Below are positions 1-64,000 of a DNA stretch of 64,000 nucleotides, piece by piece. The position numbers and the translations under genes are program-made. Within the stretch, counting starts at the first letter, position 1; every line of letters begins with the position of its first letter. Under the pieces are notes generated by a model that saw nothing but the letters and a program-made list of their open reading frames with translations, was not told the DNA's origin and did not search any database. The stretch comes from Natrinema salaciae (GTDB lineage: Archaea; Halobacteriota; Halobacteria; Halobacteriales; Natrialbaceae), in NCBI RefSeq assembly GCF_900110865.1, contig NZ_FOFD01000010.1, positions 1-64,000 of the forward strand. The letters run 5' to 3'.

Positions 1-2
1 GC

Positions 3-347
3 GAGGGCAACCCCGTGATGGTGTTCTTCGTCTCCCGCGTCGTCCTCGAGCGGGCCCGTGAGATCCTCCGCGAAGTCCGTCCGAAGGACACGCCGGAGGA
101 GGTGGCTGAGCGGGCCGAGGAACGCCGTGAACGCCGTGAGGAACAACAGGAGAACGACGACGGCCAGACGGCCGCAGGTGACGAGGAAACCGACGAGAGT
201 ACGCACACCGAGACCGAGATCGGCTTCGAATACCTCGAGCGACTGAGCGCGTCGATTCACGACGTGGCCAGTCTTCGCGACCAGGAGCGGATCGACGATC
301 GCGACGTGAGAGTCCGCGTCGACGAGCTGCCGCCACCGCTGCGGTAG
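3..347 (+). CDS. C-terminal part of an unidentified protein, cut by the window edge
   Basis: The reading frame is open from the first bases and ends at TAG 345-347, so the true start lies outside the window. An internal GTG/ATG at 15-20 is only the first in-frame start visible and falls inside a hydrophobic stretch (VMVFFVSRVVL). That stretch is followed by a charged helical segment rich in Glu/Arg (residues about 25-55), an acidic linker and a final segment of about 45 residues. I do not recognise the family. The acidic, Arg/Glu-rich tail fits a haloarchaeal protein. Function is unknown. Confidence 0.6.
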   Translation, partial: EGNPVMVFFVSRVVLERAREILREVRPKDTPEEVAERAEERRERREEQQENDDGQTAAGDEETDESTHTETEIGFEYLERLSASIHDVASLRDQERIDDRDVRVRVDELPPPLR

Positions 348-914
348 GCCGTCGTCGGTCCGGTTCGCGTCGCCGAATAGCTGCAGCACGCGCGTTCTAT
401 CCTCTGTTTTCTGGCTTCCTACCAGTGTGAATTACATTCCCGATCGGACCAGCCACTTTTCGAGCGGAGTATCACTTCCACCAAGGTGTTAACGGCAACA
501 GTCGGCGAAATCTGGGCCAGTTTCACCGACTCGAGGGGACAATAGAACCGGCGAAATAGCAGTGAGTGCTGACGTTTTTGTCCGTTTCAGCGGTTGACGC
601 GGGTGTCGGGGTTGCCGGGTACCCCTACGGTAGGTGCCCTAAGGGGGCGGGGCAATTGCGCGGCGCGCAGAGCGCGCGCCGCGCTAGCGAAAAGTCAGGC
701 CGGCCGATTCAAGACAGTACAACCGTGCCGCTCCACCAGTAGAAAAGGCTGGTACTTCGATAACGATTCTTGTCGAGTCCGCTTAGGGGGGAAGAGAGTA
801 GACTATGATCGAGCGATAAGTACAGAGCACGTAAATCCCGAATCGTCAAACTGATGCCCATAACACAAATTCCAACATCAAAAAATACATACATGATATG
901 CGGGTATAGAGACT
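348..914. other. Intergenic stretch of 567 bases without a convincing gene
   Basis: Open frames here (for example 594-854 on the plus strand) have low-complexity Arg/Gly-rich translations with no family resemblance. The stretch holds a run of G- and C-tracts at about 600-655 and a strong GC hairpin at 658-684. From about 750 the sequence becomes AT-richer, which is the entry into the accessory patch. An AT-rich segment at 876-890 is a possible TATA element for the gene starting at 915. Confidence 0.6.
658..684. repeat. Perfect 11-bp GC hairpin
   Basis: The arm GCGCGGCGCGC (658-668) and its exact reverse complement (674-684) flank a 5-nt loop. No T-tract follows, so a simple terminator is not obvious. 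It may be the core of a structured RNA or a relic of a palindromic element. Confidence 0.6.
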
Positions 915-1400
915 ATGACTTCCCCATTTGATACCCGCGATCTACTCCAAGAGAGTACGCCTGTCGCAATCATCTTACTGTTCTGGGTTGTTCTCTCTTC
1001 GATTGTTACTCACTCCATCGCCAACGGTTTGCTCCGCGCTGGCGTCATAATGGCACTTCTCTACACTATTGTGCGCGGTGTCACGTTGGCACGGACACAC
1101 CAGCCAACTCCTCAGCCTGATGGCCTTGAAGGGGTCCTGCGGGAGAACGTGAAAGTAGCGCTTCCAGCAGGCGTGTGGTTCCTTGCCGCTCATATCGTCT
1201 ACTCCATCGAAACGTTATGGAATAGCTTGGGCATCCCCGTATCGGTTACTTTCCTTGCGGAGACTCTCTCATTTATCTTCATCGGGGCTGGCGTTGCCGT
1301 TGTCCTACTCTACGCTATTGCGGTTGGTCTGCCTCGCGTACGCGGTAACACACCCAACAAGGGAAACGATATGACTGGTGCTACTCCCGCTAACGACTGA
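915..1400 (+). CDS. Small integral membrane protein, function unknown
   Basis: This 161-residue protein has four hydrophobic segments, at about residues 17-33, 39-55, 78-95 and 115-137. They are linked by short polar loops, one Pro-rich (TPQPDG), and the C-terminus is hydrophilic. There is no signal peptide and no recognised family. The codon choice is more AT-tolerant than in the housekeeping genes further right, which fits the accessory patch. It stands alone, with no gene within 300 bases on either side. The ATG at 915 is the first start after the AT-rich segment 876-890. Confidence 0.7.
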   Translation: MTSPFDTRDLLQESTPVAIILLFWVVLSSIVTHSIANGLLRAGVIMALLYTIVRGVTLARTHQPTPQPDGLEGVLRENVKVALPAGVWFLAAHIVYSIETLWNSLGIPVSVTFLAETLSFIFIGAGVAVVLLYAIAVGLPRVRGNTPNKGNDMTGATPAND

Positions 1401-1564
1401 CAGATGTCACCAAAATGGACGTAGGTTTAGTTTGGTAGTTGATCTGTTGTACCTGCACACGTAGTTATTGCGGCGTTTAGCCAATCTCCAAGTGAATAGA
1501 AGATAATGAAGCACCCTTTCGGCTCAACTGCTCGGAGTTGCGCGTCACGAAGAACGGTTTCCGC

Positions 1565-1602
1565 AATATGAACACGAACCGCGTACCAGTCGTGTTCATA
1601 TT
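1565..1602. repeat. 13-bp perfect inverted repeat with 12-nt spacer
   Basis: AATATGAACACGA (1565-1577) is matched exactly by its reverse complement at 1590-1602. The spacer of 12 nt puts the two arms about 25 bp apart centre to centre. The element lies 64 bp upstream of a TATA box (1666-1674). It could be a regulator-binding site, a recombinase core site or a transcript hairpin. Confidence 0.7.
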
Positions 1603-1665
1603 CGGCTCATCCCCCATAAGATCGCGCCGGTAGCCGCGCCGATTACGACAGACCTGAACCTCTCT

Positions 1666-1674
1666 TTATAAACT
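1666..1674 (+). promoter_or_regulatory. TATA box for the gene at 1729
   Basis: The sequence TTTATAAAC stands in a C/T-rich context. Archaeal initiation about 26 nt downstream would give a leader of roughly 30 nt before ATG 1729. Confidence 0.5.
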
Positions 1675-1728
1675 GTTACCGTTTGAGTGAACCGAAAAAA
1701 CTAGGATAGGCGGGTTGTGTTCACGGCC

Positions 1729-2019
1729 ATGTCTCACAACGAGACTCCCGGATCGGTACGCATCCGGACCGACGACGGTAACGAGTGGCGCTTCAACGCC
1801 ATCCAGAAAGCTTCCCGCTTCTACGACTGCAACCGATCGAACGCGATCGCGTTCGCATGCAACGATGTAGACGCGCTGGTCTCCGCAGCTCGGCGCGTCC
1901 TTGAGCGAGATGACCTCACTTGCGAGCAACGTCAGGAGATCGCCGAGACTCTCAGCACTCGAGCCGTCAGTTTCGACCTCGAGAGTTCCGTCTCAGTGAC
2001 GACGAAGGGGGAGATGTAA
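1729..2019 (+). CDS. Small haloarchaeal DUF7692-like protein
   Basis: This is a 96-residue soluble protein. An N-terminal RIRTDDGNEWRFNAI segment is followed by two helical stretches, including a central SRFYDCNRSNAIAFAC and a C-terminal VLERDDLTCEQRQEIAETL. I associate this pattern with small haloarchaeal DUF7692 proteins that are common on mobile and accessory DNA; that assignment is from memory. The ATG at 1729 is preferred over GTG 1717 because the sequence from MSHNE onward is the usual N-terminus. Molecular function is unknown. Confidence 0.7.
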   Translation: MSHNETPGSVRIRTDDGNEWRFNAIQKASRFYDCNRSNAIAFACNDVDALVSAARRVLERDDLTCEQRQEIAETLSTRAVSFDLESSVSVTTKGEM

Positions 2020-2167
2020 CGTGAGAAAATAAACACTGAGCTTTTAGCTGGTAGCGCAAACAGCCGGCCTCAACACAGTCGGTCAACGAGGCCGTCCAAG
2101 ACATCTGCGACCGGACGAAGCGCAACAGTGTGCGGGTTGAACGTTGCTGTCCGTCTTTGACTATACT

Positions 2168-2457
2168 GGCTCTGTTGAAATCCTCAGAGAGTTACAAGTC
2201 CGTTCGGTAGTTTGACCGGATGCAAGCCCTCCCAAAGTCGCGGTTACTCCGGTTTGTTGAGCAGGCATTTCACTTGGCTCGTCGAGCTGTCACTCGCTAC
2301 TCTTCGAAGTTCTCGAAACGACGATACACACTTCATCAGCACCGTCCGCTCACGACTTTGGTGGAAGCAGTTCCGTGAACTCGTTGTCGGCTGTCTCACT
2401 CACAACCTCGACAAGGCACTCTGAACGTTCAATAGAGTAGCTCTATCAACCAGAGCT
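2168..2457 (+). mobile_element. Internally deleted IS5-type insertion sequence (MITE-like relic)
   Basis: From ATG 2220 the plus strand encodes the typical transposase N-terminus (MQALPKSRLLRFVEQAFHLA and on to about residue 36, RRYTLHQH). In the next frame it then jumps to the transposase C-terminus (VRSRLWWKQFRELVVGCL and on to the TGA at 2422-2424). More than 200 central codons, including the whole DDE catalytic core, are missing. The outer ends form imperfect terminal inverted repeats: GGCTCTGTTGA near 2168 and the complement of AGCTCTGGTTGA near 2457. No clear target duplication is visible. It cannot move by itself but could be mobilised by a full-length relative. Confidence 0.8.
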
Positions 2458-2641
2458 GTACGATAGTAGACGGAGCAAATTCCTATGACCATCTGCTGAG
2501 GATGTGTTGCCAAATAGGAGTACGACCCAAGATGAGAAGCGCAAGGGTCAGGACGCCGCTAGCGAGATCGATAGCAGGCGTGACCGTGAGGAAACGACTC
2601 GGGGTTAGTTCGGAGACCACATACGCGATGACAACCTCATT

Positions 2642-2806
2642 GTGTCACTCGTGATTTTTGTCTCAACGATGCTAGTTGGATCTCTACTTAATATGCTCTA
2701 CAAGCGATACGGTGCAGGGGAATTCTATCGTAAAATGGATTCACGAACTCGGATCCTCCTCCAAAATCTGACAATAGTATATGCTCACTTTCTTGTCCTC
2801 TGGTAG
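2642..2806 (+). pseudogene. Possible remnant of a small membrane protein gene
   Basis: From GTG 2642 the frame reads VSLVIFVSTMLVGSLLNMLY, then a charged segment, then a second hydrophobic end to TAG 2804. The same frame is readable upstream from about 2537 as a charged stretch (DEKRKGQDAASEID) but is broken by a stop at about 2608. This suggests a decayed gene for a one- or two-span membrane protein. Weak evidence; it may be chance. Confidence 0.25.
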
Positions 2807-2970
2807 TGGTGTCCGCGAAGCCGGTCCTCGAGGACAATACACTGCTAACAGAGAGAAATTACCGCACTTAGATCCCCCATTCATCATGTTCTGTAGGGGT
2901 GAAAGTGCGGATCGAGGACACTGTGCAAGTCAAGCCACTCGCTATAAGAGTGTTAAATCGGGGCAAAAGT

Positions 2971-3294
2971 ATGCCCCGACAATTAATTAAGGATGCCACC
3001 TATACGACAGATGTGAGCGCTCAATTAGCATCCACCGTCGAGGAGCGGTTAGAATCACCGACGGTGGGCGAGACAGTCACGCTTATTGTTGGTGTGACTG
3101 GTGAGACTTCAATTGCTGTTGAGCAAATTTCTACCGTCGGTGGAGAAGTAGAGGAAGAACTTCCATACGAGTCACTGGCTGTGTCCATCGACGAATCGGA
3201 TCTCGAGTCCCTCTGTAATCTCGATGTTGTCGAATCAGTCGAGATCGAGAAAGAGTATGGGACTCGAGGTGGTACGGATTTTCGCTCCCGTTAG
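2971..3294 (+). CDS. Subtilase propeptide (inhibitor I9-like) domain, split from its protease by a frame change
   Basis: The 107-residue product has the alternating strand-helix pattern of a subtilisin propeptide: TVTLIVGVTG, then EQISTVGGEVEEELPYESLAVSI, then DLESLCNLDVVESVEIEKEYGT. Such domains chaperone folding and inhibit the protease. A TATA-like CTATAAG (2942-2948) lies 26 nt before ATG 2971, so this start (leaderless) is preferred over GTG 2899. There is no signal peptide. The frame stops at TAG 3292 while the protease continues in another frame. One extra T in the T-run at 3279-3282 would fuse the two into one protein reading GGTDFSLPLAFSDIEEM across the junction. Confidence 0.65.
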   Translation: MPRQLIKDATYTTDVSAQLASTVEERLESPTVGETVTLIVGVTGETSIAVEQISTVGGEVEEELPYESLAVSIDESDLESLCNLDVVESVEIEKEYGTRGGTDFRSR

Positions 3295-3314
3295 CGTTTA
3301 GCGATATCGAGGAA

Positions 3315-4409
3315 ATGCGTCGATCCGTCTGTAGTAATTATATAGATCTGTGCGAAATTCCTTCTTTTTCGGGTCTCGAAGTGAATGCTTCAGTTGCAAT
3401 CATCGACTCCGTTTATAACTTGCCGGAGGAATTTGAGGAACACATTGATTCAGATAGAACGGAGGATTTCGTCGGTCGCCCTGGTCTCGACGACACAACC
3501 GGACATGGAACAACAGTTTCCAATATTTTATACGCCTTTTCGAGGAATGTAGAGTTCAATTTCTATAGAGCAGTTCGCGAAACAGGTACTGTCCTTCAGC
3601 GTGACCTCCTCAAAGCGATTGGGAGAGCCCATCAAACTCATGACACAGATATAATCAATCTCTCACTCGGCTATGACCACTCCCATGATGGGGTCTCATG
3701 CGATATGCCAAATGAACCGTGTAAGGTTCGCGAAGCGGCCAAACGTGCTATCGACGATGGCATCACAGTTGTTGCAGCTGCCGGAAATGCAGACGAAAGC
3801 GACGAAGCGGAGAATGATGAGGGTGTCTGTTGCCCCGCCCTACTTAATGAGGTTATTAGCGTGGGTGGTATGTTCCCAGTGTGTACTGCCACTGCTGAAG
3901 AAGAACACACCTCAACGACTGTCGGTCCGAATACGAGGATGCTTCCACCGTTTGCCGGCTGGATTCACACAGGAGATCCAAGTGAGGTGATATCTCCACT
4001 TTGTACTGGACTCGGGTGTTCACCCACAGAAAACTGTGGCGGGAATTTGGCAATAACGGAGTGGGGAGGAAACGTCGACCACGAACCGAGTGAGATCGAC
4101 GTGTTAGCCCCTGGAACATTCCCGTTGCGAAATTTAGACGGGGAACCTGATATTACAGAGGGTACAAGTTTCGCTGTACCGGTCGTTACTGCTGTTGTCG
4201 CTGAAATAACGGCATTCCTGAAGGCTCATGATGAAGCCGTACTTCCAACTCAAATACAGGCTGCTCTGGCAAACACAGCAGAGGAAGTTCAACACGGAGA
4301 TGGACTATATTTACAAGGGGCTTCTGCACTAAAGCGTATCTCGTCACGGAAAGATCTCAGAGGTAATTTCACACGTCGCCCTGACGATCTCGGATTCGAT
4401 CATACCTAA
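3315..4409 (+). CDS. Subtilisin-like serine protease (peptidase family S8), catalytic part
   Basis: This 364-residue S8 catalytic domain has all expected residues: Asp31 (VAIIDSVYN), His64 (TTGHGTTV), oxyanion Asn158 (AAAGNAD) and Ser285 (TEGTSFAVP). It carries no signal peptide, so it would act in the cytosol unless exported otherwise. It is unusually Cys-rich, with VCC at about 171 and a CTGLGC...ENC cluster at 230-241, suggesting a metal site or disulfides. ATG 3315 is the first start in this frame, but the frame is open further upstream (GFSLPLAFSDIEE), so the original protein probably began at 2971 and ran through a now-shifted junction. It may still be made as a separate chain. Targets are unknown. 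Confidence 0.8.
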   Translation: MRRSVCSNYIDLCEIPSFSGLEVNASVAIIDSVYNLPEEFEEHIDSDRTEDFVGRPGLDDTTGHGTTVSNILYAFSRNVEFNFYRAVRETGTVLQRDLLKAIGRAHQTHDTDIINLSLGYDHSHDGVSCDMPNEPCKVREAAKRAIDDGITVVAAAGNADESDEAENDEGVCCPALLNEVISVGGMFPVCTATAEEEHTSTTVGPNTRMLPPFAGWIHTGDPSEVISPLCTGLGCSPTENCGGNLAITEWGGNVDHEPSEIDVLAPGTFPLRNLDGEPDITEGTSFAVPVVTAVVAEITAFLKAHDEAVLPTQIQAALANTAEEVQHGDGLYLQGASALKRISSRKDLRGNFTRRPDDLGFDHT

Positions 4410-4425
4410 GTATCGGCGTTTTTCG

Positions 4426-4455
4426 CTGTCCGACAATCGATGGAGAGTCGGACAG
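4426..4455 (+). terminator. Stem-loop just after the subtilase
   Basis: CTGTCCGAC (4426-4434) pairs with GTCGGACAG (4447-4455) around a 12-nt loop, 17 nt past the subtilase stop codon. A T-run (4419-4423) precedes the stem. The position suggests transcript termination or 3'-end protection; the T-run lies on the unusual side. Confidence 0.45.
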
Positions 4456-4537
4456 GAGATCGTGAACCAGCGGTAAGCACAGGGAGCTAACCGGACAGAG
4501 AGATATTGTAAATATTTTACATTTTATTACCTATTCC

Positions 4538-4762
4538 ATGAGTATGAGGCTCGGACAAAATGTAAGGAATTCACGGCTACTGATATCGATTGGAGGGCTG
4601 GCTTTGGTAATTCAGTCGGTAGTATTTCAAGGCACCTTCGGAATTGTGGAAAATCCCGGAGTTTCCGGAGTCCTTCGAGACGTGCTGAGCGGTGGTCTAT
4701 TGCTAGTGGCAACAATTTTCCTCTTCAGTGGAGTGTATCTACGCCTACGCGATTCTCGATAA
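4538..4762 (+). CDS. Small two-span membrane protein
   Basis: The 74-residue product has two hydrophobic segments (about 14-32 and 48-66) separated by a short loop with GIVENPGVSG, and a basic C-terminus (RLRDSR). The AT-rich element TATTTTACA at about 4511-4519 lies about 25 nt before the start, consistent with a leaderless transcript from ATG 4538 (ATG 4544 is an alternative). No family is recognised. It lies between the subtilase and a divergently oriented membrane protein gene in the accessory patch. Confidence 0.6.
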   Translation: MSMRLGQNVRNSRLLISIGGLALVIQSVVFQGTFGIVENPGVSGVLRDVLSGGLLLVATIFLFSGVYLRLRDSR

Positions 4763-4768
4763 ATATGC

Positions 4769-4802
4769 AGACGTAGTTACTGGAAGGACTGTGTCCGAGA
4801 AT
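4769..4802. repeat. 34-bp direct repeat, copy 1
   Basis: It matches 5369-5402 at 31 of 34 positions, in the same orientation and exactly 600 bp away. It continues into the palindrome GTCCTCGAGGAC (4806-4817). A partial relative occurs at 2809-2835. Confidence 0.8.
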
Positions 4803-4939
4803 TCCGTCCTCGAGGACGCGATAAGTACAGGGTAACGATGTAACGGTGCGGGTCACAATTTGGCCATTGTCTATCAAGACCGGCGTGCTGAATACAGAGC
4901 GTGAATTGAACGGTAGGATAGAGAACGTCGAGCGCGGGG

Positions 4940-5299
4940 TCAATGGAGGCGCGACGAAAACAGTCCAAGAACTGTGAGGCTCCAGAAAAGGAGTCCAAGC
5001 CCATAGAAGAGGAGACGCATCCGAACTGGAATGTCGGAGGATACCCCCGGCCAGGATTCCATATGTTCGGTCATCATTCTTACCTCACTACTCTCATCGT
5101 GCCCGATCCTACCCGCAGTAGCTAATCCAGAAGTACCACCTTGTCCAGTAGTGCCACCACCCACCGCAATACAGAGGATGCCAAGACCAGCCAGTCCTAA
5201 GATTACTGCTCCCGAATGGGTGAGACCGTACGCGAGACCGACGGTTACGCCACCTATCATGCCAGTATCCCTCGCCAGGGGTTTCAATAATCGTGTCAA
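4940..5299 (-). CDS. Haloarchaeal membrane protein, DUF8070-like
   Basis: The 119-residue product has hydrophobic segments at about residues 14-30, 32-48 and 93-113. Between them is a conserved-looking loop, GRIGHDESSEVRMMTEH...WPGVSSDIP. I recall close relatives as small haloarchaeal membrane proteins of a DUF8070 type, but the label is from memory. The first visible start is TTG 5297-5299; the next ATG (codon 14, at 5260) would remove the conserved N-terminus, so the TTG is preferred. The two 34-bp direct repeats lie on either side of it. Function is unknown. Confidence 0.65.
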   Translation of the reverse strand: MTRLLKPLARDTGMIGGVTVGLAYGLTHSGAVILGLAGLGILCIAVGGGTTGQGGTSGLATAGRIGHDESSEVRMMTEHMESWPGVSSDIPVRMRLLFYGLGLLFWSLTVLGLFSSRLH

Positions 5300-5368
5300 A
5301 TCCGTATCTAGTAAGTGCAGACAATCAACTGGAGGTTATCAACTTTTGGTACCCGATGATTGATTCGT

Positions 5369-5402
5369 AGACGTAGTTACCGGAAGCTCTGTGTCCGAGA
5401 AT
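5369..5402. repeat. 34-bp direct repeat, copy 2
   Basis: Same-orientation partner of 4769-4802, with mismatches at 3 of 34 positions. It lies about 110 bp before the recombinase relic. Confidence 0.8.
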
Positions 5403-5515
5403 ACTCCAGAGTCGGACGGAATCGGCCCGAACTCGCCCTCGAGCACCATCGAAAGACGAGATCGCCGGCGGTTCTTGTCGGGGTGCAGGTCCCGGATGCC
5501 GTGACTCCGAAATAG

Positions 5516-5755
5516 CACGAGAACTGCGGCGACACGACGATCTGGCTCGGCCGGAACGACGTCGAACGGCTGCCCGAGGTTGTCGACGGTACCCAGCAGC
5601 GGATCGCGCTCGCACTCGGCGCGCGGTGCGGACTCCGCTCACACGAAGCCCACGACGGTGCGCCGGAGGACATCGGCGATACTGACTCTGGGACGGTGCG
5701 CCGCGTCTGGCGCGGGAAGGGCGACAAGGTCCGAGAGACAGTTTCGATTCAGAAG
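5516..5755 (+). pseudogene. Relic of a tyrosine recombinase (phage-type integrase)
   Basis: The plus strand from 5519 reads TTIWLGRNDVERL, then EVVDGTQQRIALALGARCGL, then RSHEA, then VRRVWRGKGDKVRETV. That is the start of an integrase catalytic domain, including box I with its catalytic Arg (ARCGLR) and the conserved GKGDK strand. An in-frame TAG (5513-5515) stops readable upstream sequence, and downstream the similarity fades before boxes II (HxxR and Tyr) appear. So it is truncated at both ends and inactive. It probably marks one side of a former integrated element. Confidence 0.75.
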
Positions 5756-5877
5756 CGAGCTCGGGTCAGCGGCGAAAATGGCCGTCTCTCCTCGGACAGT
5801 GTCAGTCGAGATCTATTGGCGCTGAGAACGTCGACGGATCGAACCGATCGAAATTCGGTTCCGTCGCTCGGGTCGGG

Positions 5878-6144
5878 TCACGCGGTCGTTTTATGCTGGT
5901 CCGAGGCCGAGGCACGATCTTTGACAGCCACGTCGCCCGTCCGATCGACGACCACCGTATAGCCGTTGTAGACGAACGTGACCGTAGACGGCCCCTTCTC
6001 GGGAGCACTCGACCGATAGAGCGAGTCGAGTGCGTCCGTATCGATAGCGGAGTGGATCGGTGGCTGGAGCTCCGTCGGTGGGACGTCTTCGCGTTCGGCG
6101 ATCTCAGCGACAATTTCGAGGCTGATTGGTTGCGCGTTTTTCAC
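5878..6144 (-). CDS. Stand-alone HalOD1 output-domain protein
   Basis: The 88-residue product consists of one HalOD1 domain: PISLEIVAEIAEREDVPPTE, a helix ending DALDSLYRSS, and a two-strand end VTFVYNGYTVVVDRTGDVAV. HalOD1 is a haloarchaeal domain found at the output end of signalling proteins or alone; its biochemical role is unsettled. The TATA box at 6167-6175 lies 27 nt before GTG 6144, which decides for this start (VKNAQ) over GTG 6150 and predicts a leaderless mRNA. The C-terminus (DRASASDQHKTTA) is a polar tail. Confidence 0.85.
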   Translation of the reverse strand: MKNAQPISLEIVAEIAEREDVPPTELQPPIHSAIDTDALDSLYRSSAPEKGPSTVTFVYNGYTVVVDRTGDVAVKDRASASDQHKTTA

Positions 6145-6166
6145 GTCCACCGCTGCCAGATTCTCA

Positions 6167-6175
6167 TATATAAAA
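6167..6175 (-). promoter_or_regulatory. TATA box of the HalOD1 gene
   Basis: The minus strand reads TTTTATATA centred near 6171, 27 nt before GTG 6144. This is the usual spacing for an archaeal leaderless promoter. Confidence 0.7.
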
Positions 6176-6401
6176 CCAGAGCTTCGTCTACTGACGCGCG
6201 TCAGACGATCGTCGGTGAACCGAGAGGACGTGCGGCTGGTGAACCGGCCCGTTTTCGTGATCGAAGATCGGAACGGTCGGTTGTATTCCACGGAGGCCCG
6301 TTCAGATCGGGCCGATCGACGTCTTGGAACTACGTTCGGTGAGCGACGCGGATACGCGACGGGGCGTCCGCGGTTGGCCGTTCCAGAACGCGCTTCCCAC
6401 C

Positions 6402-7457
6402 CTATCCGTCGACCGTCAGCGACTCGGCGGCCGTGTCGACCGTCAACGGAGCGCCGATCGGGAGCGGAGCGATGGGCGTTGTGTGTCCCCAATCGAGTCC
6501 GAGAACGATCGGGGCCGCGGGATTGTATCGTTCGACCTGCTCGGTGATCGCGTCCCGAACCCGGCTGCGGTACTGCGCTCGCTCCTCTCGCGGCGGCTCT
6601 TCGAGGAAGCTCCGCCCGGGAGCGCGACCGACCACCACGGCGGCGAAACGCTCGAGCAGCCCGCGCTCGCCGAGACACATGAGCGTTCCGGCGACGTCCG
6701 TCGGGCTCGGCAGCTCTTCGGCGGTCTCGAGCGCGAGGATCGCGCCGTCCAACGCGCCGGGAGCGGGCAGGTAGCGGTCGGTCGCGAGGTGCCACTCCAC
6801 GATCGCGCGGCAGCCGCCCCACACGCGGCCCGTGACGCGCCCGTCGCCGCCTCGCCAGTCCCAGCCCGGATTCGGCTCGTACGCGGGCGGCGTCCGGAGC
6901 TCGTCGGGGTTCGTCCACCAGGTGCTCGGTTCGTCGGTCCACTCCGCCGCCGGCTCGAGTTCGCCCAGGGACTCGTCGAAGAACGCTCGTCGGCAGTAGC
7001 ATTCGGTGTACGCTGGGAGCTCCCCGGGAACCGCGAGCTCGTTCATGAGCTGTGCCCCGCTGTAGGAGACGATGCCGGCGTTCCAGAGCAGGAGCGACAG
7101 ATTCGTGTTGTCGCTCATTCCGTAGAATCGGGTCGGATGCTCGCGGAGGACGGTGGGGTCGAGATGCCGCAAGACGCGGAGCTGGTCCGCGCCGCCGATC
7201 GTCGCGAACACGCCGCTGATATCCGGATCGCGGAACGCGGCGTGGATATCCGCCGCTCGCGCTCGCGGGTGAGCCGAGAGGAAGTCGTCGCTCTGACGGG
7301 CCGTCGGATAGACGACGGGCTCGAGGTCGAACGCCGTGTGCAGTCGCTCGAGGGCGAGTTCGAAGACGTGTGGTGCGTTCCGCGCACCGCCGCTCGATGG
7401 CGCGATGACGGCGACGCGATCCCCCGGCTCGAGTGCAGGCGGCGTCACGAAATTCAT
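6402..7457 (-). CDS. S66 family LD-carboxypeptidase-like peptidase
   Basis: At 351 residues it has the usual S66 length. The N-terminus has the family opening (LEPGDRVAVIAPSSGG). The nucleophile motif is FYGMSDNTNL (Ser near 124), and the Glu and His of the triad fit LALETAEE (near 245) and LDWGHTTPI (near 321). Bacterial relatives cut LD-peptide bonds in murein or microcin C7; archaea lack murein, so here a role in peptide or self-toxin processing is more likely, as inference. There is no signal peptide, so it is cytosolic. A GTTTATCAG element about 33 nt upstream (minus strand) may be its promoter. Confidence 0.9.
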   Translation of the reverse strand: MNFVTPPALEPGDRVAVIAPSSGGARNAPHVFELALERLHTAFDLEPVVYPTARQSDDFLSAHPRARAADIHAAFRDPDISGVFATIGGADQLRVLRHLDPTVLREHPTRFYGMSDNTNLSLLLWNAGIVSYSGAQLMNELAVPGELPAYTECYCRRAFFDESLGELEPAAEWTDEPSTWWTNPDELRTPPAYEPNPGWDWRGGDGRVTGRVWGGCRAIVEWHLATDRYLPAPGALDGAILALETAEELPSPTDVAGTLMCLGERGLLERFAAVVVGRAPGRSFLEEPPREERAQYRSRVRDAITEQVERYNPAAPIVLGLDWGHTTPIAPLPIGAPLTVDTAAESLTVDG

Positions 7458-7786
7458 CGAGTTATATCTGTCGTGACTCTAACATCTGATAAACGTTTTC
7501 GTGTCGAATCTACGGCTGGGATCTCGGCGTACCCGAAACGTGATCGGCAACCAACCTGTACGGGTCCGTTTCAGCGCCGGATCGACGCACAACGCGTCCC
7601 TACCCGGCCGAACGCGGTTCGAGCGCTCGAACGGTCTCGACGGACGGAGCGGTGCTGAACGCGTCGCTCGGCGGCGGCTTCGATACGATTGCAGCCACGG
7701 GAACCCGAGTAGCAGCCGTCTGACAGGGGTAACCGGGTCGAAACAATGAGTCGGTGGACCGTCCGCTGCCAGTGAGACCGCTGAGG
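7458..7786. other. Divergent intergenic region without a gene
   Basis: This region separates the start of the S66 peptidase (leftward) from the ABC exporter operon (rightward). I see no convincing open frame. Only the weak TATA-like GTTTATCAG for the peptidase is noted. Confidence 0.5.
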
Positions 7787-8548
7787 ATGTTCAATCGATC
7801 ACTTCAGGATTCGCGATCGTCGGCGAGTGATAGCGAGGGCGAACGCGAGTCGACGGCGGCCGTTCGTCTCGAGGGCGTCAGCCACCAGTACGGGTCGACC
7901 GGTGGACGGTTCCGCTCGAGCGACGAGCGGGCGGTAACCGCGCTCCGCGACGTCTCACTCGAGGTGCCGGCGGAGACGGTCGTCGGGCTCGAGGGTCCCA
8001 GCGGGAGCGGGAAGTCGACGGTGCTCCACGCGGTCGCGGGACTCCTGGTCCCGACGGAGGGCCGCGTCGAGCTTCGCGATACCGACCTCGCGGCGCTGTC
8101 CGACGCGGAGCGAACGCGGGTGCGGCGACGCCACATCGGGATCGTGTTCCAGCGGTTCCATCTCTTGCCGTCGCTCTCCGCTCGCGCGAACGTCGCGTTG
8201 CCGCTCGTCCAGGCGGGCGTCCCTCGAGCCGATCGCCGGGAACGCGCGACCGCGCTGCTCGAGGCCGTCGGTCTCGGCGACCGCACGACGCACCTTCCCG
8301 GCGAACTCAGCGGCGGCGAGCGACAGCGCGTCGCGATCGCGCGGGCGCTGTCGACGGACCCGGACGTCGTCGTCGCCGACGAGCCGACGGGGGAGCTCGA
8401 CACGGCGACCGGGGCGGACGTCCTCGAGTTGTTGACCGACGTCGGCCGCGATCGGGCGGTGCTGGTGGCTTCCCACGACGAGGCCACGCTCGACGTCGCG
8501 GATCGGGTCGTCACACTGTGTGACGGACGGGTGGAGGATGTCCGATAG
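7787..8548 (+). CDS. ABC transporter ATP-binding protein, LolD/MacB type
   Basis: A 253-residue ATPase with Walker A GPSGSGKST (70-78), signature LSGGERQR, Walker B VVVADEPTGE and the downstream His switch (ASHDE). The Q-loop is VFQRFHLLPSLSA, typical of the MacB/LolD/FtsE branch. It energises the two FtsX-fold permeases that follow, and overlaps the first. ATG 7787 is chosen over GTG 7754 because the extra residues are not conserved-looking. Pairing with two different permeases resembles LolCDE-type complexes, which extract lipids or move peptides across or out of the membrane. The substrate cannot be told from sequence. Confidence 0.93.
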   Translation: MFNRSLQDSRSSASDSEGERESTAAVRLEGVSHQYGSTGGRFRSSDERAVTALRDVSLEVPAETVVGLEGPSGSGKSTVLHAVAGLLVPTEGRVELRDTDLAALSDAERTRVRRRHIGIVFQRFHLLPSLSARANVALPLVQAGVPRADRRERATALLEAVGLGDRTTHLPGELSGGERQRVAIARALSTDPDVVVADEPTGELDTATGADVLELLTDVGRDRAVLVASHDEATLDVADRVVTLCDGRVEDVR

Positions 8549-9821
8549 GCGCGACGGGGGGCCAGCGGATGGCGGTCCGCGGCGTCGGTCGCGATGGACC
8601 GGGATCGTCGGGCTGACGGCGGCCAGATGGTGGCAGCGAGCGACGCGAACGACGATGGGCCGAATCGCGTCGACCATCGCCGCCGTCGCGCTGACGATCG
8701 CGCTGCTGGTCGTCGTGACGGGCATCGCGATGGCGCTGGCCGACGGCGGTGCGACGAGCGAGGACGACGCCGCCGTCCGAATTACGCCCGAGGACAGCGG
8801 GACGCTGTCGTCGGTCGACGGCGTCGAGGGACCGCGGCTCGGCGCGACGAACGGGCGGGCCGCGTCGATCCGCTCGCAGGACGGCGTCGAGCACGCGTCA
8901 CCGGCGTTAGTCGAGACGGCGCGCCTCGAGTCGGCGGACGGGGAGCCGCGGACCGTCCGTCTCGTCGGCGTCGTCCCGGACGACGAGCCGCGGACCGTGG
9001 CGGGCCTGTCGACGGGGGAGCTCGACCCGGGCGATCGACACTACGCGAACGGCTCGTACGATGGGCCGCGCGAGGGGGAGATCGTTCTCTCGCGAACGAC
9101 GGCCGATCGGCTCGACGTCGGGGCGGGTGACGAGGTGACCGTCTCGATGCGGGGGCTCGAACGGACGAGCGGGGCCGGTCCCTCGGTGACGGTGGCGGCC
9201 GTCGCGGACGAGCGGGCGGCTGCCGGCGGTGCGCCGGTCGCACTCGTTCACCTGAGCGAGCTGCAGTCGCTCTCGGGTGCCGACGACGGCGAACTCGCCG
9301 ATCGGATACTGATCTGGGGCGACTCGACGGCGGCGCAGTCGGCCGCGACCGACGCGTACCCGACCGCAGCGGTCGAAGTCGCCGGTAGCACCGACCCGTC
9401 GGTGCTGTTCGAGGACGGCCTGGCGTTCGCGACGAGCGTGATCGCGCTGCTGGTCGGCGTGACGATCTGTGCGTCGTTCGTCGCGACGACCATGGGGATG
9501 ACCGTCGACGAGGACCGTCGCACCCTCGCCGTCCTCGAGTCGGTCGGCTTCCCTACCGCCAGCCGGCTCGCCGTCGTCGCGGTCTCGACCGGGATCACGA
9601 CCGTGGTCGGATCGATCGTCGGAACCGGTCTCGGGCTGGCGGGGATCGTCGCCGTCAACGCCGTGGCGGGGGCGACCGTCGCACCTGGCGCGGTCGCTCA
9701 CTTCCACCCGCTGTTCGTTCCGTACGCGATCGCGGTCGCCCTCCTCTCGGGACTGGTCGCCGTGCCGTACCCGCTGGCCGTCGCCGCGCGAACGTCCGTC
9801 CTCGAGGAGGTGGGTCGATGA
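8538..9821 (+). CDS. ABC transporter permease, FtsX/MacB fold (first of two)
   Basis: The 427-residue product has one N-terminal membrane span (about 38-60), a long extracellular domain (about 65-300) and three C-terminal spans in the FtsX pattern (FEDGLAFATSVIALLVGVTI and following). ATG 8538 overlaps the ATPase gene by 11 nt. The next permease starts inside its stop codon (ATGA), so all three are translationally coupled. The extracellular part is very acidic, as expected for a halophile surface domain. Confidence 0.9.
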   Translation: MSDRRDGGPADGGPRRRSRWTGIVGLTAARWWQRATRTTMGRIASTIAAVALTIALLVVVTGIAMALADGGATSEDDAAVRITPEDSGTLSSVDGVEGPRLGATNGRAASIRSQDGVEHASPALVETARLESADGEPRTVRLVGVVPDDEPRTVAGLSTGELDPGDRHYANGSYDGPREGEIVLSRTTADRLDVGAGDEVTVSMRGLERTSGAGPSVTVAAVADERAAAGGAPVALVHLSELQSLSGADDGELADRILIWGDSTAAQSAATDAYPTAAVEVAGSTDPSVLFEDGLAFATSVIALLVGVTICASFVATTMGMTVDEDRRTLAVLESVGFPTASRLAVVAVSTGITTVVGSIVGTGLGLAGIVAVNAVAGATVAPGAVAHFHPLFVPYAIAVALLSGLVAVPYPLAVAARTSVLEEVGR

Positions 9822-11050
9822 CGCTCGCGAAGGCGGTGGTCCGAACGCGCGCCGTGCTCGGACTGGCCGCCGCCCAACTGCGCCGGTCGCCCGGCCGGAG
9901 CGCGCTCACCGTGCTCGCGGTCACGCTCGCCGTGCTCTCGGTGACGGTGCTCGCGAGCCTCGGCGTCGGCGTCGTCGAGAAGGGCGAAGAGGGGCTGGAC
10001 AACGCCAACCGGGACATCTGGATCTCGAGCGATCCGGTCGACCCGGCCGCGAGCGGGACCGAAAACCCGATCGTCGGCGCTCACGGGATGGCGGCCGAGC
10101 TGACCGCGCGCGACGACGTACAGAGCGCCTCCCCGATCGCGATGTACGACGTCTATCTCGGCTCGAACGAGTCGGATCTGCAACGCCGGCCCGCGGTCGG
10201 CGTCCAGGAGACACACGACGGGTTCGATTTCCACGCGGGGCGCGGGTTCGAGGTCGACGAGGAGACCGCTACCAGCCCCCCTCCCGAGGAGCCGGAGGTC
10301 GGCGAGATCGTCCTCGATCCGCGCGTCGCCGACGAGCTGAACGTCTCGGTCGGCGACACGGTCCACGTCGGGACCAGCCGGCAGACGGCAGGGGAGTACG
10401 AGTTCACCGTCGTCGGGATCTCCGACTACTACTCGCAGTATCTGGGGTCGCCGGCGATGACGGTGCCGCTCGGCGATCTGCAGGCCGTCGCCGGGACGTC
10501 GGGGACCGACCGGGCGACGTTCGTCACCGCCGACGTGACCGACGACGCCGACCGGGCCGCCGTCGCGGACGATCTCGATCGGGAGTATCCAGAGTACGAC
10601 GTGCGGACCAGCGACGAACAGGTCTCCTCGATGATCGAAGAGCGGACGATCGTCCTGGCCAGCGGTGCGACGCTGGTCGGACTCGCCGTCGTCGGCGGCG
10701 TCGTCCTGACGGCGAACCTGTTCGCGCTCGTGGCCCACCAGCAGCGCGAACAGCTCGCTGCGCTCCGGGCGATCGGGCTCTCCCGTCGGCTCCTCGCCGG
10801 CACGATCGGTGCACAGGGGCTCGTCATCGGGCTGCTTGGCGGACTCGTCGGCATCGCGGCGACGCCGCTCGCCGTGATGGGGCTGAACCGGTTCTCGGCG
10901 TCGGTGCTCGGATTCGAACGGCTCCTCCGGACGACGACCGGGATCTACGCCGGCGGCTTCGCGCTCGCGCTCGTCGTCGGGACGCTCGTCGCGCTCGTGT
11001 CCGGCTGGCGAGCCGGCCGCTACGCCCGTATCGAACACCTCGAGGTCTGA
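9818..11050 (+). CDS. ABC transporter permease, FtsX/MacB fold (second of two)
   Basis: At 410 residues it has the same architecture as its neighbour: N-terminal span (ALTVLAVTLAVLSVTVLASL, about 28-48), a large extracellular domain, then three spans, the last with YAGGFALALVVGTLVALVSG. The RAGRYARIEHLEV end resembles the cytoplasmic C-terminus of MacB-type permeases. It overlaps the upstream gene by 4 nt. It is expected to form a heterodimeric channel with the first permease. Confidence 0.9.
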   Translation: MTLAKAVVRTRAVLGLAAAQLRRSPGRSALTVLAVTLAVLSVTVLASLGVGVVEKGEEGLDNANRDIWISSDPVDPAASGTENPIVGAHGMAAELTARDDVQSASPIAMYDVYLGSNESDLQRRPAVGVQETHDGFDFHAGRGFEVDEETATSPPPEEPEVGEIVLDPRVADELNVSVGDTVHVGTSRQTAGEYEFTVVGISDYYSQYLGSPAMTVPLGDLQAVAGTSGTDRATFVTADVTDDADRAAVADDLDREYPEYDVRTSDEQVSSMIEERTIVLASGATLVGLAVVGGVVLTANLFALVAHQQREQLAALRAIGLSRRLLAGTIGAQGLVIGLLGGLVGIAATPLAVMGLNRFSASVLGFERLLRTTTGIYAGGFALALVVGTLVALVSGWRAGRYARIEHLEV

Positions 11051-11139
11051 TCGCCGGGGGCCGACTCCGGTACGGTCGGCGGTCGGTGCCGGCTTTCGCA
11101 CCCCGAACCCACTTGCCGACCGCGTCCGTACGAATCGTG

Positions 11140-11799
11140 ATGCGATTTCGAACACCCGCTCGCGAGCGATCGACCGCCGCGTCCGAAACGGGACCGCCGG
11201 CCGACGCGTCGTCCGGGAGGCGTTTCGCCAAACACCTCCTCACTGCGGTCGGTCTGCTCGTGTTCACCTACGCCGTACTGCGAGTCTTCGGACCGCGGGA
11301 CGACGTGCCGGTCCAGTCCGTCGACGAGGTACGGGCCGACGTGGAAGACGTCGTTCCCGACGGCATTCAGAACCGAGCCGCGGACGCCGTTCCGGAGGAT
11401 GGCGCGATCGACACGATACGGAACCGGGCCGGTAGCACCGTTCCCGACGATATCACCACAATTTCCATCGAAGGCCCCAGAAGCGAGTCGTCCGAGGCGG
11501 ACACCGACGTCGAATCGTCCGCGGAGCCGGACGCGGACGAGAGCGAGAGCGAAGGCGACGAGCCGGAGGCGGGCACAGGCGGAACCGACGTAATCGACGA
11601 AACGGAAGCGAACGCCGACTACACCGACGACGACCGCTCCGCCGAGGAGATCGTCGAGCGAAGCGAAGCCGACGTTCAGGACGAACCGGCGGAGCCGGGT
11701 GAGATGACCGTCGACGAAGACGTCGCCGAGGACCTCGTCGACGCGGACGTCGACACCGACGCGGCGTCCGACGGCGAGAGCGACGACTCCGAGGAGTGA
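11140..11799 (+). CDS. Membrane-anchored, extremely acidic protein
   Basis: The 219-residue product has a single hydrophobic segment at about residues 31-48 (LLTAVGLLVFTYAVL), a middle part with repeated VPDGIQNRA/VPEDGAI/RNRAGSTVPD elements, and a C-terminal half that is almost wholly Asp/Glu/Ser. ATG 11140 is preferred; earlier in-frame codons (11086) lack coding character. The type occurs in many haloarchaea, but no function is known. It lies 90 nt after the exporter operon in the same direction and may be co-transcribed. The acidic tail is probably disordered. Confidence 0.75.
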   Translation: MRFRTPARERSTAASETGPPADASSGRRFAKHLLTAVGLLVFTYAVLRVFGPRDDVPVQSVDEVRADVEDVVPDGIQNRAADAVPEDGAIDTIRNRAGSTVPDDITTISIEGPRSESSEADTDVESSAEPDADESESEGDEPEAGTGGTDVIDETEANADYTDDDRSAEEIVERSEADVQDEPAEPGEMTVDEDVAEDLVDADVDTDAASDGESDDSEE

Positions 11800-11824
11800 G
11801 CCGATCGTCGGGACCGGGCTCGGA

Positions 11825-12592
11825 TTAGTCGTCGGTCACGAGGTCGAACTCGCCGGCGAACGAGCCGGGCGACTCGAGGACGACGGTCTCGCCGGCGGTC
11901 ATCGAGTCACCCGGCTCGACGGCGACGTCCTCGAGGTCGACCGCCGGCGGAAAGAGCAGATCGACGCGGCTGCCGAAGGCGATGTGGCCGATGCGCTCGC
12001 CGCGCTCGAGGTCGTCGCCCCGTTCGGCGTAGGGGTGGATGCGGCGGGCGAACGCGCCGGCGATCAGCGTCACCTCGGCGTCGGCGGCCGGCTCGTCGGA
12101 GCGATCGGTCGGGCTCTCGGCCGTGTCGCTTCCGTCACCGTCCGTTCCGACCGGTTCCTCGCCGGCGTCCGCGACGGTCGCCGTCCCGTCGTCGTCCGAC
12201 GGGAGAGTCGGCGAGTCGGTCTCGAGGCGGACGTGGACGCGCTCGTTCCGGTCGGATTCCTTGGAGAAGGCGGGTCGGTTCGCCCCGGAGACGTGTTCGA
12301 CGTCGGTGACGCGGCCGGCGAAGGGGGATCGAACGACGTGGACGTGCCAGACGTTCATGAAGATTCCCAGCCGGACTCGATCGCCTTCCTCGCGGAGCAC
12401 GGAGACGTTCCCGTCGGCCGGGGAGACGACGCCGGTCGGCGGCGGCGTCCGATCGGGATCGCGAAAGAACGCGAGCGTTCCCGCTCCGGCCGCGAGGGCG
12501 ACGAGGCTCGCCGTAACGCTGATGAGGAGTGCGAACGGGGCGGCGAGCAGCGGAAGGAGCGCGTACTTCCAGGCCCCCGGAGCGAAGTTCAT
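11825..12592 (-). CDS. asd: Phosphatidylserine (archaetidylserine) decarboxylase-like protein
   Basis: The 255-residue product belongs to the short PSD type. It has two N-terminal membrane spans (WKYALLPLLAAPFALLISV and AGAGTLAFFRDP), then SPADGNVSVL, the conserved MNVWHVHVVRSPFAGRV segment, and IAFGSRVDLLFP. The Gly-Ser in IAFGSR is the self-cleavage site that generates the pyruvoyl cofactor. It would decarboxylate the serine head group of archaeal lipids to ethanolamine. A run of about 45 acidic, low-complexity residues (near 145-190) splits the enzyme between HVRLET and AEVTLIAGAF; this is probably a surface loop. ATG 12592 begins MNFAPGAW; upstream codons to 12730 are not conserved-looking. 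Confidence 0.88.
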   Translation of the reverse strand: MNFAPGAWKYALLPLLAAPFALLISVTASLVALAAGAGTLAFFRDPDRTPPPTGVVSPADGNVSVLREEGDRVRLGIFMNVWHVHVVRSPFAGRVTDVEHVSGANRPAFSKESDRNERVHVRLETDSPTLPSDDDGTATVADAGEEPVGTDGDGSDTAESPTDRSDEPAADAEVTLIAGAFARRIHPYAERGDDLERGERIGHIAFGSRVDLLFPPAVDLEDVAVEPGDSMTAGETVVLESPGSFAGEFDLVTDD

Positions 12593-12908
12593 GGGCAGAA
12601 CGACGGGGCCGAATCCTATGGCCGTTACGGATCGAACGGTCGCGACCCGGGCGAGCGCGGATGCGTCGGGGAATATGCCGCACTTACGAAGCCGGATAGG
12701 AGTCGAATTCCGGTCCCAGCGGTCGCGCAATCGATCGCTCGGAGACGGAATGCGGCGTTCGATGGGGCGACGTCCCCGTCACGACGACGATCGTTTTCGC
12801 CGCGGATAGGCCGCCCGTATCGAGTTTTCCTGGCGCTACAGATCGAAAGATGTCATTGGTAACTGAGAATAACAATGGCTCTCGTTGTATCCCAAACGGC
12901 CGCCACTC
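12593..12908. other. Divergent intergenic region without a gene
   Basis: This region lies between the leftward lipid decarboxylase and the rightward deacetylase. No supported open frame, RNA or repeat was seen. Sequence just before 12909 (about 12850-12880) is AT-richer and probably holds the deacetylase promoter. Confidence 0.45.
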
Positions 12909-14144
12909 ATGAAGCGACGAACGTATCTCGGCGCGGCCGCGGCGGTCGCCCTCGCGGGCTGCTCGAGTACCGAAGAGGCGGAAGACGACAACGAGACGAA
13001 CGACGGCAGCGAAGACGAGGACGGCGACGGGACGCCGTCAGCGGCGGCGTCCGAACTCGAACCGTTCGACGACTTCGAAGATCTCGACGCCTGGGAGGCA
13101 CGGATCGGCGCTCTCTCGCCGGAGACGGACCGATCGTATACCGGGTCCCAGTCCGCCCGGCTCGAATCGGGTGCGGGAGACGACCAGGTGCGGCTCGTTC
13201 GGGAGCTATCGGAGCCGCGCGATCTCTCGGGCACGCGACCCGGACTCGCGGTGGCGACGGAGGAGGAGGCCGATTTCGTCGTTCAGTTGATCGACGAGGC
13301 CGGCGACCGGATCGATTTTCGCCAGCGGGTCCACGCCGGAGCGCCGCTCGTCCAGTGTAATTTTGGCGTCGCCAGTCTCGACGGCGACCCCGACCTCAGT
13401 GCGGTCAACGAAATCCACCTCATCCGCTGGACGGGCGACGACGACAAAGGGTCGGTGTGGGTCGACGATCTTCGATTCGCCTCCGCGCCGGACGTCGGGA
13501 AGGTGTTGCTCCAGTTCGACGGCGGATACGAGACGGACTACACGCGCGCACTGCCGATCCTCGAGGAACACGACTATCCCGCGACGTCGTTCCTCGCGAC
13601 GGACCTGATTCGCGAGGACGACGGCGACGAGGGCGACCACCTCGTCCGCGACCAGGTGACTGAACTGGCCGACGCCGGCTGGACGATCGGCAGCCACTCG
13701 GCCCACGGGGCGGACTTGACCAACCTGTCGGCGGGCCGCGATCCCGAGTCCGAGATCAGCGACGCGAGAGCGTGGCTCGAGGACAACGGGTTCGAATCGG
13801 GTGCCCGGTACTTCTCCTACCCGCTCAACCGGTACGACGGGGCATCCCTCGAGCAGGCCGCAGCGAACCACGACCTCGCGTTCGCCGGCCGCTACCCGTC
13901 TCAGGGAATCGCGATGAATCCCCACCTCTGTTCGCGCGTCACCAGTCCCGGCGCCGGCGAGGCGCGTTCGGTGCTCGACCTCACCGCCGAGATGGGCGGC
14001 ATCACGGCGCTCGCCTTCGGCGAACTCGACGACGACTCCGAGGGGACCCTCGAGGAGGCGGTCGGCCACCTCGGCGAGCTCGAGTCCGCCGGCGAACTCG
14101 AGGTGATCACGCCAGCGGATCTCGACGAATCGTTCGTCTACTGA
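12909..14144 (+). CDS. Secreted lipoprotein with NodB-like polysaccharide deacetylase domain
   Basis: The 411-residue product begins MKRRTYLGAAAAVALAGC: a twin-Arg signal with a lipobox, so Cys18 is the predicted lipid anchor. An acidic linker follows, then a beta-rich domain (about 50-190), then the NodB domain. NodB motif 1 is VLLQFDGGYETD (near 197), a variant of the usual TFDDG; motif 2 SHSAHG (near 261) supplies the metal His pair; SYPLNRYD is motif 3-like. It would remove acetyl groups from extracellular polysaccharide or glycan at the cell surface. Start ATG 12909 is fixed by the signal peptide. The Asp-to-Gly change in motif 1 makes activity uncertain. Confidence 0.85.
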   Translation: MKRRTYLGAAAAVALAGCSSTEEAEDDNETNDGSEDEDGDGTPSAAASELEPFDDFEDLDAWEARIGALSPETDRSYTGSQSARLESGAGDDQVRLVRELSEPRDLSGTRPGLAVATEEEADFVVQLIDEAGDRIDFRQRVHAGAPLVQCNFGVASLDGDPDLSAVNEIHLIRWTGDDDKGSVWVDDLRFASAPDVGKVLLQFDGGYETDYTRALPILEEHDYPATSFLATDLIREDDGDEGDHLVRDQVTELADAGWTIGSHSAHGADLTNLSAGRDPESEISDARAWLEDNGFESGARYFSYPLNRYDGASLEQAAANHDLAFAGRYPSQGIAMNPHLCSRVTSPGAGEARSVLDLTAEMGGITALAFGELDDDSEGTLEEAVGHLGELESAGELEVITPADLDESFVY

Positions 14145-14180
14145 CCGACGGTCTCGTCCACCGCTCGAGCAGTCGGTCCG

Positions 14181-14445
14181 CTACTGCGAGCCGTCGGCCG
14201 GGACCGCGACGGTGACCGTCGACCCCTCCCCGGGTGCGGGGTCGACCCAGATCCGGCCGCCGTGGCGCTCGACGATGCGGCGGCAGAGCGCGAGGCCGAT
14301 CCCCGTGCCGTCGTCCTCTTCGCGGCTGTGCAGGCGGCGGAACACGCCGAATATCCGATTGGCGTCGTCGGGATCGACGCCGATCCCGTCGTCCCGGACC
14401 GAAATCGCCCACAGCCCGTTCGTCCGCTCGGCCCCGTCCGCTCGA
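14181..14445 (-). pseudogene. C-terminal scar of a histidine kinase (HATPase_c end)
   Basis: On the minus strand, directly after the helicase stop, one frame reads LWAISVRDDGIGVDPDDANR, then IFGVFRRLHSREEDDGTGIGLALCRRI, then WVDPAPGEGSTVTV, ending at TAG 14181-14183. This is the G1-box (DDGIGV), the FRRLH F-box and the G2-box (GTGIGLAL) of a sensor kinase ATPase domain. The dimerisation helix, N-box and all sensors are missing, and no start codon precedes the fragment. It is a truncated remnant, probably left when DNA containing the helicase end replaced the rest of the gene. Confidence 0.8.
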
Positions 14446-17337
14446 TCAGTCCCAGAACGACTGCGTCCGGGCGTACTCCCGTTCCTTCGAGAGGATATCC
14501 CGGTAGAACTCGTCTTCGTCCTCGCGGAGCTTGTTGATGATCTGGGCGGCGTTGTGCGGGCCGACGCCTCTGGCGGCCATCGCGATCACGGCCTGTTTGC
14601 CGTGGCTCTGGACGAGACTCGCGGCCCGGAACGCGCGTTCGGTCATCCGCCGTTGCTCGTCGTCTTTCTCCTCGGCCCGGACGGCCTGGACGACCTCGTC
14701 GGCCCACGGGTTCAGCGACGCGATCCGGGTCGATCCGCACTCCGGACACTCGGGCCGGTCGGGCACCCGCTTGACTTTCGTCTTCACCGTCCACTCCTCG
14801 CAGTGCGTACAGAGCAGGATGACGCGGTCGTCCCGTATCCGCTCCCGGACCGTCTCGATGACGCTCGCGTCGGCGTTTTCGGGCGCGAGCAGTTCCTTGC
14901 CTCCCGACGAGCGACCGCCCAGTCCGACCGGCGTGCGACCGCGGTGGGTCACCAGCTCGAGCTCGCCAGACTGGAGCCCCGCGAGGACCGCACTCGCGCG
15001 GTCGACGTCGAGGTCCTCGTGGAACACCTCCCGGATCGCCTCCTCGTACATCGGCGTGTCCTCGAGCGCCGACAGCAACCGGTCGTTCGAGATGCGCCCC
15101 GATCCCGTGTTCTGCCAGCGCTTGAGCGCGCCGAACTTCGCCGAGACCTGGGCGAGGCGGAAGGCCAGCGCGTCCGAACGCTTGAGTCCGAGTTCGACGA
15201 TCGCCTCGACGTGGTCGGGATCGGTCCCCTCGAGCACCTCGATCACGTCGCTCGTCGCGATCGAGTTCGGAACCTCGAGTTCGATCCGATAGGGATCGGT
15301 CTCGAGGCCGACGGACGACCCCACACGTTGCCCCAGCAGCGCGGAGAGGAGCCGCCCGAGCGTCTCGTTGGCCGTGTGGCCGAAGGGTGCGTTGAGCACG
15401 ATCGTCCGCCCCTGTCGCTCGAGGACGAGCCGGTCCGCCGTCGGCATCGGCGCGTCGGCGTCGACCTGCTCCTCGAGTTGCGCACAGGCCTCGGTCAGCG
15501 TGTACTCGTCGGCCGGATAGCGGCCCGCGAGTTCGCGGCCGACCGCGGCCGCGTCGGCCCCCGTTTCGAGTTGGGGTTCGGCGACGGCGCGAATCTCGCC
15601 GACCTCCCCCGCGACCGCGGCGGGAACGGGGATCTCCTGCCCGATCCACGACGGCACCTCGCCGGCCGGGTCCTCGATCGGGCTGACCTTGACCCGGGCC
15701 TCCTCGTCGTCGATCTCGGCGATCCGCCACATCTCGCCGCGCTGGATGAACACCTCGCCCGGCTGGGCGAAGTTGACGACGAACCGCTCGTCTAGCGTCC
15801 CGATCTGGCCCCCCGAGGCGATGTCGTGGACCTCGTAGGTCTCCTCGTCGGGGATCATCGACAGGTTGGCGTAAACGTACTGCCAGGTGCCGCCGGTGGT
15901 CTCGATACGGTCCTCGGCCTCGTCGAACCAGAGGATGCGGTTGCGGTGGAGTTCCGAGGCGATCTCGCGGACGGTCGCCGCCGGGACGTTGCGAAACGGA
16001 TACGACCGCGTGACCGTCTCGATGGCCTCGTCGACGGGCGTGTCGCCCCGGCTCTGGACGATCGCCGGCAGCTGATTCGCGACCACGTCCAGACTGCCCT
16101 CGTGGATCGCCGCCGGCTCCACCTCGCCGTCGCGGGCCCGACGGGCGATCGCCATCGCCTCGAACGTGTCGTCCGGTCTGGTCGTCACGATGGTCCCGCT
16201 CGAGACCTCGTCCTGGCGGTGGCCCGCGCGTCCGATCCGCTGGAGGAGCCGGGTGACCTGTCGGGGGCTCTTGTACTGGACGACGTTGTCGACCTGTCCC
16301 ACGTCGATCCCGAGTTCCATCGAGGACGTACACAGCAGCCCGTCTATCTCGCCGGCCTTGAACCGGTCCTCGACGTCGATCCGCGCCTCCTTCGAGAGCG
16401 AGCCGTGGTGGACGCCGATGGGCAGGTCGAGCTCCTTGAAGCGCGAGCCGAGCGCCTCGGCCGTCTGGCGCGTGTTGACGAAGATCAGCGTCGACTCGTG
16501 GTCCGCGACGAGCTCCCGAACGACGCGGACGTGGCTGGCCGTGTCGGCTTCGGTCATGAGTTCGCCGGCCAGCCGCTCGTCCTCGGCCGTAATCTCGGGC
16601 TCGCGGACCGTCACGTCGACGTTGCTCCCGACGTCGATCTCCCGGATCTCGCAGGGGCGGCCGCCCGTGAGGAACTGCCCCACCTCCCCCGGGTCGCCGA
16701 CGGTCGCGGAGAGACCGATCCGCTGGAACGGCCCGGCCAGGTCGCGGAGCCGCTCGAGGCCGATCGCCAGTTGCGCACCCCGTTTCGACGCGGCCAGTTC
16801 GTGGACCTCGTCGATCACGACGTGGGAGACGTCGGCGAGCGCCTCGCGCAACCGCTCGCCGGTGAGCATCGCCTGTACGGTCTCGGGCGTCGTGATCAGG
16901 ACGTCCGGGGGATCTTCGGCCTGTTTTCCCCGCTGGTACTGGGTCGTGTCGCCGTGGCGAACGTCGACCTCGAGGTCCAGATAGTCGCCCCACCACTCGA
17001 GGCGCTCGCGCATGTCGCGGTTGAGCGCCCGCAGCGGGGTCACGTAGAGCGCGCCGAATCCCTCCGGCGGGCCACCGTCGGAGGGCCCCTCCGACGAGGA
17101 TCGCCTCGCTGTGCTCGGCTCACCCCCGTCGGCGACCAGGTGGTCGAAGACGGGCAACATCGCCGTCTCGGTCTTGCCGCTCCCGGTTGGCGCGATCACG
17201 AGCGTGTTCTCGCCGGCCGACAGCGGCGGGATCGCCAGTCGCTGCGGTGCCGTCGGCTGCGAGAACCCGCGTTCCGAGAGCGCCCCGCGAACCGTCGGTC
17301 CGAGGTGCGTAAACGCCGCGACGTCCCCGTCGGTCAT
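14446..17337 (-). CDS. Lhr-like ATP-dependent DNA helicase
   Basis: This is a 963-residue superfamily 2 helicase. The N-terminus has the Q-motif region (FSQPTAPQRLAIPPL), Walker A APTGSGKTE (49-57), a DEVH box (VVIDEVHEL), and the second RecA domain with LIFVNTRQTAE, CTSSMELGIDVG and QRIGRAGHR. A long Lhr-type C-terminal part follows, with a four-Cys zinc site (CTHC ... CPEC). Lhr-Core proteins translocate 3' to 5' on single strands and unwind forked or RNA:DNA substrates; archaeal members act in repair. ATG 17337 (MTDGD) is preferred over the longer frame from 17418. Lhr proteins are ordinary in haloarchaea. Confidence 0.93.
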   Translation of the reverse strand: MTDGDVAAFTHLGPTVRGALSERGFSQPTAPQRLAIPPLSAGENTLVIAPTGSGKTETAMLPVFDHLVADGGEPSTARRSSSEGPSDGGPPEGFGALYVTPLRALNRDMRERLEWWGDYLDLEVDVRHGDTTQYQRGKQAEDPPDVLITTPETVQAMLTGERLREALADVSHVVIDEVHELAASKRGAQLAIGLERLRDLAGPFQRIGLSATVGDPGEVGQFLTGGRPCEIREIDVGSNVDVTVREPEITAEDERLAGELMTEADTASHVRVVRELVADHESTLIFVNTRQTAEALGSRFKELDLPIGVHHGSLSKEARIDVEDRFKAGEIDGLLCTSSMELGIDVGQVDNVVQYKSPRQVTRLLQRIGRAGHRQDEVSSGTIVTTRPDDTFEAMAIARRARDGEVEPAAIHEGSLDVVANQLPAIVQSRGDTPVDEAIETVTRSYPFRNVPAATVREIASELHRNRILWFDEAEDRIETTGGTWQYVYANLSMIPDEETYEVHDIASGGQIGTLDERFVVNFAQPGEVFIQRGEMWRIAEIDDEEARVKVSPIEDPAGEVPSWIGQEIPVPAAVAGEVGEIRAVAEPQLETGADAAAVGRELAGRYPADEYTLTEACAQLEEQVDADAPMPTADRLVLERQGRTIVLNAPFGHTANETLGRLLSALLGQRVGSSVGLETDPYRIELEVPNSIATSDVIEVLEGTDPDHVEAIVELGLKRSDALAFRLAQVSAKFGALKRWQNTGSGRISNDRLLSALEDTPMYEEAIREVFHEDLDVDRASAVLAGLQSGELELVTHRGRTPVGLGGRSSGGKELLAPENADASVIETVRERIRDDRVILLCTHCEEWTVKTKVKRVPDRPECPECGSTRIASLNPWADEVVQAVRAEEKDDEQRRMTERAFRAASLVQSHGKQAVIAMAARGVGPHNAAQIINKLREDEDEFYRDILSKEREYARTQSFWD

Positions 17338-17715
17338 CGGAACGCGGTAGGGGAGAACGCCGGATAAGTACCACGTTTCCGGTGAACTCGAACGCGCGAA
17401 TCGAACTGCCGGACGCACCCGACCCGCTCGTCGGCTGGTGGCGCTGTGACGACGACGAACTCGCGTTCGACGACGGCGAGCGGGTCACGTACCAACCGAC
17501 GGGCCTCGCGAAACGCGCTCGAGGGATCGCCCCGCGTCGGTTCTCGTCGGTTCGATTACCGACCGCGGCGCTCGCGGCTCGCGACGCAACCAGCCGTTTT
17601 CCCGGTAAATCGAAGGTTCAGTCGGTTCGATTCCGCTGAATCCGCCGTAATCGGTCGAAACGGTCGGGCCGGTATTTGCGTCGCCGCGGCGGACGTACGG
17701 ACTCCCAGTGAATCC
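17338..17715. other. Divergent intergenic region, possibly with a small gene
   Basis: This lies between the leftward helicase and a rightward small membrane protein gene. The first 140 bases on the plus strand carry the possible gene noted at 17382; the rest shows nothing. Confidence 0.4.
17382..17639 (+). CDS. Possible small protein, coding status uncertain
   Basis: From GTG 17382 the first 47 codons look coding: nearly all end in G or C, and the product is acidic and well-mixed (IELPDAPDPLVGWWRCDDDE, then LAFDDGERVTYQPTG). The last part is Arg/Ser-rich and not coding-like, so the gene may be decayed or shorter than drawn. It starts only 45 nt from the divergent helicase start. No family recognised. 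Confidence 0.35.
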   Translation: MNSNARIELPDAPDPLVGWWRCDDDELAFDDGERVTYQPTGLAKRARGIAPRRFSSVRLPTAALAARDATSRFPGKSKVQSVRFR

Positions 17716-17991
17716 ATGGCGCGTCCTCCTTCCCTCCCCGACCGCGGGTCCGCCGATTCGAGTCCGCCGAGTGACCGCCGCGACGACGACCACGGCGCGC
17801 TCGAGCGCGCCGCGCCGGGACTCGCCACCCCGATCCGCGCCGTCGGGTTCTGGGCGGCGATCGCGATGCCGATTCTCTACCTCCCCCTGCTCGCGACCGG
17901 ACTGTCGTCGTCGTTCGATGGCGCACTGTTTCTCACCCTGCTCGTCGGGAACCTCCTCGCCCTGTACGTCGGCCACGCCCACCGGCGCTGA
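17716..17991 (+). CDS. Small two-span membrane protein
   Basis: The 91-residue product has an acidic/polar N-terminal third (about 1-38), then hydrophobic segments at about 42-61 (VGFWAAIAMPILYLPLLATG) and 67-85 (GALFLTLLVGNLLALYVG), and ends HAHRR. ATG 17716 (MARPPS) is preferred over earlier in-frame starts whose codons are not coding-like. It converges on the EamA transporter with 3 nt between stop codons. Function unknown; small proteins of this shape are frequent in haloarchaea. Confidence 0.7.
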   Translation: MARPPSLPDRGSADSSPPSDRRDDDHGALERAAPGLATPIRAVGFWAAIAMPILYLPLLATGLSSSFDGALFLTLLVGNLLALYVGHAHRR

Positions 17992-17994
17992 GGC

Positions 17995-18921
17995 TCAGTC
18001 GCTCGAGCCCCGCGAGCGGACGTGGCTGAACTCCTGGCGGATCGCTCGCCGCTTCACGAGGAGGAACCCGACCGCGATGAGGACGAACCCGGCCAGCGTC
18101 GCCGCGTCGACGACTTCGCGGAGATAGATCCAGCCGACGATCGCGGTGACGATCGGCGCGACGTACGACACCATGTTGATCTCGACCGCTCCCAGCCGCT
18201 CGAGCAGATCGAAGTAGATGAGGAAGCCGACGGCGCTCGCGCCAAGCGAGAGGTAGGCGAGCGCGCCGACGGCCTCTGGGGCGGTCCAGGCGGCCGGCTC
18301 GAACGGTTCGCCGATCGCGAGGCTCACGAGGTGCATCACGAGTGCGCCGCCGAGCATCGACCAGGCTTCCATCGTCTCGATCGGGAGCGAGGCGTCGATT
18401 CGGCGGGTGAGGACGCTGCCGAGCGCGAACGCGGCCGCGGCACAGAAGACGAGCCCCTTCGCCACGGCGTCGGTGGCCAGCAGGTTCGCCGGGTCGGGCT
18501 GGACGATGACGCCGACGCCGACGAGGCCGACGAACACGCCGACGAGGCCGACCGGCGAGAGCGCGTCGGAGGGGACCAACAGCCGCGCGAACCCCGTGCT
18601 CAGGACCGGCGAGAGACTCACCAGAATCGCGGCCGCCGCCGCCGTCGTGTTCTGTTGGCCGACGAACAGGAACGCGTGGTAGGCCGCGATTAAGAGGACG
18701 GCACCGACGGCGACCTGCGCCCACTCGGCCCGTCCGCGCGGCAGCCAGTTATCGACCGCGTACACCGCGTACCCGAGCATCAGGAGCCCGGCGATATCGT
18801 AGCGCAGCGCCGCGAACAGGACCGGCGGAATGTACGCGAGGCCGGCGCTGATCGCGACGAAGGCCGATCCCCACAGCGTTGCGAGCGTCAGGAAGAGTGC
18901 GAGATTTCGATACCGGCTCAC
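17995..18921 (-). CDS. EamA/DMT-family transporter
   Basis: The 308-residue product has about ten hydrophobic segments arranged as two EamA repeats: the first half opens LALFLTLATLWGSAFVAISAG, and the second half contains AYLSLGASAVGFLIYFDLLE and YVAPIVTAIVGWIYLRE. The conserved pattern of five helices per repeat is clear, and the C-terminus is basic (KRRAIRQEF). Members of the family export or import small metabolites such as amino acids; the substrate cannot be predicted. It stands alone. Confidence 0.9.
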   Translation of the reverse strand: MSRYRNLALFLTLATLWGSAFVAISAGLAYIPPVLFAALRYDIAGLLMLGYAVYAVDNWLPRGRAEWAQVAVGAVLLIAAYHAFLFVGQQNTTAAAAAILVSLSPVLSTGFARLLVPSDALSPVGLVGVFVGLVGVGVIVQPDPANLLATDAVAKGLVFCAAAAFALGSVLTRRIDASLPIETMEAWSMLGGALVMHLVSLAIGEPFEPAAWTAPEAVGALAYLSLGASAVGFLIYFDLLERLGAVEINMVSYVAPIVTAIVGWIYLREVVDAATLAGFVLIAVGFLLVKRRAIRQEFSHVRSRGSSD

Positions 18922-19106
18922 AGTCGCTCTCTCGGTAGGGCGTTCCTATGCATTTCGATTCGAAACGGTGCGGCGAGCGACTGGGGACGACGAATCGCAA
19001 AAAACCGTGTCGACGGCGGGCGGCGATCCGGCCCGTCGGTCGCCACTGGAAGAGACGCAGAAACGTCAGTCGGCCGGCTCGCGGTTCCGGGGTCCGCCCG
19101 GACGCC

Positions 19107-19472
19107 TCAGAGCGGCGGTCGTTCGCGAATCTCGGGTTCCTCCTCGGTCTGTCTGAACTGCTCGAGCAGGGGTCTGATGTCTTCGAACCCCTCCGCGAGT
19201 ACGATGTCGCCGCTCCGCAGGTCGTACTCGATGATGTCGTAGTCCGCGAGTCGCGGCAGGTGGTTGTGGACTAACGAGACGTACACCCGCTGTCTGACCT
19301 CCTTGTCGATCGCATTCGGGCGGGCGTCGAGCTCCCAGACTGCGACCTGCGAGACGAGGTCCTCGATGTTCGCGGTCCGGTTGCCGGCTAACTGATAGAG
19401 CAGGAACCGCCGTTCGGACTCAGCGAGAAGGGAACAGGCAGCTTCCATCCGGCTGGCGTTCGTCTGGTTCAT
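19107..19472 (-). CDS. DUF7344-type winged-helix regulator
   Basis: The 121-residue product looks like a haloarchaeal DUF7344 winged-helix domain: RRFLLYQLAGNRTANIEDLV (helix-turn), a middle with VRQRVYVSLVHNHLPRLADY, and the wing DIIEYDLRSGDIVLAEG. The SLVHNHLPRLADYDII pattern is the family hallmark. ATG 19472 (MNQTNAS) is preferred over the start at 19487. It probably binds DNA. It lies between the EamA transporter and the peptide transporter operon, both leftward, and could control either; no operator is visible. Confidence 0.8.
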   Translation of the reverse strand: MNQTNASRMEAACSLLAESERRFLLYQLAGNRTANIEDLVSQVAVWELDARPNAIDKEVRQRVYVSLVHNHLPRLADYDIIEYDLRSGDIVLAEGFEDIRPLLEQFRQTEEEPEIRERPPL

Positions 19473-19650
19473 ACATCGTCCAAGCACCCGGTGATATTAC
19501 ACCTGCTGCCAATACAGATTGGGTCCTCGCTCCGGTCGATTCGAGCGGCGTTTCGAGACGGGCCGCCTCCGTTCCCAAAACGGCATAATTTGGCCGAATT
19601 CGCCGTTCATACACGCTCTATGGACTGTTCCGATCGAAGACGTGTGCCGA

Positions 19651-20967
19651 TCACTGCCGCGGGTCCGGCGCGACCGCCGACTCGCTTGCCTCGTCGTCGC
19701 GGTGACAGGCCACCGGATGGCCGCCGTTGCCGAGCCCGGGTCGATCCTGCTCGCAGACGCTCCCGTACTCCGCTCGCAACCGTTCGGCCGCCGCATCCCA
19801 GTTCGCCGCGGCCAGTTCGGCGAGCGCCTCCTCGACGACCGCGTCGTGTCGCGCCGGCAGTTCGACGTCGAGTAACCGGTCTTTCAGCGCCGCGACGAAC
19901 GCCGGAACGTCCGCCTCCGGGACGCCGCCATCGCCGGTCTCGAACCGATCCTCTTCGCCGACCGACTCGAGGGAGACGTCGCGACGTTCGATCCGTTCGC
20001 GAAGCGTCATGAGTTCGCGGTAGCGATCCTGCTCGATCTCGACGTCGTCGGGCGGGATCACCACCGGACACCGGGTCCGAAACCGGCAACCGCTCGGCGG
20101 ATCCCGCGGCGACGGAACGTCCCCGGCGAGCGTCTCCCGGTCGCGCTCTCGTTCGTCGGTCGACGCGCGCGGAACGCTCTCCAGCAGCGCCCGCGTGTAG
20201 GGGTGTTTCGGCTCGTCGAACAGCGCCTCCACGGAGCCGATCTCGACGATTTCGCCGAGATACATGACGGCGACGCGGTCACAGACGTGTCGTATCACCG
20301 AGAGGTCGTGGCTGATCAGCAGATAGGTGAGATCGAGTTCCGTCTGGAGTTCGTCGAGGAGGTTCAGCACCTGCGCCTGCACCGAGACGTCCAGCGCCGA
20401 TGTCGGCTCGTCGAGGACGACGAATTCGGGCTCTAGGGCCAACGAACGCGCGATCCCGATCCGCTGGCGCTGCCCGCCCGAGAACTCGTGGGGGTAGCGG
20501 TCGAGCTGGTCGGCCGAGAGGCCGACGCGCTCGAGCAGCCCCCGGACGCGCTCCCGTCGCTCCGCCGGCGACCCGACGTCGTGAATGTCGAGCGGTTGGC
20601 GCACGATCTCGCCGATCGTCATGCGCGGATCGAGACTCGAGAACGGGTCCTGGAAGACGATCTGTGCGGTTCTGCGAAACTCGTCGAGGTCGTCGCCGCC
20701 GAGGTCGTAGACGCCGTCGCCGTCGAACTCGACGTCGCCGTCCGTCGGCTCCTGCAGTCGCAGCAGCGTCTCCCCCGCGGTCGACTTTCCGCAACCGGAC
20801 TCGCCGACCAGCCCGAGCGTCTCCCCCGCGTGGATGTCGAAGCTGACGCCGTCGACGGCGCGAACGGGGACCGGCTCGTCGCCCAGCAGCCGGTCGAGCA
20901 TCGAGTCGTTCTCCCAGAAGTACTTCCGCAGGTCGTCGACGCGGACGAGCGGGTCGTCGGTGCTCAT
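19651..20967 (-). CDS. Peptide/nickel ABC importer ATPase, OppF/DppF type
   Basis: This 438-residue ATPase has Walker [10 protein letters not shown], signature FSGGQRQR, Walker [13 protein letters not shown] and the His switch. The usual C-terminal oligo_HPY motif is split: its start [13 protein letters not shown] (near 297) and its closing [10 protein letters not shown] are separated by about 110 mostly helical, acidic residues. It forms the ATPase pair with the upstream gene, overlapping it by 4 nt, and ends the five-gene importer operon. It powers uptake of peptides or related solutes. Confidence 0.93.
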
Positions 20968-22253
20968 CGGCGGTCACCTCCGGTGCCAGTTGTCTCGGCG
21001 GCCGAACGCGGCCGTTCGTCGGACGGGTCCGACTCGGGATCGACCGGCCCGACGTGTTCGTCCCCGGCGGGCCGTTCGGTCCCGTCGAAATAGCCCGCCG
21101 GTAGCGCCCGCGCGTCGTCGTACACCGTCTCGGCGAGGACACAGCGGGCCCGGTGGTGGTCGGTTCCGTCGGCCGGATACTCGGGGGGATGCTCGAGGCA
21201 GTCGTCCATAGCCTTCGGACACCGGTCGGCGAACTGACACCGGTCGTCCATCTCGCGGTCCAGCAGGCTGGGAACGTTCCCCGGGATCGGTTCGAGGCGA
21301 CCGCTCGCGTCCTCGAGATCGGGTACCGACCCCAGGAGTCCGCGGGTGTAGGGGTGGACGTGATCGTCGAACACGTCCTCGAGCGTCCCCCGTTCGACGA
21401 TCTCGCCGGCGTACATCACGCCGACGCGGTCGCACATGCGCGCGACGACGCCGAGGTTGTGCGTGATCAGCAGGATCGTCATCCCGGTCTCCCGCTGGAG
21501 GTCGTCGAGCAGGTCGAGGATCTGGGCCTGAATGGTCACGTCCAGCGCCGTCGTCGGCTCGTCGGCGATCAGCACGTCCGGTTCGCCGGCCAGCGCCTGC
21601 GCGATCATCGCCCGCTGGAGCATGCCGCCGGAGTACTCGTGGGGGTACTCGTCGGCCCGCTCGACGGGGTCGGGGATACCGACCAGCTCGAGCAGTTCGA
21701 CGGCCCGGTCGCGGCTCTCCTCGCTGACGTACGTTCTGGAGGGGAGCACCGTCGAGAGCAACAGCGATCCCAGCGAGTACTCCGCGGATTCGGTCCGGGA
21801 ACGCGTCGAGCGCGGGCGGGCGCTGGCACGCCGCTGGACCTCGACGGCTTCGGCGAGCTGTTCGCCGACCGTGAGCGTCGGGTTGAAGCTGCTCTCGGGG
21901 TCCTGAAAGATCATGCTGAACGACGTCCCACGGAGCGATTCCCTGACGCCCTCGGGGAGCTCGAGCAGCTTCACGAACTCCCCGTCGACCGCGGTCGGGT
22001 GATCCTCCGCGATCGTCGCCGCGAGGTCGGCATTCCGGTACCGAATCTCGCCGTCGGTGATCTCTCCCGGCGATTCGATCAGATCGATTATCGAACGGGC
22101 GGTGACGCTTTTCCCGCTGCCGCTCTCGCCGACGATCCCGAAGACCTCGCCGCGTTCGATCCGGAGGTCGAGTTCCGAGACCGCGTTTACCTGTCCCTCC
22201 TGCGTGAAAAACCGGGTCGAAAGATCGGTTACTCGAAGTATCTCGTCTGTCAT
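20964..22253 (-). CDS. Peptide/nickel ABC importer ATPase, OppD/DppD type
   Basis: A 429-residue ATPase with Walker [10 protein letters not shown], signature YSGGMLQR, Walker [13 protein letters not shown] and an oligo_HPY-type motif ([20 protein letters not shown]). An insertion of about 35 residues with [16 protein letters not shown] lies after the Q-loop region ([14 protein letters not shown]). The C-terminal 55 residues are acidic and disordered-looking. ATGA overlaps with both neighbours indicate coupled translation. Works with the OppF-type protein. Confidence 0.93.
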
Positions 22254-23245
22254 CTGCCTTCACCTTCGATGTTCGGGTCGAGTGCGTCGCGGAACCAGTC
22301 TCCCAAGAGGTTGACGGCGATCACGGTCAGGACGATCCCGACGCCCGGGGCCATCGAGATCCACGGCCGCTTCCTGAGAACGTCCTGTCCGCGCTCGATC
22401 TCGAAGCCCCACGAGAGCGTCGTCCCGGAGAACCCGAGGAACGCCAACGAGGCCTCGAGCAGAATGATGACCGCGATCTGGATCGTCGCGAGGACGATGA
22501 TCGGCGTGAGGCTGTTCGGGAGCACGTGTTTGAGCAGTATCGTCGCGTCGCTCGCGCCGAAGCTCCGCGCCGCCTTGACGTACTCCTCGTTGCGGATCGA
22601 CAGCGCTTCGCCGCGAGCGACGCGCGCGAACCACACCCAGGTGACCAGCCCGACGACGATGGTGACGGTCCCCGGGATCGGTATCGTCTCGGGCATGCCG
22701 TCGGCGAGCCCGGCCATCACGATCGGATCGGGGACCTGGATCGGAGATTCCCCGAACACGCCGATCAAGGCCAGCGCGAGCACGAGCGCCGGGAACGCGA
22801 GCATGGTGTCCGCGATGCGCATCAGCACGTCGTCGACTCGGCCGCCGTAGTAGCCGGAGACGAGTCCGATGGGGACGCCGATCAGCAACGCCATGCTCGT
22901 TCCGAGCATCCCGACGAGCAACGAGACGCGGGCTCCGTAGAGGAACCGGGAGTAGACGTCCTGCCCGACGTTGTTCGTCCCGAGGATGTGCTCGCTCGTC
23001 GACTCGACGGTCACGTCGACAATCTCGCCGCCGTCGCCCATCTTGGTCGTGTACTCGGTACCGAGCGGCGGATATTCGGCTCCGTTCTCGTCGTAGTATC
23101 CCGTCCGCGTCGGATCGTGCGTGGCCAGAAGCGGCGCGAACACCGCCATGAACACCATCGCCGCCAACAGCACGAGTCCGAGCTTCGGGAGGTAGCTCTC
23201 GGCGAACGTCCGTTTGAGGTTCGATCGCACTCTCTCCGAGATCAT
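22250..23245 (-). CDS. Peptide/nickel ABC importer permease, OppC/DppC type
   Basis: The 331-residue product has about six spans. It begins with a cytosolic SNLKRTFAES segment and a first span (LGLVLLAAMVFMAVFAPLLA), then an extracellular loop, then the BPD_transp_1 domain. The ATPase-docking EAA loop is EEYVKAARSFGASDATILLK. Its partner in the channel is the DppB-type gene just upstream, which it overlaps by 4 nt. Confidence 0.92.
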   Translation of the reverse strand: MISERVRSNLKRTFAESYLPKLGLVLLAAMVFMAVFAPLLATHDPTRTGYYDENGAEYPPLGTEYTTKMGDGGEIVDVTVESTSEHILGTNNVGQDVYSRFLYGARVSLLVGMLGTSMALLIGVPIGLVSGYYGGRVDDVLMRIADTMLAFPALVLALALIGVFGESPIQVPDPIVMAGLADGMPETIPIPGTVTIVVGLVTWVWFARVARGEALSIRNEEYVKAARSFGASDATILLKHVLPNSLTPIIVLATIQIAVIILLEASLAFLGFSGTTLSWGFEIERGQDVLRKRPWISMAPGVGIVLTVIAVNLLGDWFRDALDPNIEGEGR

Positions 23246-24309
23246 TCGTTTCTCACCTGTGGATCAAGATAGGCGTAGAGGCCGTCGACGACGACGTTGA
23301 TCGTCACGAACGCGACGGCGATGAACACGACGATCCCCTGCATGAGCGGCCAGTCTCGCGCGTCCAGCGCGTCGATTAGCCGGAGGCCGAGCCCCGGCCA
23401 GTTGAACACCGTCTCCGTGATGACCGCACCGCCCATCAGGGTCCCCATCTGCAGACCGAGGACGGTGATGATCGGGATCATCGTGTTCCGCAGCACGTGT
23501 TTGTACCGCACGAGCACCGCGGGCAATCCCTTCGCCTGGCTCGCCGTCACGTAGGGCTTGCCGAGTTCGTCGACCATGCCGCTCCGGGTGAGACGGGTGA
23601 TCAGCGCCGTAAAGTACGTGCCGAGCGTGATCGCCGGCAGCGTGATGTATTTCAGCCAGACGAGCAGGTCGTAGACCGAGCCGTATCGGACGAGCGTCAT
23701 GACGGCCTCGCCGAAGCCGACCGGCCGACGACCGGTCGGGAAATCATAGAAGCCGAAGCTCGGGGAGGGTACGTTGATTCCAGCCAGCGAGAACGAGGAC
23801 AGGCCCAGTGTCGGGTACGGAACCCCGAACCATACGCCGAACACCAGGACTAGCATGAGCCCGAGCCAGAAGTTCGGCGTCGAGATCCCGAGCAACGAGA
23901 ACAGCGTCGCCCCGTAGTCGGACGGCTGGTTCCGCCGCGTCGCCGAGATCACGCCGAGCGGAATCGCGATGACGATCGCGACGATCGTCGCGGCGACCGC
24001 GAGTTCGACCGTCGCGGGAATGCGTTCGATGACCATCGCCTCGACCTCCCGGTTCGACTGCCAGGAGTAGCCGAAATCGCCGGTGACCATTCCCTGGACG
24101 TAGTCGACGTACTGGACGTATATCGGCTCGTTCAACCCTTCCTCCTCTCTGACCTGCTCGATGAGTTCCTGGCTCGCACCCTCCGCGAGCATCAGGCTCG
24201 CCGGGTCGCCGGGCGACACCGCCCGAAGGCCGAACATGATCGTGACGACCCCCCAGATAACGACGACTCCCTGGAGTGCCCGCTTTACGAGGAACTTACC
24301 CAGCGTCAT
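23242..24309 (-). CDS. Peptide/nickel ABC importer permease, OppB/DppB type
   Basis: The 355-residue product has the DppB opening (FLVKRALQGVVVIWGVVTIMF) and GDPASLMLAEGAS, followed by the periplasmic segment and the transport domain. The EAA loop corresponds to LGKPYVTASQAKGLPAVLVR. The last part has GGAVITETVFNWPGLG and DWPLMQGIVV, the family hallmark. A loop of about 35 residues (FSLAGINVPSPSFGFYDF) is longer than in bacterial DppB and outward-facing. It is the first permease after the binding-protein gene. Confidence 0.92.
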   Translation of the reverse strand: MTLGKFLVKRALQGVVVIWGVVTIMFGLRAVSPGDPASLMLAEGASQELIEQVREEEGLNEPIYVQYVDYVQGMVTGDFGYSWQSNREVEAMVIERIPATVELAVAATIVAIVIAIPLGVISATRRNQPSDYGATLFSLLGISTPNFWLGLMLVLVFGVWFGVPYPTLGLSSFSLAGINVPSPSFGFYDFPTGRRPVGFGEAVMTLVRYGSVYDLLVWLKYITLPAITLGTYFTALITRLTRSGMVDELGKPYVTASQAKGLPAVLVRYKHVLRNTMIPIITVLGLQMGTLMGGAVITETVFNWPGLGLRLIDALDARDWPLMQGIVVFIAVAFVTINVVVDGLYAYLDPQVRNE

Positions 24310-24368
24310 ATGACCATCTCATGGGACCTGAAATATCTGATTGCGCTCTTGTGGTTCACCGATCCCGC

Positions 24369-25964
24369 CTACGTCTCCATTCCCCAGATGTAAACGGTCT
24401 CGTCCGGACGGGGCTCCCACTTGATGTCCTCCTTGACCCCGTAGATACTCTGCTGGGTGTGGAGGTACACGAACGGGGCTTTCTCGTGGGCCATCCGATT
24501 GACCGCCTCGAGTTGCTGTCGGCGTTCGTCCGGGTCTTCGATCTGTTGACTCTCCAGGATCGCGTCGCTGAGCTCTTCGTCATCGAACGTCCGGTTCGGA
24601 TTATCGGGGATCGTAAAGAAGCCCTGGACGCCGTAGTCGGTGTCGCCGGTGATGGTTCCCCACCCGATCATGTAGAAGGGAATCTCGAAGCTATCGGGAT
24701 CGACCCCCGCCTGATTCGCGTCGGAGACGATCCCGAAGTCGACGATGTTCGCCTCGCAGCTGACGTTCTCGAGCTGGTCGATCTGGTCGGCGACGGTCTC
24801 GGCGACGTCGGCGTCGTTGAGGTACCGACCCTGTGGCGCGGTCAGTTCGATCTCCACGCCGCCGTACCCGCTCTCTTCGACGAGTCCCTCGGCCATCCCG
24901 ACGTCCTGTTCGTACGGTTCGACGTCGTCGTTGAACCCGTTGATCCCGGGCGCGACGGGCTGGCCGCGCGGTTCGCCGAACCCGTTGAGGGTCGTGTCGA
25001 CGATCCCCGCGTTGTCGACGGCGTAGTTCATCGCTTGCCGGAACGCCTGACTGTCGAACGGTTCGACCGTGTTCTTCATCGGGCAGAAGATGTTCCGGAA
25101 GCTCGTCACCTGCCTGATCTCGACGTCGTCGGCGTTCTGGATCGTCTCGACGTCTTCCGGGAGAATGTTGATCGTGAGGTCTGTCTCCCTCGCCTTGAGC
25201 GCGTTCACCCGTCCGCTGGATTCGCCGTCCGCGTTGAACGTTACGCGCTCGAACGGCGGCTCGTCGCCCCAGTAGTCGTCGAACCGCTCGAGGACGATCT
25301 CCTCGCCGGACGTGAATTCGACGACCTCGTACGGTCCCGTTCCGTTGAAATTCTCGGGATCGGAACCGGAGATCGCGTCGGTGTCGGCGTCGTGATTCTC
25401 GATCGCCCACTCCTTGTCGATCGCTCTGGCGTAGTTTCCGAACTCGAACTCCGCGAGCCCGGGCGCGGCGGCGTACTCGACCGAGACCGTCGTCTCGTCG
25501 ACTGCGCTCGCGCCTTCGATCGAGCCCAGTCCGTAGGTTCCGATGGGGCTGGGAACCCCCATATCCGGGTCGACGGTCCGATTGATCGTCCAGGCGACGT
25601 CCTCCGCGGTGAGATCGTCGCCGTTGTGGAAGACGACGCCGTCCCGGAGGGAGAGTTCGGTCGTACCGTCGCCCTGGGCCTCCCAGTCCTCGACGACGCG
25701 GGGGAAGATCCCCTCGCCGGGTTCGAAGTCGAACAGCGGCTCGTAGATGTGATCGTACACGTCGAAGTAGTCCCCGGTGATGTGATCGAGCGGATCGATG
25801 GTGTCCGGAAACTGCGAGAGCGTGATCGTGATTTCGTCGGTCTCCCCGTCACTGCTCGGATCGCTCAGGCAGCCGCCGATGGCCGCCAGACCCGTCGTCC
25901 CGGCGGCACCCGTCATCTTCAGGAGGGTTCGTCGGTCGAGCCGTGTCGTGTCAGCACCCTGCAT
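24369..25964 (-). CDS. Peptide/nickel-type ABC substrate-binding lipoprotein (family 5)
   Basis: The 531-residue product begins MQGADTTRLDRRTLLKM: a twin-arginine signal (RR at 11-12) ending in a lipobox AIGGC (Cys32), so it is folded before export and lipid-anchored outside. The mature part is an SBP_bac_5 protein, with YDHIYEPLFDFEPGEGI, LSLRDGVVFHNGDDLTAEDV and AFRQAMNYAVDNAGIV. It opens the operon binding protein - permease - permease - ATPase - ATPase. The TATA box at 25988-25996 lies 28 nt before ATG 25964, so translation begins at or next to the 5' end. Ligand (peptide, nickel chelate or other) cannot be told. Confidence 0.93.
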   Translation of the reverse strand: MQGADTTRLDRRTLLKMTGAAGTTGLAAIGGCLSDPSSDGETDEITITLSQFPDTIDPLDHITGDYFDVYDHIYEPLFDFEPGEGIFPRVVEDWEAQGDGTTELSLRDGVVFHNGDDLTAEDVAWTINRTVDPDMGVPSPIGTYGLGSIEGASAVDETTVSVEYAAAPGLAEFEFGNYARAIDKEWAIENHDADTDAISGSDPENFNGTGPYEVVEFTSGEEIVLERFDDYWGDEPPFERVTFNADGESSGRVNALKARETDLTINILPEDVETIQNADDVEIRQVTSFRNIFCPMKNTVEPFDSQAFRQAMNYAVDNAGIVDTTLNGFGEPRGQPVAPGINGFNDDVEPYEQDVGMAEGLVEESGYGGVEIELTAPQGRYLNDADVAETVADQIDQLENVSCEANIVDFGIVSDANQAGVDPDSFEIPFYMIGWGTITGDTDYGVQGFFTIPDNPNRTFDDEELSDAILESQQIEDPDERRQQLEAVNRMAHEKAPFVYLHTQQSIYGVKEDIKWEPRPDETVYIWGMET

Positions 25965-25987
25965 ACTCCCTTGGAATACAGCGACAT

Positions 25988-25996
25988 TATTTATAA
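25988..25996 (-). promoter_or_regulatory. TATA box of the peptide importer operon
   Basis: The minus strand reads TTATAAATA, 28 nt before ATG 25964 at its centre. This is the only clear promoter for the five importer genes. Confidence 0.7.
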
Positions 25997-26135
25997 GTAC
26001 TGGTGATTGACTCCGCAAATGATCAATACTGTTCCCCAGAGTTGCTTTCTGTGCAATACCGGGTTGATTCCACCGCTCCATTCGTCGGCCGTCGAGACCC
26101 CCACCCCGCGCTCGCAGGGACCGAATACTGGCATA

Positions 26136-26145
26136 ACTTTAAGAA
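26136..26145 (+). promoter_or_regulatory. TATA box of the RNase H-like gene
   Basis: The sequence ACTTTAAGAA is centred 27 nt before ATG 26168, supporting that start and a leaderless mRNA. Confidence 0.6.
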
Positions 26146-26167
26146 ACCTACACCGCATACTACGTGT

Positions 26168-26803
26168 ATGGCCGCTCACGGCCGGCCCGCACTGCGAGAC
26201 CTGTTCGACGAGTCGCCCACGCCACACATCGCCCACCCCCCGCGGACCCATCATCGAGACTTCTACGTCGCGACCGACGGGTCCTTCCGGGGACCGGGCG
26301 GCGGACTGGGCGCCGTCATCGAAACGCGCGACGGCACCCGCGTCGCACGCGTCGCGACACCGGACGCGCCGCCGGACAACAACGTCGCGGAGTATCGAGC
26401 CCTTCATCTCGGACTGGACGTCCTCGCCGCTCGAGCGCCGCGGGACGCCTCGGTCGGGGTCCTCATCGACCACGACGCGCTCGCCAGTAATGTCAACAGT
26501 GCCATCCTCGCGACGCGCCATCCCGACGGGAAGTCGCCCCGCCCCGTCTCCGTCCCGTCCGCGACGCGGAACCACTGGCGCGGGATTCGGGCCCGACTCA
26601 GCGGCTTCGACGAGGTACGGGCCGCCCGGATCGACAGCGACGAGAACCCCGCTCACCCGCTGGCGAACGCGCCGGACCAGTACCGCCACGTCAACCGCGA
26701 ACTCGACCGCTGTGTCCTCCCCGAGACGCCCGATCCCAGTGCGGCCGAGTTCCCGCCGCCGTCCCGCGCCGACCGGAACGGCGGCGGCCGCGCCTCCGAC
26801 TGA
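26168..26803 (+). CDS. RNase H-like (RVT_3 type) protein
   Basis: The 211-residue product has an RNase HI-type fold: FYVATDGSFRGPGGGLGAVI (first catalytic Asp), NNVAEYRALHLGLDVL (catalytic Glu), VGVLIDHDAL (third Asp). The fourth acidic position, normally in an N-x-x-A-D-x-L-A motif, reads DENPAHPLAN, with His where Asp is usual. The family cuts RNA in RNA:DNA hybrids; the altered last site makes activity uncertain but not excluded. The C-terminal 35 residues are a polar tail. ATG 26168 is supported by its promoter. Confidence 0.82.
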   Translation: MAAHGRPALRDLFDESPTPHIAHPPRTHHRDFYVATDGSFRGPGGGLGAVIETRDGTRVARVATPDAPPDNNVAEYRALHLGLDVLAARAPRDASVGVLIDHDALASNVNSAILATRHPDGKSPRPVSVPSATRNHWRGIRARLSGFDEVRAARIDSDENPAHPLANAPDQYRHVNRELDRCVLPETPDPSAAEFPPPSRADRNGGGRASD

Positions 26804-26920
26804 TCGGCGCGCACTGCCGTCTCCCTCGCACCGCCCGTTCGCCTCGCACTGCTCTCGAGCGCCGTCGCCGTTCGCGCTGAACCGCCATCGTTTTCTCACC
26901 CCTCGAGGAAGTCGTCCCCG

Positions 26921-27379
26921 ATGAGCCTTCGCGTCGCGGTCGCCGCCCCGTTCATCCAGAACGGGACCCGCCGTCTCAAGGAAAACGAGTTCGTCGTCGC
27001 CCTCTCGCTCGATCGGGACTGGTTCTCCCCCGATCAGGCGACGCGGCTGATCGACGTCGCAACGGGGGACGGCCTGCTCGAGCGGACCGACGACGGCCTC
27101 GCGGTCACGTTCGACCCCTCGGCGGTGACGGTGCCGGAGGAGTTCGTCCCCGACGAGGACCTCCTGCGGGAGCGATCGGCGTTCGAACGCGTCCTCGACT
27201 CGCTGGTCGCCGAGGGAGCGGAGAAACACGAGGCGGTCGGCGCGATCAACACGCTCCAGCAGGAGCTCGGCCTGACCATCGAAGCCGCCGCGGTGGTCTA
27301 CGCCCGCCGGCAGGGTATCGACGTCGACGAGCTGGTTCCGATCGCCCGCGAGGCCGTACTCGACACCGAAGACGGTTAG
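26921..27379 (+). CDS. DUF2240 family protein
   Basis: The 152-residue product matches the DUF2240 pattern known from euryarchaea: N-terminal MSLRVAVAAPFIQNG and ENEFVVALSLDRDWFSPDQA, then a beta wing (LLERTDDGLAVTFDP), and a C-terminal helical part with ALEAAAVVYAR-like GLTIEAAAVVYARRQGIDVD. The first half resembles a winged helix, so nucleic-acid binding is plausible; function is not established. It is 23 nt upstream of the next gene and probably co-transcribed. Confidence 0.87.
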   Translation: MSLRVAVAAPFIQNGTRRLKENEFVVALSLDRDWFSPDQATRLIDVATGDGLLERTDDGLAVTFDPSAVTVPEEFVPDEDLLRERSAFERVLDSLVAEGAEKHEAVGAINTLQQELGLTIEAAAVVYARRQGIDVDELVPIAREAVLDTEDG

Positions 27380-27402
27380 GTCCGCCGCCCCGACCGACGG
27401 GT

Positions 27403-27795
27403 ATGGTCGAAGAGCGGATCACCGACGGTCGCCGGATCGCCGAACTTCTCTCGAGCGAGATCGACGGCCGCGAAGACGGCGAACTCGCGGATTTCGGCGT
27501 GACGAACGCCGATCGAGACGTCGAACCGACGGCCGACGGCGCTCGCGCCTACGACGTCACCCGCCGCGACGAGCGGATCGCCCGCGCGTTCGTTCACGAC
27601 GACAGGGCCCACCTCGAGTTCGAGGCCGGGCAGGACGCGGCGGCCGACGCGGCCGCGGACGTCGATCTCCGAGTACGACCGAAGGCGACGCGGCCACCGA
27701 AAACGCTCGTCTTCGTCGAGAGCGGTGCCGAGGTGAAACGGGCGACGGACGTGTTACAGGCCGTGAGTCGTCGGCTCGAGGAACCCGACGCGTAG
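27403..27795 (+). CDS. Conserved haloarchaeal hypothetical protein
   Basis: This 130-residue acidic soluble protein opens with ITDGRRIAELLSSEIDGRED, has a central beta-rich segment (GARAYDVTRRDERIARAFVH), an Ala-rich stretch, and ends with a helix (GAEVKRATDVLQAVSRRLEE). No known domain is recognised. It follows the DUF2240 gene closely in the same direction, so a shared transcript is likely. Confidence 0.7.
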   Translation: MVEERITDGRRIAELLSSEIDGREDGELADFGVTNADRDVEPTADGARAYDVTRRDERIARAFVHDDRAHLEFEAGQDAAADAAADVDLRVRPKATRPPKTLVFVESGAEVKRATDVLQAVSRRLEEPDA

Positions 27796-27994
27796 GACGG
27801 ATCTCTCTTCAGCGACGATTCCTCGAGCGGTGGCGCGCACTGGGCCGCTGTGAATGCTACTGAACCGCGGCGCAGCGCGCGCCACCGCACGCCGGTTGAC
27901 GAATTTCGAGTGAGACGTCCGTCCCCCGTCCTGAACGATTCTGCGGAGAGCGCAGCGACTCGCCAGTCGAAGCGGAGATCACAGGGCAGCCGGT

Positions 27995-28654
27995 TCACTC
28001 GAGCGTCGCGACGATTTCCGGAAGCGTTGCCGCGATCTCGCGCTGCTCGACGTGAGCGATCGCACGCTGATCGGGACCGGGACCGTCTGCGAGCAGCACC
28101 TGGATCGCTCGCATCCCGGCCTTGGTCGCGCCCCGAACGTCGGCCTCGATCTCGTCACCCACGTAGACCGCGTCGGCGGGGTCGACGCCCAGTTCGCCGG
28201 TGATCGCCTCGAAGGCTCGCGGATCGGGCTTGCCGGCCTCGAGCTCGCCCGTCACGAGCGCGGCGTCGAAGGCGTCCTCCCAGCCCAGCGTCTCGAGTTT
28301 GTCGCGCTGGGCGCGGACGGGGCCGTTCGTGAGCAGGCCGACGCGGTACTCGTCCCGCAGGGCCGCGAGCATGGATTCGACGCCAGGCAGCGGCTCGAGG
28401 GACGCGGAGATCGTCTCTCGGTAGGCCGTCGCAACGGCGGCCGGATCGGCGTCGGTTCCGGTGCCCTCGAGCAGGTCCGCGAAGATCGGCTCGCGCGTCT
28501 CGGTGGTGAGATTCCGACGATGGGCCTCGAGATACGCGTCGCGAGTGAGCGACGGCGCATCGGTCGCGGTCGTGGCTTCGTCCAGAATGGTCGCTCGATC
28601 CCGTCGGGGAACGGCGAGCGTGTAATCGAGGTCGAAGACGACCGCCTGTGGCAT
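27995..28654 (-). CDS. HAD-superfamily hydrolase (phosphatase-like)
   Basis: The 219-residue product has all four HAD motifs: DLDYT (I, nucleophile Asp8 and Asp10), LLTNG (II), the Lys in EAGKPDP (III) and YVGDEIEADVRGA (IV). A helical cap lies between motifs I and II. Such enzymes usually dephosphorylate small metabolites. It is the last gene of the co-directional methylglyoxal synthase - KhtT - antiporter group (79 nt gap), which hints at, but does not prove, a shared role. Confidence 0.9.
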   Translation of the reverse strand: MPQAVVFDLDYTLAVPRRDRATILDEATTATDAPSLTRDAYLEAHRRNLTTETREPIFADLLEGTGTDADPAAVATAYRETISASLEPLPGVESMLAALRDEYRVGLLTNGPVRAQRDKLETLGWEDAFDAALVTGELEAGKPDPRAFEAITGELGVDPADAVYVGDEIEADVRGATKAGMRAIQVLLADGPGPDQRAIAHVEQREIAATLPEIVATLE

Positions 28655-28733
28655 AGGTGTGTGAGGGAACTCGAGCCGGTTGAAGCTATCCCTTCCGACC
28701 GGCGGGCGACGCCCGACACCGGCAGCGACCGGG

Positions 28734-30065
28734 TCAGTCCTCGCTCGGCCGGGCGGCCCCAGCGCGTCTGCGCTCGAGCAGCGAGACGGCCGCGGGCTCG
28801 ATCCGGTCGGAGTACTGCATGAGCGAGGTCCCGAGGATGCTCATGACGAGGACGTAGCCGACGGTGAAGGCGTAGATCGTCCGGGCCGTCTCCGTCGCGA
28901 TGCCGCCGCCGGCACCGGAGAGCGCGAGGCTCGCGATGATCAGCGAGAACTCGCCGCGTGTGGCCATCCCGAACCCGACCCGGAGCGATCGTCGATCGTC
29001 GAGGCCGTAGATTCGCCCGCCGAGGTAGCCGCTGACGATCTTCGTCGGCGTCGTCACGATCACGGCGGCGACGATCATCCCGAGAATCGAGAGCGTGAAC
29101 AGCCCGGGATCGGTGACGAGCCCGATCCAGACGAAGAAGATCGCCGCGAAGGCGTCCCGGAGCGGCTCGAGCAGTCGTTCGAGGTCGTGGACGTGGTCGG
29201 TCGAGGAAAACGCCATGCCGACGAAGAACGCGGCGACGGCCTCGCTGACCCCCAGCGCGAGCGCGATCCCGGCGACGAGGATCGTGACGCCGAGCGCGCG
29301 GACGACGAGGAACTCGTTGGTGTCGACGTCGAGGAAGCGCTGGAAGAAGTCGGTCCCGACGGTGACGAGCGCGAGCAACGCGGCGATGACGCCGATCGCG
29401 ATCGCGATCTGGCCCGCCGCCTCGCCCGCGTCGCCCCCGCCGAGGACGAGCGCGGACGCGATCGCCAGGTAGACGGCGATGAACAGATCCTCGTAGACGA
29501 GCGTCCCCAGCATCGGTTCGGACTCGGCGTTGGCGATCCAGCCGAGGTCGATGAGCGACTTCGTGATGATGGCACTCGAGGAGATGTAGACGATCCCGGC
29601 GGTGAGAAACGCCGCGAGGACGCTCCCGAAGAGCAGGTAGCCAAGGACCAGCCCGATGCCGAAGTTGATGCCCAGATCGACGCTCCCCGCCTTGCCGATA
29701 CGGTCCCTGCTCGCGAGCAGTCGATCGAGGTTGAACTCGAGACCGAGGAAGAACAGGAGGAGCACGATCCCGATCTCCGCGCCGACGACGATGAAGTCGG
29801 TTTCGCCGAGCGCGAGTCCGCCGAGGGCCGCCAGCAGGTCGACGCCGCCGATCGTCACCTCGGGAACGGTGACGGCGACGCCGCCGATTCCGACCTCGCT
29901 GCCGGCGAGCGCGGGAAGTTCGCCCAGCACGTTCGATCCGAGCACTACCCCGGTGACGATGTAAAACGGGATCACCGACTGGTCGATCCGACTCGAGAGG
30001 ACGCCGGCGAGCGCGACCGCGGTGAAGAGGACCCCGACGTCGACGAGCGCCGTTTCAGTCGCCAC
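28734..30065 (-). CDS. khtU: Cation:proton antiporter, KhtU/Kef (CPA2) type
   Basis: The 443-residue product has about twelve or thirteen membrane spans of the Na_H_exchanger fold. Recognisable CPA2 parts are LALGETDFIVVGAEIGIVLL, FLGLEFNLDRLL, IYISSSAIITKSLIDLGWI and MATRGEFSLIIASLALSGAG. It lacks the RCK domain that bacterial KefB/C carry; the regulatory part is the separate gene 33 nt upstream, exactly the arrangement of Bacillus KhtT-KhtU. It would exchange K+ (or Na+) for protons at the membrane. Confidence 0.9.
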   Translation of the reverse strand: MATETALVDVGVLFTAVALAGVLSSRIDQSVIPFYIVTGVVLGSNVLGELPALAGSEVGIGGVAVTVPEVTIGGVDLLAALGGLALGETDFIVVGAEIGIVLLLFFLGLEFNLDRLLASRDRIGKAGSVDLGINFGIGLVLGYLLFGSVLAAFLTAGIVYISSSAIITKSLIDLGWIANAESEPMLGTLVYEDLFIAVYLAIASALVLGGGDAGEAAGQIAIAIGVIAALLALVTVGTDFFQRFLDVDTNEFLVVRALGVTILVAGIALALGVSEAVAAFFVGMAFSSTDHVHDLERLLEPLRDAFAAIFFVWIGLVTDPGLFTLSILGMIVAAVIVTTPTKIVSGYLGGRIYGLDDRRSLRVGFGMATRGEFSLIIASLALSGAGGGIATETARTIYAFTVGYVLVMSILGTSLMQYSDRIEPAAVSLLERRRAGAARPSED

Positions 30066-30098
30066 TGGCGGTCACCTCCGAGTGGGTGGCCGTCCCGA

Positions 30099-30593
30099 TC
30101 ACTCTTCGAAGTCCTCACCGAGCAACCGCTCGAACTGCGCGCAGTCGTCCCGGTCGCCGACGACGACCAGCGTATCGCCGACCTCGAGGACCGTCTCCGG
30201 GGTCGGCGGCGAGATCAACTCGTCGCCCCGCTGGATGGCGACGATGGAGACACCGGTCCGGTTGCGGACGTTCGCCTCGGCGAGGCTCTTGCCGGCGATA
30301 TCGGCACCCTCGGCGACGCCGTACCACTCGAGGTACGTGTCGTCGGCGAGCACCGTCTCGACCTGATCGGCCTGGACGGGCTGGAAGTAGGCCCCCTCCA
30401 GAATCGTGCCGATCTTCCGTGCGAGGCGGTCCGAGACCTCGAACAGTTTGTCGCCGTCGGCGTCCGGGTCCGCCTTCAGGTACACCTCCCGTTTTCCCGT
30501 GTTGTGGGTCACGATGACGAGTCTCGAGTCGTCGTCGAGTTCGACCTCGAATTTCTTCCCGACGCCGGGGAGGTCGCTCTCGTAAACGGTCAT
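30099..30593 (-). CDS. khtT: KhtT-like regulatory subunit of the antiporter (N-terminal domain plus RCK_C)
   Basis: The 164-residue product matches KhtT in length and order. The N-terminal beta domain is ESDLPGVGKKFEVELDDDSR / LVIVTHNTGKREVYL, followed by a helical link (VSDRLARKIGTILEGAYF). The TrkA_C/RCK_C domain (about 85-160) has VAEGADIAGKSLAEANVRNR, VSIVAIQRG and VLEVGDTLVVVGD. RCK_C domains gate their antiporter on ligand binding. A TATA box at 30617-30622 is centred 27 nt from ATG 30593, so it has its own leaderless promoter as well as any read-through from the methylglyoxal synthase gene. Confidence 0.9.
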   Translation of the reverse strand: MTVYESDLPGVGKKFEVELDDDSRLVIVTHNTGKREVYLKADPDADGDKLFEVSDRLARKIGTILEGAYFQPVQADQVETVLADDTYLEWYGVAEGADIAGKSLAEANVRNRTGVSIVAIQRGDELISPPTPETVLEVGDTLVVVGDRDDCAQFERLLGEDFEE

Positions 30594-30616
30594 ATCGGAA
30601 GGAACGAGGCCGACAG

Positions 30617-30622
30617 TATAAA
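30617..30622 (-). promoter_or_regulatory. TATA box of the khtT-like gene
   Basis: The minus strand reads TTTATA, within CGTTTATACTG, 27 nt before ATG 30593. Confidence 0.65.
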
Positions 30623-30684
30623 CGACTCCCCTCCCGCCGGGACACCGGGCCGGACGAGAGCGACCGTCGCGGGGAACCGAGCGG

Positions 30685-31053
30685 TCACTCCGCTAGCCCC
30701 TCGATGAGAAACGTCGCGGATGCGAGGTTCGTCGCGAGCGCCGTGTCGTGAACGTCACAGATCCGCAGCAGCGCCGAGATGTCGGGTTCGTGGGGCTGTG
30801 CGCGGAGCGGGTCCCGGAGGAAGACGATCCCGTCGAGTGTCCCCGCCGCGACCTCCGCGCCGATCATCAGGTCGCCGCCGAGCGGCCCCGACTCCTTGCG
30901 CTCGACCTCGAGATCCGTTTCGTCCATGAGTCGCTGCCCGGTCGTTCCGGTCGCGATCAGGTCGTACGCCCGCAGTTGCTCCTCGTGAGTCCGGGCGAAC
31001 TCGATGAGTTCCGGCTTCTTCTCGTCGTGAGCGATCAGCGCGACGCGTGTCAT
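30685..31053 (-). CDS. mgsA: Methylglyoxal synthase
   Basis: The 122-residue product has the MgsA signature: VALIAHDEKKPELIEFA, IATGTTGQRLMD, SGPLGGDLMIGAEVAAGTLD, VFLRDPLRAQPHEPDI and LLRICDVHDTALATNLASA. The catalytic Asp of the GGD loop and the phosphate-binding TGTTG are intact. It converts dihydroxyacetone phosphate to methylglyoxal and phosphate, a bypass of lower glycolysis whose product is toxic. The element CTTATTTTCC at 31073-31082 lies about 25 nt before the ATG. It heads the group with the KhtTU-like antiporter. Confidence 0.95.
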   Translation of the reverse strand: MTRVALIAHDEKKPELIEFARTHEEQLRAYDLIATGTTGQRLMDETDLEVERKESGPLGGDLMIGAEVAAGTLDGIVFLRDPLRAQPHEPDISALLRICDVHDTALATNLASATFLIEGLAE

Positions 31054-31157
31054 ACCGGCCCATCACCCCCTCGGAAAATAAGTGCTCGTGCGCGGAGACG
31101 AGCGCTGTCGTCCCCTCGCGTCGGCTCCCGGCACTCGGGGGACGACTCCGGACGCGG

Positions 31158-31394
31158 TCAGAACTCCTCGACGTGGGGTCGGACGTCGAGCTCGAGGGTC
31201 CACGCCGACCGGTCCTGGGTCACCAGACGCCAGTAGGAGTCGGCGACGGCGTCCGGATCGAGGAACCCGTCCTCGTCGCGGTCGGGCTGTGACTCGCGAA
31301 CCCGCGGAGTCTCGATCTGTCCGTCGATCACGACGTGGGCGTCACGGATGACCTCCACCGGGCCATTCGGGAAGTCGGGTACGAAGGCCCCGGA
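31158..31394 (-). pseudogene. C-terminal remnant of a short-chain dehydrogenase
   Basis: The minus strand reads GAFVPDFPNGPVEVIRDAHV, then VIDGQIETP, then FLDPDAVADSYWRLVTQDRS, then AWTLELDVRPHVEEF and a stop at 31158. This is the typical C-terminus of haloarchaeal SDR oxidoreductases. The Rossmann fold, the YxxxK site and any real start are absent; the apparent ATG at 31356-31358 lies inside the remnant. It is only the last 75 residues or so of a lost gene. Confidence 0.75.
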
Positions 31395-31726
31395 ACTGCG
31401 TGACGAGGGCGGTCGCCCCTCGAGGGACCCTCGCGACGCGAGTAGTTCGTTCCGTTACACTGCTCTCCGCGCAGAACGAGCTGCCATCCCGCCGACGTTG
31501 AATTGGTCCTGTGCGATTCCGTTGGAAAGAGTAAGCACTCCGCGACACAAAAGCGACCGCTCGCCGGCCGCGTCCTGCTCGTCTAGCTGCTCGCTTCGGT
31601 CCATACTGCGGATTCCACGGGGACCCTGTCAGTTCCTGACCAGCGAGCGGTCCCGGATCGACGGGCACCGGTACGCCGCCCCGGTGGTGGCCAAGCTATT
31701 TCGACGACGATCGGGTAGACGAGACC
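31395..31726. other. Intergenic stretch without a gene
   Basis: This lies between the SDR remnant and the haloacid dehalogenase-like gene. No open frame here has a convincing translation on either strand, and there is no clear repeat. Confidence 0.5.
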
Positions 31727-32416
31727 ATGCCGTTCGACCCCGACGCCGTCGAGACGATCGCGTTCGACTCCTACGGAACGCTCGTGGACGTCTCCGCCGT
31801 CGCCGAGCCGCTCTCGGAGCACGTCGACGAACGCGATCCCGAACTCGTCGCGACGCTCTGGCGACAGCGATCGCTGTCGTACGCGATGGTCGGCAACGCC
31901 GTCGACGAGTACGACTCGTTCTACGAGCTGAACCGCCACGCGCTGCGATACGCGCTCGAGACCTGCGGTGTCGACGTCGACGAGGGCGAGCGCGAGGAGA
32001 TCCTCTCGACGTACCACGATCTGCCGGTCTTCGACGACGTTCACGACGGTCTCGAGCGGCTGCGGGACGCGGGCTACGACTGCTACATCGTCTCGAACGG
32101 GAACGAGGCGATGCTCGAGTCGTTGATCGAGTACGCCGAGCTCGGCGATCTGATCGAAGACGCGGTCAGCGCCGACGAGGTCGAACAGTTTAAACCCGAA
32201 CCCGAGCTGTACCGCCGCGCCGCCGATCGGATCGGAACGCCGATCGAGGAAATCGCCTTCGTGGCCGCGGGGTGGTGGGACGTGCCGGGTGGAATCAACG
32301 CCGGAATGCAAGGCGTCTGGATCAACCGGCAGGATACCCTCTGGGGACCGTACGAGACGGGTCCCGATCTGACGATCGAGAGTGTCCACGAGCTCGCGGA
32401 TCGGCTCGAGTCGTGA
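31727..32416 (+). CDS. Haloacid dehalogenase type II-like HAD hydrolase
   Basis: The 229-residue product has motif I FDSYGTLVD with nucleophile Asp, motif II VSNGN, the Lys of motif III (EQFKPEPELYRRA), and AAGWWDVPGGINAGMQGVWI as motif IV. The Trp-rich motif IV and WINR belong to L-2-haloacid dehalogenases, which hydrolyse 2-haloalkanoates to hydroxy acids. Many haloarchaeal members have no proven substrate. It stands alone. Confidence 0.88.
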   Translation: MPFDPDAVETIAFDSYGTLVDVSAVAEPLSEHVDERDPELVATLWRQRSLSYAMVGNAVDEYDSFYELNRHALRYALETCGVDVDEGEREEILSTYHDLPVFDDVHDGLERLRDAGYDCYIVSNGNEAMLESLIEYAELGDLIEDAVSADEVEQFKPEPELYRRAADRIGTPIEEIAFVAAGWWDVPGGINAGMQGVWINRQDTLWGPYETGPDLTIESVHELADRLES

Positions 32417-32533
32417 CTCGCACTGACGCGGTCTCCGTGACCGACTTCGATCGTCCGACGTGACGGTCACGCGTCGATTACCGTGTTCTTCTCGTGACGG
32501 GCGTTTTTCCCGTTTGCGCCCGTGTGGCGGGGT

Positions 32534-33616
32534 ATGGGCGTGTTCGATGGACGGGACGGGAAGCGCTTCGTCTGGATCGGCGTCGGGCTGTTCGTCGCGG
32601 CGCTGATCGGACTCGCCCTCTTCAGGTACGTCGGAACGCTGCTCTTCGCGATCTTCGTCTACTACGCAACGCGGCCGCTCTATCGCCAACTCGATCGCGT
32701 CATCGACCACCCGAACGTGACGGCGACGGCTACGATCCTGTTCGTCATCCTTCCGATGGTGGCCGTCGTCGCGTACGCGGTCGTCGTCGCACTCCAAGAA
32801 CTCGACCAGTTCCTCGCCGCGAGCGATCTCGGGGCGGCTCGGTCGGCCCTCGAGCCGTACCTGCAGCCGGTCCGACAGGGCAACGTCGGCGAACTCCGGG
32901 ACGCGCTCGGTGGCGGGTCGATTTCGGGCCTGCTTCGGCAGGGGCTTCCGGGAGCCCTCGGCCGACTGCAGACGATCGCCGGATCGATCGTCTCGATTCT
33001 CGCCAGGTTCTTTCTCATGCTCACGATCCTCTTCTATCTCCTGCGGGACGATCAGAAGTTACGACGGTGGTTTTACGACAGTATCGATCACGACGCTGAG
33101 ATCCGCTCGTTCCTCGAGGCGGTCGACGACGACCTCGAGACGGTCTTTCTCAGCAACCTCGCGGTCATCGCCGTCGCGGCTGCGACGGCTGCAGCCACGT
33201 ATTACGGCCTCAACGTCGTCGCGTCGGCCGGCCCCGTCGTCGGAACGCCGGTGTTGCTCTCCCTGCTCATCGGGATCGGAACGCTGATCCCGGCCGTCGG
33301 CATGAAGATCGTCTACGTTCCCTACGGGCTCGTTCTCCTTTCGGCCGCGCTGACGACGCCGACGCCGCTCTGGCATCCGATCGCCTTTTTGGCTCTCACG
33401 TTCGTCGTCGTCGACACGATTCCGGACTTCTTCGCACGGTCGTTCCTGTCCGCCCGGAGCGGCGTTCACATGGGCCTCGTCCTGCTCGGCTACTTCCTCG
33501 GAACACTCGCATTCGGCTGGTACGGGCTGTTCCTCGGCCCCATCGTCGTCGTCCTCGCGGTGCACTTCGCGCAGTCGATCTTTCCCGGCCTCGCGTCCGA
33601 CCTGCTGGGCGGCTGA
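32534..33616 (+). CDS. AI-2E family (PerM-like) transporter
   Basis: The 360-residue product has about eight spans. The N-terminal helices are FVWIGVGLFVAALIGLALFR and ATILFVILPMVAVVAYAVVV, a middle cytosolic amphipathic part spans about 85-150, and the C-terminus has the family segments VVGTPVLLSLLIGIGTLIPAVG and LGYFLGTLAFGWYGLFLGPI. The family name comes from one signal exporter, but others are Na+/H+ antiporters, so no substrate is inferred. ATG 32534 (MGVFDG) is preferred over GTG 32522. Confidence 0.9.
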   Translation: MGVFDGRDGKRFVWIGVGLFVAALIGLALFRYVGTLLFAIFVYYATRPLYRQLDRVIDHPNVTATATILFVILPMVAVVAYAVVVALQELDQFLAASDLGAARSALEPYLQPVRQGNVGELRDALGGGSISGLLRQGLPGALGRLQTIAGSIVSILARFFLMLTILFYLLRDDQKLRRWFYDSIDHDAEIRSFLEAVDDDLETVFLSNLAVIAVAAATAAATYYGLNVVASAGPVVGTPVLLSLLIGIGTLIPAVGMKIVYVPYGLVLLSAALTTPTPLWHPIAFLALTFVVVDTIPDFFARSFLSARSGVHMGLVLLGYFLGTLAFGWYGLFLGPIVVVLAVHFAQSIFPGLASDLLGG

Positions 33617-33642
33617 GTTCGTCGGCGGTGCGTCCGGGTCGA

Positions 33643-34665
33643 CTACTCGTAGGTGTGAAACTCGACGGCCTGCTCGAGCAACTCGTCCGGAATCGCGGGC
33701 ACTTCCGCGTCCCGGACGGGACCGGCCGACTCCGTCTCGGCGACGTCTCGCGGGAACTCCCGCAACTCCCAGTGGATCGCGATGCCGGCCTTCGCGCCTT
33801 CGCCGAGCGCGATGGAGACCTGGTTGTGTCCCGGCGTCACGTCGCCGACCGCGAAGACGCCGTCGACGCTCGTCCGGCCGTGGTCGTCGACGGCGATCGT
33901 TCCGTCCGCGTTGATCTCGCAGCCCAGATCGGCCGCCAGCCCGTTGTGGTACTCCGAGCCGTACATCGCGAACCCGCCTCTGTACTCCCGCACCGAGCCG
34001 TCGGCGAACTCGAGCGCCTCGAGCCAGCCGTCCGCGCCGTTCCGGACGCCGGTAACGTCCTCGCGAATCACGTCGATCGGGTGGTCCTCGAGCATGGACG
34101 CGGTCTCGTCGTTCCAAGCCGGGTCGTCCCCGCGGAGCAGCAGGTCGACGTCGTCGGTGACGTTCAGCATGATCGCGGCGACGTGGGCCGCGCTGTCGCT
34201 GTGGCCCATCACGTAGACCGACTCGTCGACGAACACGTACGCGTCGCAGTGGAGGCAGTAGTGGAGCCCGCGTCCGGTCCGCGGGAGCGGCGGTCGGGGA
34301 TGAACGTCGTCGAAGCCCGTCGCGATGACGACGCAGTCAGCGACGTACTCCGCGTCGGTGCCGCAGACGCGAACCCGTCCGTCCCCCGTCTCGCCGGCCG
34401 AGGTGACGAAATCCCGGATCACGTCGCAGCCGTCGGCCTCGAGCTGCTCGCGGCCGGTCTCGAGGAATTCGTTCCCGCTGGTCGCGTCGGTGACGCCGAC
34501 GAGGTTGTGGACGTCCCGCATCATCGCCGCGCGGCCGCCGCCGCGCTCGACGACGGCCGTGGAGTGACCGAGTCGGGTGGTGTACAATCCCGCCGACAGT
34601 CCCGCGGGTCCGCCGCCGATCACGACGACGTCGTACTCGCGCTGGTCGGTCGAGTCGTCGGACAT
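33643..34665 (-). CDS. Thioredoxin reductase-like NAD(P)/FAD oxidoreductase
   Basis: The 340-residue product has an N-terminal FAD site (VVVIGGGPAGLSAGLYTTRL), a CLHC pair near 138 (LHYCLHCDAYV) at the place of the thioredoxin reductase disulfide, a second nucleotide site degenerate around YVMGHSDSAAHVAAI, and a C-terminal FAD motif (VDGVFAVGDVTPGHNQ). The NADPH motif GxGxxA reads GHSDSA, so the usual Gly pattern is lost and cofactor choice is uncertain. It probably transfers electrons to a small redox protein. Single gene between the AI-2E transporter and a regulator. Confidence 0.88.
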   Translation of the reverse strand: MSDDSTDQREYDVVVIGGGPAGLSAGLYTTRLGHSTAVVERGGGRAAMMRDVHNLVGVTDATSGNEFLETGREQLEADGCDVIRDFVTSAGETGDGRVRVCGTDAEYVADCVVIATGFDDVHPRPPLPRTGRGLHYCLHCDAYVFVDESVYVMGHSDSAAHVAAIMLNVTDDVDLLLRGDDPAWNDETASMLEDHPIDVIREDVTGVRNGADGWLEALEFADGSVREYRGGFAMYGSEYHNGLAADLGCEINADGTIAVDDHGRTSVDGVFAVGDVTPGHNQVSIALGEGAKAGIAIHWELREFPRDVAETESAGPVRDAEVPAIPDELLEQAVEFHTYE

Positions 34666-34816
34666 GGCGGTGCCCGTACACCGCGCAGTGTCAAAGTATC
34701 CGTGTGCGCGAACCGCCCACGACTCGAGGGGGATCGGCAGGTACCGGATAGCTGTCGTGCGGGACCGAGACGTTGCAGGGTATCATTGAAGCCAGTGGGT
34801 GGTGAGAGAGCGATGT

Positions 34817-35110
34817 ATGAGCGATCAGGTCGTTCTGACGTCGAACACAGCTCCGGACGCCGTCGATGACGTCCCGCCGAGCGCCAAACTCGTGCTGACG
34901 GTTCTCGCACACGAAGGCTCCCTCACGCAGTCCCGTCTCGCCGAGGAGACGATGCTCCCCGCTCGGACGGTCCGCTACGCGCTCAACCAACTCGAGGACC
35001 ACGCGCTCGTCGACTCGCAGATCTCCTTTTCGGACGCCAGACAGCACGTGTACTCCCTCAACGTCGATCGCTTCGCGGACGCACGCGCTCGGGACTCGCC
35101 CGAGTCGTGA
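34817..35110 (+). CDS. Small MarR/winged-helix transcription regulator
   Basis: The 97-residue product has a winged helix over most of its length: SAKLVLTVLAHEGSLTQSRL, EETMLPARTVRYALNQLEDH (recognition helix), and wing ALVDSQISFSDARQHVYSL. ATG 34817 (MSDQVV) is preferred over 34799. It is transcribed divergently from the flavoprotein 150 bp away, a typical place for a local regulator; the target is not known. Confidence 0.82.
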   Translation: MSDQVVLTSNTAPDAVDDVPPSAKLVLTVLAHEGSLTQSRLAEETMLPARTVRYALNQLEDHALVDSQISFSDARQHVYSLNVDRFADARARDSPES

Positions 35111-35241
35111 CGACCGACCGTCGGTGAGGGACGCGCCGGCAGTCCAGCCGTTCGACCGGCGTCGCCGGGACGGTGCGAAACGAGGCCGCGTGCGCGGCGG
35201 AGGCGGAAGGGTTTTGCGCCCGCGCTCGTCCGAACTACACC

Positions 35242-35661
35242 ATGGCAGACTGCAGCGCACACCACGTCGGCATCACCGTCAGCGACCTCGAGGAGACGCT
35301 CGCGTTCTACCGGGACGTCCTCGATCTCCCGGTCGCGGATCGGTTCAGCGTCGGCGGGGAGGCCTTCGCCGACGCCGTCGGCGTCGCGGACGCGAGCGCC
35401 GACTTCGTCCACCTCGAGGCCGACGGCATCCGACTCGAACTCGTCGAGTACGATCCCGAAGCGGGCGGGTCCCCCGCAGCGGGGCTCAATCAGTCGGGCG
35501 CGTCACACGTCGGCCTCTCGGTCGACGATCTCGAGACGTTCTCCGAGGCACTCCCCGACGACGTCCCGACGATCAGCGAACCGCGAACGACGGAAAGCGG
35601 GACGACGATCATGTTTCTCCGCGACCCCGAGGGGAACCTCGTCGAAGTGATCGAGACCTGA
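35242..35661 (+). CDS. VOC-family protein (glyoxalase / methylmalonyl-CoA epimerase-like)
   Basis: The 139-residue product has two beta-alpha-beta-beta-beta modules of the vicinal oxygen chelate fold. It opens with HHVGITVSDLEETLAFYRDVL, and the second module starts ASHVGLSVDDLETFSEALPD. Metal ligands fit His (HHVG), Glu (ADGIRLELVEY), His (SHVGL) and Glu (GNLVEVIE). Enzymes of the fold act on glyoxal-glutathione adducts, methylmalonyl-CoA or aromatic rings; which one cannot be told here. ATG 35242 is fixed by conservation. Confidence 0.85.
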   Translation: MADCSAHHVGITVSDLEETLAFYRDVLDLPVADRFSVGGEAFADAVGVADASADFVHLEADGIRLELVEYDPEAGGSPAAGLNQSGASHVGLSVDDLETFSEALPDDVPTISEPRTTESGTTIMFLRDPEGNLVEVIET

Positions 35662-35713
35662 GACGGGCGGGGCGGTCGCCGCGGGCGTCGTTACAGCGCG
35701 AGCAGTGAGGACG

Positions 35714-35983
35714 TCAGGGCGCGTTGCACGCCAGCGTCGACCGGACCTGTTCGACCTCCTCGTCGCACTCCGGACAGACGCGCTTCTCGGTCGCGATGTA
35801 GACGTCGCTACAGCGCGAGCAGTGGAACAGATTCCCGAACGAGTCGGAGATGCCGTCTCCGTCTCCCCGACCGTCGCCGCGGGTCGGTCGGGAACTCGCC
35901 GACTCCGGTTCGTTCAGCAGCGTCGATCGGACCCGTTCGCGGAGACGACGCGAGAACGACGCCGTGGTCTGTCGAATTCTCAT
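35714..35983 (-). CDS. Small zinc-ribbon protein
   Basis: The 89-residue product has a basic N-terminal 25 residues, a Gly/Asp linker, and a C-terminal zinc ribbon with CSRC (near 55-58) and CPEC (near 70-73) plus a final Cys. The pattern GNLFHCSRCSDVYIATEKRV is common among small haloarchaeal zinc proteins, whose functions are mostly unknown. ATG 35983 is the only good start before the ribbon. It converges on the VOC gene. Confidence 0.75.
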   Translation of the reverse strand: MRIRQTTASFSRRLRERVRSTLLNEPESASSRPTRGDGRGDGDGISDSFGNLFHCSRCSDVYIATEKRVCPECDEEVEQVRSTLACNAP

Positions 35984-36130
35984 ACAGTAACCGACTGGTA
36001 TATGAACGAAGTAGCTGATGTCTAAAATATTTGGAACGGATAGGTGTACCGTGGCACACGTCGGCCACCCGACGCCCCGCTCGGCCGGACGGATAGCAAC
36101 CTTTTCGACCGTCGCGCGGCCACACCCGTC

Positions 36131-36982
36131 ATGAACTTCTTCGACCGCTTGCACGACCGCATCCGAACGGTCGACAGCGTCGTCTCGGTCGGTCTCGACC
36201 CCGACCCGTCGCGCATTCCCGACCACCTTCGGGAGTACGACCTTCCCCGCTGGGCGTTCAACCGCCGCATCATCGACGCGACCCACGAACACGCCGCGAT
36301 CTACAAGCCCAACGCGGCCTTCTACGAGGACCCCGACGGCTGGCGCGCACTCGAGGAGACGATCGCCTACGCCCACGGCAAGGGCGTCCCCGTCCTGCTG
36401 GACGCGAAACGCGCCGACATCGGGAACACGACCCGACAGTACGCGCAGTTGCTCGAGACCGTCGACGCGATCACGGTCAACCCCTACATGGGTCGGGATT
36501 CGCTGCAACCGTTCCTGTCGAACGAGGAAGCCGGCGTCTTCGTCCTCTGTCGGACCTCGAACCCGGGCGGGGCGGACATCCAGGATCTCGAACTCGAGAC
36601 CGGGGAACCGGTCTACGAGCGCGTGGCGGCGCTGGCAGATCTCTGGAACGAGAACGACAACGTCGGGCTCGTCGTCGGCGCGACCCAGCCCGAAGAACTC
36701 GAGGCGCTGCGCGAGCAGGTTCCGGATCTCCCCTTCCTCGTCCCCGGTATCGGGGCCCAGGGCGGCGACGCGGAGGCGGCCGTCGAGTACGGACTGGCCG
36801 ACGGCGTCGGGCTGGTCAACTCCTCGCGCGGCATTATTTTCGCCGGAGAAGATAGCGAGGCGCGAAGCGCCTCGGACAGTCGAGCGGCGGAGCCGCGAGA
36901 CGACGACGGCGAGGAGTTCGCAAGCGCAAGCGGGCAGGCCGCGAAGCGACTGAAGAAGCGGTTGAACCGGTACCGCGAGTAG
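36131..36982 (+). CDS. pyrF: Orotidine 5'-phosphate decarboxylase (type 2)
   Basis: The 283-residue product is type 2 PyrF. Key parts are SVGLDPDPSRIPDHL near the start, the catalytic DAKRADIGNT (Lys-Asp pair), AITVNPYMGRDSLQPFLS and GVGLVNSSRGIIFAG. It makes UMP from orotidine 5'-phosphate, the last step of pyrimidine synthesis. After GIIFAGED the final part contains a hairpin-coded Ala/Ser/Arg/Glu stretch (near 243-258) before the closing helix AAKRLKKRLNRYRE, apparently an insertion in a surface region. ATG 36131 (MNFFDR) is the conserved start. Confidence 0.93.
   Translation: MNFFDRLHDRIRTVDSVVSVGLDPDPSRIPDHLREYDLPRWAFNRRIIDATHEHAAIYKPNAAFYEDPDGWRALEETIAYAHGKGVPVLLDAKRADIGNTTRQYAQLLETVDAITVNPYMGRDSLQPFLSNEEAGVFVLCRTSNPGGADIQDLELETGEPVYERVAALADLWNENDNVGLVVGATQPEELEALREQVPDLPFLVPGIGAQGGDAEAAVEYGLADGVGLVNSSRGIIFAGEDSEARSASDSRAAEPRDDDGEEFASASGQAAKRLKKRLNRYRE
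36857..36896. repeat. Paired hairpin element inside pyrF
   Basis: Stem 1 is GAGGCGC-gaa-GCGCCTC (36857-36873). Stem 2 is GCGGC-gga-GCCGC (36884-36896). They are separated by 10 nt and keep the reading frame open. A similar pair lies in rnp1. Confidence 0.7.
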
Positions 36983-37099
36983 TGTCCTGCCGATCGGGAC
37001 CCTCGCCGACGCCGAGCGACTCGCCAGCAGGCAGCGGGTGGCGGTCACAACGTCGGTGCGCTGGCGTTCGGCGACCGGTTAGCTGAATTGAGGCGCTAA

Positions 37100-37141
37100 G
37101 CCCCCTTCCTCAGCGAGCGCCGAAGGCGCGAGCAGGGAGGG
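37100..37141. terminator. Bidirectional stem-loop between pyrF and the zinc-finger gene
   Basis: The core GCGCC-gaa-GGCGC (37117-37129) extends imperfectly through flanking C-rich (37100-37109) and G-rich (37134-37141) arms. It lies between two convergent genes, and a T-run follows at 37157-37162 on the plus strand, so it can end transcripts from the pyrF side. Confidence 0.5.
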
Positions 37142-37160
37142 GATACAGCGCCGCTCGTTT

Positions 37161-37340
37161 TTAAAACCGGTTGATCTCCACGTCGTCGTTCCCGGGTCCG
37201 GGCCGGGCCTGGGAGGCGCAGTCGGTACACAAGTCCATGCTGTCCTCGAAGTGGACCTCGCACGCGAGCGTGCCGCAGTTGGAACACCGTTCCGTGGCGG
37301 GACGGGACTCACAGATCTGACAGAGGCCACTGACGCTCAT
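37161..37340 (-). CDS. Small HIT-type zinc-finger protein
   Basis: The 59-residue product has seven Cys and one His in the HIT arrangement: C-x2-C (LCQICESRP), C-x2-C (ERCSNCGT), C-x3-H (LACEVHF) and C-x2-C (DLCTDCAS), followed by a short tail. HIT fingers bind two zinc ions and mediate protein contacts. ATG 37340 is the only fitting start. It is divergent from the GTPBP1-like gene and converges on pyrF. Partner unknown. Confidence 0.75.
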   Translation of the reverse strand: MSVSGLCQICESRPATERCSNCGTLACEVHFEDSMDLCTDCASQARPGPGNDDVEINRF

Positions 37341-37604
37341 ATCTCGAGGAACGGGCTCGAGGGGCTTGAAAGCGAGCCCGGCACGTTCGTCCGGGGCCGC
37401 CGCGGCCGTCGTTCGCGCCGCCCGATTTCGATTCGACGGTCCGTCCCGGCCGTCACGGCCGCGCCGAGTCCGCTGCGCGCCGGCGAAACGGTCACCCGAC
37501 TGTCGGGGCTACCGGCGTCGGTTTCTCCCGCTCGGTGGGCATACTGTGCCATACAGTGGCAATACACGGGAAGGCTTTTGCCATGTGCTCGACTAACAGG
37601 GAAT

Positions 37605-39206
37605 ATGAGCCGTGACCGGGCTCTCCTCGAGCGAGCCCTGGACCGTGGCGAACAGGACGGTGGCAACGTCGAATTCAAGGAGCGACTGTCACGAGACGTC
37701 CACCTCGAGGGTGGACGGCGCGAGAGCCTGGCCGCGCAACTTCGACATCGATTGCTCTCGGGCGACGGCGAGGCGACGTACGTCGTCGGCGTCACCGACG
37801 ACGGCGGACTCGCCGGCGTCGACCCCGACACCTTCTCCGAGACGATGGACGTCCTCTCCTTGCTCGCCGAGGAGGCCGACGCCCACATCGAGGACGTCCA
37901 GACATGGGGAATCAACGACGGACTCGTGGGGGTCGCACAGGTTCGCGAGGGCGGCGTCCTCGAGACGGACGACGAACACGTCGTCGTCGGGACGGCGGGT
38001 CACGTCGACCACGGCAAGAGCACGCTCGTCGGCTCGCTGGTGACGGGAAAACCCGACGACGGGGACGGTGCGACTCGCGCGTTCCTCGACGTACAGCCCC
38101 ACGAGGTCGAACGGGGGCTCTCCGCCGACCTGTCCTACGCCGTCTACGGCTTCGACGAGGCGGGACCGGTCCGGGTCCGGAACCCCAACCGCAAGGCCGA
38201 CCGCGCGGACGTCGTTCAGGAGGCCGACCGGCTCGTCTCGTTCGTCGACACCGTCGGCCACGAGCCGTGGCTCCGGACGACGATCCGCGGCCTCGTCGGG
38301 CAGAAACTCGACTACGGGCTGCTGGTCGTCGCCGCCGACGACGGCCCGACGCGGACGACGCGAGAACACCTCGGTGTCCTTCTCGCCACCGACCTCCCGA
38401 CGATCGTCGCGATCACCAAGACCGATACCGTCGACGAGGACCGCATCGAGGACGTCGAGCGCGAGGTCGAACGGCTCCTCCGCGAGGTCGGCAAGTCGCC
38501 GCTTCGGGTCAGTCGCCACGGCGTCGACGCCGCCGTCGAGGAGATCAGCGAGCGGGTCGTCCCCATCGTCGAAACCAGCGCGATCACGATGGACGGCCTC
38601 GAGACGCTGGACGAACTGTTCGACCGCCTCCCGAAGACGTCCCGTGACACCGGCGAATTCCGGATGTACGTCGACCGCAGCTATTCGGTCACGGGCGTCG
38701 GTGCGGTCGCCTCGGGAACGGTCATGTCGGGCGAGGTCGAGGCCGGCGACGAACTCCTCATCGGGCCGATGTCGGACGGCCGCTTCCAGGAGGTCGAGGT
38801 TCGCTCGATCGAGATGCACTACCACCGGGTCGACAAGGCGCAGGCGGGCCGGATCGTCGGCATCGCGCTCAAGGGCATCAAGGAGAGCGCGATCGAGCGC
38901 GGGATGGTCCTGCTCCCGCGGGATTCCGACCCCGAACCCGTCCGGGAGTTCGAAGCCGAAGTCATGGTGCTCAACCACCCTACCCGGATCGGCGAGGGCT
39001 ACGAACCCGTCGTCCACCTCGAGACGATCGGGGAAGCTGCGGCTTTCTACCCCGAGAACGGCCGCCTACTACCGGGCGACACGGGCGAGACGACTGTCCG
39101 GTTCAAGTTCCGTCCGTACCTCGTCGAGGAGGGGCAGAAGTTCGTCTTCCGCGAGGGTCGCAGCAAGGGCGTCGGGACGGTGACCGACGTCTCCCCGATG
39201 GAGTGA
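37605..39206 (+). CDS. GTPBP1-like translational GTPase
   Basis: The 533-residue product has an N-terminal domain of about 120 residues and then an EF-Tu-type G domain: G1 GTAGHVDHGKST (129-140), G3 DTVGHEPW (a variant of DxxGH), G4 TKTD, G5-like ETSAI. Two beta-barrel domains follow (TGVGAVASGTVMSGEVEAGD and further). It is the haloarchaeal relative of GTPBP1/2, which act near ribosomes on stalled or delayed translation in eukaryotes; the archaeal role is not settled. ATG 37605 (MSRDRA) is preferred; the longer frame from 37251 overlaps the zinc-finger gene and lacks coding character. Confidence 0.9.
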   Translation: MSRDRALLERALDRGEQDGGNVEFKERLSRDVHLEGGRRESLAAQLRHRLLSGDGEATYVVGVTDDGGLAGVDPDTFSETMDVLSLLAEEADAHIEDVQTWGINDGLVGVAQVREGGVLETDDEHVVVGTAGHVDHGKSTLVGSLVTGKPDDGDGATRAFLDVQPHEVERGLSADLSYAVYGFDEAGPVRVRNPNRKADRADVVQEADRLVSFVDTVGHEPWLRTTIRGLVGQKLDYGLLVVAADDGPTRTTREHLGVLLATDLPTIVAITKTDTVDEDRIEDVEREVERLLREVGKSPLRVSRHGVDAAVEEISERVVPIVETSAITMDGLETLDELFDRLPKTSRDTGEFRMYVDRSYSVTGVGAVASGTVMSGEVEAGDELLIGPMSDGRFQEVEVRSIEMHYHRVDKAQAGRIVGIALKGIKESAIERGMVLLPRDSDPEPVREFEAEVMVLNHPTRIGEGYEPVVHLETIGEAAAFYPENGRLLPGDTGETTVRFKFRPYLVEEGQKFVFREGRSKGVGTVTDVSPME

Positions 39207-39404
39207 CTGGTGGCCAGGAACGCGATTCCGAACCGGAAGCCGACTTGACTGACCGGCCGTCTTCGACCTGCTCGTCGTCACACGTCTGCGGTTTGGCTCA
39301 CGACACGCCTCTCTTAGACGGTAACACATATACATTAGACGCGACTAAACCGACGTGACCGGTGATCTCGCCGTGCGACAGTATCCCTGCAACTCCTCTC
39401 ACGC

Positions 39405-40106
39405 ATGACCGGCTGGCTCGAGATCCTCGTCACCGCGTTCGTTCTGCAGCTGTCGGTGCTCCCCGGCGAGAAGGTGCAGTTCATCATCGCGGGGCTGGCG
39501 ACACGATACGATCCCCGGATCGTGGTCGCCGCCGCGGCGAGTGCCTTTGCCGGCTGGACGGCCCTCGAGATCCTCTTCGGAGCGGCGATTCAGGGCGTGT
39601 TACCGCCCGTCTACCTCGACGCGATCACGGCGGGGTTGTTCCTCCTCTTTGCGGCGTTGCTCGTCAGGTCGGCCCCCGAAACGAGCGAGCAATCGGCGGT
39701 GGCCAATGGCGGTGGGACGACGGCCGACGCGATCGACGTCTCGATTCTCGGCCGCGACATACCGCCGTACCTCCGCGGGTTCGTTCCGATCTTCGCCCTG
39801 ATGGCCGTCGGAGAGTTCGGTGATAAAACACAGCTCGTCACGATCGGTCTCGCGGTGCAGTACGGGGCCCACCCCGCAATCTGGGTCGGCGAGATGCTCG
39901 CGATCGTTCCCGTGAGCGCGGCCAACGCCTACTTCTTCCACCGGTTCTCTCACCGCTTCGACGCCAGACTGGCCCACCTCGCCGGCGCGGGACTCTTCGT
40001 CTTTTTCGGGCTCGATACCGTGTTGGAGATCCTGACGGGAATTTCGATCTGGGAGGAGATCGTCGAGACGATCTCCTCGGTGCTTCTCGGATTCCACCCG
40101 GTGTGA
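39405..40106 (+). CDS. TMEM165/GDT1 (UPF0016) family membrane transporter
   Basis: The 233-residue product has about six spans with the duplicated family motif: an N-terminal variant (LQLSVLPGEKVQFIIAG) and the canonical GEFGDKTQLVTIGLA (near 145). These acidic motifs bind the transported ion. Relatives carry Mn2+, Ca2+ or H+. The loop of about 30 residues between the halves is acidic. It lies 56 nt ahead of proC in the same direction, but a separate function is likely. Confidence 0.9.
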   Translation: MTGWLEILVTAFVLQLSVLPGEKVQFIIAGLATRYDPRIVVAAAASAFAGWTALEILFGAAIQGVLPPVYLDAITAGLFLLFAALLVRSAPETSEQSAVANGGGTTADAIDVSILGRDIPPYLRGFVPIFALMAVGEFGDKTQLVTIGLAVQYGAHPAIWVGEMLAIVPVSAANAYFFHRFSHRFDARLAHLAGAGLFVFFGLDTVLEILTGISIWEEIVETISSVLLGFHPV

Positions 40107-40162
40107 CTGGGGAATCGAAACCAAAGTTGGTATGTCTCCCTCGGTTCCTCACCCTAGACAAG

Positions 40163-40939
40163 ATGGTACAGACGAGCGTTATCGGTTGTGGAAACATGGG
40201 GAGCGCCCTGATCAAGGGCCTCTGGCAGTCCGGGAACCATACGATAGTCGCGTGCGACCTCGATCCCGACGCACTCGAGGGGGTCGCCGACTACGTCGAC
40301 CGCACGACGTCGGACGTCTCTGACGCGTCCGACGCCGATGTTGTCATCGTCGCGGTGAAACCGGACATCGTCGGCGCGGTCCTCGAGGATCTCGATCTCT
40401 CGCCCGAGCAGACGCTGCTCACTATCGCTGCGGGCGTCTCTACCGACTACGTCGAAGCGCGGACCGACGCGAACGTCGTCCGGATCATGCCGAACCTTGC
40501 CGCCGAGACGGGCGACATGGCCGCGGCCGTGACTACCGACGGCATCACCGACGAGGTCCGAGCGCTGCTCGACGACGCCGGCGAGTTCGCCGAGGTCGAC
40601 GAGGAGAAGATGGACATCGCGACCGCGGTCAACGGAAGCGGGCCGGCCTTCGTCTTCTATCTCATTCAGGCCATGGCAGACGCGGGCGTCGAGGGCGGTC
40701 TCGAGCCCGGCGACGCCGAAACGCTGGCCGCCCAGACGTTCAAGGGGGCGGCCGAGACCGTTCTCCGATCGGACCGGAGCGTCGACGAGTTGATCGACGC
40801 GGTCTGCTCGCCCAACGGGACGACGATCGAAGGGATGGAAGTCCTCTGGGAGAGCGACGCCGACGCCGAGGTCAGGGAGGCGGTGAAGGCGGCCGAGGAA
40901 CGGTCGGCGGAACTCGCGGCCGAATTCAACGATGAGTAA
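40163..40939 (+). CDS. proC: Pyrroline-5-carboxylate reductase
   Basis: The 258-residue product has an N-terminal Rossmann motif [15 protein letters not shown] and the C-terminal P5CR dimer domain ([34 protein letters not shown]). It catalyses the last step of proline synthesis with NAD(P)H. It is the first gene of the proCBA operon and its end overlaps proB by 8 nt. ATG 40163 (MVQTSV) is the conserved start. Confidence 0.95.
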
Positions 40940-41765
40940 GGGGCTCGAGGAAGCGGCCGTCGCCGAGGCGAGGCAGCTCGCCGCCGACGCGGACCGCGTG
41001 ATCGTCAAGGCGGGGACGAACTCCCTGACCGACGCGGAGTCGAATCTGGACGACGGGAAACTCGACAAGCTCGTCGACGACATCGAGGACCTCCTCTCGC
41101 GGGGCAAGGACGTGATCCTCGTCTCCTCGGGCGCAGTCGGAGCCGGGATGGGACGGATCGCACAGGGCAGCGAGACCCTCGAGGAGACGCAAGCCCTCTC
41201 GACCGTCGGCCAGAGCACCCTCATGCACCGCTACACCGAGAGCTTCGCGCGATACGACCGGACGGTAGCCCAGCTCCTCCTGACTCAGCACGACCTCGAG
41301 AACCCCGAACGGTTCACGAACTTCCGGAACACGGTCGAGACGCTGCTGGACTGGGGCGTCGTGCCGATCATCAACGAGAACGACGCGGTCGCGACCGAGG
41401 AGCTCCGGATCGGCGACAACGACATGCTCTCGGCCGCAGCGACGATGGGCGTCGACGCGGACCTGCTGGTCACGCTGACCGACGTCGGCGGCGTCTACAC
41501 CGGGAACCCGAAAGAGAACACCGACGCCGAGCGCATCGAGGCCGTCGGACGCAACTACGATACGGTTCAGGACATCATCTCCGAGAGCACGACCGACGGG
41601 TTCGGCGGGATCCAGACGAAAGTCGAGGGCGCGCGCGACGTCAGCGAACACGGGATTCCGGCCGTCATCGCGAAGTCGACCGAGCCCGACGTGCTCGCGA
41701 AGATCGCTACTGCCAAGCCCGTGGGGACCATATTCGTCCCCATCAACGGTGTGAGCGATGACTGA
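40932..41765 (+). CDS. proB: Glutamate 5-kinase
   Basis: The 277-residue amino-acid kinase has [12 protein letters not shown] (ATP site), [31 protein letters not shown] and [11 protein letters not shown]. It lacks the C-terminal PUA domain found in E. coli ProB, so it is the short form. It makes glutamyl phosphate, which is handed to ProA. Overlaps proC (8 nt) and proA (8 nt). Confidence 0.95.
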
Positions 41766-43095
41766 AACCGACATCGAACGCGACGTCGACGAGGCACAGA
41801 CCGCAGCCCTCGCGCTCGCGAACCGCTCCGACGAGGACCGGAACGCGGCGCTGCGCGAGATCGCCGACGCGATCGAAGCGCGGACCGACGAGATCCTCGC
41901 GGAAAACGAGAAAGACGTCACCGAGGGCGAACGGCTGCTCGAGGCGGGCGAGTACACGCAGGCGCTCGTCGATCGGCTGCAGCTCTCCCAGTCGAAGATC
42001 GAGGACATCGCCGAGATGGTCCGCAGCGTCGCCGAACAGGACGACCCGCTCGGAAAGACGCTCTCGGCACGGGAACTCGACGACGATCTCGAGCTGTACA
42101 AGGTCGCCGTCCCGATCGGCGTCGTCGGAACGGTCTTCGAATCGCGACCCGACGCGCTCGTCCAGATCGCCGCGCTCGGCCTGAAGTCGGGGAACGCCGT
42201 GATCCTCAAAGGCGGCAGCGAGGCGCTCCACTCCAACCGAGTCCTGTTCGAGATCATCGAGGAGGCCGCGGCGGACGCCGGGATGCCCGACGGCTGGGCT
42301 CAGCACGTCGAGGCGCGTGAGGACGTCGACGCCCTCCTCGAGATGGACGACGCGATCGATCTCCTGATGCCGCGGGGGAGCTCCGAGTTCGTGCGTTACA
42401 TCCAAGACAACACCAGCATCCCCGTCCTCGGTCATACGGAGGGGATCTGTCACGTCTACGTCGACGACGAAGCGGACCTCTCGATGGCCGAGGAGATCGC
42501 CTACGACGCCAAGGTCCAGTACCCGGCGGTCTGCAACGCCGTCGAGACGCTGCTGGTCCACGAGGACGTCGCCGAAGAGTTCTTGCCGGCGATCGCGGAC
42601 CGCTACGAGACCGCCGGCGTCGAGATCCGCGGCGACGAGGCTACCCGCGAGATCGTCGACGTCGACGCGGTGACCGACGCCGACTGGGACACCGAGTACG
42701 GCGATCTGATCGTCTCGATCCGGATCGTCGACTCGCTCGAGACCGCGATCGATCACGTCACGACCCACGGCTCGAAGCACACCGAATCGATCGTGACCGA
42801 GGACGCCGACCGGGCGAGCGCCTTCATGCGCGGCATCGACTCCGCGAGCGTCTTCCACAACGCCTCGACCCGGTTCGCCGACGGCTACCGGTTCGGTCTC
42901 GGTGCCGAGGTCGGCATCAGCACGGGCAAGATTCACGCCCGCGGTCCCGTCGGGCTCGAGGGACTGACGACCTACAAGTACCATCTCGAGGGCGACGGCC
43001 AGCTCGTCGCCAGCTACGCGGGCGAAGACGCCAGGCCGTTCACGCACGAGGCGTTCGACGGCGACTGGAACCCCGGCCGCCTGTTCGACGAGTAG
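41758..43095 (+). CDS. proA: Glutamate-5-semialdehyde dehydrogenase
   Basis: The 445-residue product has the aldehyde-dehydrogenase-like fold: [40 protein letters not shown], the catalytic Cys in [17 protein letters not shown], and [20 protein letters not shown] at the end. It reduces glutamyl phosphate with NADPH to glutamate semialdehyde, which cyclises to pyrroline-5-carboxylate for ProC. It completes the proCBA operon. Confidence 0.95.
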
Positions 43096-43199
43096 CGGTC
43101 GGACCGTTCGATTCGGACGACACGCTCTCGGAATCCGTTTCTCGGGCCGCACGCACGGCTAGTATCGGTAGTAGCAGCAGCGGGATCGGTATTGTCGGC

Positions 43200-43325
43200 T
43201 CACCGCTCGGTTTCGAACACGCCGATCCGCTCGCGGAGCCGGTCGAACCGTTCTGATTCGTCTCGCTCAGGGTCGGACGGGGCCGCCGGCCCGTCGGACC
43301 GAGTGTGAGGTTCGCGGGCGGTCAC
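43200..43325 (-). CDS. Possible 41-residue small protein downstream of mch
   Basis: From GTG 43323-43325 to TGA 43200 the minus strand encodes VTAREPHTRSDGPAAPSDPE, then RDESERFDRLRERIGVFETE, then R. It starts 18 nt after the mch stop in the same direction. The composition is acidic with an amphipathic helix (SERFDRLRERIGVFE) and codons end mostly in G or C. No family is recognised. It could be a genuine co-transcribed microprotein or a chance frame. Confidence 0.4.
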   Translation of the reverse strand: MTAREPHTRSDGPAAPSDPERDESERFDRLRERIGVFETER

Positions 43326-43343
43326 GCCCCGCGTGAACCACGG

Positions 43344-44276
43344 CTACAGACCGAAGGAGTCGACGAGCAGGTCCTCGTCCGTCTCGCCGTGCACGTACGT
43401 CGGTCCGCCGACGACGTCGATCGTCACCGCCGCGGGCGCGAAGAGGTCGGACGGAACCTCCGCGAACTCCCAGTCGAGGTCGTCGAAGACCGCGCCGAAC
43501 GGCCGGCCGTGGTCCGCCGCCGCGGTCGACGGTACGGAGTCGAAAATATCGGCGTCCTCGCGGACGGTGAGGTGCGTTCGCCCGCCGTACGCGATCGCGT
43601 CGTTCGTCCGCGCGATGGCCGTCCGCTCGTCGCCCGCGACGGGTGCGACCGGCGCGCGACCGGTCGCCGAGACGATGTCGAGGGGATCGTAGCCCAGTTC
43701 GGCGAGCCTGAACGTCGCGAGTTCGGCGGCCCGGGCGGCGTTCGTAATGCTCCCGACGATGCTGGCGGTCCGATAGGCCAGCAGGAAGACGCTACTCGGC
43801 TCGACTTCGGCGAGTTCGGCGACCTGGTCGGCCGCGGCGACGGTCGGATCGTCCGCGGTCTCGACGGCCAGCGCCGTCAGATCGAACGCGTCGGTGTACC
43901 CGACGCGGCGAAACTCCTCCTCTTCGGCTACCAGCGCGCGAGCGGGACCGCTGCCCAGCCCCTCGAAGTCCGCGGTGGTTAGCTCCCAGCCGGCCTTCTG
44001 GGAGCACAGCAGCGAGAGCGCCGGCTGGTCGGTCGAGAGCTCAACGTACGGGAGCGACGCGTCGCCGAGTTCGCCCAGCTCGTAGCTCGGCGTCGCCATC
44101 CCCGCCGTCTGAATCTCGGTCAGCAGCAGTCCGGCTTCGATCCCTCCCTCGAACTCGAGTCCGAAGTCGAGTACCGTCGATTCGTTCTCGAGGTCGTAAC
44201 CGCCGATGTTCAACTCCTCGGCGTAATCGAGGGCCTCGTCGACCAGCTCGATCGCCATCCGATTGAGACTTTCCAT
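43344..44276 (-). CDS. mch: Methenyltetrahydromethanopterin cyclohydrolase-like protein
   Basis: The 310-residue product matches Mch: LNRMAIELVDEALDYAEELN, LTEIQTAGMATPSYELG, CSQKAGWEL, GSGPARALVAEEEEFRRVGY and AYGGRTHLTVREDADI. It interconverts methenyl- and formyl-tetrahydropterin. Haloarchaea do not make methane, so the enzyme presumably serves folate-type one-carbon metabolism. A TATA element GGTTTTACCCC (minus strand, 44298-44305) lies 26 nt before ATG 44276, predicting a leaderless mRNA. Confidence 0.93.
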   Translation of the reverse strand: MESLNRMAIELVDEALDYAEELNIGGYDLENESTVLDFGLEFEGGIEAGLLLTEIQTAGMATPSYELGELGDASLPYVELSTDQPALSLLCSQKAGWELTTADFEGLGSGPARALVAEEEEFRRVGYTDAFDLTALAVETADDPTVAAADQVAELAEVEPSSVFLLAYRTASIVGSITNAARAAELATFRLAELGYDPLDIVSATGRAPVAPVAGDERTAIARTNDAIAYGGRTHLTVREDADIFDSVPSTAAADHGRPFGAVFDDLDWEFAEVPSDLFAPAAVTIDVVGGPTYVHGETDEDLLVDSFGL

Positions 44277-44405
44277 GCACCGGGATTCAGCCTCTGGGGT
44301 AAAACCGTTTGTCCGTTGGCGCCCGACCGACGGCTGACGATCGGCGACGATATTCGTCGCGACGCTCGGACGCTTCGACGTCGATTCTCGGCCCGCTCGC
44401 GGCGC

Positions 44406-44720
44406 TCACTCCGCTCGGTTTGTGGCGGGACGGCCGAGGTGCTCCTCGACGGCGTCGACCTTCTCCGACGCGTCGACGTCGCGGGTCCGCTTGTCGTCGA
44501 TCTTCAGCACCGTACTGATGCGATCGCCGTCGACGGCGTCGTGGGCCGCCTGCGCGGCCGCGAACAGCTCGTCCGTCGTCTCGGCTTCGATCACCGTCCC
44601 CATCGGGTTCGTCTCGTAGGTGACATCGTACGCCTCGAGCGCGTCGACCGCTTTCGCGACCTCGCTGGCCATGCTGTCTTCGATCACCGGTGCGACGCTC
44701 AGTAGCGCGACTACCGTCAT
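44406..44720 (-). CDS. MTH1187-family thiamine-binding protein
   Basis: The 104-residue product has the ferredoxin-like fold of the MTH1187/YkoF group: VVALLSVAPVIEDSMASEVA, YDVTYETNPMGTVIEAETTD and a C-terminal helix KVDAVEEHLG. The conserved YETNPMGT segment is the diagnostic part. Family members bind thiamine-like ligands in a tetramer. ATG 44720 (MTVVAL) is the conserved start; the longer frame to 44825 is not conserved-looking. Confidence 0.88.
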   Translation of the reverse strand: MTVVALLSVAPVIEDSMASEVAKAVDALEAYDVTYETNPMGTVIEAETTDELFAAAQAAHDAVDGDRISTVLKIDDKRTRDVDASEKVDAVEEHLGRPATNRAE

Positions 44721-44791
44721 GGGGTCGTGAACGGTCTGGGGGGCCCTAAATTCGGGGGGGAGGGGCATCCGCCACGGCTGACGCGGCCGAC

Positions 44792-44809
44792 GCGGCGCGC
44801 TCGCGCCGC
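44792..44809 (-). terminator. GC stem after the second HalOD1 gene
   Basis: GCGGCGCG (44792-44799) pairs with CGCGCCGC (44802-44809). In practice this is a 7-bp stem with a 4-nt loop. It lies 100 nt past the HalOD1 stop and before the start of the thiamine-binding gene. Confidence 0.35.
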
Positions 44810-44909
44810 AGTCTGCCGGTTCCAACGGCTGCGTCGCTGGCCGAGTAGTGTGGTTCCGTCGTGTGAAAAACGATCAGTGGCGGCTGCGAAGGCCGGCATC
44901 CGACCGGGG

Positions 44910-45260
44910 TCAGCGCGTCGGCGTGCCCGGCGTCTCCGCAGGCGGGTAGATGATGACGTCGCCGTTCGCGTAGACGTACACCTCGTGTTCCAGGGCGGTA
45001 AAGGCGATGTGACCGCCCGTGCGATCGGAGCCGTCCGCCTTCTTGCTGAAGATCCGGTCGAGCGCGTCGGGGTCGACGCTATCGTACAGGGAGAACTCCC
45101 CCTGCGAAACGTCGGTGTCGGCGATCGACGCGAGGGCGTGGACGATCGTCGTGGTGATCGTCGCGGTCCCGTCGGTATCGTGGTGAAACACGTACCGGTC
45201 GTTCGTTTGATCGTACTGGAGGTTGTCCGTGCCGTCTGCCGGTGAAAGTTCCGTCTGCAT
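44910..45260 (-). CDS. Stand-alone HalOD1 output-domain protein (second copy type)
   Basis: The 116-residue product is a divergent HalOD1 domain: TTTIVHALASIADTDVSQGE, LYDSVDPDALDRIFSKK, and the two-strand end IAFTALEHEVYVYANGDVII. A short N-terminal segment (TDNLQYDQTNDRYVFHHDT) precedes it. ATG 45260 is preferred. On the minus strand TTTTATACTG (45309-45318) is a likely TATA box giving a leader of about 25 nt. Confidence 0.82.
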   Translation of the reverse strand: MQTELSPADGTDNLQYDQTNDRYVFHHDTDGTATITTTIVHALASIADTDVSQGEFSLYDSVDPDALDRIFSKKADGSDRTGGHIAFTALEHEVYVYANGDVIIYPPAETPGTPTR

Positions 45261-45284
45261 TGCTCTATCTGATCGCTCAATCAC

Positions 45285-45586
45285 GTATTAGACCGTAGTT
45301 ACTCACAGTATAAAAGCCACTCGTCACTGACAATAGTCTCTATGTATGAAATAGTATCGAGCATTAATAAGAGATGTTGAAACTGTGATGAATAAATTGT
45401 TTACGGCCGTTCACTTCTATTCTTGCGGCGTCACACCGCGGGAGACTCACGACAATCGAACTGTTTCGTCGGTAACGAGCTGTTGCTATCGATCGAATCC
45501 GGTCTCTTAACCGCGAGCGGCGGTTCGTCGGACCGCTTGCCACGGCCGCCCGCGGGCTTATCCACGTCCGCATCGAATCGACCTGT
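45285..45586. other. Divergent intergenic region with an AT-rich pocket
   Basis: This holds the HalOD1 promoter (about 45309-45318) and a TATA-like GGCTTATCC (45556-45564) centred 27 nt before the DUF4112 gene at 45587. In between, about 45335-45415, is a markedly AT-rich segment without a gene. Confidence 0.5.
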
Positions 45587-46033
45587 ATGGTTACTGATTC
45601 AGTCGACGATATCGCGTCGGAACTCGAGGCGCTCGAGGGAAAGTTGCCCGCCGCCGCCGACGAGGCAGCGGTCGAGCGCATGCACCTCGTCGCGCGCACC
45701 CTCGACGAGGGGATTCGTGTCCCGGGAACGGATTTCAAGATCGGTGTCGATCCGATCATCGGGGTCCTTCCGGGAGCCGGCGACTCCGTCGCGGCGGTCG
45801 TCTCCCTGTACCTCGTCGCCGAGTCCGCTCGCATGGGCGTCTCCCGGTCGACGCTGGTCAGGATGCTCGCGAACATCGGCGTCGACACCGTGATCGGCTC
45901 AATCCCCGTCCTCGGAGTCGCGTTCGACGCCGTCTGGAAAGCCAACAAGTGGAACCTGCAACTCGCCCTCGAGGACCTCGCCGACGGGGACGGCGACTCC
46001 GAGGACGGACCGGACGTCGTGGCCATCGACTAG
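45587..46033 (+). CDS. DUF4112 family membrane protein
   Basis: The 148-residue product carries the DUF4112 core: VERMHLVARTLDEGIRVPGT, FKIGVDPIIGVLPGAGDSVA, a first span (VAAVVSLYLVAESARM), IGVDTVIGSIPVLGVAFDAV and WKANKWNLQLAL. The two Gly/Pro-rich loops are typical. Function is unknown. ATG 45587 is supported by the TATA element 27 nt upstream. Confidence 0.88.
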   Translation: MVTDSVDDIASELEALEGKLPAAADEAAVERMHLVARTLDEGIRVPGTDFKIGVDPIIGVLPGAGDSVAAVVSLYLVAESARMGVSRSTLVRMLANIGVDTVIGSIPVLGVAFDAVWKANKWNLQLALEDLADGDGDSEDGPDVVAID

Positions 46034-46768
46034 GCTGCCTCGCCGTGTCGTACTGCGTACTGCGTTCTGCGACGAGCGAGAAACACCGTTTTCGAGTCGC
46101 TCCGAACCAGTTGGAGCCGTCCGCCTCAGCGGCCGTGTGACGGGGGCGTCTGCCGGGATATCGCGTCGGCGGAACGAACGGGTCGGACGCAGGTCGTGAC
46201 CGAGCATAGACGGTATCCGGTTTTCAGCCGCTGTCGACACTCCTCGAGTCCGGACGGGGGAGACCGTCGTCGACTGGTGTCGCGTGTGGGCGGACTCGGC
46301 GGAGGCTCCGCTCGAGACGAGCCCCGACGGACCGGTGATCGATTCCGATCTCGAGCGTCTCTGGGCGATACCACGAAATTACGATCCGTTTCGGTGAGCG
46401 GAACCGTTCGGACGGCCGTTTCACAGTAGTCGGCACTGTACGTACAACGCCTCCGTGTGTCCGAGATGACGGCGGCTGCCACCGACCCGCTCTCGAGTTC
46501 TCCGTCGCTGTGCTCGCAGCACCGCAGTTCTCTCGAATTCGGAACGAGTTCTCTGGACACGAGTTCTCGTGATGCTACGCAACGCTCGAGGTATCGTGTT
46601 CGGCAAAATGCGGTGGCTGGAATTCGAACAACGCCGGGACGTTCCGGGTCGTTCGCTCGGCTCACGTCCCGAGCTGCGACTCGTCTCGTTCGAATCCAGG
46701 ACGACTTCACGGCTCACGGATGGCGAGCACACGCTAGCGGTGCCCGCGGGAATCGTTCGCCGTAGAAG
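46034..46768. other. Intergenic stretch leading into the tRNA block
   Basis: No protein gene is supported. Open frames here are Arg/Ser-rich without family resemblance. From about 46600 it is the downstream part of a duplicated tRNA-containing block, including a degenerate tRNA 3'-end copy (46609-46630). Confidence 0.55.
46609..46630 (-). repeat. Degenerate tRNA-Gly 3'-end copy (left block)
   Basis: TGCGGTGGCTGGAATTCGAA on the plus strand resembles the tRNA end TGCGTTGGCTGGGATTTGAA. It lies exactly 160 bp before the matching position of the intact tRNA at 46769. Confidence 0.65.
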
Positions 46769-46839
46769 TGCGTTGGCTGGGATTTGAACCCAGGTTGTGA
46801 CCATGGCAAGGTCACGTGATACCACTACACTACCAACGC
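46769..46839 (-). tRNA. tRNA-Gly (GCC)
   Basis: The 71-nt minus-strand sequence folds as a tRNA: acceptor GCGTTGG/CCAACGC, D-arm with TAGTGGTATCA, anticodon stem TGACC/GGTCA enclosing TTGCCAT (anticodon GCC), T-arm GGGTTCAAATCCC, discriminator A. CCA is not encoded. A TATA-like element TTTATAAGTATAC lies about 65 nt upstream (minus strand, near 46903-46915). A near-identical copy is at 47328. Confidence 0.95.
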
Positions 46840-46902
46840 GCTTGCGACACCGTGACGCCGGCGTTGACCTCGCGTCCACCTGAACGAAATCGTCACGTAT
46901 AC

Positions 46903-46915
46903 TTATAAATGACGA
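46903..46915 (-). promoter_or_regulatory. TATA element of the first tRNA-Gly
   Basis: On the minus strand TTTATAAGTATAC, upstream of the tRNA by about 65 nt. The extra distance over the second copy suggests a longer precursor. Confidence 0.5.
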
Positions 46916-47055
46916 ACTTCGGAACGAAAATCTCGCCGACAGTTTGCCGCGACCGTCCGACTCACGGTATCGCGGACCTCGAGCAAACGCACGGCCCGCG
47001 GAAACGGGCGATTCGCGGATAGTGAACACACGACACGAGACGCTCGCCGGAGAAG

Positions 47056-47078
47056 TGCGCGGCTGGGTGTCGAACCAT
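47056..47078 (-). repeat. Degenerate tRNA-Gly 3'-end copy (middle)
   Basis: TGCGCGGCTGGGTGTCGAAC on the plus strand, preceded by GCCGGAGAAG, matches the tRNA end and the flank GCCGTAGAAG seen in both intact copies. The rest of the tRNA body is not recognisable. Confidence 0.6.
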
Positions 47079-47167
47079 GCCCGAGTACCTGTTCTCATCG
47101 GTCGCAGAACCGCCTAATTCGAATTCAGAGCGAGTTCCGTCGCTCACGGAGTTGCTCGTGGCAGAAA

Positions 47168-47189
47168 TGCGATAGCTGGGATTCGAACA
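47168..47189 (-). repeat. Degenerate tRNA-Gly 3'-end copy (right block)
   Basis: TGCGATAGCTGGGATTCGAA on the plus strand, again exactly 160 bp before the corresponding position of the intact tRNA (47328). It shows that the whole 231-bp block was duplicated after the degenerate copy arose. Confidence 0.65.
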
Positions 47190-47327
47190 ACGCCGAGACG
47201 TTCCGGGTCGTTCGCTCGGCTCACTTCCCGGGCCGAGCTCGTCTCGTTCGAATCCAGCAAGACTTGGCGGCTCACGGATGACGAGCACACGCCACGCGGT
47301 GCTCGCGGGAATTGTTCGCCGTAGAAG

Positions 47328-47398
47328 TGCGCTGGCTGGGATTTGAACCCAGGTTGTGACCATGGCAAGGTCACGTGATACCACTACACTACCAGCGC
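47328..47398 (-). tRNA. tRNA-Gly (GCC), second copy
   Basis: It is identical to the copy at 46769-46839 except for a compensated acceptor pair (GCGCTGG/CCAGCGC in place of GCGTTGG/CCAACGC). Anticodon GCC, 71 nt, discriminator A, no encoded CCA. A TATA-like CCTTATACAT on the minus strand (47430-47439) lies about 35 nt upstream. Confidence 0.95.
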
Positions 47399-47429
47399 CC
47401 GGCTGCACTCATACCTACTGCCGGAGGGA

Positions 47430-47439
47430 TGTATAAGGG
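47430..47439 (-). promoter_or_regulatory. TATA element of the second tRNA-Gly
   Basis: CCTTATACAT on the minus strand at the usual distance from the mature tRNA 5' end. Confidence 0.55.
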
Positions 47440-47623
47440 TTGCGAATCGATTCGACATCGGCACGCTGCGGCACGGTGATTCTCGAGGACGATGCGCCGG
47501 AACCGGCAACATAATCCGCATCCGGCCGCGTGACGATCGGGACCAGTTACCGAACGAGAGTGTGTGTCCGTTCGGCACGAATTCGGGGTTGTGAGGCGTT
47601 GACAGCCGGAATCGAATCCGCTA

Positions 47624-47632
47624 TTCTTTTAA
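47624..47632 (+). promoter_or_regulatory. Probable promoter of the ribosomal superoperon
   Basis: TTCTTTTAA at 47624-47632 is TATA-like. It would give a start near 47655 and a leader of about 35 nt before ATG 47690. No stronger candidate is seen before uL3, so it may drive the methyltransferase and the ribosomal genes together. Confidence 0.5.
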
Positions 47633-47689
47633 GACCCTCTCCGCAATACATCGCTACAGTCTAGTGACGCGGCGCCGAAGCGTCTCGGC

Positions 47690-48565
47690 ATGACCGTCAG
47701 CGTACTCGTCCCGTCGTCGCTCACCCGGGAAGCCGAGGACAAACGCGAGGCAACTCGCAAACTCGGATACGTCGCCCGCGCGGCGACGATCTTCCGGGCC
47801 GATCGCCTGATCGTCTACCCCGATCGGGAGGGCGAAACAGGGCGATTCGACGGCGGGTTCGTAAGCACCGTACTGCGGTACGCCGCAACGCCCCCCTATC
47901 TCCGCAACGAGGTCTGGGGGATGCGGGACGAACTGGAGTACGCGGGCGTCTTGCCGCCGCTCCGCGCCATGTCACAGACCGGCTCCGAATCTACCGGTTC
48001 GGGGTCGTCAAGACAAGGAATCGTGACCGAGGTCGGACCTGAAGGGCGCGTCCGGGTCAATTGCGGACTGCAACACCCGATCTCCCTCAACGTACCGCCG
48101 AAAATGGCGGTCGAGGAGGGGGAGCGCGTGACCGTCAGGATCTCTTCGCGACGACCGGTCCGGGCGAAGCTCGAAAACGTTCCCCTTCCGGGGCTCTCGA
48201 TCGAGCAGACGGACCTGCAGGCAGCGCTCGGCCGTGAGGACGCCGGCGTCCGTATCGCGGCCTCCCGATTCGGTGAAGAACTCACCGTCGGGCGGCTCGA
48301 GACGCTGGCCGGACGCGTCCAGCGCGACGGGATGACCGTCGCCTTCGGCGCGCCCGAGAGAGGGCTGCCGGCTATCCTCGGAATCGAGGAATCGGCCATC
48401 GAAGCGTCGTCCGGACAGGGTGACGCGGCCGATAACGGAGTCGAACCCACTGCCGATCCGGGGTTCGACCTCTGGCTAAACACGGTTCCGGATCAGGGAA
48501 GCGAGGTCGTGCGGACGGAGGAGGCTCTGTTCGCCACCCTCGCGCCCCTCTCACTGAGAGAGTGA
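47690..48565 (+). CDS. SPOUT-class RNA methyltransferase-like protein (DUF171/C9orf114 type)
   Basis: The 291-residue product opens VSVLVPSSLTREAEDKREAT and GYVARAATIFRADRLIVYPD, has an inserted OB-like beta domain (about 110-165) and ends with the SPOUT-like MTVAFGAPERGLPAIL and DLWLNTVPDQGSEVVRTEEA, where the knot binds SAM. Archaeal relatives are regularly found just before uL3, consistent with rRNA modification during ribosome assembly. The gap to uL3 is 4 nt. Confidence 0.88.
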   Translation: MTVSVLVPSSLTREAEDKREATRKLGYVARAATIFRADRLIVYPDREGETGRFDGGFVSTVLRYAATPPYLRNEVWGMRDELEYAGVLPPLRAMSQTGSESTGSGSSRQGIVTEVGPEGRVRVNCGLQHPISLNVPPKMAVEEGERVTVRISSRRPVRAKLENVPLPGLSIEQTDLQAALGREDAGVRIAASRFGEELTVGRLETLAGRVQRDGMTVAFGAPERGLPAILGIEESAIEASSGQGDAADNGVEPTADPGFDLWLNTVPDQGSEVVRTEEALFATLAPLSLRE

Positions 48566-48569
48566 TAGA

Positions 48570-49589
48570 ATGCCACAAGCAAATACACCACGCAAAGGCT
48601 CACTCGGGTTCGGCCCACGAAAGCGTGCGACCAGCGAGGTCCCACGCTTCAACTCGTGGCCGGACGACGACGGACAGCCGACGCTCCAGGGCTTCGCGGG
48701 CTACAAGGCCGGCATGACCCACGTCGTCATGGTCGACGACCAAGCGAACTCGCCGACCGAGGGGATGGAACAGACCGTCCCCGTGACGATCGTGGAGACG
48801 CCGCCGATGCGCGCCGTCGCACTGCGAGCATACGAAGACACGCCGTACGGTATGAAGCCGATAACCGAGGTCTGGACCGACGAGTTCGTTCCCGAACTCG
48901 ATCGCGTTCTCGACCTTCCCGGTGACGACTACGACACCGACGCCGCCACGGACGAGCTCCGTGCCCTCCACGAGGAGGGACGCGTCGACGACGTCCGCGT
49001 CATCACCCACACGGTCCCGGGGGACGTTCCCTCGGTGCCGAAGAAGAAACCGGACGTGATGGAAACGCGCGTCGGCGGCGGCTCCGTCGACGACCGCGTC
49101 GACTTCGCCCTCGAGGCGATCGAGGACGGCGGCGAGCACGTCATGAACGACGTGTTCCGCGCCGGCGAGTACGTCGACGCGAGCGGCGTCACGAAAGGGA
49201 AAGGGACGCAGGGCCCCGTCAAGCGATGGGGCGTCCAGAAACGCAAGGGCAAACACGCCCGGCAGGGCTGGCGTCGCCGCATCGGCAACCTCGGCCCGTG
49301 GAACCCGTCCCGCGTCCGCTCGACGGTCCCCCAGCAGGGGCAGACCGGCTACCACCAGCGGACGGAACTGAACAAGCGCCTCGTCGACATCGGCGACGGC
49401 GCTGACGCGACGGTCGACGGCGGCTTCGTCAACTACGGCGAAGTCGACGGGCCGCACGCGCTGATCAAGGGCTCGCTCCCCGGGCCGCAGCAGCGTCTCG
49501 TACGCTTCCGCCCGGCGATCCGACCCGGAGACCAGCCGCGCCTCGATCCCGAGGTTCGCTACGTCTCCACCGCATCCAACCAGGGATAA
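48570..49589 (+). CDS. rpl3: Ribosomal protein uL3
   Basis: The 339-residue product starts MPQANTPRKGSLGFGPRKRA and has FAGYKAGMTHVVMVDD, the extension loop with RWGVQKRKGKHARQGWRRRI and GNLGPWNPSRV that reaches toward the peptidyl transferase centre. It belongs to the early-assembly large-subunit proteins. First ribosomal gene of the S10-type cluster. Confidence 0.97.
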   Translation: MPQANTPRKGSLGFGPRKRATSEVPRFNSWPDDDGQPTLQGFAGYKAGMTHVVMVDDQANSPTEGMEQTVPVTIVETPPMRAVALRAYEDTPYGMKPITEVWTDEFVPELDRVLDLPGDDYDTDAATDELRALHEEGRVDDVRVITHTVPGDVPSVPKKKPDVMETRVGGGSVDDRVDFALEAIEDGGEHVMNDVFRAGEYVDASGVTKGKGTQGPVKRWGVQKRKGKHARQGWRRRIGNLGPWNPSRVRSTVPQQGQTGYHQRTELNKRLVDIGDGADATVDGGFVNYGEVDGPHALIKGSLPGPQQRLVRFRPAIRPGDQPRLDPEVRYVSTASNQG

Positions 49590-49592
49590 CAC

Positions 49593-50345
49593 ATGGACGC
49601 AACAGTACGAAACCTGGACGGCTCGGACGCGGGCACGGTCGAGCTCCCGGCGGTCTTCGAGACCCAGTACCGCCCGGACTTGATCGGCCGCGCCGTGCGC
49701 GCCGCACAGGCAAACCGAAAACAGGACTACGGCTCCGACGAGTTCGCCGGCCTCCGAACGCCGGCCGAATCGTTCGGCAGCGGCCGCGGGATGGCCCACG
49801 TTCCACGACAGGAGGGTCGCGCACGACGCGTTCCCCAGGCCGTCAAAGGACGCAAGGCCCACCCGCCGAAAGCCGAGAAGGACCAGTCCGAATCGATCAA
49901 CACGAAAGCAAAGAAACTGGCCGTCCGCAGCGCCATCGCTGCGACGACCGACGCCGAACTCGTCGCCGAGCGCGGCCACGAGTTCGACGAAGACGTCGAG
50001 ATCCCCGTCGTCGTCGACGACGAGTTCGAGGACCTCCAGAAGACCGCCGAGGTCGTCGACTTCCTCGAGGCAGCCGGCCTCGCGGACGACATCGAACGCG
50101 CCGACGAGGGTCGCAGCGTCCGCTCCGGGCAGGGGAAAGCCCGCGGCCGCAAGTACAAGACGCCGACGTCGATCCTCTTCGTCACCTCGAGCGAGACCGG
50201 CCCGTCGCGAGCGGCCCGGAACCTCGCGGGTGCCGACGTGACCACCGCAGCGGAGGTCAACGCGGAGGATCTCGCGCCCGGCGCACAGCCCGGACGGCTG
50301 ACCGTCTGGACCGAGAGCGCACTCGAGGAGGTGGCCGACCGATGA
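49593..50345 (+). CDS. rpl4: Ribosomal protein uL4
   Basis: The 250-residue archaeal-type uL4 has ATVRNLDGSDAGTVELPAVF, the basic exit-tunnel loop (GSGRGMAHVPRQEGRARRVP), and ILFVTSSETGPSRAARNLAG near the end. Its start is 4 nt after the uL3 stop, and its stop overlaps the uL23 start. Confidence 0.97.
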   Translation: MDATVRNLDGSDAGTVELPAVFETQYRPDLIGRAVRAAQANRKQDYGSDEFAGLRTPAESFGSGRGMAHVPRQEGRARRVPQAVKGRKAHPPKAEKDQSESINTKAKKLAVRSAIAATTDAELVAERGHEFDEDVEIPVVVDDEFEDLQKTAEVVDFLEAAGLADDIERADEGRSVRSGQGKARGRKYKTPTSILFVTSSETGPSRAARNLAGADVTTAAEVNAEDLAPGAQPGRLTVWTESALEEVADR

Positions 50346-50596
50346 GCTCGGTCATCGAACACCCGCTCGTAACCGAGAAGGCGATGAACGACATGGACTT
50401 CGAGAACAAGCTCCAGTTCGTCGTCAACCCGGACGCGACCAAGCCGGAGATCCGCGACGAGATCGAGAAGCGGTTCGAGATCTCGGTCCGGAACATCAAC
50501 ACGCAGGTAACGATGAAGGGGAAAAAGAAAGCGATCGTCCGCCTGGACGAGGAGGACGACGCACAGGAAGTCGCTTCGCGAATCGGGGTGTTCTGA
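50342..50596 (+). CDS. rpl23: Ribosomal protein uL23
   Basis: The 84-residue product has VIEHPLVTEKAMNDMDFENK and VRNINTQVTMKGKKKAIVRL. uL23 sits at the tunnel exit and docks SRP and the translocon. It overlaps uL4 by 4 nt. Confidence 0.97.
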   Translation: MSSVIEHPLVTEKAMNDMDFENKLQFVVNPDATKPEIRDEIEKRFEISVRNINTQVTMKGKKKAIVRLDEEDDAQEVASRIGVF

Positions 50597-50598
50597 GA

Positions 50599-51321
50599 AT
50601 GGGACGACGCATTCAGGGACAACGACGCGGTCGCGGGAGCTCCACGTTCCGCGCCCCCTCCCACCGGTACAAGGCGAAGCTCGATCACAAGAACGAGGAA
50701 GACGACGATCTCGTCCGCGGGACGGTCGTGGACATCGAACACGACCCGGCCCGATCGGCGCCGATCGCCGCCGTCGAGTTCGAGGACGGCGATCAGCGAC
50801 TGATCCTCGCGCCCGAAGGCATCTCCGTCGGCGAGGAGCTGCAGGTCGGCGTGAGTGCCGAGATCAAGCCCGGTAACACGCTCCCCCTCGCGGAGATTCC
50901 CGAAGGGGTGCCGGTCTGTAACGTCGAGGCGAACCAGGGCGACGGCGGTCGATTCGCTCGCGCCTCGGGGACCAACGCGGACCTGATCACCCACGACCGC
51001 AACGCGGCGGTCATTCAGCTTCCCAGCGGCGAGGTCAAGCGCCTCGATCCGCAGTGTCGCGCCACCATCGGCGTCGTCGCCGGCGGCGGGCGCACGGAGA
51101 AGCCGATGGTCAAGGCCGGGAACAAGTATCACAAGATGAAAGCTCGGGGCACCAAGTGGCCCCGCGTCCGCGGTGTCGCGATGAACGCCGTCGACCACCC
51201 GTTCGGTGGCGGCGGCCGACAGCACCCCGGCAAACCCAAGTCCGTCTCGCGGGACGCCCCGCCGGGACGGAAGGTCGGTGACATCTCGTCCCGACGCACC
51301 GGTCGAGGTGGCAACAAATGA
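50599..51321 (+). CDS. rpl2: Ribosomal protein uL2
   Basis: The 240-residue product opens [20 protein letters not shown] and carries the conserved [20 protein letters not shown] loop near 190-210. That loop is important for peptidyl transferase activity. Here it reads [13 protein letters not shown], slightly different from the frequent AMNPVDHPHGGG form; haloarchaeal variants are known. Overlaps uS19 by 4 nt. Confidence 0.97.
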
Positions 51322-51740
51322 GTCAGGAGTACCGAACCGGCCGCGAAGGTGAGTTCACCTACCGCGGCTACACGCTCGAGGAGCTGCAGGAGATGGAGCT
51401 CGACGAGGTTGTGGAACTGCTACCCGCTCGACAGCGGCGAAGTATCGAACGCGGCCTCTCCGTCGAGAAGGAGAAGCTTCGCGAGGAGGCCAGCGAGAAG
51501 GGCGAAGAGGAGACGGCGAACGACCCGATCCGGACGCACCTGCGGGATATGCCGATCCTGCCCGAGTTCGTCGGACTGACCTTCGAGGTCTACAACGGAC
51601 AGTCGTTCGAGCGCGTCCGCGTCGAACCCGAAATGATCGGCCACTATCTCGGCGAGTTCCAGCTAACGCGGACCTCCGTCGAGCACGGACAGGCCGGTAT
51701 CGGCGCGACCCGATCGTCGAAGTTCGTCCCACTGAAGTGA
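51318..51740 (+). CDS. rps19: Ribosomal protein uS19
   Basis: The 140-residue archaeal uS19 has [20 protein letters not shown], a long middle helix, and the conserved [20 protein letters not shown] and [10 protein letters not shown] end. It lies in the small-subunit head near the A-site finger. Confidence 0.97.
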
Positions 51741-51747
51741 TCCACGT

Positions 51748-52227
51748 ATGGGAATCAACTACTCAGTCGACGCCGACCCCGACGCCACGGCGAAAGCCAT
51801 GCTTCGGGAGCGTCATATGAGCAACAAGCACAGCAAGGAGGTCGCACGCGAGATCAAGGGTCGAACCGTCGGCGAGGCCCGGGCGTATCTCCAGGACGTG
51901 ATCGACGAGGTACAGTCGGTGCCGTTCAAGTCCCACAACACCGGTGCCGGACATCGATCCGACATCGACGGCTGGGACGCCGGCAAGTACCCGGAGAAGG
52001 TCTCCAAGGAGTTTCTCGACCTGCTCGAGAACGTCGAGGCCAACGCGGATCACCAGGGCTTCGACGGCGAGTCGATGGAGATCGTCCACGTCGCCGCCCA
52101 CAAGGTCGGCGAGTCCGTCGGTCGCAAGCCCCGCGCGATGGGACGTGCGTCCTCGTGGAACACGCCGCAGGTCGACGTCGAGATCGTCGTCGAAGAAGTC
52201 GACGAAACAGCGGAGGACGATAGCTAA
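51748..52227 (+). CDS. rpl22: Ribosomal protein uL22
   Basis: The 159-residue product opens with [20 protein letters not shown] and has the tunnel hairpin region [20 protein letters not shown]. It reaches into the exit tunnel with uL4. The 7-nt gap before it is one of the few in the cluster; its stop overlaps the uS3 start (TAATG). Confidence 0.97.
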
Positions 52228-53195
52228 TGGCTGACGAACACCAATTCATCGAGAACGGCCTTCAGCGGTCCCAGATCGACGAGTTCTTCCAGGAAGAGCT
52301 CGGCCGCGCGGGCTACGGTGGTATGGACGTCGCCAAGACGCCGATGGGAACCCAGATCGTCCTCAAGGCCGAGAAGCCCGGGATGGTCATCGGCAAAGGC
52401 GGCGAGAACATCCGAAAGGTCACGACGGCCCTCGAGGAGAAGTTCAACCTCGAGGACCCTCAGATCGACGTACAAGAGGTCGAGGAACCCGACCTCAACG
52501 CGCGCATCGTCGCGGACCGACTGGCCAACGCGCTCGAGCGCGGCTGGTACTTCCGGAAAGCCGGTCACACGACGATCGACCGGATCATGGAAGCCGGCGC
52601 GCTCGGTGCGGAGATCGTCCTCTCGGGGAAGGTCACCGGCGCGCGTTCGCGCGTCGAGAAGTTCAACCGCGGCTACATCAAGCACAACGGCGAGCCCGCC
52701 GAGGAGGTCGTCGACCACGGGCAAGGCGTCGCGGTCATGAAGCTCGGCACCATCGGTGTCGACGTCAAGATCATCCCGCCGGGTGCGGAGCTGCCCGACG
52801 ACTTCGCGGTCAACGAGGACATGGACCCGGAGGAGGTCGTTCCGGACGCCGTCGAAGTCAACGAGGAAGGCGGTGTCGCGGAACTCCTCGAGGGTGAACC
52901 GGAGGAGGCCGACGCCGCCGACAGCGGTGCCGAGGCCGCGGCCGACGAGGCCGTCGAGACCGAGGCCGAGGCCGACCTCGACGAGGACGTCGTCGAGGAG
53001 GTCATCGAGGAAGAGGTCGAGTCCGACGCCGACGAGGAGTTCGAAGAAGTCGAGGTCCCCGGCGGCGACGAGGACGTCGAGGAAGAACTCGAGGAGCTCG
53101 AGGACGACGTCGAAGCGGAAGCCGAGGAGCTCGTCGAGGAGATGGAAGCCGACGCGGACGACGCGGACGACGCGGACGAGGGAGGTGACGCCTGA
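52227..53195 (+). CDS. rps3: Ribosomal protein uS3 with long acidic tail
   Basis: The 322-residue product has the N-terminal KH domain with GxxG loop ([13 protein letters not shown], about 53-65) and the C-terminal domain to about 205. It then carries roughly 100 residues that are almost only Glu, Asp, Ala and Val. Such tails are common on haloarchaeal uS3 and are probably disordered. It lies at the mRNA entry. Overlaps uL22 and uL29 by 1 nt each. Confidence 0.97.
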
Positions 53196-53419
53196 TGGCG
53201 ATCCTCCACGTCGAAGAGATCCGCGACATGACCCCTGCCGAACGGCAGGAAGAACTCGAGGAACTCGAGACGGAACTGCTGAACCAGAAGTCCGTCCTCG
53301 CCGCCGGTGGCGCCCCGGAGAATCCGGGCCGCATCGGCGAGCTGGGTCGTACCATCGCCCGGATCAAGACGATCCAGCGCGAGGAAGGCGACCTCGAGGA
53401 CGAAGCGGACGCCGAATAA
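53195..53419 (+). CDS. rpl29: Ribosomal protein uL29
   Basis: The 74-residue helical protein has [20 protein letters not shown], the core [20 protein letters not shown] and the closing [20 protein letters not shown]. It neighbours uL23 at the tunnel exit. Confidence 0.96.
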
Positions 53420-53433
53420 CGTATCCACACACA

Positions 53434-53898
53434 ATGGCACTGACACCCGAAACGCTGCCGCGACACGAACTCAACGGGCTCCCCGTGCGAGTCGTCGAGA
53501 GCGACGACGCCGCGCGTGTGGGGCTGGAAGGCCGCGTCGTCATCGAGACGACGAAGACCCTGTCGATCGAGATTCGTGACGACGGCGAGTCTCGGGTCGT
53601 GATGGTGCCGAAGTCGGGCTCGACGTTCGAGTTCGCGATCACAGATGACGCCGCCGGTCTCGAGAAGGGATCGGGGACTGCGTCCAAACTGGCCGACACT
53701 CAACCTGCTGCGGCGGAGCAATCCGCCACAGCGGACCGAGCCGGCGGCGACGCCGCCGGCTGTCGCGACGACGCCCCCTCGCGGGACCGCCGTCGCGCTG
53801 CCGGCGAGGATGTAGCCTACGTTACGGTCGATGGATCGCGGCTGCTCTCACGGCCCGCCCGACGCACGGAAACGAGTGGTGACTCACCATGGCAATAG
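53434..53898 (+). CDS. rnp1: Ribonuclease P protein component 1
   Basis: The 154-residue product has an Rpp29/Pop4 fold: LPRHELNGLPVRVVESDDAA, GLEGRVVIETTKTLSIEIRD, GSTFEFAITDDAAGLEK, and a final GEDVAYVTVDGSRLLSRPAR. It helps the RNase P RNA cut tRNA precursors. Between ADTQP and GEDVAYV lie about 35 residues coded by GC hairpins (53712-53760), longer and more Arg/Ala/Asp-rich than I expect for the family. Its end overlaps uS17 by 10 nt. Confidence 0.93.
   Translation: MALTPETLPRHELNGLPVRVVESDDAARVGLEGRVVIETTKTLSIEIRDDGESRVVMVPKSGSTFEFAITDDAAGLEKGSGTASKLADTQPAAAEQSATADRAGGDAAGCRDDAPSRDRRRAAGEDVAYVTVDGSRLLSRPARRTETSGDSPWQ
53712..53760. repeat. Paired hairpin element inside rnp1
   Basis: Stem 1 is GGCGGA-gcaa-TCCGCC (53712-53727). 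Stem 2 is the perfect 9-bp GCCGGCGGC-gac-GCCGCCGGC (53740-53760). The reading frame continues through both. The layout, two short-loop GC stems in tandem about 12 nt apart, is like that in pyrF. Confidence 0.7.
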
Positions 53899-54323
53899 GA
53901 CTAGACGTTGAAACCCCTCCGGAACCAGAGAACCCGGAGGAATACGACTACGAGAAGTGTCCGTTCTACGGCGAACTCTCCGTTCGAGGGCAGATCCTCG
54001 AGGGGACGGTCGTCTCGACGGACATGGACAAGACCGTAGTCGTCGAGCGAGAGTACGATGTGGCGGTCCCGAAGTACGACCGACACATGAAACGACGCTC
54101 GCGCATCCCGGCACACGTACCGGGCGTGCTCGAGCCGCTCTCGGTCGGTGACACGGTCAAGATCGCAGAGACCCGACCACTGTCGAAGACGAAATCGCAC
54201 GTGGTCGTCGAAGTAACCGAAGAAGCGACTGCGGCGGACCTCGCCGAGCTCACGAGTCAGGCCGAGCCTGAGCCGGAGCTCTCCGACGAGGACCTCGCCG
54301 CGGCCGACGAGGGTGATCAGTGA
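53889..54323 (+). CDS. rps17: Ribosomal protein uS17
   Basis: The 144-residue product has an OB fold: [60 protein letters not shown] and [17 protein letters not shown]. The C-terminal 35 residues are an acidic extension. Overlaps rnp1 by 10 nt. Confidence 0.97.
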
Positions 54324-54721
54324 TGGAGGCGATGAAGGCCGACGTCACGCAGGGCCTCAAGAAAGGGTCTTTGGTCACGTGCGCCGACAACACCGGCGCG
54401 CGGGAGCTGAAGGTCATCAGCGTCGCGGGCTACCACGGCACCAAGAACCGCCAGCCGAAGGCGGGGATCGGTGACAAGGTGACCGTTTCGGTCACCAAGG
54501 GTACCCCGGAGATGCGCCGACAGGTCCTCGAGGCGGTCGTCGTTCGCCAGCGGAAGTCGATCCGCCGGCCGGACGGGACGCGTCTCAAGTTCGAGGACAA
54601 CGCGGCGGTCATCATCGACGAGAACGAGGAGCCCCGCGGCACCGAGATCAAGGGGCCGATCGCCCGCGAAGTCGCAGAGCGCTTCGGAGCAATCGCCAGC
54701 ACGGCGACGATGATCGTATAG
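54323..54721 (+). CDS. rpl14: Ribosomal protein uL14
   Basis: The 132-residue product has [19 protein letters not shown], the [20 protein letters not shown] strand and [23 protein letters not shown] 54323 (MEAMKAD) is the conserved start, overlapping the uS17 stop; GTG 54320 is less likely. It forms an intersubunit bridge. Confidence 0.96.
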
Positions 54722-54723
54722 AT

Positions 54724-55080
54724 ATGACCAAGCAACCACACAAACAGCGAACCCAGACGGAACGCGCGCCGCTGCACAAGCGACAGAAGCAGCTGCACGC
54801 GACGCTGTCCGACGAGCTCCGCGAGGAGTACGACACCCGTCGAACCCGCGTCAACGCGGGCGACACGGTCGAGGTCATGCGTGGCGACCACGCCGGCGAC
54901 GAAGGCGAGGTCCTGCGCGCGATTCTCGAGGATGGAACCATCCACGTCGAGGACGTGACCGTCGAGACGGCCGACGGCGAGGAAGTGCCACGGCCGCTCG
55001 ACCCGTCGAACGTCCGCATCACGGCGCTCGACCTCGAGGACGAGCGTCGCGAGGCGCGTCTCGAAGGTGATAGCGAATGA
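54724..55080 (+). CDS. rpl24: Ribosomal protein uL24
   Basis: The 118-residue product has the KOW motif [20 protein letters not shown] and the N-terminal [20 protein letters not shown] typical of archaeal/eukaryal uL24. Assembly initiator of the large subunit. Overlaps eS4 by 4 nt. Confidence 0.97.
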
Positions 55081-55811
55081 CGAAACACCAGAAACGACTA
55101 TCGGTACCGAAGTCCTGGCCGGTCGAGCGAAAGACCGAGACCTTCACGGTCAAGGCCGACGCCGGTCCCCACGGTGAAGACGGCGTGCCGCTCGTCGTCC
55201 TCCTGCGGGACGTGCTCGGCTACGTGGACTCGCGGAAGGAAGCACGGTACGCCCTCTCGGAGGACGCGATCCTCATCAACGGGGACCCCATCAACGACGA
55301 ACAGCGCCCGATCGGCATGTTCGACATCGTGGCGTTCCCCGCTCGAGCGGAGTACTATCGCGTCTTCCCCGACGAGGGCGGTCGGCTCGCGCTGACCGAG
55401 ATCGACGAGGAATCGGCCCAGAGCCGCCTCGGCAAGATCGTGAACAAGCAGCAGGTGACGGGTGGCGATACCCAGTTGACGCTGCACGACGGCACGAACG
55501 TCATCGTCGACAACGACGAGTACACGCCGAAAGACTCGATCGTCGTCGACAACGAGGACAAGTCCGTCGTCGCGCACTTCCCCTACGAGGAAGGCGCACT
55601 CGTGACCGCCGTCCGTGGCAACCACGGCGGAAAGGTCGGCGAGATCGACGCGATCGACGTCACGCCGGGCAGCGGCTCGAACAGCGTCGGCGTCTCCACG
55701 GACGACGACGGCTTCGAGACCGTCGAAGAGTACGTCGTCGTCATCGACGAGAACTTCACGAGCGACGCGGAAGCGTCGGAAACCGCGAGCGGAGGTGCGG
55801 ACGATGAGTGA
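55077..55811 (+). CDS. rps4e: Ribosomal protein eS4
   Basis: The 244-residue product starts [20 protein letters not shown], has an S4-type RNA-binding part ([20 protein letters not shown]) and a KOW segment ([20 protein letters not shown]). Archaeal/eukaryal specific. An acidic tail follows. Overlaps uL5 by 8 nt. Confidence 0.97.
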
Positions 55812-56343
55812 AGCTGACGCTGGCGACTTCCACGAGATGCGCGAACCGCGTGTCGAGAAAGTCGTCGTCCACATGGGCGTCGGCCAGGGCGGTCGCGAAC
55901 TCGGCAAGGCCGAGGACATCATCGAGGAGGTCACCGGGCAGGAAAGCGTCCGGACCCAGGCGAAGAAGACCGAACCCGACTTCGGGATTCGTCAGGGCGA
56001 TCCGATCGGCGCGAAGGTCACCCTCCGCGACGACGACGCCTACGCGTTCCTCGAGAAGTCGCTGCCGCTGACGGAAATTTCGCCGGCGCAGTTCGACGAC
56101 ACGGGGAACTTCAGCTTCGGTGTCGAGGAACACACCGACTTCCCAAGCCAGGAGTACGACCCGAACGTCGGGATCTACGGGCTGGACGTCACCGTCAACC
56201 TGGTGCGTCCGGGCTACCGCATCGCCAAGCGCGACAAGGCAACCCGATCGATCCCGTCGAAGCACCGACTGACCCCCGAGGACGCAGTCGCGTTCATCGA
56301 GGCCAACTTCGACGTGAGCGTGGAGGGCACGGACGATGAGTGA
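55804..56343 (+). CDS. rpl5: Ribosomal protein uL5
   Basis: The 179-residue product has [24 protein letters not shown]-like [20 protein letters not shown] and the [20 protein letters not shown] strand. It binds 5S rRNA with uL18. ATG 55804 is the conserved start inside the eS4 end. Confidence 0.97.
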
Positions 56344-56521
56344 AAGCGAAACAGAAGAAAACGACCACACGGGCGAGCACGCAGCGAAGCGAACGGGGCA
56401 GGTCGAGTCCTGCCAGCGCTGTGGCCGCGAGCAGGGACTTGTCGGGAAGTACGACATCAATCTCTGCCGGCAGTGCTTCCGCGAGATCGCCCGCGACATG
56501 GGATTCAAGAAGTACCGATAA
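56336..56521 (+). CDS. rps14: Ribosomal protein uS14 (zinc-binding)
   Basis: The 61-residue product carries the zinc ribbon CQRCGREQG...[10 protein letters not shown] with both Cys pairs intact and ends MGFKKYR. Overlaps uL5 by 8 nt. Confidence 0.97.
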
Positions 56522-56522
56522 T

Positions 56523-56915
56523 ATGACCGGAAACGATCCACTCAGCAACGCGCTCTCGGGACTCGATAACGCCGAGAGTGTGGGTCATCTCACCCACGAG
56601 GTAACGCCCGCCTCGAACGAGATCGGCAGCGTGCTCGAGGTCTTCTACGACCGCGGGTACATCGACGGCTTCGAGTACGTCGACGACGGCAAAGCCGGTC
56701 AGTTCGAGGTCGAATTGAAAGGAGCGATCAACGAGTGCGGCCCCATCAAGCCCCGCTACGCCGTTGGTGCCGAGGACTTCGAGAAGTGGGAGAAGCGCTA
56801 TCTCCCGGCTCGAGACTTCGGTGCGCTCGTCGTCACGACGAGCAGTGGCATCATGAGCCACTACGAGGCGCGCGAGCAGGGTATTGGGGGTCAGGTGATC
56901 GCATACGTCTACTAA
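56523..56915 (+). CDS. rps8: Ribosomal protein uS8
   Basis: The 130-residue product has [40 protein letters not shown] and the conserved [20 protein letters not shown]. It binds the central domain of 16S rRNA. Confidence 0.97.
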
Positions 56916-56917
56916 TC

Positions 56918-57451
56918 ATGCGAGTCGAACTGGAAATCCCCGAGAACGTAACCGTCGAGGTCGACCGTTTCGATGTGACCGTCGAGGGCCCGGAAGGCAG
57001 CGTTACGCGCCGCCTCTGGTACCCCGACGTGACCGTCGAGACCGACGACGACCAGGTGGTAATCGAGAGCGGTGCCGAGGACGCGAAGACGAATTCGACC
57101 GTCGGCACCTTCGAGAGCCACATCACCAACGCCATCCACGGCGTGACCGAGGGCTGGGAGTACGAGATGGAAGTCTTCTACTCTCACTTCCCGATGCAGG
57201 TCCGCGTGGAGGGCGACGAGGTCGTCATCGAGAACTTCCTCGGCGAAAAGGCACCGCGACGAACGACTATCCACGGTGAGACCGACGTGACCGTCGACGA
57301 CGAGCAGCTCGTCCTCTCCGGTCCCAGCAAGGAAGACGTCGGACAGACGGCCGCCGACATCGAGCAGCTGACGAAGGTCCGCGGCAAAGACACCCGTATC
57401 TTCCAGGACGGGGTCTACATCACCAACAAACCCGCCAAAGGAGGTGCCTGA
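56918..57451 (+). CDS. rpl6: Ribosomal protein uL6
   Basis: The 177-residue product has two similar alpha/beta domains: IPENVTVEVDRFDVTVEGPE and VRVEGDEVVIENFLGEKAPR, ending with KDTRIFQDGVYITNKP. ATG 56918 is fixed by MRVELEIPENV. Confidence 0.97.
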   Translation: MRVELEIPENVTVEVDRFDVTVEGPEGSVTRRLWYPDVTVETDDDQVVIESGAEDAKTNSTVGTFESHITNAIHGVTEGWEYEMEVFYSHFPMQVRVEGDEVVIENFLGEKAPRRTTIHGETDVTVDDEQLVLSGPSKEDVGQTAADIEQLTKVRGKDTRIFQDGVYITNKPAKGGA

Positions 57452-57454
57452 TAG

Positions 57455-58177
57455 ATGGCAGACGATCAATCGGACGAACCCCAGGAACTCGAGGACATCA
57501 GCGGCGTCGGCGCGAGCAAGGCAGACGCGCTCCGTGACGCCGGCTTCGAGTCCATCCAGGACGTCAAAGAGGCCGATCAGGACGACCTCGCGGAGGCGGA
57601 TGGCGTCGGGAACGCGCTCGCCGCCCGAATCAAGGCCGACGTCGGTGACCTCGAGGTCACCGAGGAGACCGAGGCCGAGATCGAAGACGAAGGCGTCGAG
57701 GAGGAAGCGGAACCCGACGAAGACGTCGAGACGGAACTGCAGCCCCGCGGGCTGACCGAGAAGACGCCCGAGCTCTCCGAGAACGAGGAGCGACTCCTCA
57801 ACCGCCGGCAGAGCGACGGGAAGCCGCAGTTCAACCGACAGGACTACCACAAGAAAAAGCGGACGCCGGAGTCGTGGCGTCGACCCCGCGGCCAGCTGTC
57901 CAAGCAGCGCCGCGGCGTCAAGGGCAAGGGCCCGAAAGTCCAGGCCGGCTACCGCACGCCGAAAGCCGTCCGCGGCAAACACCCCAGCGGCTTCGAGGAA
58001 GTCTACGTCGAGAACGCGGACGACCTCGAGGGCGTCGACGGCTCCCGTGAGGCGGTTCGGATCTCTTCCTCGGTTGGCGCGCGCAAGCGCGAACGGATCG
58101 AGGAACTCGCCGAAGAGCAGGACGTCCGCGTCCTGAATCCGACCTACGAGGAAGTCGAGGTGGAATCAAATGACTGA
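57455..58177 (+). CDS. rpl32e: Ribosomal protein eL32 with N-terminal helix-hairpin-helix domain
   Basis: The 240-residue product is about twice the size of the eL32 core. The N-terminal 50 residues form a helix-hairpin-helix ([40 protein letters not shown]) joined by an acidic linker to the eL32 domain ([40 protein letters not shown]). The extra domain is known in haloarchaeal eL32 and may bind nucleic acid. Overlaps eL19 by 8 nt. Confidence 0.96.
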
Positions 58178-58619
58178 TCTCTCAGCACAGAAGCGACTGG
58201 CTGCCGACGTCCTCGACGTCGGGCAGAACCGCATCTGGCTCGATCCCGATGCCCAGGGCGACATCGCCGAAGCGATCACGCGCGACGAGATCCGCGAACT
58301 CGTCGACGAGGGTCGCATTCAGGCCGACGAACCCTCGGGCAACTCCCGGGGTCGCGCCCGCGAACGGAACGCGAAGCGCGCCTACGGCCACCAGAACGGG
58401 CAGGGCAAGCGACGCGGCAAGAAGGGCGCACGCCAGAACGAGAAAGACGAATGGCAGAACAAGATTCGCGCACAGCGCCGAAAGCTGCGCGAACTCCGCG
58501 ACAAGGGCGAACTGACGCCCACGCAGTACCGCCAGCTCTACAAGAAGGCCGGCGGCGGGGAGTTCCGTAGCGTTCGGTACCTGTTGAACTACATCGACGA
58601 AAACTACGGTGACCAATAA
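58170..58619 (+). CDS. rpl19e: Ribosomal protein eL19
   Basis: The 149-residue product has [40 protein letters not shown] and the long basic helix [20 protein letters not shown]. Its arm crosses to the small subunit. Overlaps uL18 by 1 nt. Confidence 0.97.
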
Positions 58620-59167
58620 TGGCGACAGGACCACGATACAAAGTGCCGATGCGGCGTCGCCGTGAGGTCCGGACGGACTACCACCAGAGGTTGCGCCTGC
58701 TGAAATCGGGGAAGCCCCGCCTCGTTGCTCGCAAGAGCAACAAGCACACTACGGCGCAGCTGATCACTCCCGGACCTCAGGGAGACGAGACGCTCGCGAG
58801 CGCACACTCGAGCGATCTGGAGGAGTACGGCTGGGAAGCACCCACGAGCAACATCTCCGCGGCGTACCTGACCGGCCTGCTGGCCGGCAAACGAGCCGTC
58901 GACGCCGGTCTCGAGGAAGCGGTCCTCGACATCGGTCTCAACACGGCGACGCCCGGGAACAAGGTGTTCGCGGTACAGGAGGGCGCGATCGACGCCGGCC
59001 TCGAGATCCCGCACAACGACAGCGTGCTCGCGGACTGGTCGCGAACGCGCGGCGAGCACATCGCCGAGTACGCGGAACAGCTCGACGAGCCGCTGTACAG
59101 CGGTGACTTCGACGCGACCGACCTCCCCGAACACTTCGACGAGGTACGAGAGGCGATTCTCGAATGA
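58619..59167 (+). CDS. rpl18: Ribosomal protein uL18
   Basis: The 182-residue product starts [20 protein letters not shown] and has [20 protein letters not shown] and [20 protein letters not shown]. Binds 5S rRNA with uL5. Overlaps uS5 by 4 nt. Confidence 0.97.
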
Positions 59168-59820
59168 GTGGAAACAACTACAACGACAGCGGATGGGAAC
59201 CCGTCACCCGTCTCGGCCGGATGGTCCAGGAGGGCGAAATCGAGGACATGGAGACCGCCCTCAACTCGGGCCTCCCGCTGAAGGAACCCGAACTCGTCGA
59301 CCAGCTCCTTCCCGGACTGGAAGACGAAGTGCTGGACATCAACATGGTCCAGCGGATGACCGACTCCGGACGGCGCGTGAAGTTCCGGTGCGTCGTCGCC
59401 GTCGGCAACCGCGACGGCTTCATCGGCTACGCCGAAGGTCGAGACGATCAGGTCGGGTCCGCCATCCAGAAGGCGATCGGTATCGCGAAGCTGAACATGA
59501 TTCAGGTGCCCCGCGGCTCGGGCTCCTGGGAGGACCGCTCGGATCGGCCACACTCGCTGACCCGACGGACGACCGGCAAGGCCGGCTCCGTCGAGGTCGA
59601 GATCATCCCCGCCCCCGAAGGGCTGGGACTGGCCGCCAGCGACACCGTCCGCCACGTTCTCGAACTGGCGGGCATCGAGAACGCCTGGACCAAGAGCCAC
59701 GGCAACACCCGAACCACGGTCAACCTCGCGAAAGCGACGTACAACGCGCTCGAGAACGCGTCTCAGTCGCGCCACCCACAGCGACGACCCAACCGAGAGG
59801 AAGCTGAGGTGAGCGAGTGA
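59164..59820 (+). CDS. rps5: Ribosomal protein uS5
   Basis: The 218-residue product has the RNA-binding part [20 protein letters not shown] and the C-terminal fold [20 protein letters not shown] with [20 protein letters not shown]. It helps keep decoding accurate. Confidence 0.97.
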
Positions 59821-60287
59821 TGAAGGCGATCGTTCAGGTTCGCGGCGAAGTGAACCGACAGGAAGACGTCGAAGACACGCTGTCGATGCTCAACATCCAC
59901 AGCGTCAACCACTGCGCGCTCGTCCCCGAGACCGACGCGTACGAGGGGATGATCGCCAAGGTCAACGATTACGTTGCCCACGGCGAACCCGACGCTGCGG
60001 TACTGGAGACGCTGCTCGCGAAGCGAGCCGAGCCCCTCGAGGGCGACCAGTCGGACGTCGACGAGGAGTGGCTCGCCGACAACACGGCGTACGACGGCTT
60101 CGGCGAACTGGCCGAGGCGCTCCTGGCGGAGGAGACGACGCTTCGTGACGAGGGACTGTCACCGACACTTCGACTCCACCCACCTCGGGGGGGTCACGCC
60201 GGTATCAAAAAACCGACCGTCGAGGGCGGCCAACTCGGAAAGCATACAACGGGGGAGATTAACGACCTCCTAGAATCGATGCGATAA
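59820..60287 (+). CDS. rpl30: Ribosomal protein uL30
   Basis: The 155-residue archaeal uL30 has [20 protein letters not shown] and [20 protein letters not shown], with an extension ending in [23 protein letters not shown] 59820 overlaps the uS5 stop (TGATG); GTG 59817 is an alternative. Confidence 0.96.
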
Positions 60288-60289
60288 CC

Positions 60290-60778
60290 ATGACGAGCAA
60301 AAAACGACGCCAGCGCGGATCGCGGACCCACAGCGGCGGTTCTCACAAGAATCGACGCGGTGCAGGCCACCGTGGTGGCCGCGGCCGCGCCGGGCGAAGC
60401 AAACACGAGTTCCACAACTACGAACCGAAGGGTAAACACGGCTTCAAGCGACCCCACGACATCCGCGAGGACGTCGCGGAGATCGACGTCCAGAAGCTAG
60501 ACGAGGACGCGATCCTCTACGCCGCAGAGGACCTCGCCGAGGAGACCGACGGCGGCTACGAACTCGACGCACGCGACATCGTCGAGGACGGCCACGAGGT
60601 CGACGTCGTCAAGGTCCTCGGATCGGGACAGGTCCGCAACCAGCTGACGGTGACGGCGGACGCGTTCTCCGACGCCGCTCGCGAGAAACTCGAGGCTGCC
60701 GGCGGCGAGGCAGTCGTCTCGGAGCGCGGGCAGGAGGACGACGACGCTGAAGCCGACGCCGAACAGGACGAGGAATAA
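60290..60778 (+). CDS. rpl15: Ribosomal protein uL15
   Basis: The 162-residue product has the Gly/Arg-rich opening [20 protein letters not shown] and [20 protein letters not shown], then YVLGSGQ-type [20 protein letters not shown]. Ends in an acidic tail. Last ribosomal gene, 3 nt before secY. Confidence 0.97.
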
Positions 60779-60781
60779 CAT

Positions 60782-62245
60782 ATGGGATGGAAGGAAGCCG
60801 CCGAACCGGTCTTGACGCGGATGCCAGCAGTGCGCCGTCCGGAGGGACACGTTCCCTTCAAGCGGAAGCTGATGTGGACGGCCGGCATCCTCATGTTGTA
60901 CTTCTTCCTGACGAACGTCACGCTGCTCGGGTATCAGACGGGCGGCTCGGGAGACTTCTTCGGGGAGTTCCGCGCGATTCTCGCCGGAGCACACGGGTCG
61001 GTCTTGCAGGTCGGTATCGGACCGATCGTCACCGCAAGCATCGTCTTGCAGTTGCTCGGCGGCGCGAACCTGCTCGGACTCGACACCGACGATCCGCGTG
61101 ATCAGGTCCTCTACCAGGGCCTCCAGAAGCTGCTGGTCGTCGTGATGGTGGTCCTGACCGGGCTTCCGATGGTGTTCGCCGGCGGCTTCCTGCCAGCCCA
61201 GCAGCAGCTGCAACTCGGCGGGTTCGCCCTCGACCAGTCGCAGGTCCAGCTCCTGATGTTCGCCCAGATCCTCGTTGGCGGGATCCTCATCCTCTATATG
61301 GACGAGGTCGTCAGCAAGTGGGGCGTCGGCAGCGGGATCGGCCTGTTCATCATCGCCGGCGTGAGCCAGCGATTGGTCACCGGACTCATCCAGCCCGCAC
61401 CGGGCGGGTTCTTCTACAACTGGTACCAGATCTTGACGGGGCAGATCGAGGTCGGGTCGCTCGTCTCCAGTGCGGGGCTGCAGACGTTGCTGATCAACGA
61501 AGGGCAGATCATCGCCCTCCTCACGACGCTCCTGATCTTCGCGATCGTCGTCTACGCGGAGTCGGTCCGCGTCGAGATCCCGCTGAGCCACGCCCGGGTC
61601 AAGGGGGCTCGCGGTCGCTTCCCCGTGAAGCTCATCTACGCGAGCGTCCTGCCGATGATCCTCGTTCGAGCAGTGCAAGCGAACGTCCAGTTCATGGGGC
61701 AGATTCTCAATAGCCAGTGGGGCAGCATGCCCGGCTGGCTCGGCACCTACTCGGCTCAGGGCCAGCCCACCGGCGGGTTCTTCTACTACGTGGCCCCGAT
61801 CTACTCGCCCGACGACTGGCTGTGGATCACCGCGAACATCTCCCAGGAGTGGTGGCAAGTGCTGATCCGCGTCGGCATCGACCTCACCTTCATGGTGGTC
61901 GGCGGCGCGGTGTTCGCGATCTTCTGGGTCGAGACCACCGACATGGGTCCCGAATCGACGGCGAAGCAGATCCAGAACTCCGGGATGCAGATCCCCGGGT
62001 TCCGACAGAACGTCGGCGTCATCGAGAAGGTCATGGAGCGGTACATTCCACAGGTGACCGTCATCGGCGGCGCACTTGTCGGCCTGCTGGCCGTCTGGGC
62101 CAACATGCTCGGCACTATCGGACAGGTCTCTGGAACGGGCCTGCTGCTCGCGGTCTCCATTACGTACAAGCTGTACGAGGAGATCGCCGAGGAGCAGCTC
62201 ATGGAGATGCACCCGATGATGCGCCAGATGTTCGGCAACGAGTAG
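60782..62245 (+). CDS. secY: Preprotein translocase subunit SecY
   Basis: The 487-residue product has ten spans. It opens with EAAEPVLTRMPAVRRPEGHV, the plug and TM2 region GSVLQVGIGPIVTASIVLQL, the SecY signature GIGSGIG-type WGVGSGIGLFIIAGVSQRLV, and ribosome-binding loops such as SVRVEIPLSHARVKGARGRF. It forms the protein-conducting channel for Sec export. Co-transcription with ribosomal genes is the normal archaeal arrangement. Confidence 0.97.
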   Translation: MGWKEAAEPVLTRMPAVRRPEGHVPFKRKLMWTAGILMLYFFLTNVTLLGYQTGGSGDFFGEFRAILAGAHGSVLQVGIGPIVTASIVLQLLGGANLLGLDTDDPRDQVLYQGLQKLLVVVMVVLTGLPMVFAGGFLPAQQQLQLGGFALDQSQVQLLMFAQILVGGILILYMDEVVSKWGVGSGIGLFIIAGVSQRLVTGLIQPAPGGFFYNWYQILTGQIEVGSLVSSAGLQTLLINEGQIIALLTTLLIFAIVVYAESVRVEIPLSHARVKGARGRFPVKLIYASVLPMILVRAVQANVQFMGQILNSQWGSMPGWLGTYSAQGQPTGGFFYYVAPIYSPDDWLWITANISQEWWQVLIRVGIDLTFMVVGGAVFAIFWVETTDMGPESTAKQIQNSGMQIPGFRQNVGVIEKVMERYIPQVTVIGGALVGLLAVWANMLGTIGQVSGTGLLLAVSITYKLYEEIAEEQLMEMHPMMRQMFGNE

Positions 62246-62440
62246 CGAATCGCTGCACTCGTCGCCGCTTTCCGTTATTTTCGACGCTTCTGACGCGGCT
62301 GTCTCGTTCTCAGTGAACCCGTGACGGATAGTCAGGTGACCCGCGGACGGCTCCGGAGCGCTCCCGTCACGTGTTCGACGGCTAGCCCGCCGTTCCGTGT
62401 TCGAAACCCTCATCCACACGTTCGCTCTCTTCGAGGGTGT

Positions 62441-63817
62441 ATGGTCACCGTCGACCGTGGCCGCCTGTTCGGGGTCTGGCGACGAACCGTCTCGCTGTCG
62501 TGGCCGATCAGCGTCCAGCAGTCGTTGACGACGCTGATGCGGACGGTCGACATCGTGGTTGCGGGCCTGTTCGCCCCGGCGTACGTCGCCGCGATCGGCC
62601 TGGCCGACCTGTACGCCCAGATTCCGCTGCGAATCGGGCTCGGTCTCGGAACGGGCGCGATAGCCCTCTCGAGTCAGGATACCGGGCGGGCGGCCACAGC
62701 GACGCGTGACCGGGCGATCACCCAGGCGTTCCTGCTCGGGGCGCTGGCCGGACTGCCGCTGATCGCCGCCGGCCTGCTGTTCTCGAAGTCCTTTATCGCC
62801 GTCCTCGGCGCCGAGCAGCAGGTCGTTCGCCTCGGCGCGTCGTACCTCACCGTGGTGTTCGCCGCGGCCCCCATGCGCATCGTGGGCCTCGTCGGTGCCC
62901 GGTCGCTGCAGGGCACCGGCGACACCGTCACGCCGATGCTCGTGAACGGCGGTGCCAACCTCTGTAACGCGACCGCGACCGTCGTCCTGGCCCTCGGCGT
63001 CGGCCCCGCGCCCCGCCTCGGCATCGTCGGCATCGGCCTCGCGACGTTGCTCGCCCGAACGTTCGAGGCCGTCGCGATCACCGCCGCCATCGTCACTCCC
63101 TGGACGGACCTGGCGTTCGCACGGCCGCGATCGCTCACGATCACCCGTCAGATCGTCGGCGTCAGTCTCCCGAACGTCGCCGAGGGAATGAGCACGTCAG
63201 TGGCCAACTTCCCGTTCAACTCGCTGTTGCTCCTGTTCGGCACGGAGGTCAACGCCGCCTACCACATCGGCCGTCGGATCTACCAGCAACTGACCGGCCC
63301 GATCTATCGTGCTATCAGCACTGCTGCGAGCATCGTCGTCGGGCAGTTGCTCGGCGAGGGTAATCCCGCAGACGCGCGCTACGCCGGGTTCGCCATCGCG
63401 GCGTTGAGCGTCGTCACGATGGGGCTCGCCGGTGTCGTCCTGATCCTCGGGGCGGAGCCGCTCGCTGCGATCTTCACGTCCGACCCCGAGACGCGCGGCC
63501 ACGCGATCGCGTTCACTCGAGTCTTCGGCGTCTCGATGCCCTTCTTCGGGATCTTCTTCCCGTTCGCCGGCAGTTTGCGCGGGGCCGGGGATACTCGAAC
63601 CCCCTTTTACGCCAGGGCGGTCGGCACGTTCGGCTTCATGCTCGGCACCTCGTATTTGCTCGCGGTTCCCCTCGGCTGGGGACTGTCGGGGATCTACCTG
63701 GGGATCGTCCTGAGTTACTGCTGCTGGGCGCTCGTCGCCGTCGCCGGATTCGTCTGGGGAGACTGGGCCGACCGGGCGGCGGGGATGATAGCGGAACGCA
63801 CCGAGATACCGGATTGA
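62441..63817 (+). CDS. MATE family efflux transporter
   Basis: The 458-residue product has twelve hydrophobic segments in two homologous MatE halves. The first opens with SLSWPISVQQSLTTLMRTVD and IVVAGLFAPAYVAAIGLADL; the second begins near VSLPNVAEGMSTSVANFPFN. The family exports drugs or metabolites against Na+ or H+. ATG 62441 (MVTVDRG) is preferred; upstream in-frame codons from 62321 do not look coding. About 195 nt after secY, so probably a separate unit. Confidence 0.92.
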   Translation: MVTVDRGRLFGVWRRTVSLSWPISVQQSLTTLMRTVDIVVAGLFAPAYVAAIGLADLYAQIPLRIGLGLGTGAIALSSQDTGRAATATRDRAITQAFLLGALAGLPLIAAGLLFSKSFIAVLGAEQQVVRLGASYLTVVFAAAPMRIVGLVGARSLQGTGDTVTPMLVNGGANLCNATATVVLALGVGPAPRLGIVGIGLATLLARTFEAVAITAAIVTPWTDLAFARPRSLTITRQIVGVSLPNVAEGMSTSVANFPFNSLLLLFGTEVNAAYHIGRRIYQQLTGPIYRAISTAASIVVGQLLGEGNPADARYAGFAIAALSVVTMGLAGVVLILGAEPLAAIFTSDPETRGHAIAFTRVFGVSMPFFGIFFPFAGSLRGAGDTRTPFYARAVGTFGFMLGTSYLLAVPLGWGLSGIYLGIVLSYCCWALVAVAGFVWGDWADRAAGMIAERTEIPD

Positions 63818-64000
63818 CCGGCGCTGTGCCAGCGCCCGACTGCGATCTGCGGATCGCCGGGCTCGTCGTGTCGAGCGGGAGCCGAGCTGCGAGCGCGACG
63901 CGCGGCGGTAGCGACGGGGAACGAGACGGGATGATTCTTCTCCCCGGGGTGTGATACCGCGGACGAGATGGGAAGAACTGCGATCCAGTTGTACACGCTG

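Follow-up and report, generated by a model that had tools for sequence, protein, structure and literature searches.

Haloarchaeal MITEs and palindrome-associated elements, like the REP sequences and BIMEs of bacteria, are short, gene-less and palindromic, and are thought to be mobilised in trans. The attC site of an integron is an imperfect hairpin with an outer arm, an unpaired spacer, an inner arm and a variable tip. Its structure is conserved above its sequence.

Judging from excerpts of the respective papers, the 3' parts of tRNA genes serve archaeal integrases as att sites (PMC8371274), and partial tRNA copies in Haloquadratum proviruses have been described together with prophage integration (PMC3119063).

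Here we analyse a ladder of tRNA 3' ends at the tRNA-Gly(GCC) genes of the haloarchaeon Natrinema salaciae. The window, that is, the whole stretch of DNA analysed, is 64,000 nt long (contig NZ_FOFD01000010.1, positions 1 to 64,000). We think that the ladder is probably an old array of miniature, gene-less mobile units that are anchored at the tRNA 3' end. The units are short, gene-less and palindromic like MITEs and REP/BIME sequences, but at the loci examined they are tied to tRNA 3' ends, and their repeat is tRNA nt 53-73. In general layout they may also be likened to integron attC sites and cassettes: a hairpin with two arms and a short spacer, a variable tip, a structure that is kept better than the sequence, tandem arrays, and extra units seen proximal to a fixed anchor. 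Unlike integron cassettes the units have no genes, and their anchor is a tRNA T-arm instead of attI. Moreover, an integron integrase (TIGR02249) scored over the cut-off in 0 of 242 genomes of the class. Hence we do not file the units as integrons. Weaker TIGR02249 matches occur in 180 of the 242 genomes, and also in all 14 of the 14 control genomes. The Haloquadratum provirus copies are direct repeats of tRNA 3' parts as well, but the available part of that account mentions no hairpin unit of the kind found here (PMC3119063).

The tRNA-Gly(GCC) locus

The minus strand of the window holds two tRNA-Gly(GCC) genes, which ARAGORN places at 46768-46839 and 47327-47398 and which Rfam (RF00005) gives as 71 nt each. 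The array consists of the following features:

47328-47398, minus strand: tRNA-Gly(GCC), the copy adjoining the rpl3 operon (ARAGORN, Rfam); nt 53-73 at 47328-47348
47268-47327, minus strand: T-rich stretch and hairpin A of unit 1 (same motif by eye in other units)
47168-47258, minus strand: hairpin B of unit 1, with inverted T-arm (47246-47258), core and copy of nt 53-73 (47168-47188)
47135-47167, minus strand: T-rich stretch and hairpin A of unit 2 (by eye)
47056-47128, minus strand: decayed unit 2, with inverted arm (47113-47128), a core of a second type and 3'-end copy (47056-47075)
46769-46839, minus strand: tRNA-Gly(GCC), distal copy (ARAGORN, Rfam); nt 53-73 at 46769-46789
46609-46700, minus strand: hairpin B of unit 3, with inverted T-arm (46688-46700), core and copy (46609-46629)
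47165-47398, minus strand: copy 1 of a duplicated block (tRNA and unit), 92.3% identical to 46606-46839
46606-46839, minus strand: copy 2 of the block, from the alignment to copy 1

The original prediction was that two 71-nt tRNA-Gly(GCC) genes, differing by one compensated acceptor pair, each have a fragment of their 3' end exactly 160 bp below their tails, that a third fragment lies at 47056, and that a unit of tRNA plus fragment was duplicated. ARAGORN, Rfam and our alignment bear out the two genes and their single difference. The fragments sit at the predicted distance (46609-46629 and 47168-47188, each with 18 of 21 matches to its own tRNA tail), and the third one spans 47056-47075. The duplication is confirmed as well: 46606-46839 and 47165-47398 align over 234 bp with 216 identities (92.3%), so that the similarity extends beyond the tRNA to its fragment. 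The 60-bp flanks outside the block have identities of 0.60 and 0.65, while random 60-mers drawn from the window average 0.61. Because the similarity is confined to the block, the duplicated unit is the tRNA with its fragment, and the two tRNA-Gly genes derive from a duplication of the tRNA together with its unit.

What the prediction missed is that every fragment closes a hairpin unit on its right side, and that an inverted T-arm lies at a distance of 37-58 nt. Hairpin B of unit 1 matches our covariance model R1 at 47176-47257 (86.6 bits) and that of unit 3 at 46617-46699 (89.2 bits), both elements being among those from which the model was built. Unit 2, which sits between the two tRNA-Gly genes, gives no match to R1; by eye it resembles the second unit of locus L062.

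Tail copies of this kind are not due to chance. Among the 44 tRNAs of this genome there are no antisense copies with at least 17/21 matches (two antisense matches reach 15-16/21), and upstream copies at that threshold occur only for the Gly array and the second tRNA-Asp gene. Behind the tRNA, 10 of 44 tRNA genes have a copy with at least 17/21 matches within 400 nt, in a census made without selecting for elements; this count omits tRNA-Asp, whose 'copy' is the second tRNA-Asp gene. The tRNA-Phe and tRNA-Arg(GCG) genes have weaker model matches.

The tRNA-Gly pair lies directly upstream of ORFs that match genes of Natronorubrum bangense (NZ_CP031306.1), where the counterparts are annotated as an RNA methyltransferase gene and the ribosomal genes rpl3-rpl4-rpl23-rpl2. 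The distance between tRNA-Gly(GCC) and the rpl3 operon side is 0.3 kb in the window and about 2.6-3.4 kb in several other genomes (loci L317, L318, L319 and L320).

Anatomy of the unit

Read in the direction of the tRNA, a unit starts with the T-rich hairpin A and continues with an inverted T-arm and a core that contains a covarying stem; the copy of tRNA nt 53-73 comes last. Hairpin B is formed by the inverted T-arm copy, the core (covarying stem and variable tip) and the T-arm with which the nt 53-73 copy begins. The inverted repeat of the unit is the T-arm itself. The sequence of the inverted T-arm is GGATTCGAAC in the window (units 1 and 3) and GGATTTGAAC in most relatives. Units are mostly 80-180 bp long and contain no genes. 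When we scanned up to 1.2 kb behind tRNA genes, the first gap was 80-180 nt in 191 of 207 cases, and later spacings were 100-180 nt in 76 of 84.

The core of the window type is also found behind tRNA-Ser, tRNA-Glu, tRNA-Leu and tRNA-Ala genes of related species, each time with the 3' end of its own tRNA. Of 107 tRNA loci picked for homology to the element, 89 contain a copy; 81 of the 137 copies agree with their own tRNA at 21/21 positions (tails of neighbouring tRNA genes were left out of these counts). Across 402 tRNA loci a copy is present in 207, spanning 32 tRNA types; 158 of 291 copies are perfect at 21/21, and an inverted arm (8 of 9 letters) precedes the copy in 227 of 291. Identity to the tRNA drops just outside the copy: it is 0.55 at one base before nt 53, 0.16 at two and 0.44 at four, and about 0.5 directly after nt 73. 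Most copies are followed by T-rich sequence.

When copies were compared with other tRNAs in a further test, 136 of 138 had their own tRNA as the best or joint best fit. For the inverted arm this held in just 54 of 138. The T-loop motif GTTCRAAT is common to most tRNAs here.

Two tRNA-Arg(GCG) loci, L419 and L446, show another kind of palindrome made from tRNA ends: inverted pieces of the acceptor end (GGTCCTGACG ... CGTCAGGACG) flank a hairpin beyond the unit.

Distribution

With a threshold of E ≤0.001, matches to model R1 turn up in 374 of the 391 Halobacteria genomes sampled and in 81 of the 86 genera. Many of the 374 have at least about ten matches each, the count per genome being capped at 11. 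The elements used to build R1 had initially been detected through their similarity to the window, and the E-values are rough. Across the phylum, 48 of 294 sampled genomes match R1, all of them from a single order. Among the genomes listed, five of the same order have no match, and the remaining 241 appear to lie outside the order (226 of them placed by listing order).

The units keep their position relative to the tRNA. Each of the 30 loci listed from the R1 search of the class has its element on the tRNA 3' side, one of them (L089) with an inverted core. The orientation is nearly always the same, with 138 of 143 elements assigned to an upstream tRNA on the same strand. Among the 80 matches listed by name in a pattern scan of named genomes, which were sorted manually, 33 of the 39 from haloarchaea are at most 700 nt behind a same-strand tRNA, compared to 0 of 41 others. 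These 41 look like chance matches. In the titles and abstract openings that we searched, from which subscription journals are mostly absent, there is no earlier description of such units, and the element family appears to be undescribed in that literature.

Gain and loss of units

We compared two sister species (97.7% identity at the rpl3 locus), with 44 tRNAs each (of 46 and 47 Rfam matches). A copy is present at 17/44 and 20/44 tRNAs. For 40 tRNA pairs, some with unlike upstream flanks, both species have a copy in 13 cases, only one in 10 and neither in 17. The 10 one-sided pairs include an artefact at Ser-CGA (the copy of genome G062 has one extra base), Gly-TCC (where G066 has an integrase element) and Ile-GAT (a partial copy). 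Asp and Ala-TGC were left out of the comparison, and there is no core value for Lys-CTT, His, Leu-CAA and Leu-TAG.

Two of the differences can be polarised. The tRNA-Leu(CAG) site is occupied in G062 alone, one of 29 genomes of the genus; G065, G066, G075 and 25 others have no copy. In the occupied site, the 21-nt copy is immediately followed by the flank that the empty site has. Hence we read this case as a gain. At tRNA-Leu(GAG), G066 has an 81-bp insert plus a 21-nt copy, while its closest relatives G062, G065 and G075 share the flank but lack an insert. Both inserts are complete, with hairpins A and B. Both times the 3' end of the tRNA acquired a unit, accompanied by an exact direct duplication of 21 nt (nt 53-73). 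The tRNA stayed intact, and the old flank follows the new copy. Only single-species cases were polarised in this way, since loss between direct repeats yields identical empty sites. In 27 of 29 genomes of the genus (L454-L482), tRNA-Leu(GAG) is followed at no more than about 60 nt by a sequence resembling CGATGCAGGTGATYTCCCTTCGNGGACATCA; it is possibly an unrecognised RNA or regulatory element.

The differences between the sister species and the empty sites in their closest relatives show that units are gained and build ladders. At Gly-GCC and Val-CAC the extra unit adjoins the tRNA and is followed by the sequence of the sister species. An extra unit can therefore sit between the tRNA and a unit common to both species. 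Arrays also grow by tandem duplication, with repeated identical units in L106 and L107. Units may be lost too: at Glu-TTC there is one unit in G066 but two in G062, and since G065 also has two, the single unit of G066 may be the result of loss.

The Leu-GAG occupants of G077 and G073 differ from these cases. There the insert is larger and about 120 nt of flank are repeated as well. The proximal flank of G073 resembles that of other lineages, as if it had been imported with its own 3' end. For these two occupants, import of a segment from the same tRNA fits better than simple target duplication. A MITE would have terminal inverted repeats and a target duplication of fixed length; here the duplication is 21 nt at Leu-CAG and at Leu-GAG of G066, but the repeats of G077 and G073 are longer.

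Cores shared between tRNA types

Near-identical cores sit behind different tRNAs. We found 18 pairs of units at different tRNA types with cores of equal length that are at least 93% identical; six of these pairs are isoacceptors. Val and Phe units share 98% of 59 nt, Gly and Glu units 98% of 42 nt, and Ser and Thr units 100% of 27 nt. At the orthologous Arg-TCT, Val-TAC and Arg-GCG genes hairpin A is kept next to a core of another type. The distal flank around the changed core is kept only at Arg-GCG, and differs at Arg-TCT and Val-TAC.

Cores also cluster partly by tRNA. For 58 of 99 elements (those of 127 with a core of at least 50 nt) the nearest neighbour in another genome belongs to the same tRNA type. 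Hence much of the distribution is inherited. If units moved as circles that carry a foreign 3' end, they would break the recipient tRNA. It is therefore simpler to assume that the target end is copied locally or that T-arms exchange with each other.

Hairpin structure

The two helices of hairpin B covary. In an alignment of 35 elements 93.2% of the cells are paired, and changes on both sides number 52 compared to 16.9 after shuffling. Pairing values are much lower once the partner is slid. In the inner helix of 129 distinct elements, in an alignment fitted to the covariance model, pairs alternate between C-G (71) and G-C (49), and between A-T (48), G-C (45) and C-G (25). The paired outer and inner arms, their covariation and the variable tips are features in which the units may be attC-like.

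The inner helix has few G-T intermediates: of 740 cells 734 are Watson-Crick and six are G-T, and A-C occurs five times. In the acceptor and T-stems of 97 tRNAs from the same loci, 40 of 1128 cells are G-T, so that G-T is rarer in the inner helix (Fisher p ~1e-4). The outer helix has 84 G-T and 32 A-C, its 3' side being fixed by the tRNA. We dropped strand asymmetry as proof of an RNA, because G-T and A-C are about equally frequent in the inner helix and the 3' side of the outer helix is set by the tRNA. The few G-T intermediates, their lack of excess over A-C and the core of L089, which lies inverted between its arms, lead us to infer a structure at the level of DNA rather than an RNA helix.

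As DNA, the hairpins of the window fold better than shuffled sequences for unit 1 (z -3.3) and unit 3 (z -2.8). Unit 2 no longer folds well (z +1.4). The fresh inserts at Leu-GAG (z -3.7) and Leu-CAG (z -3.6) also fold better than shuffled DNA. A search of 46000-48000 with Rfam 15 (E up to 1) found only tRNA at the gathering score, and three weaker matches overlap the tRNAs. Hence we rejected a known structured RNA family for this region. All three copies of the window are decayed: the array is an old and eroded case, whereas elsewhere this widespread system was recently active.

Integrase elements and viruses near tRNA genes

One locus combines a unit with an integrase gene. Behind tRNA-Gly(TCC), L105 contains a 3-kb element (6804-10019) with a tyrosine integrase ORF (7131-8240; Phage_integrase domain, PF00589). 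The integrase is 42.9% identical to those of Haloarcula virus HCTV-6 and Halorubrum sodomense tailed virus 2 (HSTV-2-like). The direct repeats that flank the element comprise a complete hairpin unit in addition to the 3' half of the tRNA, which suggests that integrated elements can carry units along. In another species, L275 has a 91% identical integrase directly behind the same tRNA, without a unit.

HSTV-2-like elements resemble the units in lying behind tRNA genes, and that of L105 has direct repeats of a tRNA 3' part on both sides. They are unlike the units in carrying an integrase and, by eye, other repeats in their left arms. The 30 best relatives of the L105 integrase lie beside a tRNA at 27 loci. 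Only one of the 30 loci, L105 itself, has a unit within 1.5 kb on either side. Within this integrase family, the one compared here (SNJ2 and others fall outside it), the units are not part of the integrase elements.

The left ends of the integrase loci L279-L303 often have repeats like GCCGTCTTGCGATT between tRNA and integrase (by eye), which are perhaps arm-type binding sites. In the genome of the window, tRNA-His(GTG) is immediately followed by a gene for a tyrosine integrase (G000:C6:98617-99717, L307), probably as part of an integrated element.

The window stretch had no match among phage records, and two exact patterns had none in viral contigs. Both searches can miss variants. Their negative results weaken carriage on haloviruses as an explanation.

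What the ladder is

The original prediction offered integration at att sites as a source of the ladder. One part of this idea stands: there were repeated events at the tRNA 3' end. The fragments are, however, probably not plain scars of ordinary integrated elements. In the scar explanation plasmids or viruses with an integrase leave one tRNA 3'-end copy per integration, and their genes are later deleted. Archaeal integrases do use tRNA 3' parts as att (excerpt of PMC8371274), the L105 element has a whole unit within its direct repeats, and some units follow a tRNA tail without a detected tRNA body (L357, L119). Yet a covarying core common to many tRNA types is unexpected from deletions of unrelated elements, and the single unit at 30 HSTV-2-like loci (one integrase family), the other repeats in their left arms and the missing matches to phage records and viral contigs further weaken it. 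We consider such scars unlikely. In our estimate it is also quite improbable that the unit is a selected RNA or transcription element of tRNA genes (a terminator, a processing decoy or an antisense T-arm) that was copied because it is useful. The constant 3' position, the nearly constant orientation (138/143) and the T-rich sequence after most copies would suit this role, and in Haloferax volcanii a hairpin upstream of the termination site ended 59% of transcripts, according to an excerpt of that study (PMC7237163). But under the strict test only 10 of 44 tRNAs of this genome have a unit, the tRNAs that bear one differ between sister species, one core is inverted, and G-T pairs in the inner helix (6/740, compared to 40/1128 in tRNA stems) are as rare as A-C.

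The T-arm is a natural near-palindrome, and replication alone could in principle produce similar patterns: template switching at the T-arm would yield inverted repeats and slippage would yield tandem copies. The identical tandem units of L106 and L107 and the few G-T intermediates are consistent with such a by-product. A core that is conserved across the class and common to several tRNAs is not, nor are the Leu-CAG and Leu-GAG inserts, which arrived complete with hairpins A and B. We regard this origin as very unlikely.

An old array of miniature mobile units is the explanation we favour. Regarding the mechanism, the hairpin would be used as a folded single strand or as a cruciform. A recombinase acting in trans, a hypothetical enzyme, would most likely join the folded hairpin at the T-loop. 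The 21-nt copy would be supplied by the target tRNA, and units could be lost again by recombination between the 21-nt repeats. A bolder version, which we put forward only tentatively and with more doubt than belief, is a gene-less, integron-like system that spans the class, in which a recombinase inserts folded hairpins at the T-loop and the tRNA is rebuilt by copying nt 53-73.

If the integron-like reading is true, then tRNA T-arms are landing sites, and tRNA genes carry recombination arrays served by a recombinase of the host or of a resident element. The element family as such predicts a widespread hidden recombinase. It also explains partial tRNA copies that are open to mistake for virus scars, and it offers a tractable system for studying how DNA enters tRNA genes without harm.
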